Positions 1-64,000 of a stretch of DNA of 64,000 nucleotides are shown here, piece after piece. The translations under genes and the position numbers were made by a program. The stretch comes from Pirellulales bacterium (GTDB lineage: Bacteria > Planctomycetota > Planctomycetia > Pirellulales > JAICIG01), in the NCBI GenBank assembly GCA_035533075.1, contig DATLUO010000029.1, positions 1-64,000 of the forward strand. Direction: 5' to 3'. Under the pieces are notes generated by a model that saw nothing but the letters and a program-made list of their open reading frames with translations, was not told the DNA's origin and did not search any database. Each line of letters starts with the position of its first letter. Within the stretch, counting starts at the first letter, position 1.

Positions 1-58
1 GATCCAAAATACGGCCATCTACTCCCGCTGCCAGCGTTGAGCATCCTTGCTCTTCCAT
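1..58 (-). CDS. 5' end of an unidentified gene running off the left edge
   Basis: An ATG at 58-56 on the minus strand is preceded by GGAGG with an 8-nt spacer, and the frame stays open to the window edge (19 codons, beginning MEEQGCSTLAAG). The ribosome-binding site is one arm of the palindrome at 60-118. Too little protein is visible to name a family. It could be a remnant rather than a live gene, because the neighbouring DNA is degraded. Confidence 0.35.
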   Translation of the reverse strand, partial: MEEQGCSTLAAGVDGRILD

Positions 59-59
59 C

Positions 60-118
60 GTCACAGCCTCCTTGATGCTTGGTTTTTGACCAAACATAAG
101 TTATCAGGAGGCTGTGAC
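60..118. repeat. Inverted repeat carrying two diverging Shine-Dalgarno-like arms
   Basis: Positions 60-72 (GTCACAGCCTCCT) and 106-118 (AGGAGGCTGTGAC) are perfect reverse complements. The pairing extends three more bases (74-76 with 103-105) past a one-base bulge. The loop is about 26 nt. Each arm reads AGGAGG outward, so it could serve as a ribosome-binding site for the leftward partial gene and for a decayed rightward ORF. It may also be an inverted duplication of one gene start. Confidence 0.6.
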
Positions 119-156
119 TTGCGCAAAGACGAACGGTATTGAGCTTAAACCTGACG

Positions 157-384
157 ATGTTGCGCGTGAAAGACCTGGAGGCGTGCCTCGACTTCGAATC
201 GGCGGCCGACGAAAGCGCCTGGATTCGCGATTTTCAAGCCTGGGTGCGCGAGCGGTTTCCGGCAGCTTAGACGATCACGCTGCCGCAGTTGTCACTCGTC
301 GCGCAATTCGACGGCGGAGCCGTCGCTGAGGCCGGCGAGGTGGTAACGCGCTATGTGCGGCCGCGCGGCACCGCCAAAAATTGA
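157..384 (+). pseudogene. Interrupted small ORF of unknown family
   Basis: One frame reads MLRVKDLEACLDFESAADES, continues through WVRERFPAA, hits TAG at 268-270, then continues in the same frame through LPQLSLVAQFDGG and VVTRYVRPRG to TGA at 382-384. The residue usage on both sides of the stop looks like coding sequence, so a single nonsense mutation in a short gene or a gene remnant is the simplest reading. The frame is also open for 14 codons upstream of the ATG. No family is recognised. The rest of the stretch to 436 shows nothing else. Confidence 0.35.
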
Positions 385-436
385 CGGACGCCGCCGCCGA
401 TTTCATTTATGTCGATGATTGATCGCCCTCAGCGCG

Positions 437-1018
437 CTACGGGCGTGGTGAATTCGGGCGCGGCGGATTTCCGGCCGGCCGCGTGCCGGGGTTCATCGCC
501 TGCGGAGCATAAAATGGGCCGAAGCCGCTGCCGGTCGGTGGCGAGTTCCACCCGAGCCCTTCCGTTTCACTCAGTAACTGATCGAACCGCTTGTCGATGA
601 TCGTGCGGCGCCCGTCGTTACGCTTGGCGATGGTGTCACGAAGCTTTTTGACCTTCGCCTCGATGCGGGCAACTTCCAGCTCGCGGGCTTTCTGTTGAGC
701 GTCGAATTGCCGGCTCAGGGTGTCGTGCAGCTTCTCCTTGAGCTCGGCCTTCTGCTTCTCGTCCGTGGCGTCGGCGAGTTGCTTGGCGAGCGATTCCGCC
801 TCGTTGGCAAGCTGGCTGTCTTGCGCGCCGAGCTGTGCCAATTCGACAGTGCCTTGGTCCGCCGACCCGAACTGCAACATGTACGCGGCGCCCGCTCCGT
901 TTCGAGGCGCGGGGAATCGATGGGCTGGTTGTTGTGCCTTCGCCGATGGGAGCGAGAGTGCCACCGCGGCAAACGCGAGACTGGAAATTGACAAGCCTGT
1001 GACGAATGTTAAACGCAT
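437..1018 (-). CDS. Secreted coiled-coil protein of unknown function (paralogue of the upstream gene)
   Basis: 193 aa. The N-terminus is a classical signal peptide (positive MRLTF, hydrophobic stretch, A-K-A before QQ at about residue 29). Residues about 60-145 are a charged heptad-rich coiled coil (AESLAKQLADATDEKQKAEL and so on) with the signature DGRRTIIDKRF. The tail is rich in Pro and Gly. The coiled coil and the following FDQLLSETEGLGWNS block match those of the gene at 1009-1758, so the two are paralogues. Its ATG overlaps the end of that gene by 10 nt, which suggests translational coupling. It lies last in the ECF-kinase operon. The likely location is extracytoplasmic; the function is unknown. 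Confidence 0.7.
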   Translation of the reverse strand: MRLTFVTGLSISSLAFAAVALSLPSAKAQQPAHRFPAPRNGAGAAYMLQFGSADQGTVELAQLGAQDSQLANEAESLAKQLADATDEKQKAELKEKLHDTLSRQFDAQQKARELEVARIEAKVKKLRDTIAKRNDGRRTIIDKRFDQLLSETEGLGWNSPPTGSGFGPFYAPQAMNPGTRPAGNPPRPNSPRP

Positions 1019-1758
1019 TTGAGTCTCCTAGGTTTGGTGAGGCCCCTGGGCATTCCCGGAAGACCGGGTCGCACGGGCACATACTGCAAGCCCCGGGTAT
1101 CTGTTGAGTTCCACCCCAGGCCTTCGGCGTCGTTGAGCAACTGTTCGTAACGATTGTCGATGATCTTGCGGCGCGAGTCCGTGCGCTTGCGCACCAGCTC
1201 GCGAAGTTTTTCTACGCGAGCCTCGATCCGTGAGATTTCCAGATCGCGCAGCTTTTGCTGGGCATCGAATTGCTTTTCCAAAGCGGCGGAAAGCTTCTGC
1301 TTTAGATCCGTTCGTTCTTTTTCATCCTCGGTGTCGGCCAATTGGTGCGCCAGCGATTGTACCTCCGATTCAAGCTGCTGATCCTGAGCCGTCAGTTCTT
1401 GCACCGCAGGATCGGTGCCCGACGCAGCGATGCCTCCTCCCCAACCACCGTAGGGTGTCGACGAAACGGCGCTGTACGTCGTGGCCGGTGGATAAGCGTA
1501 GTTCGCTTGCGGCGCGGTTTGGCCCACAATGCCGGTCTGCGGAATGGGCCCACCAGGGCGGACGCCGGGCGCGGCGGTGGTACTCGGCCCGGCAACCTGC
1601 TGGGGTGGCTGGGCGTCATTCCCGGCCAGGGCTTCCGCCGCGGTGACTTCTCGTTGCGCCGCGGCCGCTTGCTGAGCCGCCGCACGTTCGTGGAAAAGAA
1701 GGGCGAGGCCGGCAACGGCCAGCGCGACCGCCGCGACGATAGAGAGCGTGAAACGCAT
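1009..1758 (-). CDS. Membrane-anchored or secreted coiled-coil protein of unknown function
   Basis: 249 aa from the ATG at 1758, chosen because it begins a signal/anchor (MRFTLSIVAAVALAVAGLAL) right after the kinase gene; the frame upstream is only open as a shadow of the kinase. A low-complexity Ala/Gln/Pro/Gly/Tyr region spans about 25-115, followed by a coiled coil at about 125-215 (QQLESEVQSLAHQLADTEDE, then SRRKIIDNRYEQLL) closely like the paralogue downstream. It follows the kinase stop by about 20 nt, so it is very probably cotranscribed. It might be a periplasmic partner or target of the signalling genes; that is inference from position only. Confidence 0.65.
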   Translation of the reverse strand: MRFTLSIVAAVALAVAGLALLFHERAAAQQAAAAQREVTAAEALAGNDAQPPQQVAGPSTTAAPGVRPGGPIPQTGIVGQTAPQANYAYPPATTYSAVSSTPYGGWGGGIAASGTDPAVQELTAQDQQLESEVQSLAHQLADTEDEKERTDLKQKLSAALEKQFDAQQKLRDLEISRIEARVEKLRELVRKRTDSRRKIIDNRYEQLLNDAEGLGWNSTDTRGLQYVPVRPGLPGMPRGLTKPRRLKCV

Positions 1759-1777
1759 GGTTACCTCCGAACTGGTA

Positions 1778-3295
1778 TCAGGGATTGTTATTGAACTGAC
1801 GCTCGAGGCCTTGCAACTCTGCTTCGAGCGTGACGATGCTTTCTTTGCCATTACCGCCTGGCGACGACGCCGGTTGCTCCAGCTCGCGCTGGAGCTTGTC
1901 GATCGCGCCCGCGGTCTCCGAGACCTCACGTTCCCAATCAGCCAGGTGCGGCAGGGCTGGTGAAAGAGCGGATTCCTTCGTCGCCGCCCTATCCTTGGAG
2001 GCTGTAGCGTCCGACGGCGGACGCTGATGCCCCTGATTACCCGCGGTCCCTGCGAGCTTATCTGGCAGCCACCAAGCCAGGATGGCCAGCAGGCAACCCG
2101 CAACGGTTCCGCAACCGATCCAGGCCGTTCGCCGAGTCCATCGACGCCAGCCAGGCCGGCGTGACAACAAGCGGGCCGGCCGCGGCGCGATGGCCGGTTG
2201 TTGCAAATACGCCAAGTGGGCGGCGAGCAGCTCCGCCACTTCCGTAGCCGACTGAAAACGCTGAGCCGGATCTTTGGCGTGCAGCTTCTCAATGATCTCC
2301 GCCAGCCAATCGGGCACTTCGGGATTCGCCTCGCGAATCGGCCGCGGCGTGTCGACGCAAAGCCGCCGCCAGACGGCCATGAACGTCTCGGCGCGAAAAG
2401 GCGAATGCCCGGTACACATGGCGTAAAGCACGCTGCCCAAGCTGAAAAGATCGGAGCGATGGTCGACGGTTTCGCCGCGGGCCTGTTCGGGCGCCATGTA
2501 TTGCGGCGTGCCCGCGATGATGCCGCTGGCCGTGAGGCTGGCCTCGTCGATCGTGCGGGCCAGGCCAAAGTCGGTGATTTTCACGCGCTCGACGCCGTTC
2601 TCCAAAAGGATGTTCGCCGGTTTGATATCGCGATGCACGAGCCCCTGTTCGTGCGCCGCGGCCAGTCCCGCGGCCACCTGCCTGCCGATGCGCAGGATCT
2701 CGTTCACCTCCAGCGGCCCGTGCCGGTCGAGGCGGTCTTGCAACGAACAGCCCGGCACGTAAGTCATCACCAGGTAGGGCAGGCCCTCGTTTTTGGCCAC
2801 CGAGTGAATCGCCACCACGTGTTCGTGAACCACGGCCGCCGCCGCCTGGGCCTCTCGGGCAAAGCGGCGTCGGGCAGCGCCGCTATTGGCAAGCTGCGGC
2901 GAAAGCACCTTGATCGCCACATACCGGTTCAGCTCGGGATCGAGCGCTTTGAGCACCACGCCGAATCCGCCCGAGCCGATCAGCTCGGTGACCAGATAGC
3001 CGCCAAAGCGGCCTAGATAGCGGTGATCGTCGCAGGGCAGAAGGAAGCCGAGCCACGGTTGCTCGGGTTCTTTTGACGCGCCGGCGGCCTCATCACCAGC
3101 CAAGTTGTCGCACGCCAAATGCGATTGCGCTTTTTGCCACCAATCGCGGCCTGCCGCCAGCGACTCCAGTTGCGTTCGGCACGGTTCGCAATGCTCCAAG
3201 TGGGTGCCGAGCTGTTGCTGCGCCTCTTCGGCAAGACAATCGTCGAGCGCCAGCCGCAGCCGCGTTTGATCGCAGTTCAATCTAGGTGCAACCAT
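1778..3295 (-). CDS. Transmembrane serine/threonine protein kinase with N-terminal zinc-finger module
   Basis: 505 aa. Residues 30-40 hold HxxxCxxC (H32, C36, C39) as in anti-sigma zinc-finger domains. The kinase domain spans about 96-360: Gly loop at 107-112 (GSGGFG), catalytic Lys K129 in VAIKV, HRDIKPAN at 221-228, DFG at 242-244, and APE at 268-270. All catalytic residues are present, so it should be active. A single membrane span (about 391-410) leads to a 95-residue C-terminal part, predicted extracytoplasmic, with a coiled coil. It sits directly downstream of an ECF sigma factor gene in the same orientation; the zinc finger hints that it may bind that sigma factor. This ECF-kinase pairing is common in planctomycetes. 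Confidence 0.93.
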   Translation of the reverse strand: MVAPRLNCDQTRLRLALDDCLAEEAQQQLGTHLEHCEPCRTQLESLAAGRDWWQKAQSHLACDNLAGDEAAGASKEPEQPWLGFLLPCDDHRYLGRFGGYLVTELIGSGGFGVVLKALDPELNRYVAIKVLSPQLANSGAARRRFAREAQAAAAVVHEHVVAIHSVAKNEGLPYLVMTYVPGCSLQDRLDRHGPLEVNEILRIGRQVAAGLAAAHEQGLVHRDIKPANILLENGVERVKITDFGLARTIDEASLTASGIIAGTPQYMAPEQARGETVDHRSDLFSLGSVLYAMCTGHSPFRAETFMAVWRRLCVDTPRPIREANPEVPDWLAEIIEKLHAKDPAQRFQSATEVAELLAAHLAYLQQPAIAPRPARLLSRRPGWRRWTRRTAWIGCGTVAGCLLAILAWWLPDKLAGTAGNQGHQRPPSDATASKDRAATKESALSPALPHLADWEREVSETAGAIDKLQRELEQPASSPGGNGKESIVTLEAELQGLERQFNNNP

Positions 3296-3298
3296 GGC

Positions 3299-3334
3299 GA
3301 TGAGGGATATAAGGGATGAGAGATGAGCGATGAG
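3299..3334. repeat. Short GATGAG direct repeats upstream of the kinase gene
   Basis: GATGAG occurs at 3299, 3315, 3322 and 3329, in the gap between the kinase start and the sigma-factor gene. The 7-nt period of the last three suggests slippage or a tandem recognition site. No known regulator site is recognised. Confidence 0.4.
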
Positions 3335-3365
3335 AGGGGCAGCATCCGCTTGCGCTTCTCATTGC

Positions 3366-3962
3366 TCATTGCTTACCTTCCACTTCTTCAATCTTTGCTC
3401 GGAGGCGTGCCATCACGCGGCTGCGGGCGATGTAGACCGCGCCCACGCTGATGTCCAGTTCCTTGGCAACGTCGCTGGATTTGCGGCCCTCGACCCCGGT
3501 CTGCCAAAAAGCCTGCCAGGTGGCTTGGCGAAACTCTTTTTTCACCGCCTCGGCCGCCCACTGAAACAGATGACGTTCGTATTCGACCGCAAGCAGCCGC
3601 GATTCCTGGTCGTCGGCCGGCTGCTGGTCGAGCAACCGCTTGATCTCGCTGCCGCCCACGCCGCCCGGATGTCGCTGCCGGTGCCGCAACGTATTGATCA
3701 TCACATTGCGGGCAATCTGGAACAGCCAGGCCCGAAACGAGCCACGGTCGGGCCGCTGCCGCCAGCGCTCGATCGACTTGGCCGTGGCCTGGAACACCTC
3801 CTGACACAGGTCGTCGGCGTCGGCATGCTGAAAGCCACGCCGCCGTGCCAGCCGGTAAACCAGCGGCCCGTAAATCTCCATAAACTCTTGCCACGCCCGC
3901 TCATCCGAAGGCCGGCCCAAGCGGGCCAACAGGCTATCACGAGTGCTGGGCGGGTTTGACAT
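3366..3962 (-). CDS. ECF-type RNA polymerase sigma factor
   Basis: 198 aa from the ATG at 3962, chosen because GGAG lies 8 nt upstream; the frame is open further but without a good start. Region 2 (about 20-90) contains the core-binding DADDLCQEVF and WLFQIARN segments. Region 4 (about 135-190) ends in a helix-turn-helix (SSDVAKELDISVGAVYIARS). There is no region 1 or 3, as expected for extracytoplasmic-function sigma factors. It is the first gene of a minus-strand operon with the kinase and two secreted coiled-coil proteins, and the expected role is transcription control by that kinase module. The regulon is not deducible. Confidence 0.93.
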   Translation of the reverse strand: MSNPPSTRDSLLARLGRPSDERAWQEFMEIYGPLVYRLARRRGFQHADADDLCQEVFQATAKSIERWRQRPDRGSFRAWLFQIARNVMINTLRHRQRHPGGVGGSEIKRLLDQQPADDQESRLLAVEYERHLFQWAAEAVKKEFRQATWQAFWQTGVEGRKSSDVAKELDISVGAVYIARSRVMARLRAKIEEVEGKQ

Positions 3963-4061
3963 CGAACGATCTCCACACTTATAGACACCGGCCGAACAAG
4001 AACCTTTCAGACGTGGATTTTCGAGCTGAATCCGCGAATTCCGTATCAGCACGGCAGAAGC

Positions 4062-4099
4062 AAAAAAGGCCGTAATCCTCGATGAATTACGGCCTTTTT
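4062..4099 (-). terminator. Rho-independent terminator of the tRNA-Pro gene
   Basis: GGCCGTAAT and ATTACGGCC form a perfect 9-bp stem. On the minus strand it is flanked 5' by A5 and 3' by T6, and it begins 5 nt after the tRNA. The A/T tracts are symmetric, so it may also stop plus-strand transcripts. It separates the tRNA from the sigma-factor gene. Confidence 0.85.
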
Positions 4100-4103
4100 C
4101 TAG

Positions 4104-4178
4104 TCGGGGCGACAGGATTTGAACCTGCGACCTCTTGACCCCCAGTCAAGCGCGCTAGCCAGGCTGCGCCACGCCCCG
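4104..4178 (-). tRNA. tRNA-Pro (anticodon GGG)
   Basis: The minus strand folds as a cloverleaf. The acceptor stem is CGGGGCG with CGCCCCG, discriminator A. The anticodon stem is CTTGA/TCAAG and the loop CTGGGGG, giving anticodon GGG (codon CCC). The T arm GCAGG-TTCAAAT-CCTGT is canonical. CCA is not encoded: CTA follows the discriminator. A terminator follows at once. Confidence 0.95.
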
Positions 4179-4320
4179 ATCCAGGCGTTCGTTCGACAAG
4201 CCAACCCGAAGCGCGGTTCGCGCGCCGATCACGTCGAACCGAAAGAGTATGGCAGATCGACCCGCGGTTTTCAACCTAAACCGGCCACATGCTTGAATTC
4301 CCCACCGCGCAACGACTAAG

Positions 4321-5550
4321 ATGCTGCCATCAACGTCAAAGACGCATCCACGCTCCCAACTTCCTGGAGATCGCCGTTCCGTGGGCCATCAGCAAACCAA
4401 ACAGCATCGTGCCGGCAAACGTTCCTATCACCAAATCGGGCTGGTCCGCGGGCAATTCGGCAACGTGCCCGAAGATCAATGGCTCGATTGGATCGCCAAA
4501 ACGGGCTTTGATGGCTGGGAAGAGGCGAGCTGGGAACTCGATCTGGACCGTTGCGGCGACGATGCGGGAGCCAAAGCCTACGCCGAAGAGCGTGTCGCCA
4601 AAGCCAAGAAGCGCGGCTTGGAGATCTTTTCGGTGGCCGCGCACTTGCAAGGTCAGGCCCTGGGCGATGAACCCAGCGCCAAAACCGTGCAGTTCCTGGG
4701 CGGCGAGTCGGCCGAAGCCTACGCCAAGTGGCGCGCGGCCGGCAACCAGCCGCCACGCACCGACCCGTTTTATGTGCCGCCCGAAGTCGGCCAGATCGCG
4801 CAGCGGCAGGCCGCCACGGCCCTGGTCAACGCAGTCCGGCTGGCACATTTCCTGGGCAAGCTCGAAGACCGCGTGGTGCCGGTGTCGGGCTTCGTCGGTT
4901 CGCCCGCCCATTGCTGGAGCCATTGGTTTCTCTTTCCGCCGCTGCCCAAGTCGATCGGCGGGCACGAAATCCCCGATGTGTTCAAGGTCAGCCTGGAGCT
5001 GCTCGTCGAGCGGTTTTCGCCGGTGTTGCAGGGCTGCCTCAAATACGGCACCACGTTCGATTTGGAATGCCACCCCAGCGAACGGGCGATGGGCGACATC
5101 ACCAGCGCCGGCGAATATCTGGCGGCGCTCGACGCGGCCGGCTTCGAAAAGGCGGCCGGGTTCAACTTCGACTGCTCGCACATGGAGTGGCAAGGCGTGT
5201 CGGGCATCGACTTTATCCGGCAGTATGGCCACCGCATTCACTGCGCCCACATCAAGGGCGTGCAAGTGGTCCGCGGCTATACGCGCAACGGCCTGCTGGG
5301 CGGGCACCGGCCGATGGGCGATAAGCACAACGGCTGGAATTTCGTCACCTCCGGCACCGCGCGCGACGCGACCTCGACCGAGGAGCTGTTCGTCGAGCTG
5401 AACCGGGCGGGTTTCAGCGGCGCCGTCTCGATCGAATGGGAAGACAACGACGTCGAGCAGCACGCCGGCGCCAAGCAGGCCCTGGCCAACGTCCACCGCG
5501 CCGACCAGCCCCCCAGCCACATGCGGCACGACGAGCAGTTGAGGGCCTAA
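4321..5550 (+). CDS. TIM-barrel sugar phosphate isomerase/epimerase family protein
   Basis: About 409 aa. It belongs to the xylose-isomerase-like TIM barrels: a GQFGNVPEDQWLDWIAKTGF opening, then likely metal-ligand stretches FDLECHPSE, FNFDCSHMEWQG, HIKGVQ and SIEWED. Such enzymes isomerise or epimerise sugars and usually bind a divalent metal; the substrate cannot be read from sequence. The start is uncertain. The first 35 codons after the ATG at 4321 look unlike the family, whose members begin shortly before the GQFG motif, so a non-ATG start near 4400 or an N-terminal frameshift is possible. The gene stands alone, transcribed away from the tRNA. Confidence 0.85.
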   Translation: MLPSTSKTHPRSQLPGDRRSVGHQQTKQHRAGKRSYHQIGLVRGQFGNVPEDQWLDWIAKTGFDGWEEASWELDLDRCGDDAGAKAYAEERVAKAKKRGLEIFSVAAHLQGQALGDEPSAKTVQFLGGESAEAYAKWRAAGNQPPRTDPFYVPPEVGQIAQRQAATALVNAVRLAHFLGKLEDRVVPVSGFVGSPAHCWSHWFLFPPLPKSIGGHEIPDVFKVSLELLVERFSPVLQGCLKYGTTFDLECHPSERAMGDITSAGEYLAALDAAGFEKAAGFNFDCSHMEWQGVSGIDFIRQYGHRIHCAHIKGVQVVRGYTRNGLLGGHRPMGDKHNGWNFVTSGTARDATSTEELFVELNRAGFSGAVSIEWEDNDVEQHAGAKQALANVHRADQPPSHMRHDEQLRA

Positions 5551-5580
5551 TCGGGGCAACGACGGTAGTGGCCTGGTTGG

Positions 5581-5646
5581 GGACGTGCGGCGGCCTTCCT
5601 AGGCCGTCGACGAGGGGGGACGGCCTGGGAAGGCCGCCCCACGTCC
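5581..5646. repeat. Palindromic repeat (28-bp arms) overlapping the end of the comB-like gene
   Basis: 5581-5608 and 5619-5646 are reverse complements over 28 bp with two mismatches, around a 10-nt loop. The core reads GCGGCCTTCCCAGGCCGTC. It looks like a mobile palindromic element of the kind dispersed in planctomycete genomes. It supplies the last codons and stop of the gene at 5599-6405. Confidence 0.85.
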
Positions 5647-6405
5647 GCTCGCAATCCGCCATTGCCGCGCGTCGAGTTCCGGCACGATCGAGAAGCGGTC
5701 GATGCACGCCGCGGCGTCGATGTCGTGCTCCAGGCCGATCTTCGTCAGGTTGCGACCGCCCTGCGTGAAGCGCAGCGTGGCCGCCAGATCGCTGGCCAGG
5801 TCAGGGATTTGCCGGCCCGCCGCGAAGGCCTGCCAGCACGTTCTGGCAATCAACAGCTCGTCGTTGATTTCGCGGCACGTTTCCGCGGCGCCCGGAAGGT
5901 CCAGCAGACGGTCGGCAATGAGACCGGCCAGCAGCACGTCTTCTCGAGTCACCGCGCCGCGCGTGCCGGCACACAAGAGATGAACCTTCTCCTCGTCGGC
6001 AAGCGCCTGCACCACGGCCGAGGCGTTCACGAAGGCGCCGATCAGCACGCGGCGGGCCCGTTGGCAGTGCATCATGGCCCGAGTGCCGTTGGTCGTGGTG
6101 AACACCAACGTTTTTCCGCCGATCGTTGCGTGGGTAAACTCATTGGGAGAATTCCCAAGGTCGAAGCCTTCGATCTTCAGACCGCCGCGCTCTCCGCCCA
6201 GCACTGCGCGGCCCTTCGGCAGAGCCGAAGCGACTCGCAGCGCGTCATCCACCTCCAAGCACGGAACAACTTCCCGCGCCCCGGCGGCCAGCGCGTGTGT
6301 GATGACGGTCGTGGCGCGCAGCACGTCGATCACCACGACGGCCGCGCCCTCCAGCTCGTCGGGCGTCGTCAGGCTGGGCAAGAAATGGGCCTTGAGGGAA
6401 AGCAT
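5599..6405 (-). CDS. comB: 2-phosphosulfolactate phosphatase family protein (ComB-like)
   Basis: 268 aa, close to the usual 240-250 plus an extension. Family signatures are VVVIDVLRATTVI (N-terminal), GERGG, GFDLGNSP, TTNGTRA, and a CAGTRG...EDVLLAG segment. ComB hydrolyses 2-phosphosulfolactate, a step known from coenzyme M synthesis in archaea; bacterial homologues are widespread and their substrate is often not established. Residues 254-268 are encoded by the palindromic repeat, so the C-terminus has probably been replaced or extended by insertion. It is convergent with the TIM-barrel gene. Confidence 0.85.
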   Translation of the reverse strand: MLSLKAHFLPSLTTPDELEGAAVVVIDVLRATTVITHALAAGAREVVPCLEVDDALRVASALPKGRAVLGGERGGLKIEGFDLGNSPNEFTHATIGGKTLVFTTTNGTRAMMHCQRARRVLIGAFVNASAVVQALADEEKVHLLCAGTRGAVTREDVLLAGLIADRLLDLPGAAETCREINDELLIARTCWQAFAAGRQIPDLASDLAATLRFTQGGRNLTKIGLEHDIDAAACIDRFSIVPELDARQWRIASGRGAAFPGRPPSSTA

Positions 6406-6450
6406 GCTCCCAGCATAGTCGCCGCCCGACCACGCTCGCGAGCCCTTGGC

Positions 6451-8178
6451 TCAGAACGGAATGTCATCGTCGTCAATCGGACCGTCGAAGGGCGTCCAGG
6501 AATCGTCGTCATCCGCGAGGCCGGGCTCGTCGCTCAGAGGCCGGAGAAAGCGATGCAAGCGCTGGCTGAGGTCGCCACAACGCTTCGCGAGTGGCTCGTG
6601 TGAAGCCGCCACGGCGCTCAACGTCCCGCAAAAGCGGTCCAACACCGGCTCGATCAGCGCGGCGGCGAGTGAGAGATCGCCCGTTTGAGCGACTTCGCGC
6701 AGGTTGCCGAAGTCGCGTTTCAACGCATCGATCGACGGCCGGTCTTCCGGCGGCTGCTTCAGCTCGACGACGATCTTGGCCAGATCGGACCCGATGGCGA
6801 ACAATCGCAATGGCACCGACTCGTTTTCCGATGGTCGAACCGTGTAACCCCAAGGGGTGTCGACATCGACGTCAGCGGGATACCTGACCTCAAGTTCGTC
6901 TTTGGCCGCTTGTTCTTCGTCAAGGCGGCGGTCGAGCTCCTCCCATTCCCGCTGCTCCGTTTCCCATTCCTCGCGTGTGCGGAGATAGGAAAAGGCAAAA
7001 CCTTCGTCCATGTTGCAGCCGTCCAGGTGCCAAAACATGGGGCCGGGAAGATCGGCCATCATGTCGCACAGCGGACAATCGTCGTCGACCATCGCATCGT
7101 GTCCGCTCACGGCCTCCGGCACGCGCCGACGCTCGTTGTCGTTCACCTGGCGCGGCGTGCGCCCGCTCAAGTCGTGGTCGGGCGAATCGAGCCACCCGTC
7201 GCGCGCCGCTGCCAGCCGCGGCACCTCGCTGGTGAGAAAATCGCCCGGCGAGAAAAGATGCCAATTCGCCGACTTGCCCGCTTGCTCGCGGACCTGGTCG
7301 TGACACGACCAGATCAGGCGCCGCAGAAGATAGTAGTAGTGTACCCACTCGTGTATGCCGATGCCGGCGAAGCGGTAGGCGTGCGACTCTCGGTCCAGCG
7401 GCGGCGGGCATCGTCCCTGAAACGACCATTGGTTCTCGCGGTCTTGCAAATCGGAGGTGAGAAAGTCGCGATTGGCAAAAAGCCGGTCGCGCGGCGTTTC
7501 CCCGCGCAGGTCGTCGCGAGGCGTCGTCAACCACCGCTCATGGATCTCGCGCACTCGGTCGTAGTCTGAATGGCCGTAGCGATCAGGGTCGTCCGCGTCG
7601 AATTCCAAAGACTCCTTGCCTTTGGTCTCCACAATCGCTGTTTGGCGGTCGTCGCTCCGCGGACTTCTTCCGAACGTCTCGAAGCAAGCCGTCGCGATGA
7701 ATTCCAACAGCGGCCGACCGTAGAGTATCGCACGCGCATCGAGCGGCGGCTGGGCCAATCGCCGTTGCCGCAACTCGTCGGCCCGGATTTGCCAAGATGA
7801 AACGTCGTGCAGAATGACCCAATCGTCGGGCAGATGATAGCAGACATCGAGCTGAGTGGCACACTTGCCGTCGTGGTACGCCACCGAGCCGTCGTGTCCG
7901 AACGACGAATACGTCGATTCGTAGGCCAGCAGCCGCGCCGCCAGGTCGATGACGACCAGCCCCGCGTCGTAGGGTTCGTCGCGGATGCCCGACGAAAACC
8001 ACGCCAGAAAGCTCTTATCGTCGTCGCGAAAGTGGAACCGCTCGATGGCCCGGTCAAGCTCCTCGATGGTTTCCGGTTCGGCGCTGAGAGCGGCCACGAC
8101 ACGGTCGGCGAGACTGCCGTGGCAGTTGCCGGAAATATCGCGAGATGCGTCACGCACAACCAATCGTACTTCACTCAT
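6451..8178 (-). CDS. Large hypothetical protein with duplicated WLxTP/GxTPR motif
   Basis: 575 aa from the ATG at 8178, chosen for its GGAG Shine-Dalgarno and the 4-nt overlap with the small upstream ORF. No signal peptide or membrane span is evident. Two related blocks occur: ERWLTTPRDDLRGETPRDR (about residues 235-255) and DGWLDSPDHDLSGRTPRQ (about 340-358). A CPLCDMM pair suggests metal binding (about 390). The tail is strongly acidic (DDDDSW, DDDDIPF). The WL-x-(T/S)-P...L-x-G-x-TPR motif recurs in other uncharacterised bacterial proteins, but I cannot attach a function. It lies downstream of DUF1501 and a 48-aa ORF in the same orientation. Confidence 0.75.
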   Translation of the reverse strand: MSEVRLVVRDASRDISGNCHGSLADRVVAALSAEPETIEELDRAIERFHFRDDDKSFLAWFSSGIRDEPYDAGLVVIDLAARLLAYESTYSSFGHDGSVAYHDGKCATQLDVCYHLPDDWVILHDVSSWQIRADELRQRRLAQPPLDARAILYGRPLLEFIATACFETFGRSPRSDDRQTAIVETKGKESLEFDADDPDRYGHSDYDRVREIHERWLTTPRDDLRGETPRDRLFANRDFLTSDLQDRENQWSFQGRCPPPLDRESHAYRFAGIGIHEWVHYYYLLRRLIWSCHDQVREQAGKSANWHLFSPGDFLTSEVPRLAAARDGWLDSPDHDLSGRTPRQVNDNERRRVPEAVSGHDAMVDDDCPLCDMMADLPGPMFWHLDGCNMDEGFAFSYLRTREEWETEQREWEELDRRLDEEQAAKDELEVRYPADVDVDTPWGYTVRPSENESVPLRLFAIGSDLAKIVVELKQPPEDRPSIDALKRDFGNLREVAQTGDLSLAAALIEPVLDRFCGTLSAVAASHEPLAKRCGDLSQRLHRFLRPLSDEPGLADDDDSWTPFDGPIDDDDIPF

Positions 8179-8321
8179 GATGGCTCCTCCGAGCAAATGT
8201 TGAAGCCCCGCCAGAGCATGCCGCCATCGTCGCGGATGAGAAGGGCGTTCGTCAATCGGCCGTCGCGATATGCGAGCTTTTGCGCCGTCCATCCATCGAT
8301 GGCCGACAAAGCACTACGCAT
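8175..8321 (-). CDS. Small coupled ORF (48 aa) of unknown function
   Basis: ATG at 8321-8319 overlaps the DUF1501 stop (AATGCGTAG), and its TGA overlaps the ATG of the 575-aa gene (ATGA at 8178-8175). The product begins MRSALSAIDGWTAQKLAYRD and ends in CSEEPS. Overlaps at both ends, and a frame that fills exactly the gap between two genes, argue that it is translated. It resembles no family known to me. Confidence 0.5.
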   Translation of the reverse strand: MRSALSAIDGWTAQKLAYRDGRLTNALLIRDDGGMLWRGFNICSEEPS

Positions 8322-9702
8322 TCAGCGCCGGAATCGGCGCGCCGCCTTCGGTGACGATCGGCACCGGGCGGCCTTGCGGATTCACCCAATGGGCGTCGAG
8401 GTCGATCCGCAAATGACGGAAAACCGTGGCGGCCAAATCGGCGGGCCGCACGCGGGCGTCTTGCACGTCGTAGCCCTTGCGGTCAGTGCGGCCGATCACT
8501 TGCCCGCACGGCAGACCGCCGCCCGCCACCAGCATCGACATGCAGTTCGTCCAATGGCCGCGGCCCGCGTCGGCCGACATCATCGGCGTGCGGCCGAACT
8601 CGCCCAGCATCAACACCAGCGTCGAATCGAGCAGGCCGCGTTGCTCCAGGTCGGTGATCAGCGCGTACATGGCCCGGTCGACCGTCGGCAGAATCGGCGT
8701 CAGCCCCTTCTGGATGCCGCCCCAGGGCGGCACGTTGTCGCCGTGATGATCGAAGTAGCCCCAGCGACCGCTCACCAGCACGTAGGTGACGCCGGCCTCG
8801 ACCAACCGCCGGGCAAGCAGTGCCTTCTCGCCCACGCTCACGCGGCCATAAAGGTCGCGGGTGGCATCCGTCTCTTTCGCCAGGTCGAAGGCGTCTTTGA
8901 CGCGCGGCGAACTGACCATGTCGAAGGCCATTTGGTGGTAGCGGTCGAGTTGCTGCATCGTCGCCGCCCGGTCGAGGCTGTGCTCGAAGCGGTCGAACCG
9001 CCGCCGCAGCTCGGCCCGGTCCTGCAATCGCGGCGCGTTCATGCCTTCGACCAGCGCCAGCCGTCCGCCAAGCTCGCCGCCCTTCACCGGCTCGAAATCC
9101 TGGCCCATGTGCCCGGCGCCCCACACGTCGGCCTTCCACGAATCGGCCAGTCCGACGAAGGCCGGCAGGTCGGCGGCGTTTGGGCCGCGGAACTTGGCCG
9201 CCACGGAGCCCATCGAGGGATAGCCCGCTCCGTCGTTGCCGTCATCGGTGCGTCGGGCCAGCGCGTTGCCGGCCTGCATGGTGATGGGCGTATGATTGCT
9301 GGCCGAGCAATCGACGGACCGGATGACGGCCAGCTTGTCCATGATACTGGCTTGCAACGGCAGGTGCTCGCAGATCGTGATGCCCGGCACCTTGGTGCCG
9401 ATCGTCTGATACGGCCCGCGAATCTCGATCGGCGCGTCGGGCTTGGGATCCCACATGTCGATATGGCTTGGGCCGCCGGAAAGCCAGAAAACGATGACCG
9501 AGCGACGGTCGTTGGTCGGGACCGCGGAGGCCGAACGGCGCAAGGTTTCGGCCAGCGAAACGCCGGCGATTCCGGCCAGGCCGGTTTGCAAAAACCAACG
9601 GCGCGAGCCGACGCGAATCGAGTCGCTTGGCGGTGGGGCCAGCGGATGCGCTGTGGTCCGCTGAACATGGTGGGCGTGGTGCGCAGACAGCGAATGGTTC
9701 AT
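8314..9702 (-). CDS. DUF1501 domain-containing exported protein
   Basis: 462 aa. The N-terminus has a twin-arginine-like SRRWFLQ followed by a hydrophobic GLAGIAGVSLA, as usual for DUF1501. The domain fills the rest: FWLSGGPSHIDMWDPKPDAP, then YPSMGS, VSGRWGYFDHHGDN and LGEFGRTP near the C-terminus. The fold is alkaline-phosphatase/sulfatase-like, but the biochemical role of DUF1501 is not established. In planctomycetes these genes usually sit beside DUF1800 or cytochrome/DUF1549 genes; here no partner is adjacent. It probably leads a small minus-strand operon with the 48-aa ORF and the 575-aa gene. Confidence 0.93.
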   Translation of the reverse strand: MNHSLSAHHAHHVQRTTAHPLAPPPSDSIRVGSRRWFLQTGLAGIAGVSLAETLRRSASAVPTNDRRSVIVFWLSGGPSHIDMWDPKPDAPIEIRGPYQTIGTKVPGITICEHLPLQASIMDKLAVIRSVDCSASNHTPITMQAGNALARRTDDGNDGAGYPSMGSVAAKFRGPNAADLPAFVGLADSWKADVWGAGHMGQDFEPVKGGELGGRLALVEGMNAPRLQDRAELRRRFDRFEHSLDRAATMQQLDRYHQMAFDMVSSPRVKDAFDLAKETDATRDLYGRVSVGEKALLARRLVEAGVTYVLVSGRWGYFDHHGDNVPPWGGIQKGLTPILPTVDRAMYALITDLEQRGLLDSTLVLMLGEFGRTPMMSADAGRGHWTNCMSMLVAGGGLPCGQVIGRTDRKGYDVQDARVRPADLAATVFRHLRIDLDAHWVNPQGRPVPIVTEGGAPIPALNA

Positions 9703-9796
9703 GACCGGGGGCTCCTGTGAAACGCATCAACAAGCGTCAATAGATGCGACAGCGGCCGGCGCGTCAAGGGAAAGAGCGCCTGGCACTCGACCGCCG

Positions 9797-10234
9797 CTAC
9801 GCGCCGGGATTGATCTTTCTCTCATAGCTCGCAATCCCAGCTTTTATTTTGCTGCGGACCAGTTCTTCACGGCAATCGGCTAGCAAAGCCATGGCCCGGT
9901 CGGCACGTGTAATTGCCTCTACCGCAAAGTCCTCAGTTTCATATTGTGGCGAGTCGATCTCGTAGTCGGCATCCTTCCGGCGCTCGTGCAGATGGGTCAA
10001 CAACGTTCCGAGCTTGGTTGCACGCTCCTCACCAGAGTTGAGCAGGCGGATCTGCACGAATTGATGAGCGTTTTCAGTCCTTGCTACGCGGCAACCCATG
10101 TCCTCAAGAAACGTTCTGGCGCTATGAAATGCCCCGTAGTAAGCCCGGCTGACGACCGAGCGAAGCCCGGCGGGGTCCGTCCGATGCATTACTAACATCT
10201 TCCTGGCCAGATCCAAAAACCGTTCGCCGATCAT
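9797..10234 (-). CDS. HEPN-domain protein, probable toxin of a toxin-antitoxin-like pair
   Basis: 145 aa, nearly the whole length a HEPN four-helix domain. The catalytic-type Rx(6)H motif is RAYYGAFH (about residues 30-37), followed by LGTLLTHLHERRKDADY, typical of the UPF0332/HEPN group. HEPN proteins are often metal-independent RNases in conflict systems. The gene starts 3 nt after a ribbon-helix-helix-type ORF ends, the usual antitoxin-first order. Toxicity is inference from family and context. Confidence 0.75.
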   Translation of the reverse strand: MIGERFLDLARKMLVMHRTDPAGLRSVVSRAYYGAFHSARTFLEDMGCRVARTENAHQFVQIRLLNSGEERATKLGTLLTHLHERRKDADYEIDSPQYETEDFAVEAITRADRAMALLADCREELVRSKIKAGIASYERKINPGA

Positions 10235-10237
10235 AAA

Positions 10238-10684
10238 TCACTCGATGAAAACGCGCAGGCGGTCAACTGAGTCGGGGGAAATTTTGGCGACTTCGGCGTG
10301 CCATTGAAGCTCACGATCAATCACGTCGTCGATGTTCGCGCTTTTGGGTTGCTCGCTAACATGGAAGACCACATTGGGCCGTTCCGGAAACTCGGGATCG
10401 ACGCTGACCTCGATGCTCACATTGCCGGCGAAGAACTCTTTCGTGAACTGGATGACTTCTTCCATGCCGCGTATCGGCGGGTCGAGTGGTTCGGGAATGT
10501 CCAGTCGGTCCCTGTTCGACGGTTCCGACATCGGCGCAAGTGCGTCGCCACTGTCCGTTGCCGGCTGCCGGCGCTTCAACAGTTCGACGCCGACGTTCAA
10601 TGCCTCTGATCGGTCGCGAAAATCGCCGCGGGCGATGGCCGAGGTGATGTACTTCTCGTTTTCGGGAGATAGATCGGTACTCAT
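10238..10684 (-). CDS. ParD/CopG-like ribbon-helix-helix protein, probable antitoxin
   Basis: 148 aa from the ATG at 10684. Residues 1-40 (MSTDLSPENEKYITSAIARG, then FRDRSEALNVGVELLKRR) match a ParD-like ribbon-helix-helix DNA-binding region. The remaining 100 residues are acidic and unlike ParD, and may bind the HEPN partner or another ligand. The start was picked because the upstream 17 codons lack a ribosome-binding site and do not resemble the domain. It is divergent from the Gfo/Idh/MocA gene across 117 bp, where autoregulation would act. Confidence 0.65.
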   Translation of the reverse strand: MSTDLSPENEKYITSAIARGDFRDRSEALNVGVELLKRRQPATDSGDALAPMSEPSNRDRLDIPEPLDPPIRGMEEVIQFTKEFFAGNVSIEVSVDPEFPERPNVVFHVSEQPKSANIDDVIDRELQWHAEVAKISPDSVDRLRVFIE

Positions 10685-10801
10685 TGGCAATGTTCCTCCA
10701 ACGGTTAAAATACCCTCGCCACGAGATGTGGTCAAAACCTGCCAATCAACGGTTATAGTTCAGTCCCGCTCCTAGATTGGCGCACGCCGCGCCCCATTGC
10801 C

Positions 10802-11833
10802 ATGCCCACACCACTCCGTTTCGGCCTCATCGGTTACGGCGCCTGGGGCAGCCACCACGCACGGGCGATCAACTCGATCTCAGGATCGACGCTGGCGGCC
10901 ATCTGTGCCCGGTCGCCGGCCAGCCAACAGCAGGCACGGGCCGATCATCCGCAGGCGCGGCTCTATGCCGACTACCAGGCGATGCTCGCCACCGAAGAGC
11001 TCGACGCGGTGAGCGTGGTGCTGCCGTCCGACGTGCATTTCGAAGTCGCCCGTGCGGTGCTTGAATCGGGCCGGCACCTGCTGCTGGAAAAGCCGATGGC
11101 GCTGAGTGTCGAGCATTGCGACGCGCTGATCGAGCTGGCCCGTGCCCGGCAGCGGCGGTTGGCGGTGGGGCACGAGCTGCGGCTCTCGTCGCTGTGGGGC
11201 AAAGTCAAACAGCTCATCGACGCCGGCGCGATCGGCGAGCCGCTCTATGCGCTGGTCGAACTGTGGCGTCGGTCCTATCGGCCCGGTTCGGGCGGCTGGC
11301 GTTACGACATCGGCCGCGTGGGAAGCTGGATTCTGGAAGAGCCGATCCATTTCTTCGATCTGGCCCGCTGGTATTTTTCGGGCGTCGGCGAACCGACAAG
11401 CGTGTTCGCGCAGGCCAACGGCAAACGCGCCGACCATCCGGAGCTGCACGACAATTTCTCGGCGATCGTCACGTTTCCTCGCGGCCGCTATGCGGTGATC
11501 ACGCAAACGCTGGCCGGCTGGGAGCACCACCAGGTGGCCAAAGTCACCGGCAGCGAAGGCGCGCTCTGGGCCCGCTGGAGCGGCGCCATGGACCGCACCT
11601 TCGAGCCGACGTTCGGGCTGCAACGGCTCGAAGGCGAGACCGTCGTCGAGGTGCCGCTGGAAAAGAAGAGCGGCGAGGTGTACGAGCTGGTCGACGAGAT
11701 CGAGGCCTTTGCACGGGCCATTCGCGACGGCTCGCCGCTGGCGTGCAGTGGAGACGATGGCCGCTGGTCGGTGGCGATGTGCCTGAAGGCCGAGCAGTCG
11801 CTCGCCGCGGGTGGGCCGGTTGGTCTGAACTGA
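10802..11833 (+). CDS. Gfo/Idh/MocA family oxidoreductase
   Basis: 343 aa. The N-terminal Rossmann fold shows LIGYGAWGSHH (about residues 8-18). The family catalytic lysine lies in LLEKPMAL (about 97-104). The C-terminal substrate domain contains EEPIHFFDLARWYFSG. These enzymes oxidise or reduce sugars or cyclitols with NAD(P); the substrate is unknown. Length is typical. No cotranscribed neighbour: the antitoxin-like gene is divergent and the SDR gene convergent. Confidence 0.93.
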   Translation: MPTPLRFGLIGYGAWGSHHARAINSISGSTLAAICARSPASQQQARADHPQARLYADYQAMLATEELDAVSVVLPSDVHFEVARAVLESGRHLLLEKPMALSVEHCDALIELARARQRRLAVGHELRLSSLWGKVKQLIDAGAIGEPLYALVELWRRSYRPGSGGWRYDIGRVGSWILEEPIHFFDLARWYFSGVGEPTSVFAQANGKRADHPELHDNFSAIVTFPRGRYAVITQTLAGWEHHQVAKVTGSEGALWARWSGAMDRTFEPTFGLQRLEGETVVEVPLEKKSGEVYELVDEIEAFARAIRDGSPLACSGDDGRWSVAMCLKAEQSLAAGGPVGLN

Positions 11834-11910
11834 CGGCTAACCAACGGCGCTACGATCGGCGGCGCTTGCGTGAACCGTTACCTGCTGTGGCGGGACTGAT
11901 GTCGATCCGC

Positions 11911-12678
11911 TCACTTGGCCGCCATGCGCAGGCCGGCGTCGAGCCGCAACACCGTGCCGTTGAGCATCCGGTTTTCGATCGCGTGCTGGACCAACGCGGC
12001 GAATTCGTCGGGCCGGCCGAATCGCTGCGGGAAGGCCGGTTGACGCGACAACGACTCGCGGACGTTTTCGGGCATACCGTCCATCATCGGCGTGTCGAAG
12101 ATGCCCGGCGCGATCGTCACCACGCGGATGCCGAAAGCGGCCAGTTCGCGCGCGGCCGGCAACGTCATGCCCCCCACGCCGGCCTTCGACGCCGCGTATG
12201 CCACCTGGCCGATCTGCCCGTCGAACGCGGCCACCGAAGCCGTGGTCACGATTACACCCCGTTCGCCTTCCTCGTCGGCCGGGCCGTCTTTGATGGCGGC
12301 CGCGGCCAGCCGCAGCACGTTGAAGGTGCCGATCAGATTGATGCGGATGACGCGGCTGAATAGTTCCAAGTCGTGGATTCCTTCGCGGCCCACGATCCGG
12401 CCGGCCGCCACAATGCCCGCACAATGCACCACGCCCGACAGTCCGCCGAACCGGGCTTGCGCTGTCTGAACCGCGGCGATCGCGGTCGCTTCGTCGGTGA
12501 CGTCGGTTTCAACGAAGCAGGCCGCCTGAGGAAACTCGGCGGCGATCGCTTCGCCGCCAGCGCGGTCGAGATCGGCCACGACCGCGCGGCCGCCCGCCGC
12601 CACCAATCGGCGCACGCAGGCGGCGCCCAGGCCGGAGGCGCCGCCGGTTACCAGAAATGTGCGATCGGTGATTTGCAT
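11911..12678 (-). CDS. Short-chain dehydrogenase/reductase (type II 3-hydroxyacyl-CoA dehydrogenase-like)
   Basis: 255 aa, full SDR length. NAD-binding TGGASGLG at 11-18, VADLD ending beta-2 (acidic, so NAD rather than NADP is likely), HCAGI (NNAG equivalent), a catalytic Ser in TTASVAAF, and YAASKAG (Tyr and Lys of the triad). The segment [17 protein letters not shown] is characteristic of the HSD17B10/type II 3-hydroxyacyl-CoA dehydrogenase branch, which acts in branched-chain amino acid and fatty acid breakdown. No other beta-oxidation gene is adjacent, so the substrate is an inference. Confidence 0.9.
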
Positions 12679-12753
12679 GACTCACAACATGGAAAAACAA
12701 TCCGATCTGGTCAAGCGACCGGGGCACAAGATATGCTAAAGGAACGACCACAC

Positions 12754-13668
12754 ATGGATTATTATTCCGACGACATTTTCGACGGCCGGCTCGATTCGAG
12801 CGAGCGAGGACCGCTGCTCGTGCAAACGCTGCCCGTGGCAGGCGACGAGCGTCCGGCCCCGGCGGGACGGCAAGTTCTCTTGCCGGCGGCGTTGTTCGTG
12901 GCGACCTGCCTGAGCACGTACCACGTCGGCGGGCTGGCCTACGCCGTGCCCGTGATGCTGATTCTCACAACACACGAGTTGGGCCACTTCTTCCAGGCAT
13001 TGCGATACCGCGTGCCTGCCAGCTTGCCGTTTTTCATTCCGATGCCGGTCCCTCCCGTCGGCACGATGGGGGCCGTGATCGGCATGCAGGCCCACGTCGG
13101 CGATCGCAAGGCACTGTACGACATCGGCATCACCGGCCCTCTGGCGGGACTTGTGCCCGCGATCATCTGCTCGATCGTCGGACTGCAATGGTCGCACGTC
13201 GAAATTGTCAACCACGGGGCTGCTGAACACGTGAAGTTTATCTCGCTCGGCGAACCGTTGCTGTTCAAGTTGCTGTCGCACCTGACATTCGGCCCACTAA
13301 ACGAAGGGCAAGACGTTATATTGCACCCCCTGGCCTTTGCCGGTTGGGTTGGCATCTTCATCACCGGGCTGAATTTGATTCCGATCGGGCAACTCGACGG
13401 CGGCCACGTGCTCTACGCCCTGTTGTTGCGTCGGGCGCATCGGATCGCATTGTTCCTGATCTTCGCGGCCACGTTCGCCATGTTCGTGTTCCAATACTGG
13501 GGCTGGTCGTTGATGTTGATGCTGCTGTTCTGGACAGGTCCGCGACATCCGCCGACGGCCGACGACGGAGTGCCGCTGGGCAGAGGCCGCATCGTTCTCG
13601 GCTGGCTGACGCTGGCCTTCGTCCTGATTGGCTTTACACCCGAGCCGTTCAATTTCGGAAATCCTTAG
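12754..13668 (+). CDS. Site-2 protease family membrane metalloprotease
   Basis: 304 aa from the ATG at 12754 (GGA 10 nt upstream; a second ATG at 12733 is in frame). Zinc site HELGH at 74-78 in the first conserved helix and the third-ligand motif GQLDGGH with D215. Several membrane spans surround these, with a FITGLNLIPIGQLDGG helix as in S2P/EcfE-like intramembrane proteases. Such proteins cleave membrane-anchored substrates, often anti-sigma factors. No PDZ domain is seen. It starts about 75 nt from the divergent SDR gene and is followed closely by a tiny basic ORF. Confidence 0.9.
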   Translation: MDYYSDDIFDGRLDSSERGPLLVQTLPVAGDERPAPAGRQVLLPAALFVATCLSTYHVGGLAYAVPVMLILTTHELGHFFQALRYRVPASLPFFIPMPVPPVGTMGAVIGMQAHVGDRKALYDIGITGPLAGLVPAIICSIVGLQWSHVEIVNHGAAEHVKFISLGEPLLFKLLSHLTFGPLNEGQDVILHPLAFAGWVGIFITGLNLIPIGQLDGGHVLYALLLRRAHRIALFLIFAATFAMFVFQYWGWSLMLMLLFWTGPRHPPTADDGVPLGRGRIVLGWLTLAFVLIGFTPEPFNFGNP

Positions 13669-13688
13669 CCTGTCACGAGGACGTTGCC

Positions 13689-13802
13689 ATGTCGAAGAAC
13701 CAACGGCACACCGCCCGCCAGCCTGCCACGAAGTTCGCTCATCTGCGAAAGAAGATCGACCAGCGGAAGTTGGACTCGGCGAAGGCGAAAAAGAAACCTT
13801 GA
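13689..13802 (+). CDS. Small lysine/arginine-rich protein (37 aa)
   Basis: ATG at 13689 has GAGG at a proper distance, and the product (MSKNQRHTARQPATKFAHLR then a K/A-rich tail) is strongly basic, like a nucleic-acid-binding peptide. It sits 20 nt after the protease gene and 18 nt before the next one, so it is probably in the same transcript. The tight fit and clear ribosome-binding site support a real gene; no family is known to me. Confidence 0.55.
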   Translation: MSKNQRHTARQPATKFAHLRKKIDQRKLDSAKAKKKP

Positions 13803-13820
13803 TTTGGCCGAAGCGGTCTG

Positions 13821-14711
13821 ATGTCGATTTGTTTTCTTTGCCCGCTGGGACACCGCATGACCGTGCCCGACGATTGCGTGGGCCAGGAAGACCGCTGCCC
13901 GGTTTGCCAACAACGTGTGATCGTGCCCGATCGGTCGCTCGAGGCCTCGGCGGATGAGAAGCCGGCAATCTCCGCGGCAGAGTCGTCGTCGTCCGAAAAT
14001 CTGGTCTGTGCCGTGCCGGAGATCGTCGTGGCTGCCCCGACCGCTTTGACGCCGGCGGCGGGCGCTGCCGGAGTTGGTATACCGCTTCCTGGCCAGCCTC
14101 TGCCCCAGTCGCGAAAACCTCCGGCGCCGGGCGATGCCGGACATGTTACGATCTTATCGCCGCCTTCGTTGCCGCCGCCGCTACTATCGGCAGTTCCCGC
14201 ACCGCCACCGACTTCGGTCCCGCCGAGCGCCGCGGCCGCCAAGGCGCCCGTGCAATGGTCGGCATGGGCGCCGGCAGATGCGCTGGCTGCCTACCCGGTC
14301 GTCCGGGCCAGTCCGCGGCAGCTCGAAATCGCCTATTGGCTGGCTTGCCTGCTTCCGTTTGCTACGCTGTTTTCGGTTGCCCCGGCACTGCCGCACCTCG
14401 AGCTTGCCGGAGCGCCGGCCTGGTCGCGAGTCATGCTCTTGATGGCGATGTTGGAGTTGGCCTACGCCGCCTGGCTGGCGATGCTGCCCGATGGCTCGAC
14501 GGTCCGCGTGGGCACGGTTCTCTTTGCCGCAATCGCCCTTCTTTATTTGTTTGGCATGGCCGCCCTTGGCGTGCTGCCGGAGCCGGCGTTGGCGTCGTTG
14601 GGCCTGACCGGCATGCGTTGGACGGCGGTGGCCTGGTGCGCTTTGGCGCTGCTCACGACGGCAGGCAGCAGTGCCGCTTGCCATTGGGTCGGCCGGCATT
14701 GGCAAGCGTAG
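13821..14711 (+). CDS. Zinc-ribbon membrane protein of unknown function
   Basis: 296 aa. The N-terminus forms a zinc ribbon: C4, C7, then CPVC at about 33-36 with DDCVGQEDR between, a pattern frequent in planctomycete membrane proteins. A Pro/Ala-rich linker spans about 60-150. The C-terminal third has four hydrophobic helices (LACLLPFATLFSVAPAL, a VMLLMAMLELAYAAWLAML stretch, VLFAAIALLYLFGMAALGVL, and AWCALALLTTAG). Likely an inner-membrane protein with a cytoplasmic zinc-ribbon head. The role is unknown. Confidence 0.75.
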   Translation: MSICFLCPLGHRMTVPDDCVGQEDRCPVCQQRVIVPDRSLEASADEKPAISAAESSSSENLVCAVPEIVVAAPTALTPAAGAAGVGIPLPGQPLPQSRKPPAPGDAGHVTILSPPSLPPPLLSAVPAPPPTSVPPSAAAAKAPVQWSAWAPADALAAYPVVRASPRQLEIAYWLACLLPFATLFSVAPALPHLELAGAPAWSRVMLLMAMLELAYAAWLAMLPDGSTVRVGTVLFAAIALLYLFGMAALGVLPEPALASLGLTGMRWTAVAWCALALLTTAGSSAACHWVGRHWQA

Positions 14712-14744
14712 CGTTAGCGTCCTCGCTTGCGCGGACGGTTGAAC

Positions 14745-14771
14745 TTGATTTTCTCGCCAGGGCGGTATAAC
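14745..14771 (+). promoter_or_regulatory. Possible sigma70-type promoter of the Prc-type protease
   Basis: TTGATT (14745-14750) and TATAAC (14766-14771) are separated by 15 nt, about 75 nt before the protease start. The spacer is shorter than the optimal 17 nt, so this is tentative. Confidence 0.3.
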
Positions 14772-14844
14772 ATGCGTTTAAGTTGTTGAGCATTTGGAAC
14801 TTATGTCCTGATTCCGTTTTCTAGGGATGGCACAAGGGAGTCTC

Positions 14845-16959
14845 ATGATTCGCTCGCTGTTTTCGCTGCATCGTATTCGTTCGCGCTACGTGCCTTGGTG
14901 TTTGGCCGCAATGGTCGTGTTTGCGGTCCAGGGTTCGCTGGCCGAACTGAGCGGACCGACGGCCAGCGACCGCCAAATCACGCTTTCGGTCATCAGCCTG
15001 CTGAAACTCGATCACCTCTCCCGGCACCCGCTGGACAACGAGATCGCGCACCGGACCTTGAAGGGGTTCCTGAAGATGCTCGATCATTACAAAGTCTACT
15101 TCTACCAGTCGGACATCGACTCGTTCATGAGCCACGTGGACGAACTGGACGACAAGCTCAAGGCCGGCGACACCAGCTTCTCTTATACGATTTTCAGCAC
15201 CCTGCTCAAGCGGATTGACGAGCGGGTGCAGACGATCGACGAGCTGCTGAACATGGACCACGACTTCACGGTCGATGAAGAGATGGTGAGCGATCCCGAC
15301 GCGGCCCAGTATCCCAAAGACGCCGCCGAGGCCCGCGACCTGTGGCGAAAGCGGATCAAGTACGACCTGTTGCTGTTCAAGGCCGACGATCTGTCCAAAA
15401 AGGACGAAAAAAAGGAGGCCGATAAGGCCGACGAAAAGGGGGCCGACGAGCAGTCGCCCAAAGACCGGCTCACGCGGCGCTACCATAGCTTTGCCAAACG
15501 GATGCGCCAGACCGATCACGAAGAGTTGCTGGAGATGTATTTGACCAGCCTGATGACGTCCTACGATCCGCACAGCAACTACATGGCCCCCAAGACGCTG
15601 GAAAACTTCAAAATCATGATGCGTCTCGACCTGGAGGGGATCGGCGCGTCGCTGCAATTTGACGACGGTTACACGGTCGTCAAAGAATTGATCCCCGGCG
15701 GCGCGGCGCAGAAAGAGGGGCATCTCAAGCCCGAAGACCGGATCGTGGGCGTCGGCCAGGGCCCGGACGGGTCGATCGTCGATACGGTGGACATGAAGCT
15801 CTCCGACGTGGTCGATATGATCCGCGGCACGCGCGGGACGACGGTGCGGCTGGAAGTCGTGCCCGCCGGCAAGCACGACCGGCAGGTTTACAGCATCGTG
15901 CGGGAGAAGATCATGCTGACCGACAGCGAGGCCCGCGGGCAGATCATCGAACACGACCGCGACGGGCAAAAATATCGGATTGGCGTGATCGACCTGCCCA
16001 GCTTCTACATGGACATGGAAGCGGCCGGCCGCGGCATTCCGGAGTACAAGAGCACCACGCGCGACGTGACCCGCATCCTGCGAGATTTCCGCTCGAAAGG
16101 CGTGGACTGCGTCGTGCTCGACCTGCGCCTCAACGGGGGCGGCTCGCTCACCGAGGCCATCAGCGTCACCGGGCTGTTCCTTGATGAAGGGCCGATCGTG
16201 CAGGTGAAAGACAAGGTCGGCAACGTGCAGCACTACGACGACGTGGAACGCGGCACCGAGTGGGACGGCCCGCTGGTGGTGCTGGCCAGCAAGCTCAGCG
16301 CCAGCGCCAGCGAGATTTTCGCCGGGGCGATCCAGGACTATCAGCGCGGCATCATCGTGGGCGACACCACGACGCACGGCAAGGGGACCGTGCAAAGCCT
16401 GCTCGATCTGGGCAGGCAGCTTTTCCGCGTCACGATGAGCGCGCCCAAGCTCGGAGCGCTGAAGATCACGATGCAGCAGTTCTATCGGCCCGACGGCGAC
16501 AGCACGCAGAACCGCGGCGTGTTGGCCGATGTCGTGCTGCCCTCGATGACCGACGTCATCAAGGGAATCGGCGAATCGGAGATGGACTACGCTTTGGCGT
16601 TCGACCGCGTGGAGCCGGTGCCTCACGAGCACGCCGGGCTGGTCGACGGCAACCTCGTCGACCAGTTGAAGGCCGCCTCGGCCAAGCGGCAAGAGGGTTC
16701 CGACGGCTTCAAGAAGCTGCTGCGCAACATCGATCGTTATCAGCAGCAAAAGAGCCGCAAGACGATCACGCTCAACGAGGAAAAATATCTCGCCGAGCGG
16801 GCCGAGCTCAACGCCGAGAAGGAGGAGGAAGACCAACTCGACGATCTCACTCACTCGCGGCGAGTGGTGTTCGACACCAAGTCGTTCTACAACCAGGAAG
16901 TGCTGGACATCGCCGTGGATTACTTGCGGCTGGTGAAGCGCGTGGCACGGGCAAACTAG
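14845..16959 (+). CDS. prc: Carboxy-terminal processing (tail-specific) protease, S41 family
   Basis: 704 aa from the ATG at 14845, preferred over 14827 because GGGAG lies just upstream of it. An N-terminal signal/anchor (about 12-32) is followed by a long helical region, a PDZ domain (about 255-345, GIGASLQF...VKELIPGGAA) and the S41 protease core. By alignment with E. coli Tsp the catalytic residues are S487 in LSASASE, D498 and K513 in HGKGTVQ. Members degrade or trim periplasmic proteins at the C-terminus. The C-terminal part carries the DUF3340-like helical region (YQQQKSRKTITLNEEK). Convergent with the gene after it, overlapping 4 nt. Confidence 0.93.
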   Translation: MIRSLFSLHRIRSRYVPWCLAAMVVFAVQGSLAELSGPTASDRQITLSVISLLKLDHLSRHPLDNEIAHRTLKGFLKMLDHYKVYFYQSDIDSFMSHVDELDDKLKAGDTSFSYTIFSTLLKRIDERVQTIDELLNMDHDFTVDEEMVSDPDAAQYPKDAAEARDLWRKRIKYDLLLFKADDLSKKDEKKEADKADEKGADEQSPKDRLTRRYHSFAKRMRQTDHEELLEMYLTSLMTSYDPHSNYMAPKTLENFKIMMRLDLEGIGASLQFDDGYTVVKELIPGGAAQKEGHLKPEDRIVGVGQGPDGSIVDTVDMKLSDVVDMIRGTRGTTVRLEVVPAGKHDRQVYSIVREKIMLTDSEARGQIIEHDRDGQKYRIGVIDLPSFYMDMEAAGRGIPEYKSTTRDVTRILRDFRSKGVDCVVLDLRLNGGGSLTEAISVTGLFLDEGPIVQVKDKVGNVQHYDDVERGTEWDGPLVVLASKLSASASEIFAGAIQDYQRGIIVGDTTTHGKGTVQSLLDLGRQLFRVTMSAPKLGALKITMQQFYRPDGDSTQNRGVLADVVLPSMTDVIKGIGESEMDYALAFDRVEPVPHEHAGLVDGNLVDQLKAASAKRQEGSDGFKKLLRNIDRYQQQKSRKTITLNEEKYLAERAELNAEKEEEDQLDDLTHSRRVVFDTKSFYNQEVLDIAVDYLRLVKRVARAN

Positions 16960-17889
16960 GACGCGCCAAGTCCCAGTTCTTCAATCGAGGCGGCCGAAAG
17001 CAGCGCGCATCCCAAATCCGTCAGCCGATCGCTTGGCGATTCCTGCAAACGGGCCGCGACCGCGGGCGGCAATGGACCAAAGCGGGCTTCGAGTTGCTTG
17101 CGCAGCAGTTCGCGCTGCCCTTCCACCTTGCCACGCTCCATGCCACGCTGCTCGACACCGTCTAACAAACCAATTTCCATCGCCTGCACTCCCGGATCTG
17201 GATGGTTCCGCAACATCTCCTCGAACTGCTGCCGTTGCTCTTCTGTCAATCGGCAAGTACGCGCTCACGCACTCGCAGAGCAACGTTTTACGATAGACAT
17301 TCTCAGGACAATGCACAAGTCGCTGGAGGGCCTCGGCAGCCAACTCTGTTCTCCGCTCTTTGGTTACACGCATCAAGGCCGCCAGGGCAACGCCCAGCCA
17401 GTTTTCGTGCCTGACGTACTCTTCGGCATCGAGCGCCGGCAGGCCGACGTAGGGGTAGTTGAAACGCACGAGCTGGTGCTTCCCAAAATACTCCTCGTAG
17501 ACGTCCCAGCCGATTCCCTCCAAGCCGACTCGCAAATACAACCCGATCGGAAGCACCGGCAAGCCGTGGCGCCGGCGCAGCGGCTCGTAGTAGTGAAACA
17601 TCCGCTGTCGCAATGGCGCCACCGTGTCGGCGGCTTCGATCTCGACGTGAACGAGGGCGAGCCAACTGTCCGGCGACCGCCCATCTGGGCCCGGCAGCGG
17701 CTCGAACATGGCCAACTTTGCGACCACGTCCACATGGCGGCTCTCGCCTCCGAGCGAGTCGCTCATGATCTCCTTGTCCAGCCATTCGGCGCTGCCAAAG
17801 TCGAATTGCGCGGCCCAATTCGGGAAAAAGAGCCAAAAGAACTCCGCGAAGAATTCTCGCAGCAGTTTCTTAAAGCGTGGATCATGCAT
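16956..17889 (-). pseudogene. Rpn-family nuclease/DUF4351 protein with a frameshift
   Basis: Two frames together make one protein of about 310 aa. The upstream frame (from the ATG at 17889) gives the PD-(D/E)XK-like Rpn/transposase-type part: MHDPRFKKLLREFF, then LVHVEIEAAD and RMFHYYEPL. The downstream frame gives EEQRQQFEEML and a C-terminal DUF4351 domain (LEARFGPLPPAVAARL). The switch lies at ATTGACAGAAGAG: deleting one A (position 17244 on the plus strand) restores YLPIDEEQRQQF. It is a recent inactivation or a sequencing error. Proteins of this kind are recombination-promoting nucleases, usually multicopy. Confidence 0.8.
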
Positions 17890-17892
17890 GAG

Positions 17893-19680
17893 CTACCCCG
17901 GCCGGTGCTTGGCCGGGCCGTGCGGGGTCGAGAGGTTCTTGGCCGTGTTGATGATGCCGACGTGCGTGAAGGCCTGGGGAAAGTTGCCTATCAGCCGCTT
18001 GTGCTCGACGTCGTACTCTTCTGAAATCAGACCCACGTCGTTGCACAAACCGAGCAGCCGCTCGAAGAGTTCGTTCGCCTCGTCGTCGCGGCCTTGCAAG
18101 TGCAGGTTGTCGGCGAACCAGAACGAACAGGGCAGGAACACGCCTTCTCCGACCGGCAGCCCATCGACGCCGCCGTGGGTCAGGTAACGGCGCACGAGGC
18201 CGTCGATCGTCAGTTCACGCTCGATGGCCGCCACGGTGCCTTGCACCCGCGGGTCGTCGGCGGGCAAGAAGCCGACCATCGGAATCATCAATAGGCTGGC
18301 ATCGAGATCCGGCGTGCCGTACGACTGGACGAAGGCGTTCTTCCGCGCGTCGAAGCCCCGCTCGCACACTTCGTCGTGGATTTTTTTTCGCAGCCGGCGC
18401 CAGTGATCGAGACGTCCTTCGAGTTGAAATCGCTCGGCCGAGCGGATCATGCGGTCGACGGCCACCCAGGCCATGACGCGCGAGTGCGTGAAGTGCCGCC
18501 GCCCGCCGCGCACCTCCCAGATGCCCTCGTCGGCGTGCTGCCACACCTGTTCGACATGTTCCAGCAGGTGCCGCTGCAAGTCCCAGGCGTGCTTTTCGAT
18601 GTGGATGCCGTGCCGTCGCGCCACGTGAACCACGTCCATCACTTCGCCGAACACGTCCAACTGAAACTGCCGGTGGGCCGCGTTGCCCACGCGCACCGGG
18701 CGAGAACCCTCGTAACCCGGCAGCCAATCGAGTTCGATCTCCGTCAGCCGCCGTTCGCCGGCCACGCCATACATCAGGTTCAATTGCGACGCCTTGCCGG
18801 CCACCACCCGCAGCAGCCAATCGCGCCATGATTGCGCTTCGTCGAGGTAGCCCGCGTCGAGCAGCGCATAGAGCATGAACGTGGCGTCGCGCAGCCAGCA
18901 AAAGCGGTAGTCCCAATTGCGCTGGCCGCCGAGTTTTTCGGGCAGCGACGTGGTGGCGGCGGCCACCATTCCCCCGGTCGGCTGGTAGATCAAGGCTTTC
19001 AAGGTGATCAGCGAACGAACGACGCTGTCGCGCCATCGGCCGTCGTACTTGCAGCGACCCGACCACTCCCGCCACCACCGCTCCGTCGAGCGGATGGCGT
19101 CCTCCGCATCGATGGCCGCCGGCACGGGATCCTGCGACGGATGCCATTGCAGCACGAACGGCATGCGCTCGCCGTCGCTGACCGTACACTCGGCGACGGT
19201 GGTCAAGTGCTCGCCGTGGAGCTTCGCGGACGTGCAAACCTGCGCGGTATCGGGTCCGGCGACGGCCTGGATGCCCGTCTCGGTGCGGCGCACCCAGGGC
19301 ACGATCGAGCCGTAGTCGAACCGCAGAATAAGCTGCATCCGCATGGCAACACGGCCGCGCCGACCGACGACCATTCGCACCAGAGCCGGATTGTCGCGGC
19401 GCGGCGGCATGCAGTCGACGAGCGTCACGGCCCCCTCGTCGGTCTCGAAGGTCGTTTCCAGCACCAGCGTATCTTGACGGTAGTGGCGTTCGACCTTGCG
19501 TACCTCGCCCGCCGGGGCCAACAACCAACGTCCATGTTCCTTGGTGCCCAACAGCGCGGCGAAGCACGCGCCCGAATCGAAGCGCGGCAGGCAAAGCCAA
19601 TCGATCGAGCCGTCGCGGCCCACCAGTGCGGCCGTATGGAAGTCGCCGATAAGAGCATAGTCTTCGATGCGTAAGGGCAT
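17893..19680 (-). CDS. Glycoside hydrolase family 15 protein (glucoamylase/trehalase-like)
   Basis: 595 aa from the ATG at 19680. The N-terminal beta-sandwich begins with IEDYALIGDFHTAALVGRDG and DWLCLPRFDSGA, typical of bacterial GH15. The (alpha/alpha)6 barrel follows (NWDYRFCWLRDATFMLYALL), with DEGIWEVRGG, where the general acid Glu is expected. The end contains NFPQAFTHVGIINTA. Bacterial members act on trehalose, kojibiose-type or alpha-1,4/1,6 glucans; the exact substrate is not readable. No signal peptide, so likely cytoplasmic. Adjacent but not obviously related to the Rpn gene. Confidence 0.92.
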   Translation of the reverse strand: MPLRIEDYALIGDFHTAALVGRDGSIDWLCLPRFDSGACFAALLGTKEHGRWLLAPAGEVRKVERHYRQDTLVLETTFETDEGAVTLVDCMPPRRDNPALVRMVVGRRGRVAMRMQLILRFDYGSIVPWVRRTETGIQAVAGPDTAQVCTSAKLHGEHLTTVAECTVSDGERMPFVLQWHPSQDPVPAAIDAEDAIRSTERWWREWSGRCKYDGRWRDSVVRSLITLKALIYQPTGGMVAAATTSLPEKLGGQRNWDYRFCWLRDATFMLYALLDAGYLDEAQSWRDWLLRVVAGKASQLNLMYGVAGERRLTEIELDWLPGYEGSRPVRVGNAAHRQFQLDVFGEVMDVVHVARRHGIHIEKHAWDLQRHLLEHVEQVWQHADEGIWEVRGGRRHFTHSRVMAWVAVDRMIRSAERFQLEGRLDHWRRLRKKIHDEVCERGFDARKNAFVQSYGTPDLDASLLMIPMVGFLPADDPRVQGTVAAIERELTIDGLVRRYLTHGGVDGLPVGEGVFLPCSFWFADNLHLQGRDDEANELFERLLGLCNDVGLISEEYDVEHKRLIGNFPQAFTHVGIINTAKNLSTPHGPAKHRPG

Positions 19681-19798
19681 AGCGGGTTTGTCCTCCGGGT
19701 CGCGTAACGGCGATAAACCCATCATAGCCGATCGAGAAAAACACGCATGTTTTCACGGTTCAATTCCCGTCCAGATAAAGCGTAGGGTGGGACCAGCG

Positions 19799-19859
19799 AG
19801 CTTGCGAGCGCCGGCCCAGCACGGGAGTCGCGCCGATGGTGGGCCGGCGCTCGCAAGCT
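19799..19859. repeat. Inverted repeat with perfect 20-bp arms
   Basis: 19799-19818 (AGCTTGCGAGCGCCGGCCCA) and 19840-19859 are exact reverse complements around a 21-nt loop. It lies in the roughly 320-nt gap between the GH15 gene and the defence island; otherwise that gap holds nothing recognisable. Probably a dispersed palindromic element. Confidence 0.8.
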
Positions 19860-19999
19860 TGAGAGGCCCACGCTGTGGGCTCAGGCGAGGCAAGCCGGGC
19901 TACCGCGTCGCGCCACTGAGTTTCCTAGCCGCCGCTTGACAGTTGGCGGTCCAACGCTAGGTTGGGAAGCGACACGCGGGCGTGGAAACGGGGTTCAAG

Positions 20000-20347
20000 A
20001 TGAATAAGCGGCGGGTGCTGGTTGCCTGGATCGGGCACAGCGACCTCAAGGCCATGGCTGCCTCGTGGAAGAACTCGGCCGGCGCCGCGATTCTCGCCGA
20101 GCTCGGCGGCGCGCAACCCACCGCCCGCGAGATTGGTCCCATCAAAGCGCTGGTTGACGCGGAGCCGTTCGACGAAATCCGCCTCCTCAGCGATTTTCGG
20201 CCTGCCTGGAACAAGGCAAATGCTCAACTGTCCGGATTTGCCGCCAGGATTCGCGCCGTGCCTGAAGGAGCCAGTTCCAAAGCAATCGCCCATCGCGTAT
20301 ATTTCAGTCGCCGACCGGCTGCGCGGCCCGCGCTAGGCCGCGACTGA
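20000..20347 (+). CDS. Truncated sensor-like ORF (CARF/RtcR-N-like start), probable remnant
   Basis: 115 aa. The first 80 residues (MNKRRVLVAWIGHSDLKAMA, then GPIKALVDAEPFDEIRLLSD) look like the beginning of a CARF-like Rossmann domain as in RtcR-type sigma-54 activators: a hydrophobic strand, an early catalytic-style loop, then FDEIRLL. After about residue 80 the sequence becomes Arg/Pro/Ala-rich and stops. Domain size suggests a 5' fragment of a larger gene. It sits at the edge of the defence island. The family call is from pattern recognition only and is uncertain. Confidence 0.4.
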   Translation: MNKRRVLVAWIGHSDLKAMAASWKNSAGAAILAELGGAQPTAREIGPIKALVDAEPFDEIRLLSDFRPAWNKANAQLSGFAARIRAVPEGASSKAIAHRVYFSRRPAARPALGRD

Positions 20348-20499
20348 CAGCACACGGTTGAGTCTATCCAGGATGGTGTCGTCGAGGTGGCAGGCTAAGG
20401 CGCCGAGTTTTCGACCGGTGCTTTCCCCTCGCAAGCGATCTTGGTAAGGTTAGCCCTGGGCGTTGCAAGGTTCCATTTCGAGGTAGGCCGGAGGCCACG

Positions 20500-23334
20500 A
20501 TGCTGCCGTTGAGGCTACGGCCGGAGTTTCTCGAGAAGCACATGCGGACGACCGCGATCGAATTGTGCAATAAGCAGAACTCCGGCTGGGCGCAGCGTGC
20601 CAACCCCGGCGAACTGCTGGAAATCACCTATCCGACGTCCGACGTGCAACGTGCGCTCGACGCCGTCTCGACCAGCGCCGGCAAGCCGGTTGTTTTCATC
20701 GGCCCCCGCGGACGCGGCAAGTCGCACATCATGGCCCTGCTGCATTATGCCTTCACGTCGCCGGACGTGGTCGAAGGTTGGGCAGCCCGGTGGTCGGGGC
20801 GAACTGTCGCGCCTCGCCTCGCCGGCTTGAAACTACAGCGCGGCTTCGTGGCAGTATCCGAGACCCTTTCGAACCAGGAATACGCCTTTCTCTGGGACGT
20901 CGTTTTCGAGCGCCACCCGAAGGGACAATACTATCGTGGCAAGTTCGAGCAAGCGGGCACGCCGGTGCCAGCCAAGTCGCTCTTGCAAGATCTGTTCAAA
21001 GAGCAACACACCGCCCTGGTGCTCGACGAGTTTCAGACCTGGTTCGACGGACTGCGCGACGAGCCGGGCGACGAGGGCCGCAAGCTGCGGCATTGGGCGT
21101 TCAATTTCATCCAGATTCTGTCGGAGTTGGCGAAAGAGCGCCCCGATCTGCTTTGTCTTGTCGTCTCGGTACGCGACAACACGACCGAGGCCTACCGGCA
21201 AATCCATCGCGATGCCCCGATTCTGGTCGACTTCAAGGGCGAAACGGCCCGCGAAGATCGCAAACGGCTGCTCCTGCACCGCTTGTTCGAAAACCGTGCA
21301 AACTTCTCTGATGCCGAGGTCGAGCAGGTCGTGGAAACGTATGCCCGCGAACGATGTCGGCTGCTGTTTGGCGATCATGGCCAGGACCACGCCCGCTTGC
21401 GGCGCGAGGTCGTGGACTGCTGGCCCTTCGTGCCGGAGTTGCTCACGCTGCTTGAAGACCGCATTCTGATGGCGGCTGCCGCGCAGGACAAACGCGACAT
21501 GATCCGCATCCTGGCTGAGGTGTTCCGTGCCCGCGGCGCCAGCATGCCCCTGCTCACGGCCGCCGATTTCCATGTTGACGACGATGCTTGCGGCGTGACT
21601 TCGCTTTTGGATTCTTTTGCGACGACCGCCGATCAGGAACAGTTGCGCGTCAAAGCCCAGCGCAACCTGGAAGCGATTCGCGTCGCCGGTGTCGTTGCTC
21701 CGCACGCTCGCGAAGTCATCAGCAGCCTGTGGATGCGCTCCATGGGTGAATCGCAAGAGCTAGGCGGAACTCGCAACGAAGTCCAACTCGACATCACGCG
21801 CGAGGCACCGGTCGACGACAACGCCTTTACCGCGGAACTGGCAGCGATCGTCGACAATAGCTTCAACATCCACCCCGTGGGGGCGCAACAGAAACGCTAT
21901 TGCTTCAAACTACCGGAAAACCCCGGCGCCAAGCTGAAGGCCTCGGCGCGAAACGACCGCCTGTTCGATCCCGGCACGGCCACGGCGCCCGGCCTGTTGC
22001 CGGTGCGGCGCGATCAAGAATTTGTGCGGCAGGTGCTGAGCTACGTTCTCAAGTCGCCCGATGGAGCCAACGAACAGCCGAACGTTCCGATTGTGCTCGA
22101 CCCAAATTGGCAGCGCGCGCCGTGGGCCAACGTGAAGCAAGACGAACAACCGGCCAAATGGCACGAGCATGGAAACCCGGTGCTGATCGCCTTGCCGGAG
22201 CCGCCGGCCGAACTCTCGGCCACGCTTGGCCCCTGGTTGGTGACCAACGTCCCGGTCAATCGCAACATGGTTCGCTTCCTGCTGCCCAAGGCGGGCGCTG
22301 CCAGCATTTACGATGACAAGGATCTGCTGATTACGGCCCGCTGCGCGCTGTTGGCCAAGGAATGGAAAGAGAGCGACACGCATTACGCGGAGTTGCACCG
22401 CCGCTATGAGACCGAACTCAAGAAAGGGCTCGGCGAGCGTTACGACCGCTACGCCCTTCTTGACCGTTGGGATTTTCAGAACCCGGCCAACTGCACCTTC
22501 CACGAAGAGAAGCACCGAGCGACGGGCGGCAAGATTCCCAAGGCGGTCGAAGAACACGTGCGGCTCAACTATTTCGCGCCCGAAGACTTCGAAGCGTTCG
22601 CCCTGGCCGTCGCCGGACGAAACGAGACGATGCGACAGTTATTGGCCTTGTTGCGCAACGAGCCGTTGCCGGGCAAAACGGCGATTCCCTATTTGGGCGA
22701 AGCGGCGGTCTACGAGCAAGTGCTGCGCGTCGCCGCCCGCGGCAAGATCATCCTCAATGTCGGCGGAAAATGGTTGAGCCGAAACGGGAACGAAAGCGAA
22801 GACGAGGCGTTCAGCCATCTTAAGCAACGCGGCTTCCGCACGGGCACGGAAATGTACGGCGTCCAGCTCGGCGACCCCAGCCAGAAGAGCGGCGGCGGAG
22901 TTGTGGTCGTCGTCGGTGAACAGCCAACCGGCTTGCAGCCCGGCCAGCAACCGTTGTGGACGACAACGGAGCCATCCCCCGTTACCGGGCCGAGCGCTGG
23001 TTCGTCCGCAGTCGTCGTCGCTCCTCTGACCGTTCCAGCGCTGCCAGCGGGCGGCGTTCAACCGGCTGGCGTGTTGCCAAATGGCAATGGCTCTACGACG
23101 GTCGTCGTCGCCGCGCCGGTCATTCACCGTTCGTTAGGCGCCAAATCGGGCATCAACCTCCTCGGCGACCTCGAGCGCTGGGCGCTGCCCGACGGCCAGC
23201 GCGTGATACAGGCATCGCTGACGATCAGCGGCGCTACCGTCAAGGAGTTGCGAGAACTTTGTTCCAGGATCCCTGCCAAGATCGTCGCCGAACTGCAGAT
23301 AACTCTGCCGCCTGAGGGGGATGCAGGGCCGTGA
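20500..23334 (+). CDS. Large P-loop ATPase, BrxC/DUF499-like, of a BREX-like defence system
   Basis: 944 aa. Walker A GPRGRGKS at 68-75, Walker B ALVLDEFQTW with D176/E177. The ATPase core is about residues 40-330. A long middle region follows, then a Pro/Val/Gly-rich linker (about 805-880) and a compact C-terminal domain (GINLLGDLERWALPDGQ). Large AAA ATPases with this layout (BrxC/PglY, DUF499, DUF6079) accompany PglZ and DNA methyltransferases in anti-phage loci; which subfamily applies is not settled here. GGAGG is 5 nt before the ATG. Its stop overlaps the GTG of the PglZ gene (GTGA), so the two are translationally coupled. Confidence 0.75.
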   Translation: MLPLRLRPEFLEKHMRTTAIELCNKQNSGWAQRANPGELLEITYPTSDVQRALDAVSTSAGKPVVFIGPRGRGKSHIMALLHYAFTSPDVVEGWAARWSGRTVAPRLAGLKLQRGFVAVSETLSNQEYAFLWDVVFERHPKGQYYRGKFEQAGTPVPAKSLLQDLFKEQHTALVLDEFQTWFDGLRDEPGDEGRKLRHWAFNFIQILSELAKERPDLLCLVVSVRDNTTEAYRQIHRDAPILVDFKGETAREDRKRLLLHRLFENRANFSDAEVEQVVETYARERCRLLFGDHGQDHARLRREVVDCWPFVPELLTLLEDRILMAAAAQDKRDMIRILAEVFRARGASMPLLTAADFHVDDDACGVTSLLDSFATTADQEQLRVKAQRNLEAIRVAGVVAPHAREVISSLWMRSMGESQELGGTRNEVQLDITREAPVDDNAFTAELAAIVDNSFNIHPVGAQQKRYCFKLPENPGAKLKASARNDRLFDPGTATAPGLLPVRRDQEFVRQVLSYVLKSPDGANEQPNVPIVLDPNWQRAPWANVKQDEQPAKWHEHGNPVLIALPEPPAELSATLGPWLVTNVPVNRNMVRFLLPKAGAASIYDDKDLLITARCALLAKEWKESDTHYAELHRRYETELKKGLGERYDRYALLDRWDFQNPANCTFHEEKHRATGGKIPKAVEEHVRLNYFAPEDFEAFALAVAGRNETMRQLLALLRNEPLPGKTAIPYLGEAAVYEQVLRVAARGKIILNVGGKWLSRNGNESEDEAFSHLKQRGFRTGTEMYGVQLGDPSQKSGGGVVVVVGEQPTGLQPGQQPLWTTTEPSPVTGPSAGSSAVVVAPLTVPALPAGGVQPAGVLPNGNGSTTVVVAAPVIHRSLGAKSGINLLGDLERWALPDGQRVIQASLTISGATVKELRELCSRIPAKIVAELQITLPPEGDAGP

Positions 23335-24365
23335 CGACATCGAGCGAGACCACGCGCGGCGGTTTGCCGGAAGGCGATGCTTGGCGCGAACTAATCCTGG
23401 GCCGGGCCGGCAACGTTGCCGACGGCGGTTCGACATGGCGGTCGATCTTCGCGCGGCTGAAGCAGCTTGCGCTGGCCACGACAGACCCTCTGACGTTGCA
23501 CAGGGAATTGGTCGTGCCCGATTGTCTGCTGGCCGAATCAGCTTGGGATCTTTGGGAGCAGTTCCGCCCGGCCGCGCCATCGGCAATCGACCAACTTAAG
23601 CAATTCTGGGCGGCCGGCTCGGCCACGGGCACGGCGGTCTTGATTCTCGACGGACTTTCGCTCCGCGAACTTCCGTTGATCGTCGCCGCCGCGACCGACC
23701 GGGGCATCGCGCCGTTGCGGGTCGAAGTGCGGGCTGCTGAGGTGCCGACAGAAACGGACCAATTCGCTTCAGCCCTAGGCATCGCGGGACGGTCGAAGCT
23801 CTTTAACAACAAGGCACCGGCGGGATTCATTTTTGCCGGTTCCGACGTGTACACCGACGTCCTCGACAGCCCGTTTGCCGATTGCGTGGCTTCGGTTCCT
23901 GCCAGCCCGCGGCTGTTTATTTGGCACAAATGGCCCGACGAGCCGCTGATTCATCTCCATGAGGATAAGCAGGACGGGCCGGCCATTGTCGCCGACACGA
24001 CGCGCAAGGAGCTTTCTTCCGACGGCTTTTGGTCGTTCGTCGATCGACTCCGCCAAGGGCGGCGACTGGCAATCACCTCCGACCACGGCTACGCGGTAAG
24101 CAAACTTTTTTCCAGCGAAGTGACCGACAAGGAAATCGTCAAGCTGCTGCGTGAAACCTTCGGCGCGAAGCGTTGTGCCAAGGTACGCCCTGACCGTCCC
24201 TGGCCCCGTTGCCACTTGCCGCCGTTGGTATGTCAGTACGGCGACTGGCTGGTTGTCATGGGCCAGCGCAAATGGGCCTCGCCAGGCGGGTTCCCTAACC
24301 TCTGCCACCGCGGGCTGTCGTTGCTTGAAGCGGCGGTGCCTTGGGTGGAATTGCCGCCGTTGTAG
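23331..24365 (+). CDS. PglZ-domain protein (short form)
   Basis: 344 aa, start GTG at 23331 within the upstream stop. Alkaline-phosphatase-superfamily features of PglZ are visible: strand plus Asp in AVLILDGLSLREL (D107) and metal-site ITSDHGYAVS (D251, H252). BREX PglZ proteins are usually 650-900 aa, so this is a core-only version lacking long N- and C-terminal extensions. PglZ is essential in known BREX systems, but its substrate there is unclear. The coupling to the ATPase gene argues that the two products work together. Confidence 0.75.
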   Translation: MTTSSETTRGGLPEGDAWRELILGRAGNVADGGSTWRSIFARLKQLALATTDPLTLHRELVVPDCLLAESAWDLWEQFRPAAPSAIDQLKQFWAAGSATGTAVLILDGLSLRELPLIVAAATDRGIAPLRVEVRAAEVPTETDQFASALGIAGRSKLFNNKAPAGFIFAGSDVYTDVLDSPFADCVASVPASPRLFIWHKWPDEPLIHLHEDKQDGPAIVADTTRKELSSDGFWSFVDRLRQGRRLAITSDHGYAVSKLFSSEVTDKEIVKLLRETFGAKRCAKVRPDRPWPRCHLPPLVCQYGDWLVVMGQRKWASPGGFPNLCHRGLSLLEAAVPWVELPPL

Positions 24366-24504
24366 TACGATAATGAATTCACACGGTCCGTGGTGGCGAA
24401 TCGGCTCAGTCATCACCTTCAATTGTCGTCGGAGAGCCGTTTCTTTATTATCCGCAGCAACCGCGTTAGAACGACGTCATTAAGGGTTTCACAGGGGCGC
24501 CAAT

Positions 24505-25425
24505 ATGGCCAAAGTCGACCGACTAGCAAAGCTGTTTCACGCGTTGGCGCACGGCGATAATGCGCGGGCCGAACAGGTCGCTGCCGACATATGCGCGGAC
24601 GAGGAGCAACGAGGGCACCGCTCCGCGGCGCGTCTGCTTCGCGGCGCATTAAGGAAAAACGGCAACGGAGTCGTGCGATTCAGCCAACCGTTAGACGCGC
24701 CGTCGGAAGCGTCATTGCAGCCTCTCTTGCCAAACGCCGCGCTGACTGCGCTATCCCATACGATCGGCCTCGCTGACGTTGTGCTGAAAAAGCGGTGGCG
24801 TGACGAACTCGACGGATTTGTCCGCGAGTGGCGGCAACGGTCGGTGTTGCAACAACGCGGAATTCGGAGAAGGACGAAGCTCTTCTTTTATGGTCCACCG
24901 GGTTGTGGCAAGAGCTTAACCGCGCGTGCGTTGGCCAAGGAACTCGGGTTGCCAATCTACGTTGTTCGCTTCGACGGGGTGATTGGTGCGTATTTGGGTC
25001 AAACCGCCATTCACCTACGTCAATTGTTCCATTTTGCGGAATCGGTTCCGTGCATCTTGTTGTTCGATGAGTTAGACGCCTTGGGTAAAAAACGAGGCAA
25101 TCCTCTGGACGTAGGCGAGTTGGACCGAATTGTTATCGCCTTAATGCAAGAGTTGGAGCACACATCGCCAAGCGGTGCGATCATCGCCACTTCAAATTTG
25201 CCGCGCCACGTTGACGACGCACTTTGGCGTCGGTTTGACCTGGCGGTCCAGTTCCCTTCCCCGACCAAGGCCGAGCTACAGGCATTCGGCAAAAGCATCG
25301 CGACGACCCATCAGATAAGCTTTGGGCCTAGAATCAAACGACGCATCGCCACTGCCAAGAGTTTTGCCGAAGCGGAGAAGCTAGTCGAGGCCGAAGCGCG
25401 GCGAATGGCGCTGAGCGAGGGATAA
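24505..25425 (+). CDS. ietA: IetA-like AAA ATPase of an IetAS pair
   Basis: 306 aa. An N-terminal helical region of about 120 residues precedes a FtsH/Cdc48-type AAA module: Walker A GPPGCGKS at 130-137, Walker B CILLFDELDALG with D188/E189, and sensor-1 IIATSNLP. The pairing with a subtilase directly downstream (8-nt gap) is the IetA-IetS layout, first described as a plasmid stability pair and later reported as an anti-phage system; by that precedent IetA restrains IetS. The gene is visibly more AT-rich than its neighbours, so the pair was probably acquired separately from the surrounding BREX-like genes. Confidence 0.8.
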   Translation: MAKVDRLAKLFHALAHGDNARAEQVAADICADEEQRGHRSAARLLRGALRKNGNGVVRFSQPLDAPSEASLQPLLPNAALTALSHTIGLADVVLKKRWRDELDGFVREWRQRSVLQQRGIRRRTKLFFYGPPGCGKSLTARALAKELGLPIYVVRFDGVIGAYLGQTAIHLRQLFHFAESVPCILLFDELDALGKKRGNPLDVGELDRIVIALMQELEHTSPSGAIIATSNLPRHVDDALWRRFDLAVQFPSPTKAELQAFGKSIATTHQISFGPRIKRRIATAKSFAEAEKLVEAEARRMALSEG

Positions 25426-25433
25426 CGGTAGCC

Positions 25434-27794
25434 ATGCCAAAAAGCCATGATCAGGTCACGCCAAAGACCTACTTCCTCAATGAGCAGCATGAGCTTCCTC
25501 ACGATGAGAAGAGAGGCGGCGGACAACTACCCAAGTTCGCCAACATCGACTGGGCCGCTAAGGGCGAGACTCTCAACCAAACGCTCAACGCCGCTGTCCA
25601 GAGACTCGATGGATCTAAAGACCCGTTGCGTAGAGAGCGGTATTTTCTTTTGGCGGCACCAGCACCGGTGGAAAAGACGTCAACCGATAAGAAGAAAGCG
25701 CCGGATGGAACATTCGTCGAACCAACCGATTTTTCCAGGACACAATCACGGGTCTTCGGAAGGCTTGGGTTAGACCTCATTGAGGTGACCGACGACGGTC
25801 GAGCGGTGGTTCATGCGAAGGCCGAACGCTTGGAACAGTTGAAGCTCTGGTCGGGCTCTTTGGATCAACTTGGCGCCAGGGAACAAGCGCGCTGGGCGAC
25901 GCTCGATTCATTTGACACGATTCCGCCCGACTTGCGGATCGACTCGCAATGGTGGCAGTCGCTGAAGAAAAAGTTGCCCGTCGACGCGCTCGTTGAACTT
26001 CAACCTCTGTTGACCCGGTCCGAGGTTGAACGCGTCATGCGCTCGATCGCTGATCTATTGCTCGATAAGCAGCAGGAGAAACTTACTGCAACGGGTAGCG
26101 ATTTATCGGGGCGGTTTTGGTTGCGAGGTTCAATCAGTCCGGAATCCCTACGCGAAATTGCAAACGAATTCTTCTCAGTTCAATCGCTCCATCCGCCCCT
26201 CTATTCGATGGCTGCCGCGATAAGCCGCTCGCGATCGGCGGCCAGCGCCGCGCTGGCGCCGCCGACGGCGATCGATGTGTCGACGCTTCCATCCATTGGC
26301 GTGCTCGATTCAGGCGTCCCAGATGGCCATGTGCTGCTCGCGCCGTATCGCCGCGGAACCGTTGTTGGGCCAACGTCAATTGGGCGAGCGGTTGGCGACC
26401 ACGGTTCGAAAGTTGCATCGCGTATCGTCTTCGGCGAGCAGGATTTTTCAGGCGGCGTAAACGCGGTGGCCGGAAGTTGCAGATTTCTTGACGTCCAGGT
26501 TTCAATGGGACATGGGCAATATGATGACAAGGGGATACTCGATGCGCTCGTGACGGCGATTCGCGCCCATCCCGATGTTCGCGTCTTCAATTTGAGCCTG
26601 GCGGACCAGCAACCTGTCGACAGCTATACCCCAGTCGAAAGACGCGAGCGCTTGCGCTCGCTGCAAGACCTTGACTGCCTGGTTTTTGAAACCGATGTGG
26701 TGGTCGTGGTCGCTGCGGGAAACACGCTGGCCGGCGTGGTGCCGACTCCCGCCTACCCGGACCATGTTGAGGTCCAGGACTGGCGCCTTGGCGTGTGGGC
26801 ATCTGGCTTTAATACTCTTGTTTGTGGTTCATATGTCGGTCGCCTTGGCATCGGCGGTCTGGCACAACTCGGTTGGCCGAGCCCGTTCACCCGCATAGGT
26901 CCAGGGATCGCTGGCGCGCCAGTTCCGGGATATTCGGCTGCTGGCGGCAATTCCAACGCAGCCCATCGGTTTGTGCCAGGGCTCGGTGAATGGGTATGCA
27001 CCGACGTTGGGCGTTGGGAAGACCACTCGGGTACTTCCTTCGCCGCCCCCTTGCTGGCGCGTGAGGCTGCGTTCGGCTTCGACCTGCTACAGCATTACTG
27101 CCAGCAAGGAGCGAGACCGTTCGGTGTTACGCTCAAGGCTTTTCTCGCTCTTGCGGCAATAAGCCCGCAGGTACCGGCGCATGTTCAGCCGCTCACCCAA
27201 CGCACGCTTGGGCGAGGAGCGACGAGCGCCGCACGATTGCGAACACCAGATCCCAATCGTGCGGTAATGCTTTGGCAAGGCACCATCGATGGTCCAAGCG
27301 ATGAGGTAAGCGTTCAGTTGCCGATTCCGAGCGACTGGTTGAACGACGCGCAAAAGCCTGTGCTGCGGCTCATTGCCTGTTGGGACCCGCCCGTCAATGA
27401 AGCCGCACGCGGAATTTGGGCGTCTCGGCGGGTTTCAACAAAATTGCGACGAGGGCCGGACGAGAAAGCTGAGCGCGGCGGCAGAGGTAATCATGTGAGC
27501 TATCCCCTGCTTGAACGCAGTTATGACCTACAGAAAGCTGTCGGCCTGACCTCCATCGATGGCGACATTTGGCTTGTGGAACTGGCATACGATGAGATTG
27601 CCGATTACCGCGCCGGAACAGATTTCACGCCCCAACAGCGCGTGGCATTCGCGGCTGAATTGTGTGACCTGGGGGAGAATCCAACCAGTCCGCAGGCAGC
27701 CATGCAAGCGCTGCCAATAGCTGCAACAATGCAACGACTCAGCGTGCCACCGGCGGCGGTTCGCGCTCCGATAGTCCTTAAATCGCGCTTTTAG
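25434..27794 (+). CDS. ietS: IetS-like subtilisin (S8) protease
   Basis: 786 aa. The N-terminal 280 residues are charged and have no signal peptide, so the enzyme is intracellular. The S8 domain has a full triad: D292 in IGVLDSG, H323 in GDHGSKVA, S535 in GTSFAAP. A C-terminal region (about 590-786) with beta-rich stretches follows. In IetAS the protease is the effector or toxin, held in check by the ATPase. Codon and base composition resemble ietA and differ from the flanking methyltransferase gene. Overall length is within that of known IetS proteins. Confidence 0.82.
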   Translation: MPKSHDQVTPKTYFLNEQHELPHDEKRGGGQLPKFANIDWAAKGETLNQTLNAAVQRLDGSKDPLRRERYFLLAAPAPVEKTSTDKKKAPDGTFVEPTDFSRTQSRVFGRLGLDLIEVTDDGRAVVHAKAERLEQLKLWSGSLDQLGAREQARWATLDSFDTIPPDLRIDSQWWQSLKKKLPVDALVELQPLLTRSEVERVMRSIADLLLDKQQEKLTATGSDLSGRFWLRGSISPESLREIANEFFSVQSLHPPLYSMAAAISRSRSAASAALAPPTAIDVSTLPSIGVLDSGVPDGHVLLAPYRRGTVVGPTSIGRAVGDHGSKVASRIVFGEQDFSGGVNAVAGSCRFLDVQVSMGHGQYDDKGILDALVTAIRAHPDVRVFNLSLADQQPVDSYTPVERRERLRSLQDLDCLVFETDVVVVVAAGNTLAGVVPTPAYPDHVEVQDWRLGVWASGFNTLVCGSYVGRLGIGGLAQLGWPSPFTRIGPGIAGAPVPGYSAAGGNSNAAHRFVPGLGEWVCTDVGRWEDHSGTSFAAPLLAREAAFGFDLLQHYCQQGARPFGVTLKAFLALAAISPQVPAHVQPLTQRTLGRGATSAARLRTPDPNRAVMLWQGTIDGPSDEVSVQLPIPSDWLNDAQKPVLRLIACWDPPVNEAARGIWASRRVSTKLRRGPDEKAERGGRGNHVSYPLLERSYDLQKAVGLTSIDGDIWLVELAYDEIADYRAGTDFTPQQRVAFAAELCDLGENPTSPQAAMQALPIAATMQRLSVPPAAVRAPIVLKSRF

Positions 27795-27814
27795 CAGATT
27801 AGTATACGGCACAG

Positions 27815-30800
27815 ATGGCCAAACCCAAAGCCGCTCCTGACCAGCTCACCTTTCCGGGCGTCGAACTCGACTCGCAAGACAAGTTCGATTTCGCACTGCC
27901 CGGCGGACGGCGCGCTGCGCGGCGAGCTGACGAAGACGACGAAAGCCATCTGCCGCCGAATCTGGGGCAGCCGGTCAAGCTGCTGGTGCCGGACTTCTCG
28001 GATCCGAATCGGCCGAAGACGTGCTTGGAGGTCGATTTCCCGATCGTGCCGATCAACGCGCTGTCGATCCTGGAAGGGAACGCGGGCAAGCCGATCTACC
28101 AGATGAGCAAGTGGTGGGCGCGCAGGCGGAGCTGTGTCTTCAGGGCAATGCTCATCGCCGCGGCTACGCAAGCGCCGTTTCGCAAACATCCCGATGGTTC
28201 GCCGGTGCTCGACGAAAATGGCCGGCCGCTGCCCGACGATACCGAGGCGGCCAAGGCCGTCTGGGACGTTTATTATGCCAACCATCAGGCCGGCGGCAAC
28301 TTCAAGCACCTCAAAGTGCTCGACTGCTTCATGGGTGGTGGCACCACGCTCGTCGAAGGCTCGCGGCTGGGCTTCCAGGTGACCGGCGTCGATCTCAATC
28401 CGGTCGCCTGGTTTGTCGTCAAGAACGAGCTGGCCTGCACCGATCCGGCCGAAGTCAAAGCCTTTTTCGCTTCGATCGAGGCCGAAGTCAAGCCGCTCAT
28501 TCAGCCGTTTTATGTGACCGATTGCCCGCGGGGACATAAGGGGACGTGGTTCGACGTGGCGACCGGCAAGCCGGTCGAGGAGGATGGACTCGGCGAATCT
28601 CTGCTCTGTAGGGAACGCCCTCCGTGGCGTTCCGCGAGCCCCGCGGCGGCGTCGAGCCCCACGCCGCGAAACGCCACGCCGCGGAACGCCACGGAGGGCG
28701 TTCCCTACAGAGAAACCGAAGAGGCACTGGGAAGGCCATCCTCCCAACGCTTCGATCCCGCCACGCTGCCGCCGGAAGAGCGCAAGCGATACCGCTACGA
28801 AGGCCCCGAAATCATCTATACCTTCTGGGCCAAGCACGGGCCTTGCACCAAGCCGGGCTGCGGCCACCGCACGCCCGTATTTCGCTCGCCGGTGATCGCC
28901 GAGAAAAAGCTGGGCGTGAAATACATTCCGCTCACGTGCAAGTCGTGCAAGACGCGGTTCCACGCCGAACTGGGAAGTGCCCGCATGGCGCCGGCGGCCG
29001 AGCGCGTGGTGCTCGACAGCGAAGAGCCGTTCACGGAGCTTTCGCAGCCCTTTGCCCGGTTGCTGGCGGAATACGGACAGGGGAACAAAGACGACAAGCG
29101 GGCCCGCGCGGCGGAACTGTTCGGCATGGTCGAAAGCGAGCCGGGGCTGCGCTGCCCCAAGTGCGGCGCGTTTGCCGGGCAATATCTGCGCGACGTGTTG
29201 AACAACCATCGCCAGGCCCAGACTGCCAAGGCGATCGACAAAAAGGATCTCAAGATCGAGCCTGCCCGCAACAGCACGAAGCCGGTTTATTGCTACCTGC
29301 TGATTCACCCCGACTGGCTGCAAGGCTCGCCCGGCACGCTCGACGGCGAAGAGGTGGGCGGCTACGCCGACGCGCCGGTCGAGGCCACGGCCCGCTGGTA
29401 TCGTGAGCGCTTGAAGAATCTCTCGCTGATCGAGGTCCGCGGCCGCATTCGGCTGGCCGACGACAGTTCTCTGCGCGACGCGACCGACGCTGTGGAGGCG
29501 GCCGAAGCGGACGAAACAGCAGAGAGTGACGTGGAGCCCGAAGCCGAAGACCGCAAGACCTACGGCCTGCCGCGGTTTATCACGCTGGCCGACGGCCGGA
29601 AGATCGATACCCGCAAGACGACGTTCATCCGCAAGGCCACGATCGCCTGTCAGTCATGCGGGCAGCCCGACGGCATCATCGAGGCGCTGCGGCGCGCCAA
29701 GCACAGCGCGCCGCTGGCGCCCTACGCATTGCAGTGCTTTTGCCCGCAGTGCAAAGCCGAGGGGCACGTCTACGATGGGCGTTACTTCACTGCCCCGACG
29801 AAAGATGACACTCATCGGCTGACCGCCGCCATGAATGAATGGGACGGCGAGAAAAATGGCGTGCTCGCGCCGTATTGGCCGACGGATGAGATCCCGTATG
29901 GCTGGCAAACCCATTACTGGAGCATCGGGGATCACGGTTATACGCACTGGTATCGCTTTTTCAACCCGCGTCAGCTTCTAACCCACGCGAGCCTGTTGCG
30001 GTCGATCGCACGAAATCCAAATGCGCCAAGCGCGGTGCGCGACCAGGCTCTTGGAGCGCTGGAACAGTATCTGCGAAATCAGAACATGTACTGCATCTGG
30101 GACGTCTCTCGCGACTGCATGGCGCCGTTTTACTCCAACAATCACTTCGTGCCCAAGCATCTCGTTGTCGAGAATAGCGTCTTTCCAATGCTGGGACGCG
30201 GCAACTGGCAATCATGCACCGAAAAGGTCATCGAAGGTCTGGCGTGGGCCAACCAACCGTGGGAACCGTATCTCGCCACGAGCGACGGTTCTTCGGTGAG
30301 CGGCAAGGTCGAGCCGGGGGACGCCGTGCGGCCTGGCGGCGCCACCATCACCTGCGGATCGTCGAGCGACATGCCGGCGATCGCCGGTCGGTCCGTGGAC
30401 CTCGTGATCACCGACCCGCCGTTCGGCGACAACTTCATCTATTCGGAGATGGCCAACTTCTTCTATGCCTGGCTGCGGCTGGGCTTGAAGGAACGACGTC
30501 CGGACGTGTTTGCGCCGGCCGCTTCGCCGTTCGCCCAGGAAGCCGTGAAGAACGTGGCCCATCACCACGCCGACGCCGATCAGTTCTATAAGACGATGAT
30601 GACGGCGTGCTGGGCGGAGTGCGTGCGCGTGCTGAAAGACGCGGGCTTGCTCGCCTTCACGTTCCACCACAGCGAGGACAGCCAATGGGTGATCGTGTTG
30701 GAGAGCCTGTTCGACGCCGGGCTGATCCTGGAGGCCACCATTCCCATTGCCAGCGATGAATCGAAAGGTGAAGGCGCGGCCTTTGGATCGAAAAAGATCG

Positions 30801-31594
30801 AATACGACATCATCCACGTCTGCCGCAAGCGGCTGGCCGAACCGACGAAAGTGAGTTGGGCCAAGATGCGGCAATGGGTCAAAGCGGAACTGAAGCGTCT
30901 GCGCCGGCTGCTCGAAGCCTACAAAGCGAGCGAACTGTCGGAGGCCGACATCCGCGTCATTCTCCGCGGCAAGGCATTGGAGTTCTACAGCCGGCACTAC
31001 GGGCAGGTCTATACCGCCGAGGACGAGGCCATGTCGATCGAGCGCGCGCTGTTGGGCATCAATCAGTTGCTCGATGAAGACACGGGTGGGCCCGGCGAGC
31101 GGCCACCGAGCATCGTTAGCCCGCTCGCCTACCAGTTCTTGAGATTGTTCGGCAGCCGAGCGGCATTGCCGCGCGACGAGCTGGGCAAGAATTTGCGCGG
31201 CACCGGCATCGTGCAACGCGAGTTCGAGGACCTCGGCTGGATCCAAGAGGAGGCGAAAACGGTCTACCGCGTGCCGATCGCCGAACGGTTCGAAAAACTC
31301 CGGCAGCGGCCGCGGAAGGAGATGAAAACCGAAATCGACCAGGCGCACTTCTTGATCGGCGCGGCGCTGGCCGGCAGCGGCATGAACCTGGAAAACGAGT
31401 TTGCCAAAAACACCTGGATCGTTCGCCGCACGGTGGAAGCGGTGCTCGTCTGGTACAGCCAGACCGCCGTCGAGCCGGAAATTCGGGAGGCCGCCACGTT
31501 GGCCGCCACGCTGCTGCGCCGCAGCATCGAAGAGCGCCGCACGCAGCTTCGCGACGAGCAGGGCGTGCTATTCGACGAGGCCGACCTAGACTGA
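27815..31594 (+). CDS. DUF1156-type DNA methyltransferase with zinc ribbons
   Basis: 1259 aa. N-terminal DUF1156-like part (about 75-135, ALSILEGNAGKPIYQMSKWW). SAM motif I DCFMGGGTT at 170-178; catalytic motif IV DPPF at 867-870 (LVITDPPFGDNFIY), as in adenine-N6 or cytosine-N4 enzymes. Between the motifs are Cys-rich ribbons (CTKPGCGH from residue 344, CKSCK, CPKCG, CQSCG, CPQC). This COG1743-like architecture is the PglXI type of BREX type 3. Residues about 264-300 are encoded by an inserted palindrome (28604-28712) yet the frame stays open. Its role would be host DNA modification; the site is unknown. Confidence 0.85.
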   Translation: MAKPKAAPDQLTFPGVELDSQDKFDFALPGGRRAARRADEDDESHLPPNLGQPVKLLVPDFSDPNRPKTCLEVDFPIVPINALSILEGNAGKPIYQMSKWWARRRSCVFRAMLIAAATQAPFRKHPDGSPVLDENGRPLPDDTEAAKAVWDVYYANHQAGGNFKHLKVLDCFMGGGTTLVEGSRLGFQVTGVDLNPVAWFVVKNELACTDPAEVKAFFASIEAEVKPLIQPFYVTDCPRGHKGTWFDVATGKPVEEDGLGESLLCRERPPWRSASPAAASSPTPRNATPRNATEGVPYRETEEALGRPSSQRFDPATLPPEERKRYRYEGPEIIYTFWAKHGPCTKPGCGHRTPVFRSPVIAEKKLGVKYIPLTCKSCKTRFHAELGSARMAPAAERVVLDSEEPFTELSQPFARLLAEYGQGNKDDKRARAAELFGMVESEPGLRCPKCGAFAGQYLRDVLNNHRQAQTAKAIDKKDLKIEPARNSTKPVYCYLLIHPDWLQGSPGTLDGEEVGGYADAPVEATARWYRERLKNLSLIEVRGRIRLADDSSLRDATDAVEAAEADETAESDVEPEAEDRKTYGLPRFITLADGRKIDTRKTTFIRKATIACQSCGQPDGIIEALRRAKHSAPLAPYALQCFCPQCKAEGHVYDGRYFTAPTKDDTHRLTAAMNEWDGEKNGVLAPYWPTDEIPYGWQTHYWSIGDHGYTHWYRFFNPRQLLTHASLLRSIARNPNAPSAVRDQALGALEQYLRNQNMYCIWDVSRDCMAPFYSNNHFVPKHLVVENSVFPMLGRGNWQSCTEKVIEGLAWANQPWEPYLATSDGSSVSGKVEPGDAVRPGGATITCGSSSDMPAIAGRSVDLVITDPPFGDNFIYSEMANFFYAWLRLGLKERRPDVFAPAASPFAQEAVKNVAHHHADADQFYKTMMTACWAECVRVLKDAGLLAFTFHHSEDSQWVIVLESLFDAGLILEATIPIASDESKGEGAAFGSKKIEYDIIHVCRKRLAEPTKVSWAKMRQWVKAELKRLRRLLEAYKASELSEADIRVILRGKALEFYSRHYGQVYTAEDEAMSIERALLGINQLLDEDTGGPGERPPSIVSPLAYQFLRLFGSRAALPRDELGKNLRGTGIVQREFEDLGWIQEEAKTVYRVPIAERFEKLRQRPRKEMKTEIDQAHFLIGAALAGSGMNLENEFAKNTWIVRRTVEAVLVWYSQTAVEPEIREAATLAATLLRRSIEERRTQLRDEQGVLFDEADLD
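28604..28712. repeat. Palindromic element (perfect 33-bp arms) inside the methyltransferase gene
   Basis: 28604-28636 and 28680-28712 are exact reverse complements over 33 bp (core GGAACGCCCTCCGTGGCG), separated by 43 nt that are themselves partly palindromic. In another plus-strand frame it encodes the peptide GNALRGVPR that recurs in planctomycete sequences. It interrupts the region between the N-terminal domain and the first zinc ribbon without breaking the frame. Confidence 0.92.
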
Positions 31595-31608
31595 AGATAG
31601 GGCGAACT

Positions 31609-31971
31609 ATGACGGCGAAAGCGGACGATGAGAGCCGGGAACCGGCTGAAGAATCTGGCCGAGAGATTGCATTGGTGTACGAACCGAATCCCAAGCACAA
31701 AGATCCGTGGCAACCGGGCCGTAGGGGATCGCTTTGCGAAGCGGAGGTGCGTCCGCAGGCGCAAGACCTGCTGGAAACAAGTATCCTATGGGAGGACGGT
31801 CGACGGTACGCCGTCTATGAGGGAATGGCGTATTGTGCGCAAGAGAGCGGCGGCAAATGGCATGGTTATCCCGTCGGCTGGAGAGAAGTTCCGCAAAAAC
31901 TAGCACTACGGTTGAGGCGCGAAGGCCTCGTTAGCAAGCGACAATTGGACCGTTTTTGGAGATCGCATTGA
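31609..31971 (+). CDS. Small hypothetical protein coupled to the ImmA-like protease
   Basis: 120 aa, mixed charge, no signal or membrane segment. The middle contains DGRRYAVYEGMAYCAQESGG and the end GWREVPQKLALRLRREGLVS, a basic amphipathic helix. It starts 14 nt after the methyltransferase stop, and its TGA overlaps the TTG start of the next gene (TTGA at 31968-31971), so it is probably made with that protease. It resembles no family known to me. It could be an adaptor or inhibitor for the protease; that is speculation from position. Confidence 0.55.
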   Translation: MTAKADDESREPAEESGREIALVYEPNPKHKDPWQPGRRGSLCEAEVRPQAQDLLETSILWEDGRRYAVYEGMAYCAQESGGKWHGYPVGWREVPQKLALRLRREGLVSKRQLDRFWRSH

Positions 31972-33533
31972 AGCCACCCCGCCGCGAAATCGCGACCGGA
32001 GATCGAACGCGATTTGCCGTCAAGATCGCATTCTTGCCCGACCCAGATGCCGGGGCCGCCGCCACGCGCGAAGAAAGTCTGTCGTGGGCTGCATTTCAAT
32101 TGTGGGCCGGTGGCCATAATCTCTGTAGCCACATCGAGCTCAATGAGCCCCTCGACTCGGTGCATTGGTACATGGTCTCCGTGCTCGAATGGTTTACATC
32201 CAATTGGGATTTTCTGTTCCATGAGGAGAAAATGCCGGGCGGCACCACTACGCGCGACGCCTGGTTGGGGTTCGCCAATCGCGAATTGCCACCCGCAAAC
32301 GTCGACGAGGAAGAGTGGGAGATCAAACGCTATAACTGGTGGTCGCGTCATTGCCTGCTGAGCGCGCGGGACGGGGGCATTCTGCCGGAGATATTTTTCC
32401 GGCGTTGGCAAGATCTGATCGAGATTTCGTGGGGCGACGCAGCGCTCGCCGGGCGCCCTGAGCATTTTTCGTTCGAAGCAACCCCCGGATACGTGCGACT
32501 CGACCCATCGGATGTTGCTTCGACGCTTTACGACGTCCTTGAGCGATCTGCGCAGCACCTCGCGGAATGCGCGCCGGAGTCGGAACGTTTTTCACAGCTC
32601 GTTAAGGATGTGCAGCGACTGCGAACTTCGGATCATCGTAGAAGGCTGGGTCTCTTGGCTGGAATTGACCCCGGTTCGGAGGACGATGCCGCTTTGCGCT
32701 GGCAAGATGTCGAGGGATACTTTCCGGCCGAATTGCCTGGTGAGATACGCAGCGCGGTGTTTGGCACCGAGGACGAAAAGCTTGTCGTCCGCGGCTCGTG
32801 CCATGCAGCATTGATGTTCGGCAGCGCGGCGCCAACAATCACCAAGGATGATGCGACGCTACTCGCAGGTAAGCTGGTCGCCTTCTACTCACCGGACGGC
32901 GAATCGCCGCGATTGCGTCAATTTCATCGCAACGAGCCTATCGAACGCAGTGACCAGTTGGCTTGGAGGCAAGGATATTCCCTCGCGGAGGAACTTCTCG
33001 ATGAATTGGGATGGCCGTTGGAAGGCAACGCGGTTGATGTCGAAAAGATCTACGACGAGTTCGGCATTGGCATTGAGGAGATCGGCCTCCAGGATCGCGC
33101 GGTCCGAGCGGTTGCAATCGCGGGTCCGAAGCATAAGCCCGCCGTCCTCATCAACGAAAACTACGAAGCGACGGCGGTCGAACCCCGTCGGTTTACGCTC
33201 GCGCATGAGCTTTGCCATATTCTCCATGATCGAAGTTATGGTGATCGCTTGGCGATTATGAGCGGTCCCTGGGCGCCGTCGGACGTCGAACCCCGAGCAA
33301 ATGCCTTTGCCGCCATGCTCTTAATGCCGAAGCCGCTGCTTGACAAGGCCCTTAGAGCTCTGACCGTTCCCATATCCACGTCAGATGGTGTCTGGGAGGT
33401 GGCGAACCGGTTGGCAACGAGTTTCAGCGCAACTCTTGAACACTTGACGAATCTCAGGTTCATCAGCGAAGTGACACGCGACGCCATTCGCGGTGAAGTG
33501 GTGTCACGAGCATGGCCTAACGCACCACAATGA
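31968..33533 (+). CDS. ImmA/IrrE-family metallo-endopeptidase with long N-terminal region
   Basis: 521 aa from the TTG at 31968: GGAG is 6 nt upstream and the start overlaps the previous stop; an earlier TTG at 31956 lacks this. The C-terminal third is ImmA-like: zinc motif HELCH at 413-417 (FTLAHELCHILHD) and the usual EPRANAFAAMLLMP. The first 300 residues are not recognised and may sense a signal or bind a target. Family members cleave repressors (ImmA, IrrE/DdrO). In a defence island it could release a regulator of the cluster. It is more AT-rich than the methyltransferase gene. Confidence 0.8.
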   Translation: MKPPRREIATGDRTRFAVKIAFLPDPDAGAAATREESLSWAAFQLWAGGHNLCSHIELNEPLDSVHWYMVSVLEWFTSNWDFLFHEEKMPGGTTTRDAWLGFANRELPPANVDEEEWEIKRYNWWSRHCLLSARDGGILPEIFFRRWQDLIEISWGDAALAGRPEHFSFEATPGYVRLDPSDVASTLYDVLERSAQHLAECAPESERFSQLVKDVQRLRTSDHRRRLGLLAGIDPGSEDDAALRWQDVEGYFPAELPGEIRSAVFGTEDEKLVVRGSCHAALMFGSAAPTITKDDATLLAGKLVAFYSPDGESPRLRQFHRNEPIERSDQLAWRQGYSLAEELLDELGWPLEGNAVDVEKIYDEFGIGIEEIGLQDRAVRAVAIAGPKHKPAVLINENYEATAVEPRRFTLAHELCHILHDRSYGDRLAIMSGPWAPSDVEPRANAFAAMLLMPKPLLDKALRALTVPISTSDGVWEVANRLATSFSATLEHLTNLRFISEVTRDAIRGEVVSRAWPNAPQ

Positions 33534-33537
33534 AAAG

Positions 33538-33559
33538 GGGTCCGGCCGGTGCCGGACCC
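33538..33559. repeat. GC-rich hairpin after the ImmA-like gene
   Basis: GGGTCCGGC and GCCGGACCC form a 9-bp perfect stem with a 4-nt loop, 4 nt after the stop codon. On the plus strand no T-run follows; on the minus strand it ends in CCTTTT. It may attenuate or stabilise the transcript. The remaining 150 nt to the next gene show nothing else. Confidence 0.5.
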
Positions 33560-33713
33560 GTTGGGCGTAAAAGAGGGAGGAGTGCGGGCCGCCCGGATCG
33601 AAACCCTTAAAGGAGACCGTTCTCCTCCCCGATGTTCCTTGGCGCACCTATGCGCTGTAATGTAATGGAGTTGATTCCAAGACGAAGGTTCGCGCCATAA
33701 CCAGATTAATGCC

Positions 33714-34226
33714 ATGCAAGAACTGACCTCCAGCAGTTGGCGTCGCAGAGGCTGCAGCATCGTCTGGTCGCCGGAGCTGCTGAGCGATCTTATTGTCGAG
33801 CAAGACGCCGTGCCGTTGCGTACGGTGCTCACCTGGATGGCCAGTGGCTTTCCCGATTCACCGCCTGGCGACCGGCCGACCGTGCTGGTGGGCGGACTGC
33901 AAACGGTTCTGTCGACCGCGAGCTCCTCGTCAGCCGATGCCGTTTACGACTGGCTGCGGCAAAATATGCTGCCGCTGGTGCGGGCGTTTCAGAGCCGCTG
34001 GGACCGCGTCGGCTTGGTGTTCGTCATGGACGGCCCGCGGCAACTGTTCGATTACAACATGGCCGACGACGTGATCTATTTCGGCAGTGCCGGGCAAGAC
34101 CGCGCAAAAAAGATTAAACTGTCGCTGGGAATCTGGAACGGCGCTCTGACGGGCGACGGTGCCTATGAGTTGATTGTGCCCGACAAAAAGGAGACGGGCG
34201 GTTATCATGTCCAGCGAGTTAGTTGA
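33714..34226 (+). CDS. Uncharacterised 170-aa protein of the defence cluster
   Basis: 170 aa, cytoplasmic. It alternates predicted strands and helices: RPTVLVGGLQTVL, DAVYDWLRQNMLPLVRAFQ, RVGLVFVMDGP, DDVIYFG, then a C-terminal GAYELIVPDKKETGGYHVQR. There is no P-loop, so it is not an obvious BrxF, although size and location (beside the helicase and methyltransferase) match that small accessory gene of BREX type 3. I do not recognise a family. It lies 90 nt before the helicase in the same orientation. Confidence 0.6.
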   Translation: MQELTSSSWRRRGCSIVWSPELLSDLIVEQDAVPLRTVLTWMASGFPDSPPGDRPTVLVGGLQTVLSTASSSSADAVYDWLRQNMLPLVRAFQSRWDRVGLVFVMDGPRQLFDYNMADDVIYFGSAGQDRAKKIKLSLGIWNGALTGDGAYELIVPDKKETGGYHVQRVS

Positions 34227-34247
34227 CTTCAGCCGGCCTCACCCCAG

Positions 34248-34307
34248 CCCTCTCCCGGAGGGAGAGGGAGACAGATACCACCCCGGCCTTCTCCTGGAGG
34301 GAGAGGG
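34248..34307. repeat. Two REP-like hairpins before the helicase gene
   Basis: 34248-34268 (CCCTCTCCCGGAGGGAGAGGG) is a near-perfect hairpin, and 34287-34307 is a variant copy (CCTTCTCCTGGAGGGAGAGGG). The second 3' arm ends 9 nt before the helicase ATG and contains the only Shine-Dalgarno-like sequence there, so folding of the element would mask it. Confidence 0.7.
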
Positions 34308-34316
34308 AACAAGACC

Positions 34317-37088
34317 ATGTCCAGCGTATTAGATGAGCTGAGTGCGGGGCAAACCGTCTCGCACTCGGAAATGGGAAACGGCGTATTCCTCTCGGCCGTG
34401 GCCGGCGGCTATGCGCGGGTCTTCTTTCAACAGCTTGGCGAGCGTCAGGTGGCCATCACCTCGCTCGTGCCCGCGTTGTCGTGGGAAGAAGAGGTGGTCT
34501 CGAATGTCCGGCCCGCCACGCGCGAAGCAGTCGAACGGTTGTGGCTGGCCTTGGAGGCCGAACAGATTCCCCTGCTGGAGAACGCGGCCACGCTCACATC
34601 CGCCAAGGTCGACCTGCTGCCGCACCAGATCGTGCTCACGTATCGCATCGCGAACGCCTCGCCGCGGCGGTTTCTGATCGCCGACAGCGTCGGCTTGGGC
34701 AAGACGATTGAGACGGCGCTGATTCTGCGCGAGCTGGCTTCGCGCGGTGAGCTGTCCCGAGCGCTGATGGTCGTGCCCGCCGGCCTGGTCGAAAACTGGC
34801 GACGCGAGCTGAACGACACCTTCCACCTCGATTTCGAGGTGTTCGGCAGCGAAGGCGACGTGACCGACCGCAAGACCAACGCCTTTGCCAAGCACAACCG
34901 GCTGATCGCCAGTATCGATACGCTCAAGCGCCCGCAGCGCGTCAAGCGAATTCTGCAGGCGCCTCCGTGGGACCTGATCGTGTTCGACGAAGCGCACCAT
35001 CTAACCGCCTATCAGTCGGGCACCAAAACCACGAAGACGCAGAATTTCAAACTCGCCGAGGCGCTGCGCGATCACAGCCGCGACTTGCTGTTGCTCTCCG
35101 CCACGCCGCACCAGGGCGATCACTTCCGCTTTTGGATGCTGGTGCGGCTGTTGAACCCGACGCTGTTCACCGGCACCGACGATATGATCAACAACCGGCA
35201 TCGGCTGAACGCGGTTGTCTTTCGCCGCACTCAGGCCGACGCGTGCGACGCCCACGGCGAGCCGCTGTTCTCGCGACGGCAGGTCCACACGCAGAGCTTT
35301 CCTCTTTCACCGCCGGAAAAAGCGTTCTATGACGCCCTGATGGACTACCTGCGCGACGGTTACAATCTGGCCGAAGCAGCCGGCAGCCAGGGCCGCGCGC
35401 TGGGATTCGTGATGACGATCTTTCAGAAGATCGCGGCCAGCAGCTTTGCCGCGGTCGGCACCACCCTGCGGCGCCGGCTGCTGGGCCTGACGCTGCACGA
35501 GGCGATCGTTTGCGACGAGAACCTGGATGCCGACGGCCGCGACCGGGCCTTGGAAGCGGCCCGGCAGCAGATTCGCTCGATGTTCGGCCTGGCCAACGAC
35601 GGCCTGGGCCGTGCCGAGGCCGATCGGATTCTCGCCGACGCCAAGCTGCGGCTGCTGAGAAAACTTGGCGAAAAGGTCGACGTCGACACCGACGCCAGTG
35701 AAACCAAAGCAGCCGGCGACGAAGAGGCGGCGGCGAGCCTGGTCGCCGTGGCGCTGCCGGCCGAACGAAAGCGAATTTCCGAATTGCTGGCCATGATGCC
35801 GCACGGCGACGAAAGCAAAACGCTGGAGCTATTGCGGGCACTGGCCGATTTGTGGGCGATGCACCCGCGGGAAAAGATCGTCGTCTTCACGACGTATTTA
35901 GGAAGTGTCGATGCATTGCGGGCCGCCATTGAAAGGCAATTTCCCGGTTATGGCGTCGATGTGCTCAAGGGCGGCGACCACGGCGCGAAGGTCGCGGCCG
36001 AACGGCGTTTCAGAAAGCCCGACGGACCGCGGGTGCTGATTTGCACCGCGGCCGGGCGCGAGGGCATCAACCTGCAATTCGCGCGCGTCTTGTTCAACCA
36101 TGACCTCCCCTGGAACCCGATGGACCTGGAGCAGCGGATTGGCCGAATCCATCGCTACGGCCAGGCCCACACGGCGCAGGTTTACAACCTGGTGTCGGCC
36201 GACACGATCGAAGGCGAGATTTTCCTGCTCTTGGAAGAGAAGTTGCTCGAAATTGCGAAAGCTTTGGGCAAAGTTGACGAACTGGGGCAGGTGACTGAGG
36301 ATTTGCGCGGCCAGATTCTTGGTCAGCTCTCGGAGCGTGTGTCGTACGACAGGCTTTATCAAGACGCCGTCAAGGATCCGACGCTCCGGCGCACGCGGCA
36401 AGAGCTGGAAGTCGCATTGGAGAACGCGCGGATGGCGCGGCAGGTCGTCTTTGAGTTGTTCCAGGACCTGGAAGGCTTTCGCCTCGACGACTACAAGCAA
36501 TTCGACGACGGCGGGCAGGCGCTGCGCCGGTTGCTGGCTTTCGTGCGTGAAGCCGTGCGGCATGATGGCGGAGTTTTTCAGGCGGAGAATGCAACGACGT
36601 TCAAGGTATCGGTCAATGGCGATGGCGCATTATTGCTGACCACCGACCGCGATGCGGCCAAGCGTGACGAGAAGCTGACGCTTCTTGGGCTCGAGCATCC
36701 TTTCGTGAGACGTCTGATCGACCATCACCAGCAGTTGCCTTCGACGGCCCGTGCGCTGGTCGGCCGCTTACCTCGCAACGGTGATTCGCGCGGAGCGATC
36801 AGCACCTGGCACGTCCAGGCGCAGGCCGGCAAGGGCCAGTTTTATCAGCGAATTGTGACTGTGGGATTGGGTGCGAACGGTGAACGGTCCCCGATTGTCG
36901 AACGGCACGCCGACGAAATACTCGAGCTTGAGCCGGTCAACGCGGCAGTCTTCGACGCCGGACATCGAACCAAAGTGGTCCGTTTGACCATCCCGGAGAT
37001 GATCCGTCGCGATCTCTCTCATGCCGGTATGCTCAGCGCTGAGAGTTCAGTTAGCGCTCGGCTGCTGGGCTGGGTGGAACTTTGCTAG
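34317..37088 (+). CDS. SNF2/Swi2-family DEAH helicase of the BREX-like cluster
   Basis: 923 aa. Helicase motifs in order: I GLGKT at 126-130, II DEAHH from 224, III LLSATPHQGD, a long insert with charged helices (about 390-500), IV-V KIVVFTTYLGS and CTAAGREGINLQ, and VI QRIGRIHRYGQ. The C-terminal 230 residues are unassigned. Helicases of this SNF2/COG0553 class are BrxHII in BREX type 3 and also occur with DUF1156 methyltransferases in other anti-phage loci. It is the last gene of the plus-strand island. The role would be DNA translocation; that is inference. Confidence 0.88.
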   Translation: MSSVLDELSAGQTVSHSEMGNGVFLSAVAGGYARVFFQQLGERQVAITSLVPALSWEEEVVSNVRPATREAVERLWLALEAEQIPLLENAATLTSAKVDLLPHQIVLTYRIANASPRRFLIADSVGLGKTIETALILRELASRGELSRALMVVPAGLVENWRRELNDTFHLDFEVFGSEGDVTDRKTNAFAKHNRLIASIDTLKRPQRVKRILQAPPWDLIVFDEAHHLTAYQSGTKTTKTQNFKLAEALRDHSRDLLLLSATPHQGDHFRFWMLVRLLNPTLFTGTDDMINNRHRLNAVVFRRTQADACDAHGEPLFSRRQVHTQSFPLSPPEKAFYDALMDYLRDGYNLAEAAGSQGRALGFVMTIFQKIAASSFAAVGTTLRRRLLGLTLHEAIVCDENLDADGRDRALEAARQQIRSMFGLANDGLGRAEADRILADAKLRLLRKLGEKVDVDTDASETKAAGDEEAAASLVAVALPAERKRISELLAMMPHGDESKTLELLRALADLWAMHPREKIVVFTTYLGSVDALRAAIERQFPGYGVDVLKGGDHGAKVAAERRFRKPDGPRVLICTAAGREGINLQFARVLFNHDLPWNPMDLEQRIGRIHRYGQAHTAQVYNLVSADTIEGEIFLLLEEKLLEIAKALGKVDELGQVTEDLRGQILGQLSERVSYDRLYQDAVKDPTLRRTRQELEVALENARMARQVVFELFQDLEGFRLDDYKQFDDGGQALRRLLAFVREAVRHDGGVFQAENATTFKVSVNGDGALLLTTDRDAAKRDEKLTLLGLEHPFVRRLIDHHQQLPSTARALVGRLPRNGDSRGAISTWHVQAQAGKGQFYQRIVTVGLGANGERSPIVERHADEILELEPVNAAVFDAGHRTKVVRLTIPEMIRRDLSHAGMLSAESSVSARLLGWVELC

Positions 37089-37351
37089 GCGTGGAAGAAG
37101 CCCTCGCCGTCGAGGCCGCTCCGTGAGCATGTCAAGGGAATCGTCCCGAAACTTTCTGGCGGCTGGCGGCGTCTAATTGTTCGCGGCTGGTGGCAGGCGA
37201 CCCTACCGGAATTTTTCCGCAGAGGTGGATTTTTTGGCTGTCGCCAAGCGTATTGCTGGCAGACGGGAAAAAACAGCGGGCCGATGGTCCGCCGTGCGTG
37301 CTGAAACATTGAGCAGTGACGCCGGCTGTTGGTCGACCGCACCCCCGCGCA

Positions 37352-37377
37352 CGGTGTGGGCAAATTTGCCCACACCG
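37352..37377. repeat. 26-bp perfect palindrome
   Basis: CGGTGTGGGCAAA followed by TTTGCCCACACCG is a perfect palindrome with no spacer. It lies in the non-coding stretch 37089-38059 after the helicase, where no gene is recognised. Possible operator, cruciform or insertion-element end. Confidence 0.75.
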
Positions 37378-37516
37378 ATGAAACACGAGGTTTTTGCCTA
37401 TCAATAACCCGACGGTATTGCCGCTAGGCCATGACGCTGAATCCTTTTATTTCTCACAAGTGTTTAGATCGCGACGACCCTCGCTTGGCTCGCCGGAGGG
37501 ACGGGGAACGCCTGCT

Positions 37517-37539
37517 CAACTGTCGGAATCCGACAGTTG
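37517..37539. repeat. 11-bp inverted repeat around one central base
   Basis: CAACTGTCGGA and TCCGACAGTTG flank a single A. It is in the same non-coding stretch as three other palindromes. Confidence 0.65.
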
Positions 37540-37675
37540 GCCAATGGTGGGGGGTTCCCTCCGCGTTCTCGACCAGCAGTGCGGGTCAGAAAATGGGCGT
37601 TTGAGACGGTGCCGCAGCACCCGGCGCACCAACGTCGCAAGCCGAGGCTGCGAAAGCATTTACGCCGAGCATGTT

Positions 37676-37810
37676 GTAAAGCTTCGCCGAACCCGGTACG
37701 CGGGCCCGTACACCAACCCGAAGCGCCAGCGAGGAACGTGAAAAGGCGGCAAAACCTCGCTCGCGCTTCGGGTTAGTGTGAAAATGGGAACGGGTTCGGC
37801 GAAGCTTTAC
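37676..37810. repeat. Nested palindromic element with 20-bp outer arms
   Basis: 37676-37695 (GTAAAGCTTCGCCGAACCCG) and 37791-37810 are exact reverse complements. Inside, CACCAACCCGAAGCGCCAGCG near 37711-37731 pairs imperfectly with CGCTCGCGCTTCGGGTTAGTG near 37758-37778. The inner part encodes NPKRQRG/NPKRERG in some frames, peptides that recur in planctomycete intergenic ORFs. A dispersed non-coding element is the likely identity. Confidence 0.85.
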
Positions 37811-37853
37811 AGCATGTTGGGCGAAGCCGCATCCGCATCCGCGACGGCGGCTA

Positions 37854-37885
37854 AACAAAAGCGACACGCGCGTGTCGCTTTTGTT
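37854..37885. terminator. 32-bp perfect palindrome, possible bidirectional terminator
   Basis: AACAAAAGCGACACGC is followed directly by its exact reverse complement. The A4/T4 tracts at either edge of a GC-rich stem fit a bidirectional intrinsic terminator, but with no loop in the DNA the hairpin would have to open centrally. It lies upstream of the sialidase remnant, far from any intact 3' end. Confidence 0.45.
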
Positions 37886-38059
37886 AAGCAACGGGCGGAC
37901 GCTTCGCCCGACACCGATATTCCCCACCAGGCATAAGGGGTTTGCGACTTTGCCGTTGGATGGGTGTCGTCGGTCATGCTGCTCACTCGCGCCGCGCGCG
38001 GCCGAAGTGACGGCGGTTCGTTAGTCTGCGGCAGCGCGTGCCGATGCGACACGGGTGGT

Positions 38060-38359
38060 GACCGCAATCCGAATTCGGGCATCGACGCGATCACGCTTCG
38101 CGATGGAGGGCACTTGATCGTCTACAACCACACCCAACGCGGCCGCTCTCCGCTTAACGTGGCGGTGTCAAGGGATGGGAGCGACTGGAAGCCGGTGCTC
38201 GTGCTCGAGAACCAACCGGGCGAATACAGTTGTCCGGCCGTGATTCAGGCGGCCGACGGCCTCGTCCACGTGACCTACACCTGGCAGCGCAAGCGTATTC
38301 GACATGTCGTTATCGACCCGGTGAAGCTGGCCGTTGATAGCCCCCACGTCATCGAGTAG
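38060..38359 (+). pseudogene. C-terminal remnant of a sialidase/BNR-repeat protein
   Basis: About 100 residues (NPNSGIDAITLRDGGHLIVY, then SPLNVAVSRDGSDW and PAVIQAADGLVHVTYTWQRK) match the last BNR repeats of planctomycete exo-alpha-sialidases. The catalytic N-terminal two thirds are missing; upstream is palindrome-rich non-coding DNA. No start codon or ribosome-binding site fits. A decayed or recombined fragment. Confidence 0.75.
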
Positions 38360-38389
38360 CGACAATATCCGCCAAGCCGGCCGGCGGGG

Positions 38390-39403
38390 TCATTTCGCCG
38401 CTGGGGTTTCCGAAGGCTTGATCGTGACCTCGCTTTCGGGCAGCGGTTCAATCTTCGTGTCGACGCCCTTGAGGTGTTTGTCGAAGAAGGAGGCGGTCAG
38501 TTGGACGACGGCCGGCAGCCCGAAGGCCGGGCCGCCGTGGTTGGCACCGGGCAGCCGTTGAAGCGTGACTTCGACGCCCGCCTTGGCCAACAGGTCGCTT
38601 AGCTCCACGCTTTGAGCGTAGGGAACCAGCGCGTCGTGGTCGCCGTGCAGGATGAGGAACGGCGGGTTGTCTTTGCTGACGTAACGCACCGGGCTGACGG
38701 CGTCGCACTTTTCTTTGTCTTCGCCGAGCTTGCCGCCGATCAGGTTGGAATAAGGGTCGCCGTTGTTCCATTCGAAGATGTTTTTGACGTTCTTCTCTTC
38801 GTTGGCCTGGGCAATGACCGTCCAAAAGTCCGTGGGGCCAAAGATGTCGCAAACGGCCTGGACGCGGTCCGACTGGTCCAAATTGCCGCCGACCGTCGGA
38901 AACGCCTTTTTGCCGCCGCTGGTGCCGACGAGTGCCGCGAGGTGACCGCCGGCCGAAGCCCCGCCGACGCCGATCCGGTCGGGATCGATGCTGTACTTCT
39001 CGGCGTTTGCCCGCAGCCATCGGAGGGCGGCCTGACAATCCTGAATCTGGGCGGGAAACTTCGCCTTTTGGCTGAAACGATACTCAATGCTGGCGGCGAC
39101 ATACCCACGCGGCAATTGATTCCTAAAGGGCATTTCCGTCTTGCTGCCGCCGCTCCAGCCACCGCCATGAATCCAGATCAACAAGGGCAGCGGTTTGTCA
39201 CTCCGGCTCTGGGGAAAATAGATATCGAGCGATTGTGCCGCGTCACCATCGGGCACGTACCGCACATCGTATTCGGCGACAAAGCCCGCCGGCAGGGCCG
39301 GCCGCCGCGGCGCGGAGTTCGGCACCGGTGCCTCGGCGGCGACGATCGTGCGCGAGGAGGCGAGAAGCGTAAAAACGATTGGAATAAGACCGAACGTCCG
39401 CAT
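38390..39403 (-). CDS. Secreted alpha/beta-hydrolase (acetyl esterase-like)
   Basis: 337 aa from the ATG at 39403 (AGGAG 5 nt upstream). The signal peptide is about residues 1-22 (MRTFGLIPIVFTLLASSRTI). The BD-FAE-type hydrolase core has the oxyanion motif HGGGW, nucleophile elbow GGASAGGH, acid in HGDHDALVPYAQS and His in GANHGG. These enzymes de-esterify carbohydrates or small esters; planctomycetes carry many, often for polysaccharide breakdown. The C-terminus ends in a short acidic tail. It is convergent with the sialidase fragment. Confidence 0.9.
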   Translation of the reverse strand: MRTFGLIPIVFTLLASSRTIVAAEAPVPNSAPRRPALPAGFVAEYDVRYVPDGDAAQSLDIYFPQSRSDKPLPLLIWIHGGGWSGGSKTEMPFRNQLPRGYVAASIEYRFSQKAKFPAQIQDCQAALRWLRANAEKYSIDPDRIGVGGASAGGHLAALVGTSGGKKAFPTVGGNLDQSDRVQAVCDIFGPTDFWTVIAQANEEKNVKNIFEWNNGDPYSNLIGGKLGEDKEKCDAVSPVRYVSKDNPPFLILHGDHDALVPYAQSVELSDLLAKAGVEVTLQRLPGANHGGPAFGLPAVVQLTASFFDKHLKGVDTKIEPLPESEVTIKPSETPAAK

Positions 39404-39564
39404 GGGTTCTCCTGGTAGAAGCAGGTATCGAAAGTCTGGCTCCGATTCTAACCGACCGATTTCAACAAGCCAAATAGTCGCGGTTGTGCGATGCGACAGC
39501 ACAATTAGGGCTCACACGAATTACCGCATCGAAGTCCTCGGTGGTCTTGTAATAGACGCGCTGT

Positions 39565-42500
39565 TCATGCCACGTCTGCTATCAAGTTCCGCCATCGCTC
39601 GGCCCGCGCGAGAACGGCCTGGCACGCCTGGTCTCTTACCTCGGCCATGCCCGCTCGGTCGCCGCTCAGTTGGATCAACTGCTTGGCCAACTTGGCGGTT
39701 TTGCCCGCCACGTTGATTGATTTCAGTGTCGCGGCAGCTTCTTCGCTGGTCGACTTTCCGAGGACGGCGCCGCTCTCGAGCATCACTGACAGAAGATGAT
39801 GCAAGTCTGTGGGAATTAGCTTACAGGCAGCGAGGAATGCGTCGATGGCGCCGAACACGGCCCAATGGTGCAAGCGCGATGTCGCCGCCGTCGCCTTCAG
39901 CACCGCGGCGACGCGGTTCAGCTTGATGAGCGAGCCAACCGCCGCCAGTTGCCTTCCCAACGTCGCCGGCTCGACGAGCATCGCGCCGATCGCTTCAACC
40001 AGGGCATCGGTGGCAAGACTGCGGGCGTCGGCCGAGTCAGCCGACGCTGCAACGATCGCAGCGCGAGCGGCTTCCGCCTGCCATACGGTGTCCCGATCGA
40101 AAAGCGGAGTAAGCCGCGAGCGCGAGCTGCTGAGACAAGTGGCGGCCATCAACAACGACGCTCGATGGTCGAACGGATAACAGAGATTCTCCCACTCGAC
40201 CTGCCAAGCTCGCGGTCCGCCTATCTGCTCGCTGCCGTTGGCGACTTCCAATCCATAGATGACTTCCAGCAATTGAGGCGGGAGGGCGGGATCACTGGCG
40301 ACCGGACCGTTTAAGGCGATGCGGCCTTGCGCGTCGAAACACGCGGCGGCCAAGGCTCGCGGCGGATGGAAGGCGGCCGGATCTTCGAGCTGTGCACGCG
40401 CACGAACTGAAGCAGACTGAAGCGCGTCCTCGCCGAATCCCTCCCCCCATTCGAACTCGATCGGTGCGCCGAGCGCGTAAAACAGATGACGATCGCCGTT
40501 GTAATGATCTGGTTTTCCCAACATCTTGATCGCCTCGTCGCGACCGTCGATGGTCAGTCGCAAAATCGCTTGGGCGAGATCGTACTGGTCCGGCACCTCC
40601 TTCGGCTCAACGTAGTCCCGCTGCAGTCGCTCGGCCAGGACGACGGGATCGATCCAGCCCCCCCGGTGCGTCGGCATGGCCAGAAGCCCCCGCGGCCCTT
40701 CGTCGTCCTTATCCAAATACCAGCAGAGCTCTCGCAGTCGGTCCCGATACAGCGATTCGTTCGCTTCTCGCCATTTAAACAGTTCCCGAAGGACCGGCGG
40801 CATCCGGAGCCAGCGACGAATTACCTGCGTCAGCCCGACATTGGTTAACTGGTCGAGAAACGTGAACGCCCACGGTTTCGATTCCTTGCCCACTCGCTTA
40901 CGCAGCGCGTCCACCCGCTTGTCGAAATCGCTGGGCGGCTGATGATGGAAACGCGCAATGCCATCGAGGATCCGCTCAATCTCCATCGCGTCGTCCACGC
41001 CTTCACATAGCGCCCCGACCGAATCGATCAACTCGTCGATCGAGTCGAGCGGCGCCACCCGCATCGACGGGACGCGGCGGGGCACATGCCGCGGATCGAT
41101 GGGGAAGACTTGCGGCTCGCTGCCGTCGCGAACCCACCGCACCGCCTGCTCGGTCGCTGTTTGCCGGCCAATCGCCGCGGGAATTGCAGAAACTCGCGCG
41201 TCCAACTCAGACCCCGTTGGTCCGCCAACCTGCTCGGCTTTCTTGCTCACCTCGGCCGGCGAGGTTTCGTGGCCGGCTTCGCCGGTACTGTCCAGCAGCG
41301 TCCGGAGTCGAGGCTTGAGGGCTGCGGCCACGCGTTCGATTGCATCGTTGATCGCGTCGGCCGCTTCTCGTCCGAGATGATCGTTCAACGATTCGAGCGT
41401 ATCCATCGCCGCCTCTTGGACGTCGGGAATGTCGCTCGCCAGGGCGCGAGCCATCGCGAGCGCCGCGGCCGCCTTACATCCGGCGTCCTGTTTGATGAGC
41501 AGCCTGGTCAGCGCGATCGCTTTGGCCGGATGCGTCTTCTTGTCCAAGCGGAATACCGGCTCGCAGGCCGCGAAGAACGCCTCCGCTGGCAGGCGTTTCG
41601 CTTTGGCGACGACCTCCAGGGCTTTGAGGGCGAAGCCGACCACGATCGGCACGCGCGACTCCAACAAGAGCATGTATTCGTCGATCAGTTTCTCGCGCTC
41701 GTCGATCGTCGGTTCCAGGTACTCGTGAAATTTGCCATAGGCGGACAGCACACTCTCCTTCATCGGCAACGATGCGGCACGGATGCTCGCCTCGAGCAAT
41801 CGCGCACGATCCAATCGTTCCTCGTCGCTCAACTCCTTCAGCGCGCTCGCCCAAGGATCGAATCGATAACGGAAGGCATTGTTTTCGACCTCAAACAGTC
41901 GCCATACGTCGTGTTCGAGCAAATCGGGATCAGCCAACAGAACATCCTTCCAAGAATCGAACTGCTGCTTCAAATTATCTGTTTTGAACTCATCGCCGCG
42001 GTCAAAGATCGCGTTTTCTTCGGCCATCCGTTGGACGTACCCCTCGGTTTCGTTGGCGGGCAGCGCGCCTGACCGGATCAGGCTCCGCTCAACGAACCAG
42101 GTCGTCACCCGAGGCTCCCTTTTAACGTCGGCTTCAATCCATTTAGCCAGCCATGCGGGTCGTCGCGCATCGAGAATCTGCAGCACCCGCTGGGGCATGT
42201 CGCGCAGATCGCTATGCAGCCAGCCGCCACCGTCGTCGCTCCAGGGATTCCGGATGCGCCTGAGATCGCATAGCGCCAGCACGGCCAGTGCCGCAGCCCA
42301 CCTCGGCACGCGCCAATCTTCGTATTTCCGGCCGCGCAGCGCGTCCATGAGGGCGTGAACGTCGTCGCCATAACGCTCCAGATCCTTCCTCTTATTGAAA
42401 ACGCTTGCGGACCACGCGCCAGAAATCTGGTTGTATAGCCGCCAGGCGAAGTCGTTCAGTTCTTCGCGTTGGGCGTCGTCGAGCGGTGCCAACACTTGGC

Positions 42501-42567
42501 ACAACTTCTCGCGGTCTGCGGCAACGACCAGGTCATACAACTCAGCAGCTTTCATCGGATTCGCCAT
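39565..42567 (-). CDS. 1000-aa helical protein of unknown function, partner of a SWIM protein
   Basis: 1000 aa, almost entirely predicted helix with HEAT/ARM-like alternation in the middle (about 230-420; for example GFALKALEVVAKAKRL and AKAIALTRLLIKQDAG). No signal peptide, membrane span or catalytic motif stands out. The gene overlaps the end of the SWIM gene by 26 nt, so they are coexpressed and translationally coupled. Large helical proteins with SWIM neighbours occur in bacterial MoxR/vWA conflict-type clusters, but no MoxR or vWA gene is present here, so assignment to them is not justified. Function unknown. Confidence 0.7.
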   Translation of the reverse strand: MANPMKAAELYDLVVAADREKLCQVLAPLDDAQREELNDFAWRLYNQISGAWSASVFNKRKDLERYGDDVHALMDALRGRKYEDWRVPRWAAALAVLALCDLRRIRNPWSDDGGGWLHSDLRDMPQRVLQILDARRPAWLAKWIEADVKREPRVTTWFVERSLIRSGALPANETEGYVQRMAEENAIFDRGDEFKTDNLKQQFDSWKDVLLADPDLLEHDVWRLFEVENNAFRYRFDPWASALKELSDEERLDRARLLEASIRAASLPMKESVLSAYGKFHEYLEPTIDEREKLIDEYMLLLESRVPIVVGFALKALEVVAKAKRLPAEAFFAACEPVFRLDKKTHPAKAIALTRLLIKQDAGCKAAAALAMARALASDIPDVQEAAMDTLESLNDHLGREAADAINDAIERVAAALKPRLRTLLDSTGEAGHETSPAEVSKKAEQVGGPTGSELDARVSAIPAAIGRQTATEQAVRWVRDGSEPQVFPIDPRHVPRRVPSMRVAPLDSIDELIDSVGALCEGVDDAMEIERILDGIARFHHQPPSDFDKRVDALRKRVGKESKPWAFTFLDQLTNVGLTQVIRRWLRMPPVLRELFKWREANESLYRDRLRELCWYLDKDDEGPRGLLAMPTHRGGWIDPVVLAERLQRDYVEPKEVPDQYDLAQAILRLTIDGRDEAIKMLGKPDHYNGDRHLFYALGAPIEFEWGEGFGEDALQSASVRARAQLEDPAAFHPPRALAAACFDAQGRIALNGPVASDPALPPQLLEVIYGLEVANGSEQIGGPRAWQVEWENLCYPFDHRASLLMAATCLSSSRSRLTPLFDRDTVWQAEAARAAIVAASADSADARSLATDALVEAIGAMLVEPATLGRQLAAVGSLIKLNRVAAVLKATAATSRLHHWAVFGAIDAFLAACKLIPTDLHHLLSVMLESGAVLGKSTSEEAAATLKSINVAGKTAKLAKQLIQLSGDRAGMAEVRDQACQAVLARAERWRNLIADVA

Positions 42568-43903
42568 CCAGGAACAATCTCGCGGCTAAAACGTGCTTGC
42601 ACGGTCCTCGCGCGCCCTGGTGTTTCGCGTACCAGGGGCACGTGCATCGGTCCTTGTCCGGTGCCAATCGCACCAGGTATTCCACGTCGCTTCCGGATAC
42701 GAGCACCTCGCTGCGATCGTCGCTTTCCCGGCAATGCAGACTCACCCGTCCCGCCGCCAGCAGTTTCCTTGCATTCGTCAGCCGGGGCTGCAACTCCTCG
42801 ATCTTCGATAAATCGAACGGCAACTCGCGATGGAAGTATTTTTGAGCGGCAAGATCGTAGCCCACAAGACCGCGCGTTCCAAGTACGACCAGCGCCCCAT
42901 CGACCTCGGCGGCCGGCAGTTTCAGCTTTGCGGCGAGCAGATTGGAGTCGACGTCACGGTTCCAAGTCAACGCGGCTCTCACCTGGTCGATCGAGTTCTT
43001 CCACTCTGTTGCGGCCAAGGATTCCAATGCCTGTCCCTCGCCGGAAAACCCTCGGTATAACTCGGGGCTCAATAACAGCGTCAGGCGGCCCGTCGGAAAT
43101 CGCAGATCCCAAGCACTTACTCCTGTTTCGTCGCTGGCGTAAATCTCCGCCGAGTCAGCCAGTTGAGCGACGCTTTCAAGGACGCGCAGTCGCGCCGCCG
43201 CCATGACTCGCACGCCGTCCTTGGCCTCTCGCAAACTGAGTCTCAAGCCGCTGCCCGACTTGACGACCCAGGCGGGCGCGCTCTTGGCTGCATCGCGAGC
43301 GAGCGAGCGCAAGAATCGCAACAGGTCGCTACCGCTGACCGTAAACTTCGGCTGCATCCGTGGTAGGTAGGCCGTGGTTTCGCAAAAGGACTTGATCCAT
43401 CGCAACGGCAGCTTGACCTTCTTCTCAACGACGCGCGACTCGTCGACGTGCAGCGACAGCTCTTCGGCTCCGACGCTGATTCTGGCATCGCGCGACGACC
43501 GGAGCCGCGTCAGGCCGCGGCGCATCTCGTTGTTGAAATCTACGTTGGTCGTCCCGCGTCCAGCAATCGGGCGATCGAAACTCTCATCGGCAAAGTCGGC
43601 CCGCACGTACGCCCCACAGCAAGCGCTAAAGCCCTCGAATCGCAAGACGTGGTCGTTGCAGGTCACTACGGGATCCAGGAGTCCGGGGCGCGGCAAGAAA
43701 AAGTGCGTGCGAACCACCTCTGCAACCGTCAACAAGGCGGCCGAGACGACTCGCGGTTGCGCGATCTTGGCGTCGAAAAAGCAAGGGTGCTTTTCCGGGC
43801 CGCCAAACGTCGCAAGACGCAACCCGAGCGACTGGGCTTGCTGCTCCGCACAACTGCCGCCGCGATACAGATAGCGGAAGTCAATCGCAAGACCGGCGGA
43901 CAT
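42542..43903 (-). CDS. SWIM zinc-finger protein
   Basis: 453 aa from the ATG at 43903, with GGGAG 8 nt upstream; the frame is open 10 codons more. Near the C-terminus it carries a SWIM finger, CxC...CxH (CTCPWY...GPCKHV, about residues 424-442). SWIM domains bind DNA or protein. The N-terminal 300 residues are not recognised; they contain several Cys (ACC, CHR) and a possible beta-rich domain. The gene is first in a two-gene operon with the 1000-aa helical protein. Confidence 0.8.
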   Translation of the reverse strand: MSAGLAIDFRYLYRGGSCAEQQAQSLGLRLATFGGPEKHPCFFDAKIAQPRVVSAALLTVAEVVRTHFFLPRPGLLDPVVTCNDHVLRFEGFSACCGAYVRADFADESFDRPIAGRGTTNVDFNNEMRRGLTRLRSSRDARISVGAEELSLHVDESRVVEKKVKLPLRWIKSFCETTAYLPRMQPKFTVSGSDLLRFLRSLARDAAKSAPAWVVKSGSGLRLSLREAKDGVRVMAAARLRVLESVAQLADSAEIYASDETGVSAWDLRFPTGRLTLLLSPELYRGFSGEGQALESLAATEWKNSIDQVRAALTWNRDVDSNLLAAKLKLPAAEVDGALVVLGTRGLVGYDLAAQKYFHRELPFDLSKIEELQPRLTNARKLLAAGRVSLHCRESDDRSEVLVSGSDVEYLVRLAPDKDRCTCPWYAKHQGARGPCKHVLAARLFLDGESDESC

Positions 43904-44421
43904 GGAGAGGTCTCCCGTAACGGTGCTAGTCAAGTTGCTTCAAGCGAGCTCGACCCGCGCGAGCTAGCTCGCCAAGTCCACCGTTCGTAGCCCAGCGGTC
44001 TCGCCCGCTTCCCGTAGAATCGCAGGAACTGTGCGCTGAAATCATGATGCCGCTCTGGTGACGACGTGCGTATCGAGCCATGTTGCGTTGCCCTGAACCA
44101 GCCTATTTTGGACCTCGGCGATGCGGGAATCAAGCGGCCGCGTGCTGGCTTCGACATTCCGCCCACGCGGCCGCTGTACTGATCGCCGAAGCCATCAATC
44201 GGGCGTGGGCTCAGCGTCTTTCGCCACCAAAGGCCGCGACGTCGAAGCGGCCTTATCGACTTCGCCGAACAGGACTAGCAGCCATCCTTGATCGGGCCAA
44301 AGCACCGGATTGGTCGGATTGAGGTCGACTGCCGATTCTAAACGGTTTCCGAATCGAACGCTCATAATCAGTCCCTAAATTGACCTACTTCCACTCGTTT
44401 TTCGCGGTGACTCGCCCTGGC
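43904..44421. other. Intergenic region without a recognised gene
   Basis: About 500 nt between the SWIM gene and the phosphite operon. On the minus strand a 56-aa ORF (44195-44365) contains SAVDLNPTNPVLW and WLLVLFGEVDKAAS, reminiscent of a single TPR repeat; it may be a remnant. A NotI-containing imperfect repeat (GCGGCCGC near 44137 and 44168) is also present. No clear promoter for the downstream operon was found. Confidence 0.4.
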
Positions 44422-45249
44422 ATGCTTGAAATCAAGGATCTTAGCGTTGCCTATCCTAATGCGGGCACGGTGCTCTCGTCAGTTTCGCTGACAGTGCGCC
44501 GAGGCGAGCTGTTGGTGCTGCTCGGCAGGTCGGGGGCGGGAAAGTCGTCGCTGCTCAGGGCGATCAACTATCTGGTCCGGCCGTCGGCCGGCTCGATCAC
44601 GGTGGCAGGCATCGGCAGACTCGGCGACCGGCGTTCATTGGCCGTGCATCGCCGGCAGACCGGCATGGTCTTTCAGCAGCACCAGCTCATCTTGCGCCTG
44701 ACGGCGCTCGATAATGTTCTGCTCGGCTGCGTCGGCCGCTACCCGGCCTGGCACATCGGGCTGCCGTTCTCGCGGACCGACGTCGAATTGGCATACGATT
44801 GCCTCGAGCGCGTTGGGCTGGCCCATCAGGCCCTGCGCCGCGCCGATGAACTGAGCGGCGGCCAGCGCCAGCGAGTCGGCATTGCTCGGGCGTTGGCGCA
44901 GCAGCCGCGGTTGTTGCTGGTCGACGAACCCGTGGCCAGCCTCGATCCGCAAACCGCCGACCAAATCATGGCGCTCTTGCAGGAGATACAGCGAGCCCAA
45001 CGACTGACGGCGATCGTCAGTCTGCACCAGCTCGAACTGGCCCGCCGCTACGCCGAGCGCATCGTGGGACTCGCATCGGGCCGCATCGTGTTCGACGGGA
45101 CGGCCGGCGATTTGTCGAGCGACGACCTGACGCGAATCTATCGGACCGTGCCCGTGAGTGCCGATGACTTGACGGCCTCGCCACCATCCGTCGGCACGTC
45201 GAAAACCGTCGAAAGCTTCGAACACGAAATGCTGGTGCAAGATGATTAG
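44422..45249 (+). CDS. ptxA: Phosphite/phosphonate ABC transporter ATP-binding protein (PtxA/PhnC-like)
   Basis: 275 aa from the ATG at 44422; an upstream GTG is in frame but the family starts here (MLEIKDLSVAYPNAG). Walker A GRSGAGKSS, Q-loop FQQHQL, signature LSGGQRQR, Walker B LLLVDEPVASLDP, and the switch His in SLHQLELA are all intact. The closest functional class is PhnC/PtxA/HtxD. It is the first gene of a four-gene operon ending in phosphite dehydrogenase, so phosphite is the probable substrate. Its end overlaps the binding-protein gene by 8 nt. Confidence 0.9.
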   Translation: MLEIKDLSVAYPNAGTVLSSVSLTVRRGELLVLLGRSGAGKSSLLRAINYLVRPSAGSITVAGIGRLGDRRSLAVHRRQTGMVFQQHQLILRLTALDNVLLGCVGRYPAWHIGLPFSRTDVELAYDCLERVGLAHQALRRADELSGGQRQRVGIARALAQQPRLLLVDEPVASLDPQTADQIMALLQEIQRAQRLTAIVSLHQLELARRYAERIVGLASGRIVFDGTAGDLSSDDLTRIYRTVPVSADDLTASPPSVGTSKTVESFEHEMLVQDD

Positions 45250-46114
45250 TCGAGCGGCATGTACGTTTCTGGCGGCCGTGCTGTTTGCCGGGTGCGGCCA
45301 ACAGAGGCCTGTGCCGGCCGGAGGACGCAATCCCGATGTACTCAAAGTGGCGTTGTTGCCCGATGAATCGCCAGCGACGATCATCAAAGACAACGAAGCC
45401 CTGAAGGAATATCTCAAGCAGCGGCTCGACAAGCAGGTCGAGCTGGTCGTGACCACCGACTATTCGACCATGATCGAGGCCACGCGGCACGGGCGAATCG
45501 ACGTGGCCTACTTCGGGCCGTTGTCGTATTGCCTTTGCAAGAGCAAGTGCGACATCGAACCGTTCGCGGCCAAGCTGCAGCAAGGATCGACAACCTACCA
45601 ATCGGTGATCGTGGCCAACGCGGGCGAAGCGATCGAATCGCTGGCCGGCATCAAGGGCCGCACGATGGCCTACGGAGACAAGGCGTCGACCTCCAGCCAC
45701 TTGATTCCCAAGTCGATGCTGGCCGCCGAGGGCCTGCTGGCGGGCCGCGATTATGAGGAAGTCTTCGTCGGCAACCACGACGCGGTGTTGATGAACGTGG
45801 CCCGCGGCAATGCCCCAGCCGGCGGCCTGAGCAAGCCGATCTACGACTCGCTCATCGAGCGCCGCGTCGTCGAGCCGGACCAGGTAAAGCTCCTCGCGGA
45901 GTCAAAACCCTTTCCACAATATCCGTGGGTGATGCAGGCCGACCTGGCCGCCGACCTGAAGCAGCGGATCAAGCAAGCGTTCTACGATCTTCACGAGCCG
46001 AAAGTGCTGGAGCCGCTCAAGGCCGAAGGGTTCGCTCCCGTCACCGACGCCGACTACGACTCGATTCGCGAGCTGGCCAAAGTATTGAATCTCGATCTCT
46101 CGAAGCCGCTGTAG
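45242..46114 (+). CDS. ptxB: Phosphite/phosphonate-binding lipoprotein (PtxB/PhnD-like)
   Basis: 290 aa. Lipoprotein signal with lipobox LFAGC (Cys at 18). The periplasmic-binding fold of the phosphate/phosphite/phosphonate PhnD group is clear: VALLPDESPATIIKD, TTDYSTMIEATRHGRIDVAYFGP, and later FVGNHDAVLMNVARGNA. It should capture phosphite outside the membrane and deliver it to the permease. The ATG lies inside the ATPase gene's last codons and the next ATG directly follows its stop, so expression is tightly linked. Confidence 0.9.
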   Translation: MISRAACTFLAAVLFAGCGQQRPVPAGGRNPDVLKVALLPDESPATIIKDNEALKEYLKQRLDKQVELVVTTDYSTMIEATRHGRIDVAYFGPLSYCLCKSKCDIEPFAAKLQQGSTTYQSVIVANAGEAIESLAGIKGRTMAYGDKASTSSHLIPKSMLAAEGLLAGRDYEEVFVGNHDAVLMNVARGNAPAGGLSKPIYDSLIERRVVEPDQVKLLAESKPFPQYPWVMQADLAADLKQRIKQAFYDLHEPKVLEPLKAEGFAPVTDADYDSIRELAKVLNLDLSKPL

Positions 46115-46930
46115 ATGAACGCCCACGCGATCCCTTCAATTACCCGCGACACCGTTCTCGAGCGTTACCGGCAGCGTTGGCTGCGCACGGCCATTGCCGG
46201 CGCGGCGACGACGCTGGTGGTCGTCGCTTCGGCCTGGCACTCGGGGCTGTTCGATTTGCGCCGCATCGCCGAGGGCGTGCCCAGCACCGCGAAGCTGCTG
46301 GGCGAAATGTGGCCGCCTGATTTCAGCCATGCCCCAAGCTGGATCAAACCGCTGGCCGACACGCTGACCATGAGCATTTCGGGCACGCTGTTGTCGGTGG
46401 TGCTTTCCGTTCCCTTGGCGCTGCTCGCCGCCCGCAACACCACGCCGCACCCGGCCGCTTACGTCGCCGCTCGGGGCGTGTTGAACCTGTTGCGTGCGGT
46501 GCCGGAACTGATTTTGGGCATCGTGCTGGTGGCGGCCGTCGGATTTGGCGTGTTGCCCGGCGTGCTGGCGTTGGGCCTGCACTCGGTGGGCATGGTCGGC
46601 AAGTTCTATGCGGAGGCGTTGGAGCAGGTCGATCCGGGGCCGGTCGAGGCGCTTCGCTCCGTGGGCGCCGGCCCGCTGCAAGTAATCTGGTACGGCATGC
46701 TGCCGCAGATCATGCCGCTGTTGGCAGGCGTCACCATCTACCGCTGGGAATACCACTTCCGCGCCTCGACGGTGATGGGCATGGTGGGAGCGGGCGGCAT
46801 CGGTTTTGAGCTGATCGGTTCGTTGCGGATCATGCAATACCGCGAGGTCTCGGCCATTTTGCTCGTCGTGCTGGTGATGGTGGTGGCGATCGACATGATG
46901 AGCAGTGCTCTGCGGCGGCAGTTGAAATGA
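46115..46930 (+). CDS. ptxC: Phosphite/phosphonate ABC transporter permease (PtxC/PhnE-like)
   Basis: 271 aa with about six membrane helices, including GAATTLVVVASAWHSGLFDL, TMSISGTLLSVVLSVPLAL and MVGAGGIGFELIG. The EAA-type coupling loop YAEALEQVDPGPVEALRSVG matches PhnE. As a homodimer it would form the channel driven by PtxA. It begins immediately after the ptxB stop (TAG-ATG) and overlaps ptxD by 4 nt (ATGA). Confidence 0.9.
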   Translation: MNAHAIPSITRDTVLERYRQRWLRTAIAGAATTLVVVASAWHSGLFDLRRIAEGVPSTAKLLGEMWPPDFSHAPSWIKPLADTLTMSISGTLLSVVLSVPLALLAARNTTPHPAAYVAARGVLNLLRAVPELILGIVLVAAVGFGVLPGVLALGLHSVGMVGKFYAEALEQVDPGPVEALRSVGAGPLQVIWYGMLPQIMPLLAGVTIYRWEYHFRASTVMGMVGAGGIGFELIGSLRIMQYREVSAILLVVLVMVVAIDMMSSALRRQLK

Positions 46931-47946
46931 GCGAACGGCCAGAGACCGCCTCGGCGCGGCCCAAGGTATTGGTCACGAATCGCGTGCATGCCTCAGTCAT
47001 CGAGCGGCTGCAAGCCGAGTGCGACGTCGACGTGAACGAGAGCGGCCGGATTCTTGCGCCTGATGAACTGAGCCGCCGCACCGTCGACGCCACGGCGATG
47101 ATGGCCTTCATGACCGACCATATCGACCGCGACTTCCTGGCGGCCTGCCCGCAGTTGCAAATCATCGCGGGTGCGTTCAAGGGTTTCGACAACATCGACG
47201 TCGCCGCCTGCACCGAGCGCGGAGTCTGGGTGACGCGCGTGGCGGACCTGCTCACCATCCCCACCGCCGAGTTGGCCATCGGCCTCGTCTTGAGCCTTTC
47301 TCGCAACATCGTCGCCGGCGACCGCCTGATGCGTGCCGGGCCGTTCCGCGGCTGGCGGCCGATTCTTTATGGCACGGGCCTGACCGGCAAATGCGTCGGC
47401 CTCTATGGCATGGGAGCCGTGGGCCAGGCCATCGCCGAACGCATGGGCGGTTTTGGCGTGCGGACCGTCTATTACGACCCGCGGCCCCTGCCGCCTGAGA
47501 AGGAAATTGCTCTGCGCCTGCGATACGTACCGTTCGACGAGCTGTTGGCCGAGAGCGATTATCTGATCGTCGCGGCTCCGCTGACCGACGACAATCTGCA
47601 CGCCTTCGACGAGGCCGCGCTGGCCCGCATGAAGCCCGGCAGTTTTCTTATCAACGTCGGCCGCGGCTCGGTGGTCGACGAACAGGCCGTAGCGCGCGCC
47701 CTGCAATCGGGCGTGCTGGCCGGCTTCGCGGCCGACGTCTACGAAACGGAAGACCAGTCGCGGCCGGCAAGGCCCTCGCAAATCGAGCCGGCGTTGCTTG
47801 CGGAGATCGACCGTACCGTGCTCACGCCGCATCTCGGTTCGGCGGTCGATTCGGTCCGCGAACAAATCGAACTGGAGGCTGCCGACAACATTCTCGCGGT
47901 CATCCGCGGCCAAGCGCCGCCCGGCGCCGTGAATCGGCCGCGGTGA
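46927..47946 (+). CDS. ptxD: Phosphite (phosphonate) dehydrogenase PtxD
   Basis: 339 aa. A D-hydroxyacid-dehydrogenase fold; NAD motif GMGAVG at 161-166. All residues known to matter in Pseudomonas PtxD are conserved at corresponding places: M62 in MMAFM, K85 in FKGFDN, R246 in GRGSVVDE, E275 in DVYETED and H302 in TPHLGS, and the family-specific RGVWVTRVADLLTIPTAEL is present. This separates it from glycerate or lactate dehydrogenases. It oxidises phosphite to phosphate with NAD, making the operon a phosphorus-acquisition route. No regulator (ptxE) is adjacent. Confidence 0.93.
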   Translation: MSERPETASARPKVLVTNRVHASVIERLQAECDVDVNESGRILAPDELSRRTVDATAMMAFMTDHIDRDFLAACPQLQIIAGAFKGFDNIDVAACTERGVWVTRVADLLTIPTAELAIGLVLSLSRNIVAGDRLMRAGPFRGWRPILYGTGLTGKCVGLYGMGAVGQAIAERMGGFGVRTVYYDPRPLPPEKEIALRLRYVPFDELLAESDYLIVAAPLTDDNLHAFDEAALARMKPGSFLINVGRGSVVDEQAVARALQSGVLAGFAADVYETEDQSRPARPSQIEPALLAEIDRTVLTPHLGSAVDSVREQIELEAADNILAVIRGQAPPGAVNRPR

Positions 47947-47972
47947 ACCACGAATGTGGAGGGAGACGAACG

Positions 47973-48995
47973 CTAAAACGTCGCCAGCGGATTGACGGGC
48001 GAGCCTGTCGCTCCCTCGACGGTCAGCGGAGCAACGGTCAACAGGAACGACCACCGCTTACGAGCATGGGCCTCTTGGCTCAACTGCTTGAAGTCGCAGT
48101 TGTCGAGAATCGGCATACCCATCGCGACGATGCACACCCAATGGACCGGCTGCGGGAAGGCTTCGACGCCCGACGGAAGGACGTCCAGCGCCAGATCGCT
48201 GCCCACGAGGGCCACGTCGCGTTGCTTGAGCCAAGGCAGGCAGGAGGCATGTAAGCCGGCCGAGCCTTTCATCACGTCCCACGGTCCCTCGACTTCGCGC
48301 CGCGCCCAGCGCCCGGTATGGATCAGCACCGCGTCGCCGCTTTCGACCTTGACACCCGACTTTTTCTCCCATGCTTCCAGGTCTTCCGGATAGATGGCCC
48401 GTTTCCCGTCAAGGTAACGCACACCGAGGTGACGCGGCATATCCATCAGCACCGCCCGGGTAAGAATTCCGCTTTTGAAATTCTCCACGCCGAGCTTGCC
48501 GGCGCCCTTGACGGTCAGCACATCTTGGGAGAATCCGTTATACATCCGGCCCTTGTAGATCAGATGACACAGACCGTCGAGATGCGTCTGTGCAAAGCCG
48601 TGATAGCGCACTGCGAATTCGTCTCCGGCGTAAGCGATCTCGTCGCCCGGCTTCGGCAACGCTACGATCTTGTGTTCGAACGCAGGCGAGCCGTCCGCCT
48701 CTTCTTTGATCGCGGCCCGCGCAAGAGAAACGGTGACGCCGTCGCGCACCAAGGCGACGGCTGCCTTCTGCTTTGCCGGAGTGATGAGATTCAGCGTGCC
48801 GCGCTGGTCTTCCTGGCCCCACCGCCCCCAGTTTGAGAGCGAGGTCATCATCGCGTCGATGTCAGCCTTCGTGAGATCTTTCTTGACGCTTGTTTGGGCC
48901 GGCCCATCGGCGCAGCCCGGCCGCGCCAACGAAACCGCAAGGAAACTGGCCGAGGCCAGGATAATCCAATCGAGGCAAGTGTGTTGACGACTCAT
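47973..48995 (-). CDS. Secreted cyclase-family hydrolase (kynurenine formamidase-like)
   Basis: 340 aa with a signal peptide (hydrophobic ILASASFLAVSLA, cleaved near residue 30). The metal-binding motif of the cyclase/KynB family is present as THLDGLCH (family HxGTHxDxxxH; the first His is replaced, GFAQTHLDG). Other landmarks are GVRYLDG and VLIHTGRW. Family members hydrolyse N-formylkynurenine or related cyclic amides; the secreted location and the altered motif make the substrate unclear. It is convergent with the phosphite operon, with 26 nt between stops. Confidence 0.82.
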   Translation of the reverse strand: MSRQHTCLDWIILASASFLAVSLARPGCADGPAQTSVKKDLTKADIDAMMTSLSNWGRWGQEDQRGTLNLITPAKQKAAVALVRDGVTVSLARAAIKEEADGSPAFEHKIVALPKPGDEIAYAGDEFAVRYHGFAQTHLDGLCHLIYKGRMYNGFSQDVLTVKGAGKLGVENFKSGILTRAVLMDMPRHLGVRYLDGKRAIYPEDLEAWEKKSGVKVESGDAVLIHTGRWARREVEGPWDVMKGSAGLHASCLPWLKQRDVALVGSDLALDVLPSGVEAFPQPVHWVCIVAMGMPILDNCDFKQLSQEAHARKRWSFLLTVAPLTVEGATGSPVNPLATF

Positions 48996-49072
48996 GGCAG
49001 TTCTCCGCGACGAGAGATGTTGTAAAATGACCCGTTAAGCCCGTAAGTTGACATCTTCACTTGCCCAACATC

Positions 49073-49663
49073 ATGTTTCAACCTCATCATCTCGCTGATT
49101 TAGCCGCTCGCATGCACGGCGACAAGGGCGTCACCCGGCGGGATGTTCTGCGGTTGGGTATCGCCCAACCACGCCGTTTCGATGGCGTTGTCGGGCTTGC
49201 GAGAGTCGCTCCCCGCCATCGAAGCCGACGGAAATGACCCGCGGCATCAGCCCTATCTCGGCTCGGTGCTGGAATACCTTTCTGCCCGAAGCTCGACCAG
49301 ATTTTGCCGGCGTTTCTTGACGACATGGAATCGCGCGGCATGTTAGACGAAACGCTGGTGCTCGTGATCAGCGAGCATGGCCGGACGCCAACGATTGCGA
49401 ACACGCCCGGCGGCGGCCGTGAACACTGGGCCGGTGCGTACTGGGGCATGTTCTTCGGCGCCGGAATCAAAACCGGGCAAGTGATCGGAGCGAGCGACCG
49501 GCAGGGAGCGTATGCCGTGATCCGCCCGACGCATCCCAACGATATTCTGGCGACCGTGTATCATCTGATGGGCTTCGACCCGGTGGAGACTGCGATTCCC
49601 GACCGCGCCGGCCGGCCGGTCCGTTTGACGGAGGGGAATGTTGTGCGCGAATTGTTGGCCTAG
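49073..49663 (+). pseudogene. Decayed DUF1501 gene (internal deletion and frameshift)
   Basis: The N-terminus is recognisable from the ATG at 49073 (MFQPHHLADLAARMHGDKGV then TRRDVLRLGIA, a Tat-like leader). After about 35 codons the frame is lost and roughly 250 codons of the usual protein are missing. The C-terminal 110 residues return in another frame (MLDETLVLVISEHGRTPTIA...YHLMGFDP). The N- and C-parts clearly belong to one DUF1501 gene. Compare the intact member at 8314-9702. Confidence 0.85.
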
Positions 49664-49669
49664 TGCGGG

Positions 49670-50764
49670 TCAGCCAATCGCTTTTCGCAACGCTGGGACA
49701 ACCTCACCGGCGAACAATTCCAGACTACGGATCCAGCGGTCGCGGTCGTCCCAGTCGTGGGCGGTCAGAACCAGATCGCCGAAGGGGCCGATCTTCTCGC
49801 GCAATTCCAAAAGTTGGCGCGTGACATGCTCGGGGTCGCCGGCGATCACCACCTCTTCCATGAAGTAGTCGAGCGTGCAGTCGGCCTCGGCCTGCCGGTC
49901 GTCGCGTTTCCACATGGCGACTCCCCGCGGGTTCGTCGCTTTGGTCAGGTCGAGAATATACTGAATACACGAGCCGAGCGAATTGCTCTTGGCCAGACGC
50001 CGCGCCTCAGCGGTCGAGTCGGCAACGAATACGTTGCGGGCGATGGCCCAGTCAGAGGGCTGTGCATGGCGGCCGGCCGCCGTTGCGGCTTGGGCGTACG
50101 TCTGCCATTGATCTTTGAGTGCGCCCGCGTGAAGCAGATGGTGGCTGATGAACCGGAAGCCCCGCTCGGCCGCTTTCGCCAGGCCGGCCGAGGCGCGGCT
50201 GATGCTGGGAACATAGATCGGCGGATGCGGCCGCTGCAGTGGCTGATGCAGGTGCCCCACGCCGAAGTCGAGGTGCAGGTGGTCCTTCATTTTCACCTGC
50301 CAGAAGCGGCCTGTCATCTCGATCGGCACTTTGCCTTCCCACAGCTTGAGAATCATGTCGATCGACTCCGCGACCCGAGCGCCGGTATCACTCGGTTGTG
50401 CGCCGAAGACCTCCATGTCGGTCGGGATGGCGCCGGGGCCGAAACAGACGTTGAGCCGGCCGTGCGACAAATGGTCCAAAAACGCCAGCCGCCCGGCCAC
50501 GTGGGCCGGATGATGATATTGCAAGCAGACCGGGGCCGGACCGACGCGGATGCGCCGTGTCAGGCCGAGCACCTTCGCCAGGAAGATTTCGGGCATGACG
50601 ATGTTCTCGACGCTCGACGAATGGTGCTCGCCGACCCAGAAATCGTCGAAGCCCAGTTCTTCGCACTTCACCGCGAGCTCGAGGTCTTCGTCGATGCACT
50701 GAGCCAACGGCTTGGCCGGATCGTGGATCGGCATCACGAACATTCCCAGCCGCAAAGCATTCAT
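49670..50764 (-). CDS. LLM-class flavin-dependent oxidoreductase (luciferase-like)
   Basis: 364 aa, a TIM barrel of the bacterial luciferase family: LGMFVMPIHDP start, EELGFDDFWVGEHH, LGLTRRIRVGPAPVCLQYHHP, LDHLSHGRLNVCFGPGAIPTD, and a C-terminal VVIAGDPEHVTRQLLELREK. Such enzymes use FMNH2 or F420 to oxygenate alkanals, limonene-type or sulfonated compounds. Overlaps the Ldh-type gene by 4 nt (ATGA), so the two form an operon and perhaps a short catabolic route. Confidence 0.9.
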   Translation of the reverse strand: MNALRLGMFVMPIHDPAKPLAQCIDEDLELAVKCEELGFDDFWVGEHHSSSVENIVMPEIFLAKVLGLTRRIRVGPAPVCLQYHHPAHVAGRLAFLDHLSHGRLNVCFGPGAIPTDMEVFGAQPSDTGARVAESIDMILKLWEGKVPIEMTGRFWQVKMKDHLHLDFGVGHLHQPLQRPHPPIYVPSISRASAGLAKAAERGFRFISHHLLHAGALKDQWQTYAQAATAAGRHAQPSDWAIARNVFVADSTAEARRLAKSNSLGSCIQYILDLTKATNPRGVAMWKRDDRQAEADCTLDYFMEEVVIAGDPEHVTRQLLELREKIGPFGDLVLTAHDWDDRDRWIRSLELFAGEVVPALRKAIG

Positions 50765-51828
50765 GTGGCGTCTCGTTGTTCAAGGAACCCGTCGACGTCG
50801 ACGCCCAGCCGCTCCCCGTGCAGTCGTAACGCTTTGAGCGTCGCGGGATCGACCGGAATGCCGTCGCGCCGGCGCTTGCGCATCGTGCGGAATTCGAGTT
50901 CGCCGGGCACCAGCACTTCGGTAAAGCCCGGCGCAGGGGGCGATGACTTGATGTAGGCGATCGTTTCGTCCACCAGCCGGCGGAATTCCGCCAGCGGACA
51001 AAACGCGGAAGGATCGATGACCACGAAGCAGACGCCGTTGCCTGTGACCGTGGTGTCTTGCGAGCGGATGCCGGCCAGCGCGCCGCCCAGCAACTCGACC
51101 AGGAGGCTCAGGGCAAATCCCTTATGCCCGGCGGGGCCGCCAAGCGGCAGAAGGCCGCCGCGCGGCGGACCATAGAACTGATTGGGGTCGTTGGTCGGTT
51201 GGCCCTGGGCATCGACGATCCAGCCGTCGGGCAGCGGTTTGCCCTCGTTGCGGTAAAAGCGAATCTTGCCCTCCGGAGCGATCGACGTTGCAAAGTCGGC
51301 AACGACCGGGTCGCCGCCGGTGGGTACCGCATAGGCGATGGGATTCGTAGCCAAACGTCCCTCGCGCCCGCCCCAGGGGAGCACGAAGTGCCCGTGCAAG
51401 GGCGAGTTGCAGGTTGCCAGCGCGACGTAGCCCTGATCCGCCGCAAGCTGCACCCAGGCTCCCAGCCGGCCGACATGATTGCAGCGGCGCGTGATTACGC
51501 AGGCGGCGCGTTGCCCGCGGGCGATTTCGACGGCGACGCGAACGGCCTGTTCCGCGCCGACGGCACCGAATCCGTGGCCGCAATCGACGACCGCGGTCGA
51601 GCCTCCCGTGTGTTCAACCGCCTGCGGCGCGTCGGGAAGGATCGTCCCTTCGGCCATCGCCTCGAGATACTCAGGAATGCGCAGTACGCCGTGCGAGTCG
51701 TGGCCCATCAAGCTACTGGCGATCAGCGAGACAATCGCCGTCCGTGCCTCACGATGGCCGGCCCCGGCCGCCGTTATCAAGGCGACGCCGAGCTGCGATA
51801 CGGATTGACTTGGATAGAGGCGATTCAT
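50761..51828 (-). CDS. Ldh_2-type malate/L-lactate dehydrogenase family oxidoreductase
   Basis: 355 aa from the ATG at 51828; an upstream in-frame extension lacks homology. Family signs: GHDSHGVLRIPEYLEAM, the catalytic-His region CNHVGRLGAW, GGREGRLATNPIAYA, and GHKGFALSLLVELLGGALAG. These NAD(P)-dependent 2-ketoacid reductases act on malate, lactate, ureidoglycolate or 2,3-diketogulonate; the specific substrate is unknown. It is the first gene of a pair with the luciferase-like gene. Confidence 0.9.
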   Translation of the reverse strand: MNRLYPSQSVSQLGVALITAAGAGHREARTAIVSLIASSLMGHDSHGVLRIPEYLEAMAEGTILPDAPQAVEHTGGSTAVVDCGHGFGAVGAEQAVRVAVEIARGQRAACVITRRCNHVGRLGAWVQLAADQGYVALATCNSPLHGHFVLPWGGREGRLATNPIAYAVPTGGDPVVADFATSIAPEGKIRFYRNEGKPLPDGWIVDAQGQPTNDPNQFYGPPRGGLLPLGGPAGHKGFALSLLVELLGGALAGIRSQDTTVTGNGVCFVVIDPSAFCPLAEFRRLVDETIAYIKSSPPAPGFTEVLVPGELEFRTMRKRRRDGIPVDPATLKALRLHGERLGVDVDGFLEQRDAT

Positions 51829-52039
51829 CAGCACTGCGACGGCCGGTCGTCGGTAATTTTTGATCGGACTGCATTGTATTGAATTCCGCTCGGCCCGCCA
51901 TACAAACGGCGACGGCAACGATGGTTGGCGCGCGGAGGTGGCGTCGACCTCGTCGTCTCACAGCGGCTGCCCAGGAAAACGGAACTTGAACCGGTTACAA
52001 TAGGCCGTGAATAACCCGCGTCATCATGAACCATTGCCC

Positions 52040-53428
52040 ATGAACGTTCCGGCCGCGAACGCCCTCTTTATCTGTCTGGTGAGCATCGGCGGACTTTGCT
52101 CTGGACCGCTTTTCGCGGCCGAGTCGCCAGCGTACTCCATCGCTGCCTTCTCGGCCGATGTCACCGTGCCTTTGGGCCACCGCTCGATGGGCATTCTGCC
52201 GACCAAGACTCGCACGATCGAGGACCCACTCGATGCGCACGGTTTTGTTTTGCTCGGGCCGGAAAAGCCGATCGTACTCTTGGCGCTCGACTGGTGCGAG
52301 GTCCGCAACGGCGCCTACGACGAATGGCGCGATGCCCTGGCTGCGGTCGCCGGCACCCTCCGCGAACGGGTGCTCGTTTGCTCGCTGCACCAGCACGACG
52401 CCCCGGTGGCCGACAGCGGCGCCCAAGAGTTATTGGACAAGGTCGGGCTGAAGGGCGAGCTTTATGATACGGCCTTCCACAACGAGTGCATTGGTCGCGT
52501 CGTGCGGGCCTTGGCCGACAGCCTGAAATCGCCGCGGCCGGTCAGCCACGTCGGCATCGGCCAGGCCCAAGTCGAAAAAGTCGCGTCGAACCGCCGCGTC
52601 GTCGCGCCCGACGGACTGGTAAGCTGGAACCGTTATAGCGCTTCGGGAGGCGACCCCTTCTTGAGCCAGGCGCCCGAAGGCGAGATCGATCCGTATCTGA
52701 AGACGATCAGCTTCTGGCGGGGCGAGACGCCGATCCTGGCACTGCACGCCTACGCGACGCATCCCATGAGTTACTATGGCCGCGGCGGCGTGAGCGCCGA
52801 CTTCGTCGGGCTGGCCCGTCGCCGCCGTTCGATGGACCAGCCCCAGGTGCCGCAAATCTACGTCACCGGCTGCAGCGGTGATGTAACGGCCGGCAAGTAC
52901 AACGACGGCACGCCGCTGATGCGCCAGGTATTGGCCGACCGCATCTATCAGGCCATGAAGCAATCCTGGGCGGCAACCGAGCGGTTTCGATTGGAAAGCG
53001 TCGCCTTTCGCTCCGCTTCTTTCGATTTGCCGTTTCACGAAGGGCAAGCGTTCACGCGGCAGGCGCTCGAAAGGACGCTGGCCGATGAACGGGCGAAAGC
53101 GGCCGATCGAATCCTGGCGGCCATGGGCCTAAGCCGTCTCGACCGCGTGGCCCGTGGAGAGAAGATCGACCTGCCCTGCATCGATTTTGGCCGGGCGAAG
53201 ATCGTGCTCTTTCCGGGCGAAGCGTTCGTCGAATATCAGTTGCTGGCGCAGAGGATGTCGCCCGATTCGTTCGTGCTCTCGATCGGCTACGGAGAATGCT
53301 GGCCCGGCTACATTCCGACGGACGCCGCCTTCCGCGACCGCTTCAATCACGACTGGCGCTGGGCCGGGCCGGGCAGCGAACAGCGCATTCACGACGCTCT
53401 CAAGAAGGTGCTCCCTGAAAACAACTAG
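52040..53428 (+). CDS. Secreted protein of unknown function, neutral-ceramidase-like fold possible
   Basis: 462 aa from the ATG at 52040, which starts a signal peptide (MNVPAANALFICLVSIGGLC, AA-E cleavage); the GTG at 52007 would put it off the N-terminus. The body has YSIAAFSADVTVPLGHRSMG, VCSLHQHDAPVAD, HAYATHPMSYYGRGGVSADF and YVTGCSGDVTAGKYNDG, spacing that resembles the alkaline/neutral ceramidase group seen in many planctomycetes. The His and Asp clusters suggest metal binding. It is followed directly by a truncated protease-like gene. Confidence 0.75.
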   Translation: MNVPAANALFICLVSIGGLCSGPLFAAESPAYSIAAFSADVTVPLGHRSMGILPTKTRTIEDPLDAHGFVLLGPEKPIVLLALDWCEVRNGAYDEWRDALAAVAGTLRERVLVCSLHQHDAPVADSGAQELLDKVGLKGELYDTAFHNECIGRVVRALADSLKSPRPVSHVGIGQAQVEKVASNRRVVAPDGLVSWNRYSASGGDPFLSQAPEGEIDPYLKTISFWRGETPILALHAYATHPMSYYGRGGVSADFVGLARRRRSMDQPQVPQIYVTGCSGDVTAGKYNDGTPLMRQVLADRIYQAMKQSWAATERFRLESVAFRSASFDLPFHEGQAFTRQALERTLADERAKAADRILAAMGLSRLDRVARGEKIDLPCIDFGRAKIVLFPGEAFVEYQLLAQRMSPDSFVLSIGYGECWPGYIPTDAAFRDRFNHDWRWAGPGSEQRIHDALKKVLPENN

Positions 53429-53571
53429 CCGAGCTTGCTATTGGCGGGCCGCACTCTTGCTGTTGATCGGAACCGGGACGTTTCCGTCGGCCGCACAGGA
53501 GCCGACAAAGCCGCTGTGGTCGGTCGATGATCTTTTCCGCATGGACGGCCCGCAATCGGTTATCGTTTCAC
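53415..53571 (+). pseudogene. 5' fragment of an S9 (prolyl oligopeptidase-like) peptidase gene
   Basis: In the frame overlapping the previous stop, a signal peptide (RAALLLLIGTGTFPSAAQ) precedes PLWSVDDLFRMDGPQSVIVS, which is how planctomycete S9 peptidases start. Similarity ends near 53570, where a minus-strand SGNH remnant begins. Only about 45 residues of the protein remain. Confidence 0.6.
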
Positions 53572-53820
53572 CGACTTCAACCACGCGAAAAGCGAGTCGC
53601 CAATCTGAGTGTAGCCGGCCGCGGCGGGATGGACGCCGTTGTTCTGGCGAAGGTTTTCAGCGCGGCTGCCGACATTCCCAGGCGCGGTTTCGGTTGGATA
53701 GCTCCATCGGCAATCAAGATTGACGTAAGCCGGCACGAGGTCGATCCCTTCGTGCTCACGGCCGGCGTAATGGTCGATCATGCGTTCCACGAGGCGATGT
53801 TGGTTGCGGCGATACTGCCA
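53560..53820 (-). pseudogene. C-terminal remnant of an SGNH/GDSL hydrolase
   Basis: About 85 residues (YRRNQHRLVERMIDHYAGRE, then LVPAYVNLDCRW and NNGVHPAAAGYTQIGDSLFA) match the end of SGNH hydrolases, including the catalytic HP motif (GVHPA). The Ser-bearing N-terminal block is absent. It is in frame with the upstream WD40-membrane ORF. Confidence 0.75.
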
Positions 53821-55443
53821 ACGACGTGGAGAAACAATACAGGTGGCCTGCGGTGCGGAGGTAGATATGGCCATCGCAGATGGCGGGCGTGGCGTAGGAG
53901 TTCTCGCCGAAATCGCTGGAACTGAGAATCCGCCAGTTCGCCTGGGAGCTGACCACCGTGAGTGTTCCCAGCTCGTCGATGAGGTAGAGCTTGCCGTCGC
54001 CGACCACCACCAAGCCAAGGTCCACCGCCAAGGCAGAAAGGTCCACAAACGGAGCCAGGGCAGAAAGGTCCACGAACGGAAGCAGACCGCGTGAATCGAG
54101 CCGCACAGCACGGTCATGATGGACACCGTCACCAATCGTGGAATCAGGCGCGAGCCGCCGAGGCCGGTCCAGAACGATACGACGATCACAACAGCCAGCT
54201 CGAGTCCCGTGACCGCTAAGAAGAAGGAACCGGCCGCGGTCAGGGGTTGCGGAGTGGCACGTCGTCCCACTGCAAAAAGCAAGGCGAGGGAGGCGGTCCA
54301 GATCGCCAGGTCTTTGATTCCGAATTGTCGCGACGTTGCTGTGCGCCCAGGCGGTCCGCTTGCGCGCGGGTCGGGAGCGGCAAACTTGACGACGCTCCAC
54401 CCCCGCGATCGCAGGAATCCGAATGCCGCGATCAATCCGGCCAACACCGCCGCGCCGCTCACGACGATGTCCCATTGCTGCCCCCCGTCTCGCGAGAGTG
54501 CGAAAGTGACCATCCAGCCGACCGCCAAGGAGACGATCGCGCCCGGCAGGCGACACTGCCATCGAGCATTTCCCAGCACGGCCCAGACGACGAGCAGCAT
54601 GACCAGCGCGGCCGTCAAGCCCAAGCCAACGGCGATCTCCGCGCGTGCGAGGCCTCGCTCGTCGTAGTATGTGCTCGCAATGCGCAGAAGCAACACGCCG
54701 AATACGGTCCCTTCGATGACAGCGACATCGACGGCGGGCTGCCACGATGGCGCGTCGCCGCGGCGTGCGCGGACCCACGCAACGCTCCATGCCAGGAAGG
54801 CGGCGGCCGTGCCAAGGAAAAGCCAGAACACCCATGAATTGTCCGGCAGTTTGCAAAGCTCGCGTAGCGTTGCCACGTCCCAGATCCGGGCCGCCCCGTC
54901 GTCGCAGTGCGCGGCCATGCGAAGGCCGTCCGGCGAGAAGGCGGCCGGCCAATAACATCCGACATTTACGGTGAGCGTGCGAGCGGCGCGTCGCTGTGTG
55001 ACGTCAAATAGTTGTAATTCGGGCGCATCTCTTCGGTCAATTGCCACCCATTGTCCGTCGGGCGAAAACGCTGCCCTCATGCCGCAATTGGCAGGAAAGG
55101 TGTAGGCAGACCGTTTTGTCTCGCAGTTCCACAAGTGAGTACGCAAACCAACGGAGTCGAACATTACGGCCCATTTGTCGTCGGGTGAGACGGCTGGCAA
55201 CCAGCTTTCGGCGATGCTGTCGACAAGGCGAAACCGCCGCTGGGAAATATCGTAAAGCTTCAGTCCATGCCCAACACCGCTATAGATTGAGACGGCCAGG
55301 CGCTTGCCATCGTGCATGGGCACCACGCGCTGAAAGCCATCGTGCGAGGCCATCGCCACTTGCCGGCCGCTGGCCGTGTCCCACAGCCGCACGGATAGAT
55401 CGATCAGCGTGACTTTCGTCGGCGGGCTTTCGACTTGGGCCAT
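53560..55443 (-). CDS. WD40-membrane protein ORF fused in frame to gene fragments
   Basis: 627 aa from the ATG at 55443 (GAGGAG 6 nt upstream). Residues about 10-210 form WD40-like blades (SVRLWDTASGRQVAMASHDG, then AAFSPDGQWVAID and ARIWDVATLREL). About 215-460 holds seven or so membrane helices (VFWLFLGTAAAFLAWSVAW, LTAALVMLLVVWAVLG and so on). From about residue 465 on it reads through out-of-frame DNA of a PQQ-type propeller, then the in-frame end of an SGNH hydrolase. The original stop of the WD40-membrane gene is lost. Whether the hybrid is expressed is unknown. Confidence 0.6.
   Translation of the reverse strand: MAQVESPPTKVTLIDLSVRLWDTASGRQVAMASHDGFQRVVPMHDGKRLAVSIYSGVGHGLKLYDISQRRFRLVDSIAESWLPAVSPDDKWAVMFDSVGLRTHLWNCETKRSAYTFPANCGMRAAFSPDGQWVAIDRRDAPELQLFDVTQRRAARTLTVNVGCYWPAAFSPDGLRMAAHCDDGAARIWDVATLRELCKLPDNSWVFWLFLGTAAAFLAWSVAWVRARRGDAPSWQPAVDVAVIEGTVFGVLLLRIASTYYDERGLARAEIAVGLGLTAALVMLLVVWAVLGNARWQCRLPGAIVSLAVGWMVTFALSRDGGQQWDIVVSGAAVLAGLIAAFGFLRSRGWSVVKFAAPDPRASGPPGRTATSRQFGIKDLAIWTASLALLFAVGRRATPQPLTAAGSFFLAVTGLELAVVIVVSFWTGLGGSRLIPRLVTVSIMTVLCGSIHAVCFRSWTFLPWLRLWTFLPWRWTLAWWWSATASSTSSTSWEHSRWSAPRRTGGFSVPAISARTPTPRPPSAMAISTSAPQATCIVSPRRWQYRRNQHRLVERMIDHYAGREHEGIDLVPAYVNLDCRWSYPTETAPGNVGSRAENLRQNNGVHPAAAGYTQIGDSLFAWLKSVKR
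53830..54015 (-). pseudogene. PQQ-type beta-propeller remnant
   Basis: In a frame different from the WD40-membrane ORF, about 62 residues read GDGKLYLIDELGTLTVVSSQ then NSYATPAICDGHIYLRTAGH and LYCF, the final repeat of PQQ-like propeller proteins. It lies between the SGNH remnant and a short tandem repeat, so it is a fragment in a recombination junction. Confidence 0.7.
54028..54080. repeat. Tandem duplication at the gene-fragment junction
   Basis: Two 26-nt units (54028-54053 and 54055-54080) differ at only two positions and share the core GCAGAAAGGTCCAC, with a 27-nt period; a partial third match precedes them. They mark the border between the membrane domain and the propeller remnant. 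In translation they give the duplicated WTFLPW-L/R stretch. Confidence 0.75.
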
Positions 55444-55622
55444 AAGGTGCTCCTCGCAGTACACCGTCCATTTTGGTCGCCGGCGATCAGGGCCGCAATG
55501 CCGTCGTCATGGAGTTGGGGCATGGGCCAGGCCCTCGTGTAACTTTCGCTTGGCAAGCGACCTATCCTTTGGGGATAATCGGAACTTGCACTGTTTCGGC
55601 CTGCGACAAAGAGGTAGCCCGC

Positions 55623-58600
55623 GTGACGAAAGCGACAATCGGGGCGAGGGACAATCTGGCGATCGTCGTTTGCCTAACGTCGGTCGGGGCTCTGCTCTTA
55701 GGTAGCTGTCTTTCGCGCACGGCCGCCGCTCGGCAACCGCCCCCGCGCAGCGACGCGGCCACCCGTCAATTTGCCGCGGCCGCGGCCCTGCAGAACCGCG
55801 AGCAATTCGGTCTGGCGGCGAACGAATGGGCCAAGTTCCTCAAGACCTACGCCAGCGACGCGCGGGCCGACCGGGCACAGTATTACCTCGGCATCTGTCG
55901 CCTCAAGAACAAGCAATACGCCGAGGCGCTGGCCGCCTTCGACAAGGCCGTCGCCGATTATCCCAAGTCGGAGTTTTTGGCGTCGTCGATGCTGCACCTT
56001 GGCCTGGCGCAGTACAACCTGGCTGTCGGCGGACAGGCCGACTTGTATCCCAAGGCGGCCGAGACCTTCGCCACGCTGATCCAAAAGTTTCCCAAGAACA
56101 AGGAAGTGGCCCAAGCCACGTTCTACCGCGGCGAAGCCCTCTATGCCCAAGGCAAAAAAATTGAGGCCGCCCGGCTTTATTCCGACGTGGTCGAGAAACA
56201 CAAGAGCGGTCCGCTGATGCCCGAAGCCCTGTATGCCCTGGGCGTCACGCAAGAAGAGCTGGGCCAGCCGGCCGCGGCGGGCGCGAGCTACGACGCCTAT
56301 CTAAAGCAGTTTGCCAACCAGCCGCATGCGGCCGAGGTGACGTTGCGGCGGGCCGAGACGCTGTTCGCACAGCAGCAGTTTGGGCCGGCCGAAAAATGGT
56401 TCGCCGCGGCCGCCGGCCGGGCCGGTTTTCAAGACGCCGGCCTGGCGATGTTCCGGCAGGCCGCCGCGCTCTACGAGCAGCACAAGTATGCCGAGGCCGC
56501 CGCGCTCTATGCCTCGCTGCCGCGAAAGTTCCCGCAATCGAAGCACAACACCGCCGCTCAGCTCGCCGCCGGCAAGTGCGATTACCTGGCGGGCAAGTAC
56601 GCTCAAGCACGCGAGACACTGACCGCCTCGCTGGCCGCCGGTGGAGCGACCGCCGCCGAGGCCGCACATTGGCTGGCCCGCAGTTATCTGAAAGAGCGGC
56701 AACCGGCCGAGGCGCTCAACGTCGTCGATGCCGCACTGCCGCGGTCGGCGCAAACGTCGTTCGCGGTGCAGCTTGCCTTCGATCGAGCGGACGCCCTTTA
56801 CGACCAGCCGCCGCGACGGCGCGAGGCCGCGGCCGCCTACGCCGAGTTGGCCCACAAGCACGCGCAAGACCCGCTCGCCCCGCAGGCCCTTTATATGGCC
56901 GCGCTGGCTTCGTTCAATGTGGGCGACCACGCCCAGGCCCTGGAGTACAGCAGCGAGTTTCAAAAGCAGTACGCCGACAAAGAGCTGGCCGCCGACGTGG
57001 GTTATATCGCGGCCGAAAGCAGCGTGCAGTTGGGCAAGTACGACGAGGCGGTTGCCCGTTACGACCGGTTGCTCAAAGACCATCCGCGCCGCGGCGATGC
57101 CCCGATCTGGCAGGTCCGCCGCGGGCTGGCGCTGTTCTTGCAAAAGAAGTTTGCCGAGGTCGTGGCCGCCTTGCAGCCGTTGCTGGCGTCGCCCGCCAAT
57201 AAGCCGCTGTTGGCCGAGGCTTCGTATCTGGTCGGCGCCAGCCAGAACGAGCTGAAGCAGTTCGACGCCGCTCAGAAGACGCTCGCCGCCGGACTGGCCG
57301 CCGAACCGCGCGGCCGGCATACGCCCGACACCTTGCTGGCCCTGGCCTACGCCGAGCGGCGGCTGAACCAATCGAAGCAAGCCAAAGGGCATCTCGAACA
57401 GCTTCTTTCGCAGTTCGCCGACAGCCCGCTGCTCGATCGGGCCCATTTCCGCCTGGCCGAAGACGCCTACGCCGACGGCGACTGGGCGACCGCCGCGGCC
57501 GAATATAAGCAGGTCATCGAGAAGTTCTCCGGCAGTCCGCTGGCGGCCAATGCGCTCTACGGGCTGGCCTGGACGCAGCTCAGCCAACACGACTATGCGG
57601 CCGCCGCCGTCACGCTCGACACGCTCATCTCGAAGTACGCGACCAGCGAGCTGCTGCCACGGGCACGCTATGCTCGTGCGCTGGCCCGCGAGCAGCTCAA
57701 GCAGTTCCAGCAGGCGATCGACGACGTGCGGGCGTTCTTGCAGTCCGGACCGTCGGGCAGCGAAAAGTCGGACGCGCAGTACGTGCTGGGGTTGTGCCAG
57801 GCCGGGCTGGGTCAGGACGCACAGGCGGTCAAGACGTTCCACGCCATTCTGGCCGAAGACACGAAGTATGCCGGCACCGATAAAGTGCTCTACGAGTTGG
57901 GCTGGGCGCTGAAGTCGCTCGACCAGTCCGATGAGGCGGCCGAGGTCTTCCGGCGGCTGTCGAAGGAGTACGCCAACAGTCCCCTGGCGGCCGAGGCCCT
58001 GTATCACGTGGCCGAGGCCGACGATCAGCGCGAGCAGTATGCCGCGGCGGCGGCCGGTTACTATCAGGCCATGCAGAAGGGAGGCAAGAGCGCGCTGGCC
58101 GAAAAAGCGGCCCACAAGCTCGGCTGGGCCTATTTTCACCAGCAGCTATTCGACAAGGCGAAGCAAGCCTTCGCCTATCAGCGGGCCGCTTGGCCGCAGG
58201 GCACGCTGGCCGCCGACGCGGCGTTCATGGAGGCCGAGTCGCTCTTCAAGCAGGGTAAATATGCCGACGCGATCGCCGCTTACCATCAAGTGACGGGCCC
58301 ATCGGGCAAGGACTTCGCCGTGCTGGCCTTGTTGCACGCGGCCCAGGCGCAGGCCAAGCTCAACGAGTGGCAGGCCAGCCTCGCCGCGCTGGAACAAGCG
58401 GCCAAGCAGTTCCCGGAATCGGACTATCTGGCCGAGATTCTCTACGAACAAGGCTGGGCCCGGCAGAACCTTGGTTCGCCCGACCAAGCGCTGGCCCTGT
58501 ATGAAAGCGTGACGGCCAAGACCGACCGCGAGGTGGCGGCCCGCGCGCGGTTCATGATCGGCGAGATTTACTTCGAGAAAAAGAACCACGCCGAGGCGAT

Positions 58601-58796
58601 CAAGAATTTTTTCAAGGCGGCCTATGGCTACGGCTATCCGCAGTGGCAGGCCAACGCTCATTACGAAGCCGGCCGCTGCTTCGAGGTGCTCGGCAAGAAG
58701 GAGCAGGCCCGCAAATCGTATCAGGAAGTCGTGGAGAAGTTTGCCGACAGCGAGAAAGCGCCGCTGGCCAAGCAGCGGATCGAGGCGATTAAGTAA
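55623..58796 (+). CDS. Large exported TPR-repeat protein
   Basis: 1057 aa from the GTG at 55623, chosen for AGAGG 8 nt upstream and because the signal peptide starts there; the frame is open from 55473. The signal (LAIVVCLTSVGALLLGSC) has a lipobox-like LGSC, so it may be a lipoprotein. The rest is about 25 tetratricopeptide repeats (for example QYYLGICRLKNKQYAEALAA). Long TPR solenoids of this kind in the planctomycete periplasm are thought to be scaffolds, possibly akin to BamD/YbgF. No ExbB/TolR genes are adjacent. A palindrome-like stretch follows its stop. Confidence 0.85.
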   Translation: MTKATIGARDNLAIVVCLTSVGALLLGSCLSRTAAARQPPPRSDAATRQFAAAAALQNREQFGLAANEWAKFLKTYASDARADRAQYYLGICRLKNKQYAEALAAFDKAVADYPKSEFLASSMLHLGLAQYNLAVGGQADLYPKAAETFATLIQKFPKNKEVAQATFYRGEALYAQGKKIEAARLYSDVVEKHKSGPLMPEALYALGVTQEELGQPAAAGASYDAYLKQFANQPHAAEVTLRRAETLFAQQQFGPAEKWFAAAAGRAGFQDAGLAMFRQAAALYEQHKYAEAAALYASLPRKFPQSKHNTAAQLAAGKCDYLAGKYAQARETLTASLAAGGATAAEAAHWLARSYLKERQPAEALNVVDAALPRSAQTSFAVQLAFDRADALYDQPPRRREAAAAYAELAHKHAQDPLAPQALYMAALASFNVGDHAQALEYSSEFQKQYADKELAADVGYIAAESSVQLGKYDEAVARYDRLLKDHPRRGDAPIWQVRRGLALFLQKKFAEVVAALQPLLASPANKPLLAEASYLVGASQNELKQFDAAQKTLAAGLAAEPRGRHTPDTLLALAYAERRLNQSKQAKGHLEQLLSQFADSPLLDRAHFRLAEDAYADGDWATAAAEYKQVIEKFSGSPLAANALYGLAWTQLSQHDYAAAAVTLDTLISKYATSELLPRARYARALAREQLKQFQQAIDDVRAFLQSGPSGSEKSDAQYVLGLCQAGLGQDAQAVKTFHAILAEDTKYAGTDKVLYELGWALKSLDQSDEAAEVFRRLSKEYANSPLAAEALYHVAEADDQREQYAAAAAGYYQAMQKGGKSALAEKAAHKLGWAYFHQQLFDKAKQAFAYQRAAWPQGTLAADAAFMEAESLFKQGKYADAIAAYHQVTGPSGKDFAVLALLHAAQAQAKLNEWQASLAALEQAAKQFPESDYLAEILYEQGWARQNLGSPDQALALYESVTAKTDREVAARARFMIGEIYFEKKNHAEAIKNFFKAAYGYGYPQWQANAHYEAGRCFEVLGKKEQARKSYQEVVEKFADSEKAPLAKQRIEAIK

Positions 58797-59093
58797 TGTC
58801 GCCTTTCGCTCCGCGAAAGCGGCGGCGCTACCGGGGCAGGGTAGAGGGTTTAGGGTTCAGAAATACTTGAATTGACCTTTGCCTGACGCCTTCCGCCAGC
58901 TCGCTCCCTTCGCAAACTGATTAAACCACTGCCCCGTCGCCACCGGCGCAACAGGCTGGTGTCTTGCTTCTCTGCTTCTCCTTGGCTTCTCCTTGGTCCC
59001 GACGTTTCGGAAAGTGCAGGTCGAGGTCACACCTTGACACTGATGGCATATACGCTATCATTGGAAAGGTTCCACGCAACAAGGCGCCGGGTC
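58797..59093. other. Intergenic region with a hairpin, no gene
   Basis: Just after the TPR gene, CGCCTTTCGCT and AGCGGCG-flanked GCGAAAG (58800-58826) form an imperfect hairpin of a type that recurs in planctomycete genomes (translated RSAFAPRK or VAFRSAKAA). There is no T-run, so termination is uncertain. The remaining 260 nt show nothing recognisable. Confidence 0.4.
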
Positions 59094-59414
59094 ATGAAGG
59101 TCACCACGCTGATACCAGCCAGGCGCAATGATGGAAGTCGGGTCAGTGCCCGACAGCGGGCCGAGATCATCGCCAGGTTTTGGCAACGTTTTGGCGGCTC
59201 GACGATCGAAGGGAAAACGCAAGGCGACTGGATCGACCCGGCGGACGGAACGCATTACCGCGACGAATGCTGGAAACTGGTCGTGACGACGACACCGGAT
59301 CGGTGGCCGGAAGTCGAGCGATTGATCGCCGAGGTCGGCCGCGACCTTGGGCAGAAGGCGATGTACGTCGAGGTGCAGTACTTTGACGGCGTGCGGATCT
59401 TGCGAATCGAGTGA
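59094..59414 (+). CDS. Small hypothetical protein (106 aa)
   Basis: 106 aa from the ATG at 59094; an in-frame ATG at 59043 would add 17 residues without a clear ribosome-binding site. Mixed alpha/beta composition: RQRAEIIARFWQRFGGSTIE, GDWIDPADGTHYRDECWKLV, RWPEVERLIAEVGRDLGQKA, ending in VQYFDGVRILRIE. Conserved-looking W, D and H residues, but no family is known to me. It precedes a HicB-like gene by 53 nt, so the two could form a toxin-antitoxin-like unit; that is speculative. Confidence 0.6.
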   Translation: MKVTTLIPARRNDGSRVSARQRAEIIARFWQRFGGSTIEGKTQGDWIDPADGTHYRDECWKLVVTTTPDRWPEVERLIAEVGRDLGQKAMYVEVQYFDGVRILRIE

Positions 59415-59467
59415 GGGCCGGCCGCAACGCGGCTGCTCACGGCGGGGCTTTTGAAAGGAGATGGGCC

Positions 59468-59917
59468 ATGACCAGGTCTAATGCGACACGAGACGGAAAC
59501 CGCGGTCGGACGAATCGCCGGCGAAGTTCGGGCGCCGGCCCGGTGGCCGACGCGCTGCGTTACGCGCGCCGGTTGCGGCAGAAAGGGCTGACTTGGATCG
59601 AGGTGAGCAACGCCTTGTTTGGGCCGGGCGGAAAGCTGACCGAGTTGTGCCCGACCGAGGCCGAGCGAGCGGCCCTGGCGAAAACCAGCGACTTCCAGGA
59701 AATCTTGCGGCTGATCGAACAGGCCCGCGACGACGACGGCGATCCGGTCGGGGCGGTGGGCAATTGGATGTCGACGGCCAGCGGCACGACGACCTTGCGG
59801 ATTCCCAAATCGCTGCACGCCGCCTTGCTCGCCGAGGCCGAGGCCGAAGGCACTTCGCTCAATCAACTTTGCCTCGCCAAGCTCGCCGTCCAGTTACGCG
59901 CGGCGGTGGTCGTGTAG
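59468..59917 (+). CDS. HicB/ribbon-helix-helix-like protein
   Basis: 149 aa from the ATG at 59468 (AAGGAG 7 nt upstream). The N-terminal 35 residues are Arg-rich and disordered. A middle helical block (ADALRYARRLRQKGLTWIEV) follows. The last 40 residues (TLRIPKSLHAALLAEAEAEG then SLNQLCLAKLAVQL) match the ribbon-helix-helix end of HicB-type antitoxins. No HicA-like partner of the usual type is next to it; the 106-aa gene upstream is the only candidate. DNA binding is likely, toxin neutralisation uncertain. Confidence 0.65.
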   Translation: MTRSNATRDGNRGRTNRRRSSGAGPVADALRYARRLRQKGLTWIEVSNALFGPGGKLTELCPTEAERAALAKTSDFQEILRLIEQARDDDGDPVGAVGNWMSTASGTTTLRIPKSLHAALLAEAEAEGTSLNQLCLAKLAVQLRAAVVV

Positions 59918-59947
59918 CGCCGAGCGGAAAACCACCATTTCCCCCGT

Positions 59948-60619
59948 CTAGTCAAGGATCGTGCGACGCTGCCAATTCAGTGAGACGCCAATTTTGCGAG
60001 CGAAATCTCCGTTCCAATTGGCCTCGAATCCCTCGTTGCGCAGGCATTCGCAAACCTCGCGGGCAATGCCGAGTGCGTTCCTCTCGTAGATGTCATGAGC
60101 GACTTCTGAGTCGTCGGACGAAAACCAACCATAAGCCAAGTAGACCGAGACATGGGTGTTTTCAGCCAACATGTGGGGCATATTCTGATCGATGAAAAAC
60201 GCATAGCCACCTACGCGGTCGCGAAAGCCTGGATAACGGCGGTTGATCGCCTCGATCCGATCCGGTAGTTCGGCGCCGGTGCATGTGTCACAGCAGGGAG
60301 AGACTTGCCACAGAAGGATGCCTCGTTCGCGTAAGGCAACTTCGACGCGGTCAAGGCGATCGCAATCCGTCTCGTCCGGCCATGTGGCCTGTTCGGATGC
60401 AAGCCAGGTTGCGGCTCGCTCAAGCTCGTGGGCTGCAAATTGAATAAACGTTTCCAATTCTCGCTCTGGACATTCGTCCTGAATGTAAACTTCACGGCAG
60501 GTCTGAAGGATGCCTTCGTGCCCGTGCTTTGCTAGTCGAAGCTCACCGAGGATGGCCGATCGAAGCGTAGCGCGGAGTTCCTCTCGCGATGCTTCATTCC
60601 AGGTTTGTTCGTCGCTCAT
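59948..60619 (-). CDS. Hypothetical protein, DUF6891-like
   Basis: 223 aa from the ATG at 60619; the extended frame to 60643 lacks a better start. The first 110 residues are helical and acidic. The second half has LLWQVSPCCDTCTGAELPDR, with a CCxxC cluster that may bind metal, then GYAFFIDQNMPHMLAENTHV and VYLAYGWFSSDD. This resembles the DUF6891 family as I recall it; its role is unknown. It stands alone. The 332 nt between it and KdsB hold no recognised gene. Confidence 0.65.
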   Translation of the reverse strand: MSDEQTWNEASREELRATLRSAILGELRLAKHGHEGILQTCREVYIQDECPERELETFIQFAAHELERAATWLASEQATWPDETDCDRLDRVEVALRERGILLWQVSPCCDTCTGAELPDRIEAINRRYPGFRDRVGGYAFFIDQNMPHMLAENTHVSVYLAYGWFSSDDSEVAHDIYERNALGIAREVCECLRNEGFEANWNGDFARKIGVSLNWQRRTILD

Positions 60620-60951
60620 AGGTTTGATCGCGTCGAGCCGCACCCCAGGCGGCCATTAAACCGCGCCAGAGCGCGTTGTGAAAGGGTAGTGGCCGAGCAT
60701 CGGCGGCGGCTGTCGAGCATCTCTTGGTGGATGCGGTCGCGGTGGGAGCCGATCGCCGGCCGCGCCAACCGCGACCGGCGAGTTGAACACGGCCGCTGCG
60801 GTGACCAGAGCCAAGTCCACGTCCTGGCGGCGGAACGAAACGCGAATCGATCGCGCGTCAGGCTCTGCGAGCTGCGCGGCGCGTCTTCGATGCGACGATT
60901 TCTGCCGTTCATCCTGCTCACTCGTTTCGGGCGAGGTGAAGTGAGGGTCCA

Positions 60952-61704
60952 CTACTTTCGGCGCTGGCGTTCGACGAACGCTTCGTAATCGTGCGGCGTG
61001 TCGATGCCCAACGTGGCCTGGGGCACCACGGCGACCGCGATCGGATGCCCGGCTTCGAGCACGCGCAATTGCTCCAGCTTCTCGGTTTGCTCCAGGCGCG
61101 AGGGCGGCAGGTCGGACATCGAGAGCAGAAAATCGCGGCGATAGGCGTACAAACCAATGTGCTGAAAGAAGAGCGGCGGACCGGCATCGAGCAGTCGGTC
61201 GTGCCACTCGCGCGCGTGCGGAATCGGGCTGCGGCTGAAATAGAGCGCGCGGCCGCGCTCGTCGAACACCACTTTGACGCAGGCCGGGTCGAGCAGCTTT
61301 TCGCGCGTTCTGATGGGCGTGGCCAGGGTCGACATGACGTGTTCGGGCCGCTGTTCCAGCAGGGCAATGGCCGCGTCGATCGACTCACCGGCCAGCTCGG
61401 GCTCGTCGCCCTGCACGTTGACCACGATCTCGATGTGGCTCAGCCGGCGTGCGACTTCGGCCACGCGATCGGTGCCGCTGGCGCAGTCCGGGTTGGTCAT
61501 TTCGGCCTGCCCGCCGAACGACCGCACCTCGTTGAGAATCTCTTGGTGATCGGTCGCCACGCACAGGCCGCTGGGCCGCCGGGCCCGGCGGGCGGCTTCG
61601 TAGGTGTGCTGGATGACGCTCTTGCCGGTCTCGCGCAGCAAGAGCTTGCGCGGCAGCCGCGTCGACGCCAGCCGGGCCGGAATGACAATGAAGCTGTTCG
61701 CCAT
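60952..61704 (-). CDS. kdsB: 3-deoxy-manno-octulosonate cytidylyltransferase (KdsB)
   Basis: 250 aa, the usual length, from the ATG at 61704; an 11-residue upstream extension is open but not conserved. The nucleotidyltransferase signatures are there: FIVIPARLASTRLPRKLL, VATDHQEI, CASGTDRVAEV, VNVQGDEPE, and IGLYAYRRDFLL. It activates KDO as CMP-KDO for lipid A core assembly, evidence that this bacterium makes or once made lipopolysaccharide. No other kds or lpx gene is near. Confidence 0.95.
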   Translation of the reverse strand: MANSFIVIPARLASTRLPRKLLLRETGKSVIQHTYEAARRARRPSGLCVATDHQEILNEVRSFGGQAEMTNPDCASGTDRVAEVARRLSHIEIVVNVQGDEPELAGESIDAAIALLEQRPEHVMSTLATPIRTREKLLDPACVKVVFDERGRALYFSRSPIPHAREWHDRLLDAGPPLFFQHIGLYAYRRDFLLSMSDLPPSRLEQTEKLEQLRVLEAGHPIAVAVVPQATLGIDTPHDYEAFVERQRRK

Positions 61705-61845
61705 GGAAATACCCTGTGATTTGCCGGCCGAGAACAACGCCGTCTTGCCTTGCTTGCGTCCGGCAACTTATTCTGGATCCCGGTCGAAGAGCAAGGGCTG
61801 TGAGATGACGACGATCAATACCAAACCGTCCGCGGGCGAATTCCT

Positions 61846-61872
61846 TTGACACTGCCCGGCCGTCCGTATAAA
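61846..61872 (+). promoter_or_regulatory. Possible sigma70 promoter for the coiled-coil membrane protein gene
   Basis: TTGACA (61846-61851) and TATAAA (61867-61872) with a 15-nt spacer, about 220 nt before the ATG at 62091. The hexamers are close to consensus; the spacer is short. The rest of 61705-62090 is the divergent upstream region of kdsB and shows no gene. Confidence 0.45.
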
Positions 61873-62090
61873 CTCAACAAAGGTTGTTGGCCGGACAAGA
61901 TTCAGCACCTCAGTCAGTCCGACAAGGCCGTTCGGTCTGCGTCGGTGATCCACGCCGGCCTCATCCCCCCGATGAAAGCACTTTGGACCGGTCGGAGCAG
62001 GTCCGTCAAACCAACGTTTCTCGCCGGCGGCGGAATCACGCCGGCCGATCGAGAGAGGCGCGCGAGCGCCGCAATAACAGGAGCCAAGCG

Positions 62091-63566
62091 ATGGCCAGTA
62101 GTGAAAACCAGGGTCTGCAAATCGCCCTCATTATCTTCGTCATGCTCACCATTTTGCTGAGCGTGACCACCTTCATGTTCTTCCGCGAATATGAAGAAGC
62201 CGACAAAAAGGCCCACGAAGACGCCAAAAGCGCCACCGACGCTACCAAGTCGTTGCGCGAAACCGTCACCGAGATGGAGAAGCTCCGCAAGATCATTGGC
62301 GTGAGCGATCAGGCCAAGCTGAGCGAGGTCGAAGAGGCCCATCGCGAAGACATGAAGAACTTCGCCACCACCGTTCCGCAGGAGAGCCAGTTCTATCGCC
62401 CCGCCCTGGAGTTTCTGGCCAACACGCTGAAGGAAAAGACGGCCGAGATCATCGAAGCACGGACAGCCATTCAGCGCGAGCAGGACGAACGCAAGACGGT
62501 CGAGGCCGCCAAGCAGACACAGGTGGACGAGGCCCAAGCCAACGCTCAGAAAGCCGAAGCCGACTTGGCCGCCGCCAAGAAAGCCTTCGACGACGAACGC
62601 AAGCAGATGCTGGAAGACCAGAACGACCTGAAGCGGCAGTTGGCGGAGAAGAACGACGCCATGACCGAACTGACCGAAAAGAGCAAGAAGCGCGAAGACG
62701 ATCTGACCGCCGAAAACAAGAAGCTCACGATGGCCAACACGGACCTCAACGAGAAGAACCTGGCACTCGATCCGACCAGCGGCTTCGAAGTGCCCGACGG
62801 CAAGATCGTGTGGGTCGATCAAAAGACGCGCAGCGCCTACATCAACGTCGGTCAGGCCGACGGTCTGCGCCCGCAGACGCTGTTCAGCGTCGTGGCGGGC
62901 GACGACGACGTCGGCGGCGACCACCAGCGGACGAAAGGACGCATCGAAGTCGTCGAGCTGCTCGGGCCGCACTTTGCCGAAGCACGCATCACCGAAGACC
63001 GGCTCACCGACCCGATGGTGGAAGGCGACAAAATTTTTACGCCGCTGTGGCATCCGGGCCGCTCGGAGGGTTTCGCCATCATCGGCGGCATCGATCTCGA
63101 CAACGACGGCCTCGACGACCGCCAGATGGTCAAGGACCTGATCCACATGAGCGGCGGCACCGTCGACGCCGAAGACGCGCCCGACGGCAAGCAGGTGGGC
63201 AAGATCACCCAGAACACGCGATACATCATTCAGGGTCAGCCGCCCGAGGACAGCAATGTGGGCAGCAAGGCTTATACCAAGCTGCAGAAAGACGCCCTCC
63301 AGGTCGGCGTGCGATTGATCAGCGTGCCAAAGTTCCTCGACCAGATCGGCTGGAAGAACCAGAAGCAAACGCTGGTCTACGGCCGTCACGGCAACGCCAA
63401 CGACCTGCCGCCGCAAGCGCGCGACGGCGGTCAGCCGGTATCGTCGGGCAACGTCAGCAGTTTCTTCCGCGTGCGTCGTCCGCCCGGCCATCGCGGTCTG
63501 GGCGGCGGCATCGAGCGCGACACCAACGCCCGCGAGATGCCGCGCAAAAGCGCGTATGGAAAGTAG
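62091..63566 (+). CDS. Membrane-anchored coiled-coil protein of unknown function
   Basis: 491 aa from the ATG at 62091 (AGGAG 7 nt upstream). One membrane helix at about 9-31 (LQIALIIFVMLTILLSVTTF). A long coiled coil, about 35-225, rich in K/E/A/D (KKAHEDAKSATDATKSLRET and so on). The C-terminal 250 residues look globular and beta-rich: GFEVPDGKIVWVDQKTRSAY, then TLFSVVAGDDD and EGFAIIGGIDLDNDGLDDRQ. A type II membrane topology with the globular part outside is likely. No family assignment; such proteins seem to be planctomycete-specific. Confidence 0.75.
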   Translation: MASSENQGLQIALIIFVMLTILLSVTTFMFFREYEEADKKAHEDAKSATDATKSLRETVTEMEKLRKIIGVSDQAKLSEVEEAHREDMKNFATTVPQESQFYRPALEFLANTLKEKTAEIIEARTAIQREQDERKTVEAAKQTQVDEAQANAQKAEADLAAAKKAFDDERKQMLEDQNDLKRQLAEKNDAMTELTEKSKKREDDLTAENKKLTMANTDLNEKNLALDPTSGFEVPDGKIVWVDQKTRSAYINVGQADGLRPQTLFSVVAGDDDVGGDHQRTKGRIEVVELLGPHFAEARITEDRLTDPMVEGDKIFTPLWHPGRSEGFAIIGGIDLDNDGLDDRQMVKDLIHMSGGTVDAEDAPDGKQVGKITQNTRYIIQGQPPEDSNVGSKAYTKLQKDALQVGVRLISVPKFLDQIGWKNQKQTLVYGRHGNANDLPPQARDGGQPVSSGNVSSFFRVRRPPGHRGLGGGIERDTNAREMPRKSAYGK

Positions 63567-63607
63567 AGGCTGGCCTAGCGGGCGCATCAGCCGCGTAGCG
63601 GCGAGAT

Positions 63608-63774
63608 AGTTTAGCCGTGGGCGCGAGCGGCGCGAGCCCACGGTACCGATGCGGGAGATTAGGCAAGCCGCGTAGCGGCGACAGAAGGTATCGCACCACG
63701 CACTCTGTCGCCGCTACGCGGCTGCGCGGATCGTTGGCGTCCCTTTTCCGTGGGCTCGCGCCCACGGCTAAACT
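63608..63774. repeat. Nested inverted repeats after the coiled-coil gene
   Basis: Outer arms 63608-63628 (AGTTTAGCCGTGGGCGCGAGC) and 63754-63774 are exact reverse complements (21 bp). Inner arms 63667-63684 (GCCGCGTAGCGGCGACAG) and 63705-63722 are also exact (18 bp). A further hairpin lies at 63615-63643 (CCGTGGGC with GCCCACGG). The stretch 63775-64000 has no recognised gene. Confidence 0.85.
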
Positions 63775-64000
63775 CTACCGTCCCTACGGGACCGGGAAAC
63801 GCAACGGCCGCGACGCAGCGTCGGACTTGTGTAGAACAACGTGGGTTCCACCCTGGGCTATCGAATGACGCAGCTTCGGTGCTACGGCGGCCTTCGGCCT
63901 TACCCAACGTGCGGTTCGCCGGCCGGCCACGCTTACCGCACTGGCCGCGAGCCCTTCGGGCGGGCCAGGTGCGGCTCCGGGGCCGGTGCTTCGTCTGCGA

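Follow-up and report, generated by a model that had tools for sequence, protein, structure and literature searches.

Positions 28605-28711 of a 64,000-nucleotide stretch of Pirellulales DNA (the whole stretch analysed, hereafter the window) are a REPIN, i.e., two GTAG-tagged REP hairpins in inverted orientation. We consider it very probable that this non-autonomous mobile element was inserted in the gene of a DUF1156-family DNA methyltransferase, at a linker that is variable and non-catalytic. The observations that support this reading are the anatomy of the element, its dispersal in the genome, the fixed inverted order of its REPs, the lack of target duplication, a cognate transposase gene with the same REPs on both sides, and a segment that all aligned homologues of the methyltransferase are without.

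Anatomy of the element and its host gene

The gene that carries the insertion matches the profile PF01555 N6_N4_Mtase above its cut-off (E=9e-8), narrowly misses the cut-off of the DUF1156 profile (E=8.7e-5, 23.0 bits; cut-off 24), and is matched by PADLOC as HmaB/DUF1156_MTase. It is also a member of a defence-like island at 20500-37088 of the window, which comprises:

20500-23334, DUF499-like ATPase
24505-25425, IetA
25434-27794, IetS
27815-31594, + strand, DUF1156 / N6_N4 DNA methyltransferase ORF, 1259 aa, the gene carrying the insertion
31956-33533, M78 peptidase protein
34317-37088, HmaA/BrxH/DrmD-like SNF2 helicase

An earlier note on this DNA, made from the sequence alone, had reported exact 33-bp inverted repeats bounding 28604-28712 within the coding sequence, and these are indeed 100% complementary (arms 28604-28636 and 28680-28712, gap of 43 nt); as also reported, the ORF reads through them in frame and without a stop. 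The 33-nt arm has no further match in the window at up to 3 mismatches, and shuffled sequences lead one to expect 0. Comparison with other genomic copies places the ends of the conserved element at TCT...AGA, with the outermost C/G pair of the arms outside it. The in-frame addition stands, and its extent changes from about 37 residues (264-300) to 36 residues (264-299). The element consists of the following parts:

28605-28711, REPIN (inverted REP doublet), 107 nt, methyltransferase residues 264-299
28605-28636, + strand, left REP: TCT, GTAG foot at 28608-28611, stem 28612-28619, loop, stem 28626-28633, GCG
28637-28679, spacer between the two REPs, its sequence differing among copies
28659-28688, 15-nt tandem duplication, CCACGCCGCGAAACG / CCACGCCGCGGAACG
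28680-28711, - strand, right REP, exact reverse complement of the left REP, with its GTAG foot at 28708-28705 on the minus strand

Each arm is a hairpin in its own right, of the form TCT-GTAG-GGAACGCC/loop/GGCGTTCC-GCG with an 8-bp stem and a 6-nt CTCCGT loop, so that a short palindromic stem-loop has GTAG (within TCTGTAG) at its foot, as is characteristic of GTAG REPs. Written as a single strand, with CT next to GTAG, the REP reads TCTGTAGGGAACGCCCTCCGTGGCGTTCCGCG, and five of the six frames of the REP are free of stop codons. The 15-nt tandem duplication leaves the reading frame as before and accounts both for the spacing of the REPs, which is 75 nt here and about 60 nt elsewhere, and for the greater length of this copy compared with the usual ones. 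The description of the segment as a palindromic element was thus correct as far as the palindrome goes; it overlooked that the palindrome is a REP doublet, that its arms are GTAG-footed hairpins, and that it contains this duplication.

As single-stranded DNA the inverted-repeat region is computed to fold into a single hairpin of -59.7 kcal/mol (z = -13.6). Such a stable fold, together with the fact that REPs are often considered to act as RNA (PMC3733652), could suggest that a functional RNA hairpin, namely an attenuator, a terminator or a translation-pausing element, has been retained here to regulate methyltransferase expression. We consider this very unlikely, because the hairpin lies in the middle of the gene without a T-run, is absent from every homologue aligned, and is the same element that is found in unrelated genes and at intergenic sites.

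The homologue comparison, which the earlier note had recommended, supports an insertion. We fetched and aligned 80 methyltransferase homologues, among which L184 leaves the region uncovered. The peptide LCRERPPWRSASPAAASSPTPRNATPRNATEGVPYRE is present in 0 of the 80, and a homologue bearing the same peptide but no palindrome, sought in the same set, was not found. The linker (residues 240-330) measures 91 aa here, 34-43 aa in the nearest relatives and 36 aa in most others, and seven homologues (L131, L174, L178, L186, L194, L196 and L198) carry unrelated versions of 58-88 aa, so that the linker appears to be naturally tolerant of length. The excess over the closest linkers of 42 aa is 49 residues, 36 of which are accounted for by the REPIN; judging from the alignment, the other approximately 13 would come from normal variation of the linker or from a changed flank.

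The closest homologues are about 60% identical, and a same-family relative (genome G001) contains no full-length orthologue. Since there is consequently no empty-site allele, we infer the junction and the net length of the insertion. Because 107 nt is not divisible by 3, one added nucleotide or a small flank change has to be assumed, and a net insertion of 108 nt, or 36 codons, appears to be the most economical and most likely solution. In a predicted model of residues 60-480 the insert is coil with pLDDT of about 40, where the mean of the whole model is 63 and other parts are poor too. The methyltransferase with the insert probably still works, with the REPIN peptide modeled as an unstructured surface loop.

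The methyltransferase sequence is conserved in frame on both sides of the REPIN, as it is in the homologues, which bears on whether a repeat was collapsed or misjoined during assembly. The genome is a draft, and repeats are able to mislead assemblers, but a conserved reading frame on both sides indicates that the flanks belong together, and the element is short. We therefore regard an assembly artefact as most unlikely.

Genome-wide copies and the RAYT transposase

The earlier note described the element as dispersed, and the host genome (G000, order Pirellulales, 8.54 Mb, 296 contigs) bears this out. The 26-nt REP core occurs in 108 copies at up to 2 mismatches (56 forward and 52 reverse), including 39 occurrences without any mismatch, and a reversed control sequence of the core in 0 copies. 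When TCT is included and up to 3 mismatches are allowed, there are 169 REPs, again with 0 for the reversed control. The genome-wide copies rule out a native linker expansion whose palindromic form arose by chance or through internal duplication. Linker length varies within the family, and seven homologues have longer, unrelated versions, but an exact core repeated throughout the genome, with 0 chance matches expected in the window, leaves this explanation with a negligible probability.

The same REP is found in genomes G012 (139 copies) and G051 (84 copies), which represent another family of Pirellulales. A second and commoner GTAG REP family in the host genome, GTAGGGTGGGACCAGCGAGC..., has 708 copies at up to 2 mismatches, one of them at 19782-19859 of the window.

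The doublet architecture was judged on 68 distinct clusters taken from the host genome. Paired REPs are arranged as '><' in 29 clusters and as '>><' in 4, and the order '<>' was found in 0 of the 68, i.e., the doublets occur in one fixed inverted orientation; REPs are also found singly and in tandem arrays. Most doublets are about 91-95 nt long (24 of the 29 simple doublets measure 91-94 nt). Alignment of the 29 doublets reveals that they have only the REPs in common, with neither the flanks nor the spacer conserved. The TCT...AGA ends are conserved in 26-29 of the 29 at each position, and CT immediately precedes GTAG on its 5' side in 28 of 29. A target-site duplication is not evident above chance (junction match of 2.38, compared with 2.21 in shuffled pairings), nor does the extra complementarity of the doublet flanks exceed that in shuffled pairings.

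A gene for a REP-associated tyrosine transposase (RAYT), a Y1_Tnp protein of 187 aa, lies on the minus strand of contig C190 of the host genome (L062:1222-1785). It matches the NCBIfam profile REP_Tyr_transpos with E=4e-21 (75.3 bits, slightly under the curated cut-off of 80) and narrowly misses Y1_Tnp (22.6 against a cut-off of 23), and its motifs DHLH, WQ and YILSNP constitute the class 2 TnpA_REP set (HUH, W, Y..NP). A search against PDB sequences gave no match, and a structure prediction from only 4 sequences has pLDDT 46. Five inward-facing copies of the window-type REP surround the gene, with three at one end and two at the other. The relative G001 has a syntenic RAYT (contig C265) that is 75% identical, adjoins the same neighbour gene, and is flanked by 8 REPs of the same type (3 + 5).

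The flanks of the remaining RAYT-like loci that we fetched from the host genome do not contain the window-type REP. In G012 and G051 we found no close RAYT, and this REP is likewise missing from the flanks of the RAYT-like loci that were fetched there; possible explanations are loss of the RAYT, transfer, or the action of a different transposase. Some of the other RAYT-like genes of the host genome, on contigs C26 (L060/L113) and C135/C218 (L231, L052), have flanking repeats of their own, for example GTAGCCCGCTCGCTCCGC and GTGGGCCGGCGCTCGCAA, which suggests several REP systems within one genome.

These data also bear on the possibility that the element is a MITE of an ordinary DDE transposon, with terminal inverted repeats (TIRs) moved by a cut-and-paste transposase that leaves a target-site duplication. 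Long, perfect inverted repeats at the two ends and copies scattered through the genome would be expected of such an element as well. However, each supposed TIR is itself a GTAG-footed hairpin, the REPs exist outside doublets too, target duplication does not rise above chance, and the only candidate partner found to have the repeats on both sides of its gene is a Y1/RAYT transposase. We accordingly judge a DDE origin very unlikely.

Published TnpA_REP enzymes recognize GTAG and cleave at the neighbouring CT (PMC8266576), and by analogy we infer that the cognate RAYT moved the REPIN of the window. The enzyme would recognize the GTAG foot and the hairpin of single-stranded REP DNA and cut at the CT beside GTAG, and the doublet would be carried to a new site, probably as a single-stranded hairpin. 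Copies that break genes would then be purged by selection, and the copy in the methyltransferase gene may have survived owing to the stop-free REP frames (5/6), a net gain that keeps the frame, and a linker that tolerates changes in length.

Other copies in frame inside genes

The earlier note regarded intragenic insertion as uncommon, which does not hold for this genome, where roughly one doublet in four lies in frame within a gene. Genes around REPs were called with a custom codon-usage frame model, which was correct for 106 of 108 windows, although these belonged to its own training genes. According to this model 9 of 33 doublets are in frame inside genes and the others lie outside genes or at gene edges; among single or tandem REP clusters the proportion is 9 of 35, and in G001 3 of 15 doublets are in frame inside genes. 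Pfam domains confirm several of the REP-bearing ORFs as real genes:

L080, in-frame REPIN, AcrB pump
L011, in-frame REPIN, Lhr helicase
L020, in-frame REPIN, DUF7133/cytochrome c protein
L087, in-frame REPIN, kinase-LRR
L017, in-frame REPIN, glycosyltransferase
L082 1332-1457, in-frame REPIN, Ser/Thr kinase
L003 1498-1590, in-frame REPIN, Ser/Thr kinase
L014, single or tandem REP, DnaE (Pfam domains on both sides; frame model just under threshold on one side)
L075, single or tandem REP, S9 peptidase

The G001 orthologue of the AcrB gene is without the element at the same site, where the linkers of more distant relatives are unrelated and differ in length. The two Ser/Thr kinases (L082 and L003) are split at the same loop, which precedes the helix that leads to the catalytic motif HRDLKPSN/HRDVKPSN. 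In the Lhr helicase linker two doublets of different REP families are adjacent (L011, 1372-1467 and 1498-1590), both in frame.

The length is divisible by 3 in 7 of 12 in-frame doublets and in 5 of 32 others (Fisher p = 0.008), an enrichment that is expected if the elements insert without duplicating their target and selection then favours an intact frame. We tentatively suggest, while considering it somewhat doubtful, that in this Pirellulales family REPINs could continually supply proteins with new segments; a high rate of entry, in-frame survival in flexible linkers and repeated hits on the same loop in paralogous kinases would then point to site-preferring machinery or to an unusual tolerance of the lineage.

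Comparison with known systems

REPINs were defined in 2011 by Bertels and Rainey as REP doublets mobilised by RAYTs (PMC3116915). The elements described here share with them the inverted REP pair, the non-conserved spacer, the fold into one hairpin, about 100 or more REP copies and a REP-flanked RAYT; new here are the REP sequence and its occurrence in a Pirellulales genome. In P. fluorescens SBW25 the commonest 16-mers, about 1,067 in number, overlap genes in only 14 cases (PMC3116915), compared with 9 of 33 doublets lying in frame within genes in the present genome, which is a rough comparison as both methods and units differ.

Intragenic GTAG REPs were described by Di Nocera et al. in 2013 as giving rise to 'REP-decorated proteins', mostly through dimers coding for 20-30 aa (PMC3733652). 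They occur in several phyla, often in DNA-processing genes, and are suggested to occupy flexible regions; GTAG repeats were noted in the PVC superphylum, with the top intragenic count in the verrucomicrobium O. terrae (PMC3733652). The REP sequence of the window was not found in the searched text of that report. Both cases involve dimers of GTAG-tagged REPs that lie in frame within ORFs; among the host genes of the present element are a methyltransferase, kinases and an efflux pump. REPs have also been described in frame within tnpA_REP genes (PMC6006769).

The Rickettsia elements RPE-1, -4 and -6 are similar in that they are palindromes that have entered many unrelated proteins without disturbing the frame. 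The CGTC-tagged class includes RPE-4 and RPE-6 (PMC3733652), whereas the element described here has GTAG in place of CGTC and is accompanied by a RAYT. With IS200/IS605 (Y1 HUH) it has in common the Y1 tyrosine transposase family and the lack of target duplication; unlike in IS200/IS605, the transposase gene lies outside the mobile unit, and its product would act in trans on short REP doublets.

In view of the published intragenic GTAG REPs and the in-frame RPEs of Rickettsia, the REPIN of the window belongs to a known kind of element, to which we add a REP sequence, a host group and a high intragenic fraction, the last of which is mildly surprising: REPs were named 'extragenic', yet about one in four doublets here lies in frame inside a gene. 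With the transposase gene still present and an empty AcrB site in a related genus, the conversion of non-coding mobile DNA into protein becomes testable outside Rickettsia.

What the first reader, a model, noticed from the sequence alone, without database searches (positions are those of the whole stretch)
33714..34226. Orphan 170-aa protein in the position of BrxF
Seen: a compact alpha/beta protein without a P-loop, between the ImmA-like gene and the helicase. Inference: it may be a novel accessory component replacing BrxF, or a specificity factor.
Basis: inference. Interest (0 to 1): 0.55.

Follow-up and report, generated by a model that had tools for sequence, protein, structure and literature searches.

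The report
BrxB-like subunit of BREX-related defence
The small unnamed protein is a regular, fast-evolving part of a five-gene bacterial anti-phage system related to BREX (the published 'Type-3 BR' kind), where it most likely links the ATPase to the DNA-cutting enzyme; it is a useful annotation rather than a new kind of system.

Summary
The gene is real, but not an orphan. Relatives of the 170-aa protein (P170) occur in Planctomycetota, Pseudomonadota, rhizobial plasmids and IMG/VR contigs. They sit in one conserved operon: DUF499 ATPase, ~330-aa PglZ-like phosphodiesterase, DUF1156 methyltransferase, P170, SNF2 helicase. All five genes are on 21 of 29 loci examined, several of which are contig fragments. 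This gene set matches the 'Type-3 BR' (BREX-related) systems described in January 2026 (PMC12839542), whose fifth component is an inactive STAND/AAA+ protein, the counterpart of BrxB/BrxF. P170 fits that slot: no Walker A motif in any of 24 members; a modest model (pLDDT 67.6) that is alpha/beta, weakly resembles P-loop NTPases, and has extra strands after the fourth core position and no C-terminal helical bundle. A divergent 142-aa protein fills the same place in two more loci. No sequence-level link to BrxF could be shown. So 'position of BrxF' is right; 'orphan' is wrong; 'accessory or specificity factor' is unsupported. Best reading: a dead AAA+ adaptor that docks on the DUF499 ATPase and tethers PglZ. 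In the window the operon is interrupted by IetAS genes, an ImmA-like gene and a dispersed repeat.

The parts
33714..34226 (+). P170: BrxB/BrxF-like dead AAA+ (iSTAND) candidate, 170 aa
   Evidence: intact ORF; 24 aligned members; model pLDDT 67.6, pTM 0.70; conserved operon position
34317..37088 (+). SNF2-family (BrxHII/HmaA/DrmD-like) helicase, 923 aa, no nuclease domain reported
   Evidence: Pfam SNF2-rel 1.2e-19 and Helicase_C 7.7e-18; PADLOC HmaA 6e-97, BrxHI|BrxHII 2.8e-90
27815..31594 (+). DUF1156/N6-methyltransferase, 1259 aa
   Evidence: Pfam N6_N4_Mtase 9e-8, DUF1156 8.7e-5; PADLOC HmaB 1.5e-31
23331..24365 (+). standalone PglZ-like phosphodiesterase, 344 aa
   Evidence: motifs ILDGLS, TSDHGY, H(G/R)GLSLLE in alignment A5; hhalign to PF08665 hits score 59.1 against a shuffle maximum of 18.6
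20500..23334 (+). DUF499-type AAA+ ATPase, 944 aa, Walker A GPRGRGKS and Walker B LVLDEF intact
   Evidence: Pfam DUF499 5.9e-5, just under the curated cut-off; motifs; homologous to the DUF499-annotated genes of relatives
24505..27794 (+). IetA and IetS genes (a second defence system) between PglZ and methyltransferase
   Evidence: PADLOC IetA 9.8e-65, IetS 2.6e-31; same insertion place in L057
31609..33533 (+). 120-aa ORF (weak NsnC C-terminal match) and 525-aa ImmA/IrrE-domain protein, between methyltransferase and P170
   Evidence: PADLOC NsnC 6.7e-5, capP 7.5e-16; Pfam Peptidase_M78 2.2e-10
34224..34316 (.). dispersed repeat between P170 and helicase, flanked by two near-copies of the P170-helicase overlap
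   Evidence: 36 matches in the own genome, this one included; copies at 34207 and 34317, 17 of 20 identical

Best explanation
P170 is the inactive AAA+/STAND-like subunit (counterpart of BrxB and BrxF) of a DUF499-centred, BREX-related Type-3 BR restriction system. Inferred mechanism: P170 packs against the nucleotide-binding face of the DUF499 ATPase as a pseudo-subunit that cannot bind or hydrolyse ATP itself, offers a conserved arginine (best candidates R36, then R11) to the ATPase's pocket, limits ATPase self-assembly, and tethers the PglZ nuclease. The methyltransferase marks self DNA; on unmarked invading DNA the ATPase-P170-PglZ assembly, with the helicase, is remodelled into a restricting state in which PglZ nicks or cuts. 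Shown here: the gene set, order, conservation, missing Walker motif, and intact ATPase, methyltransferase and helicase motifs. Inferred by analogy with Type-1 BREX structures in the literature: docking on the ATPase, tethering of PglZ, and the switch.
For: Conserved five-gene operon. In 392 sampled genomes of the phylum, the 7 with a strong PglZ (p344) match are exactly the 7 with a strong P170 match. Published Type-3 BR definition: DUF499, DUF1156-type MTase, helicase without nuclease fusion, standalone PglZ, iSTAND. p344 is PglZ-like. P170 model: the listed structural matches are almost all P-loop NTPases, though weak (best E 0.082, best Z 4.6); element order E13-17, H, H, E56-60, H, H74-95, E100-104, then E112-115, E120-123, E150-155, E158-166, no terminal helical bundle. 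No Walker A in 24 of 24. P170 is the least conserved of the five genes in 15 of 16 loci where all five could be compared, as stated for iSTANDs. R36 is invariant in 18 of 18, R11 in 17 of 18. Type-1 BREX: crystal structure with BrxB on the BrxC AAA+ domain, supplying an arginine, and bound to PglZ; the same authors call the Type-3 BR component a BrxB homologue.
Against: hhalign finds no similarity between P170 and BrxF (score 12.3; 20 of 40 column shuffles score as high), and no member matches Pfam BrxB or any PADLOC model even at E<=10. The structural model rests on 5 sequences and no structural match is significant (0 at E<=0.001). In Type-1 BREX, BrxB binds an N-terminal PglZ domain (residues 1-96) which the 344-aa PglZ may not have, so the contact would have to differ. 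R36 has no clear counterpart in the 142-aa proteins. I could not see the paper's alignments of the Type-3 BR iSTAND, so identity of P170 with that family is by gene set and description, not by sequence.
Confidence: 0.66

Rival explanations
1. P170 is a helicase partner: it works with the SNF2 helicase (its nearest downstream neighbour, often overlapping) as a loader or target-DNA reader rather than as an ATPase-PglZ adaptor.
For: P170 and helicase overlap by 17 nt in 5 loci and lie within 30 nt in most others; a helicase match is present in 26 of 27 P170 loci.
Against: The methyltransferase is as constant upstream (26 of 26 loci where upstream sequence is held); inserts of more than 1 kb separate P170 from the helicase in L020, L022 and L056; two loci keep P170 but have lost the helicase wholly or mostly (L054, L055).
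Confidence: 0.15
2. P170 is the functional stand-in for DUF3780, the small reader protein of Type-2 BR systems.
For: Similar size and a place in a related operon (literature).
Against: No profile similarity to a DUF3780 sequence (score 11.5, 28 of 40 shuffles as high, one DUF3780 sequence only); DUF3780 is described as a four-stranded antiparallel sheet with five helices, unlike the model; the operon has PglZ, which the paper gives to Type-3 BR, not Type-2.
Confidence: 0.06
3. P170 is an unrelated regulatory or sensing protein whose model resembles P-loop proteins only by chance.
For: Modest model confidence and weak structural matches; no family match.
Against: Near-strict conservation as a core gene across phyla and match to the published five-component set.
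Confidence: 0.13

Closest known systems
Type-3 BR (DUF499-centred BREX-related) systems, iSTAND component (PMC12839542; sections 13, 28-33 and search passages read)
   Same: same partner genes: DUF499 ATPase, DUF1156 MTase, helicase without nuclease fusion, standalone PglZ, small protein with no Walker motif, rapid evolution
   Different: sequences of the published iSTAND could not be compared; the window operon additionally carries IetAS, ImmA-like and 120-aa genes inside it
BrxB of Type-1 BREX (PMC12205998, PMC13326643)
   Same: inactive AAA+-like protein in the same system as a BrxC/DUF499-type ATPase and PglZ
   Different: no Pfam BrxB match in 24 of 24 members; the partner PglZ here is minimal
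BrxF of Type-3 BREX (NCBIfam NF033453)
   Different: the 7 BrxF sequences read here keep a Walker A; no sequence similarity to P170
Hma system (HmaA helicase, HmaB methyltransferase, HmaC ATPase; PADLOC)
   Same: helicase and methyltransferase match HmaA and HmaB models; the 2026 paper folds Hma into BR systems
   Different: Hma as the paper describes it is the three-gene core, without PglZ or P170

Membership tests
Type-3 BR system | DUF499-type AAA+ ATPase | tested here: met
   Pfam DUF499 E 5.9e-5 (21.5 bits, cut-off 23) for the window, 1.3e-5 (23.6 bits, over the cut-off) for L014; plasmid homologues annotated DUF499; Walker A and B intact
Type-3 BR system | DUF1156-containing N6-methyltransferase | tested here: met
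   Pfam DUF1156 8.7e-5 (23 bits, cut-off 24) and N6_N4_Mtase 9e-8
Type-3 BR system | SNF2 helicase without fused nuclease | tested here: met
   923 aa; the 7 Pfam models at E<=1 are helicase/ATPase types and RapA_C, no nuclease domain
Type-3 BR system | N-terminal TUDOR domain of the helicase | not tested
   no tool call addressed it
Type-3 BR system | standalone PglZ | tested here: met
   hhalign to PF08665 hits E 4.5e-8, 0 of 40 shuffles as high; PglZ-type motifs; but Pfam PglZ matched only 1 of 12 members, E 0.0051, and the structure model was too poor to use
iSTAND (BrxB/BrxF-like inactive STAND NTPase) | eroded Walker A/B | tested here: met
   no GxxxxGK[ST] in 24 of 24; Walker B was not tested separately
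iSTAND (BrxB/BrxF-like inactive STAND NTPase) | STAND/AAA+-like core fold | tested here: inconclusive
   alpha/beta model, pLDDT 67.6; P-loop NTPases dominate weak matches
iSTAND (BrxB/BrxF-like inactive STAND NTPase) | three-stranded antiparallel insert after strand 4 | tested here: inconclusive
   strands 112-115, 120-123, 150-155 follow 100-104 in the model, but in blocks of pLDDT about 47-61, and their pairing was not inspected
iSTAND (BrxB/BrxF-like inactive STAND NTPase) | no C-terminal helical bundle | tested here: met
   model ends in strands 150-155 and 158-166
BrxF (NF033453) | profile match | tested here: not met
   no NCBIfam hit at E<=1; hhalign indistinguishable from shuffles
BrxB (PF08747) | profile match | tested here: not met
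   0 of 24 members at E<=10
DUF3780 (Type-2 BR) | profile match | tested here: not met
   no Pfam hit; hhalign to one member indistinguishable from shuffles

The most novel reading that the evidence does not exclude
P170 is a separately evolved dead-ATPase adaptor, not descended from BrxB or BrxF, and the Type-3 BR operon is a platform whose internal junctions repeatedly take up whole second defence systems (IetAS between PglZ and methyltransferase in two phyla; OLD-type HEC-01 cassettes at more than one junction), so that nested systems share its regulation and act as back-up when the BR core is blocked.
Probability: 0.2. Interest if true: 0.55.

Novelty: new member of a known kind. Interest (0 to 1): 0.3.

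Why it matters
It names a protein that none of four family libraries recognises and gives a family profile for finding Type-3 BR systems that current tools match only in part (as Hma). The minimal five-protein set, with a small standalone PglZ and a 170-aa adaptor, is an easier object than Type-1 BREX for asking how a dead AAA+ subunit switches a BREX-like complex from methylation to restriction. The conserved arginines give a direct test.

Tried and rejected
Searches of four family libraries with P170 and with 24 members at E<=10 (PADLOC: none; Pfam: one member to BLF1 at E 0.0044 and one to RIIa at 0.12, taken as chance because 23 of 24 members do not match). PDB sequence search with the 10-row profile: one match at E 0.11, FhuF, taken as chance. 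Viral structure library: AAA/RecA-type proteins are frequent but none at E<=0.001. The PglZ structure prediction failed (pLDDT 41.6) and was not searched. A BrxB-P170 profile comparison was meant, but the BrxB extraction came back empty and was not repeated; the BrxB test rests on Pfam alone. DUF3780: 0 of 149 genomes of the window's phylum (where the control genomes were silent too) and 1 of 249 of the other phylum. The 142-aa counterpart was not found in plasmids or viral contigs. Weak P170 matches at E 0.002-0.01 in six genomes cover short parts of the protein and were dropped as probable chance. In one search, three weak PglZ matches were kept and examined: two have the 142-aa protein, the third contig ends inside the methyltransferase.

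Full report
What is there. The ORF at 33714-34226 (+) encodes an intact 170-aa protein, here P170. It lies between an ImmA/IrrE-domain gene and an SNF2-family helicase. No model of Pfam, PADLOC, NCBIfam or PHROGs matches it at E<=1.

It is not an orphan. A tblastn search of species genomes found three relatives with 55-60% identity (Pirellulales, Rhodopirellula sp., a betaproteobacterial MAG). In 392 genomes of the window's phylum 13 matched at E<=0.01, of which 7 (window included) at E<=4.3e-7; the other six are short partial matches. A profile search of 299 genomes of a second phylum, that of the betaproteobacterial MAG, gave 5 hits including the centre genome. Three plasmids, of Aminobacter, Ensifer and Candidatus Tenderia, carry it, and so do eight IMG/VR contigs (one contig was found by both).

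It belongs to a fixed operon. tblastn of the window genes shows the order DUF499 ATPase, ~330-aa protein, DUF1156 methyltransferase, P170, SNF2 helicase. Of 29 loci examined, 21 hold all five genes; several of the rest are cut by contig ends. Of 27 loci with P170 or its 142-aa counterpart, 26 have a helicase match downstream on the same strand, and all 26 with upstream sequence have the methyltransferase. Exceptions count against 'always': L054 has no helicase in about 5 kb, where HDOD and OmpA-family genes follow, and L055 keeps only 64 residues of helicase and 121 of methyltransferase. Some loci are near copies of each other (L084, L085 and L086), so counts are not independent events. In the phylum sample the seven genomes with a strong PglZ-like match are the same seven with a strong P170 match; in G286 they lie on different contigs.

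The second gene is PglZ-like. The members aligned here share ILDGLS-type, TSDHGY-type and HGGLSLLE-type motifs, and hhalign against PF08665 hits gives E 4.5e-8 with 0 of 40 column shuffles as high. Against: Pfam's own PglZ model matches only 1 of 12 members (E 0.0051) and the structure model failed. That these motifs are the catalytic ones of PglZ is recalled, not tested.

This gene set is published. Rakesh and Krishnan 2026 (PMC12839542; abstract, sections 13, 28-33 and search passages read) define DUF499-centred BREX-related (BR) systems. Their Type-3 BR has the ATPase, methyltransferase, a helicase without nuclease fusion, a standalone PglZ, and in 82% of taxa a small inactive STAND protein (iSTAND) with eroded Walker motifs, an insert after strand 4, no C-terminal helical bundle, and rapid evolution. 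The helicase and methyltransferase score with PADLOC's HmaA and HmaB; the paper merges Hma into BR.

P170 against that description. No Walker A in 24 of 24. AlphaFold2 with 5 sequences: pLDDT 67.6, pTM 0.70, alternating strands and helices up to strand 100-104, then several strands and a terminal strand 158-166. Foldseek and VIA-align list almost only Rad51, KaiC, RadA, DMC1 and AAA+ proteins (my reading of the entry titles), all weak: best E 0.082, best Z 4.6. Z below 8 may only mean a common arrangement, so the fold is likely, not shown. P170 is the least conserved gene in 15 of 16 loci with all five comparisons (best-segment identities to the window; the exception is L014). Divergent loci L049 and L050 have a 142-aa protein at the same place with a weak profile link to P170 (score 24.6, shuffle maximum 18.2, 0 of 40).

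No sequence link to BrxF. The seven BrxF sequences collected here have a Walker A; hhalign gives a score that half of the shuffles reach. Nothing matches Pfam BrxB. So P170 sits like BrxB/BrxF and probably works like them, but membership by sequence was tested and not met.

Mechanism. [quoted passage not shown] abstract, sections 29 and 35). A crystal structure shows BrxB on the BrxC AAA+ domain with an ATP between them and a BrxB arginine in the pocket; a BrxB mutant that breaks this contact loses restriction but largely keeps methylation (PMC13326643; abstract, part 1 of section 28, section 31). The same paper calls the Type-3 BR component a BrxB homologue. By analogy P170 should cap the DUF499 ATPase and tether PglZ. 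R36 is invariant in 18 of 18 and R11 in 17 of 18, the candidates for the arginine; R36 has no clear counterpart in the 142-aa form. The Type-1 docking site on PglZ (residues 1-96) may be absent in the 344-aa PglZ, so that contact is open.

State of the window's copy. ATPase motifs are intact, and the methyltransferase and helicase reading frames are full length with their usual motifs in the translation (helicase and methyltransferase motif names recalled). Three disturbances: IetAS between PglZ and methyltransferase, a 120-aa plus ImmA-like pair between methyltransferase and P170, and a repeat between P170 and helicase. In several relatives P170 and helicase overlap by 17 nt, in most others they lie close; here the overlap sequence occurs twice (17 of 20 identical, 110 nt apart) around a repeat with 36 matches in the genome, so both genes keep their ends. 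The window's PglZ has HRGLS where the other 11 aligned have HGGLS.

Inserts recur. Gaps over 1 kb between core genes occur between PglZ and methyltransferase (4 of 23 loci measured), methyltransferase and P170 (5 of 26) and P170 and helicase (3 of 26), never between ATPase and PglZ (0 of 23). Contents include IetAS in the window and L057, HEC-01 type ATPase or partner genes in L020, L052 and L056, and a class-3 lipase in L022. The BR paper reports OLD-ABC modules as back-up effectors; its main text has no hit for 'Iet', 'lipase' or 'ImmA'.

Verdict. An ordinary but so far unlabelled core subunit of a recently described system: interest 0.3, new member of a known kind.

Noticed in passing
window 24505-27794; L057 12928-16577 (-): IetA and IetS sit inside the BR operon at the same junction (PglZ-methyltransferase) in two different phyla; an IetA also lies about 3.5 kb after the helicase in L088.
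   Followed up: partly
L052 2157-3940 (-), L020 9250-10440 (+), L056 10633-12515 (+): OLD/AAA-type ATPase and/or a DUF4276-like partner (PADLOC HEC-01) inserted at different BR junctions; a similar ATPase ORF stands in L018 16821-18008 (-).
   Followed up: partly
L022 8066-9244, L027 8686-9945: A class-3 lipase-like gene between methyltransferase and P170 in a planctomycete genome and, by eye, in an IMG/VR contig (Pfam checked for L022 only).
   Followed up: partly
window 34207-34336: Dispersed repeat (36 matches in the genome) at the P170-helicase overlap with duplication of the overlap, preserving both reading frames.
   Followed up: partly
window 23331-24365: The PglZ-like protein has HRGLS where the other aligned members have HGGLS; it could weaken the active site.
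   Followed up: no
L015 1796-3613: A 423-aa protein and a 180-aa protein without Pfam (E<=0.01) or PADLOC (E<=0.001) match stand between methyltransferase and P170.
   Followed up: partly
L083, L084, L085, L087, L088: Five IMG/VR contigs carry the complete five-gene system (L027 is a sixth); whether these are true viruses, prophages or misassigned contigs was not examined.
   Followed up: no
L014 13288-14370: MTaX1-HNH protein directly after the helicase (Pfam), a possible extra nuclease of the system.
   Followed up: no
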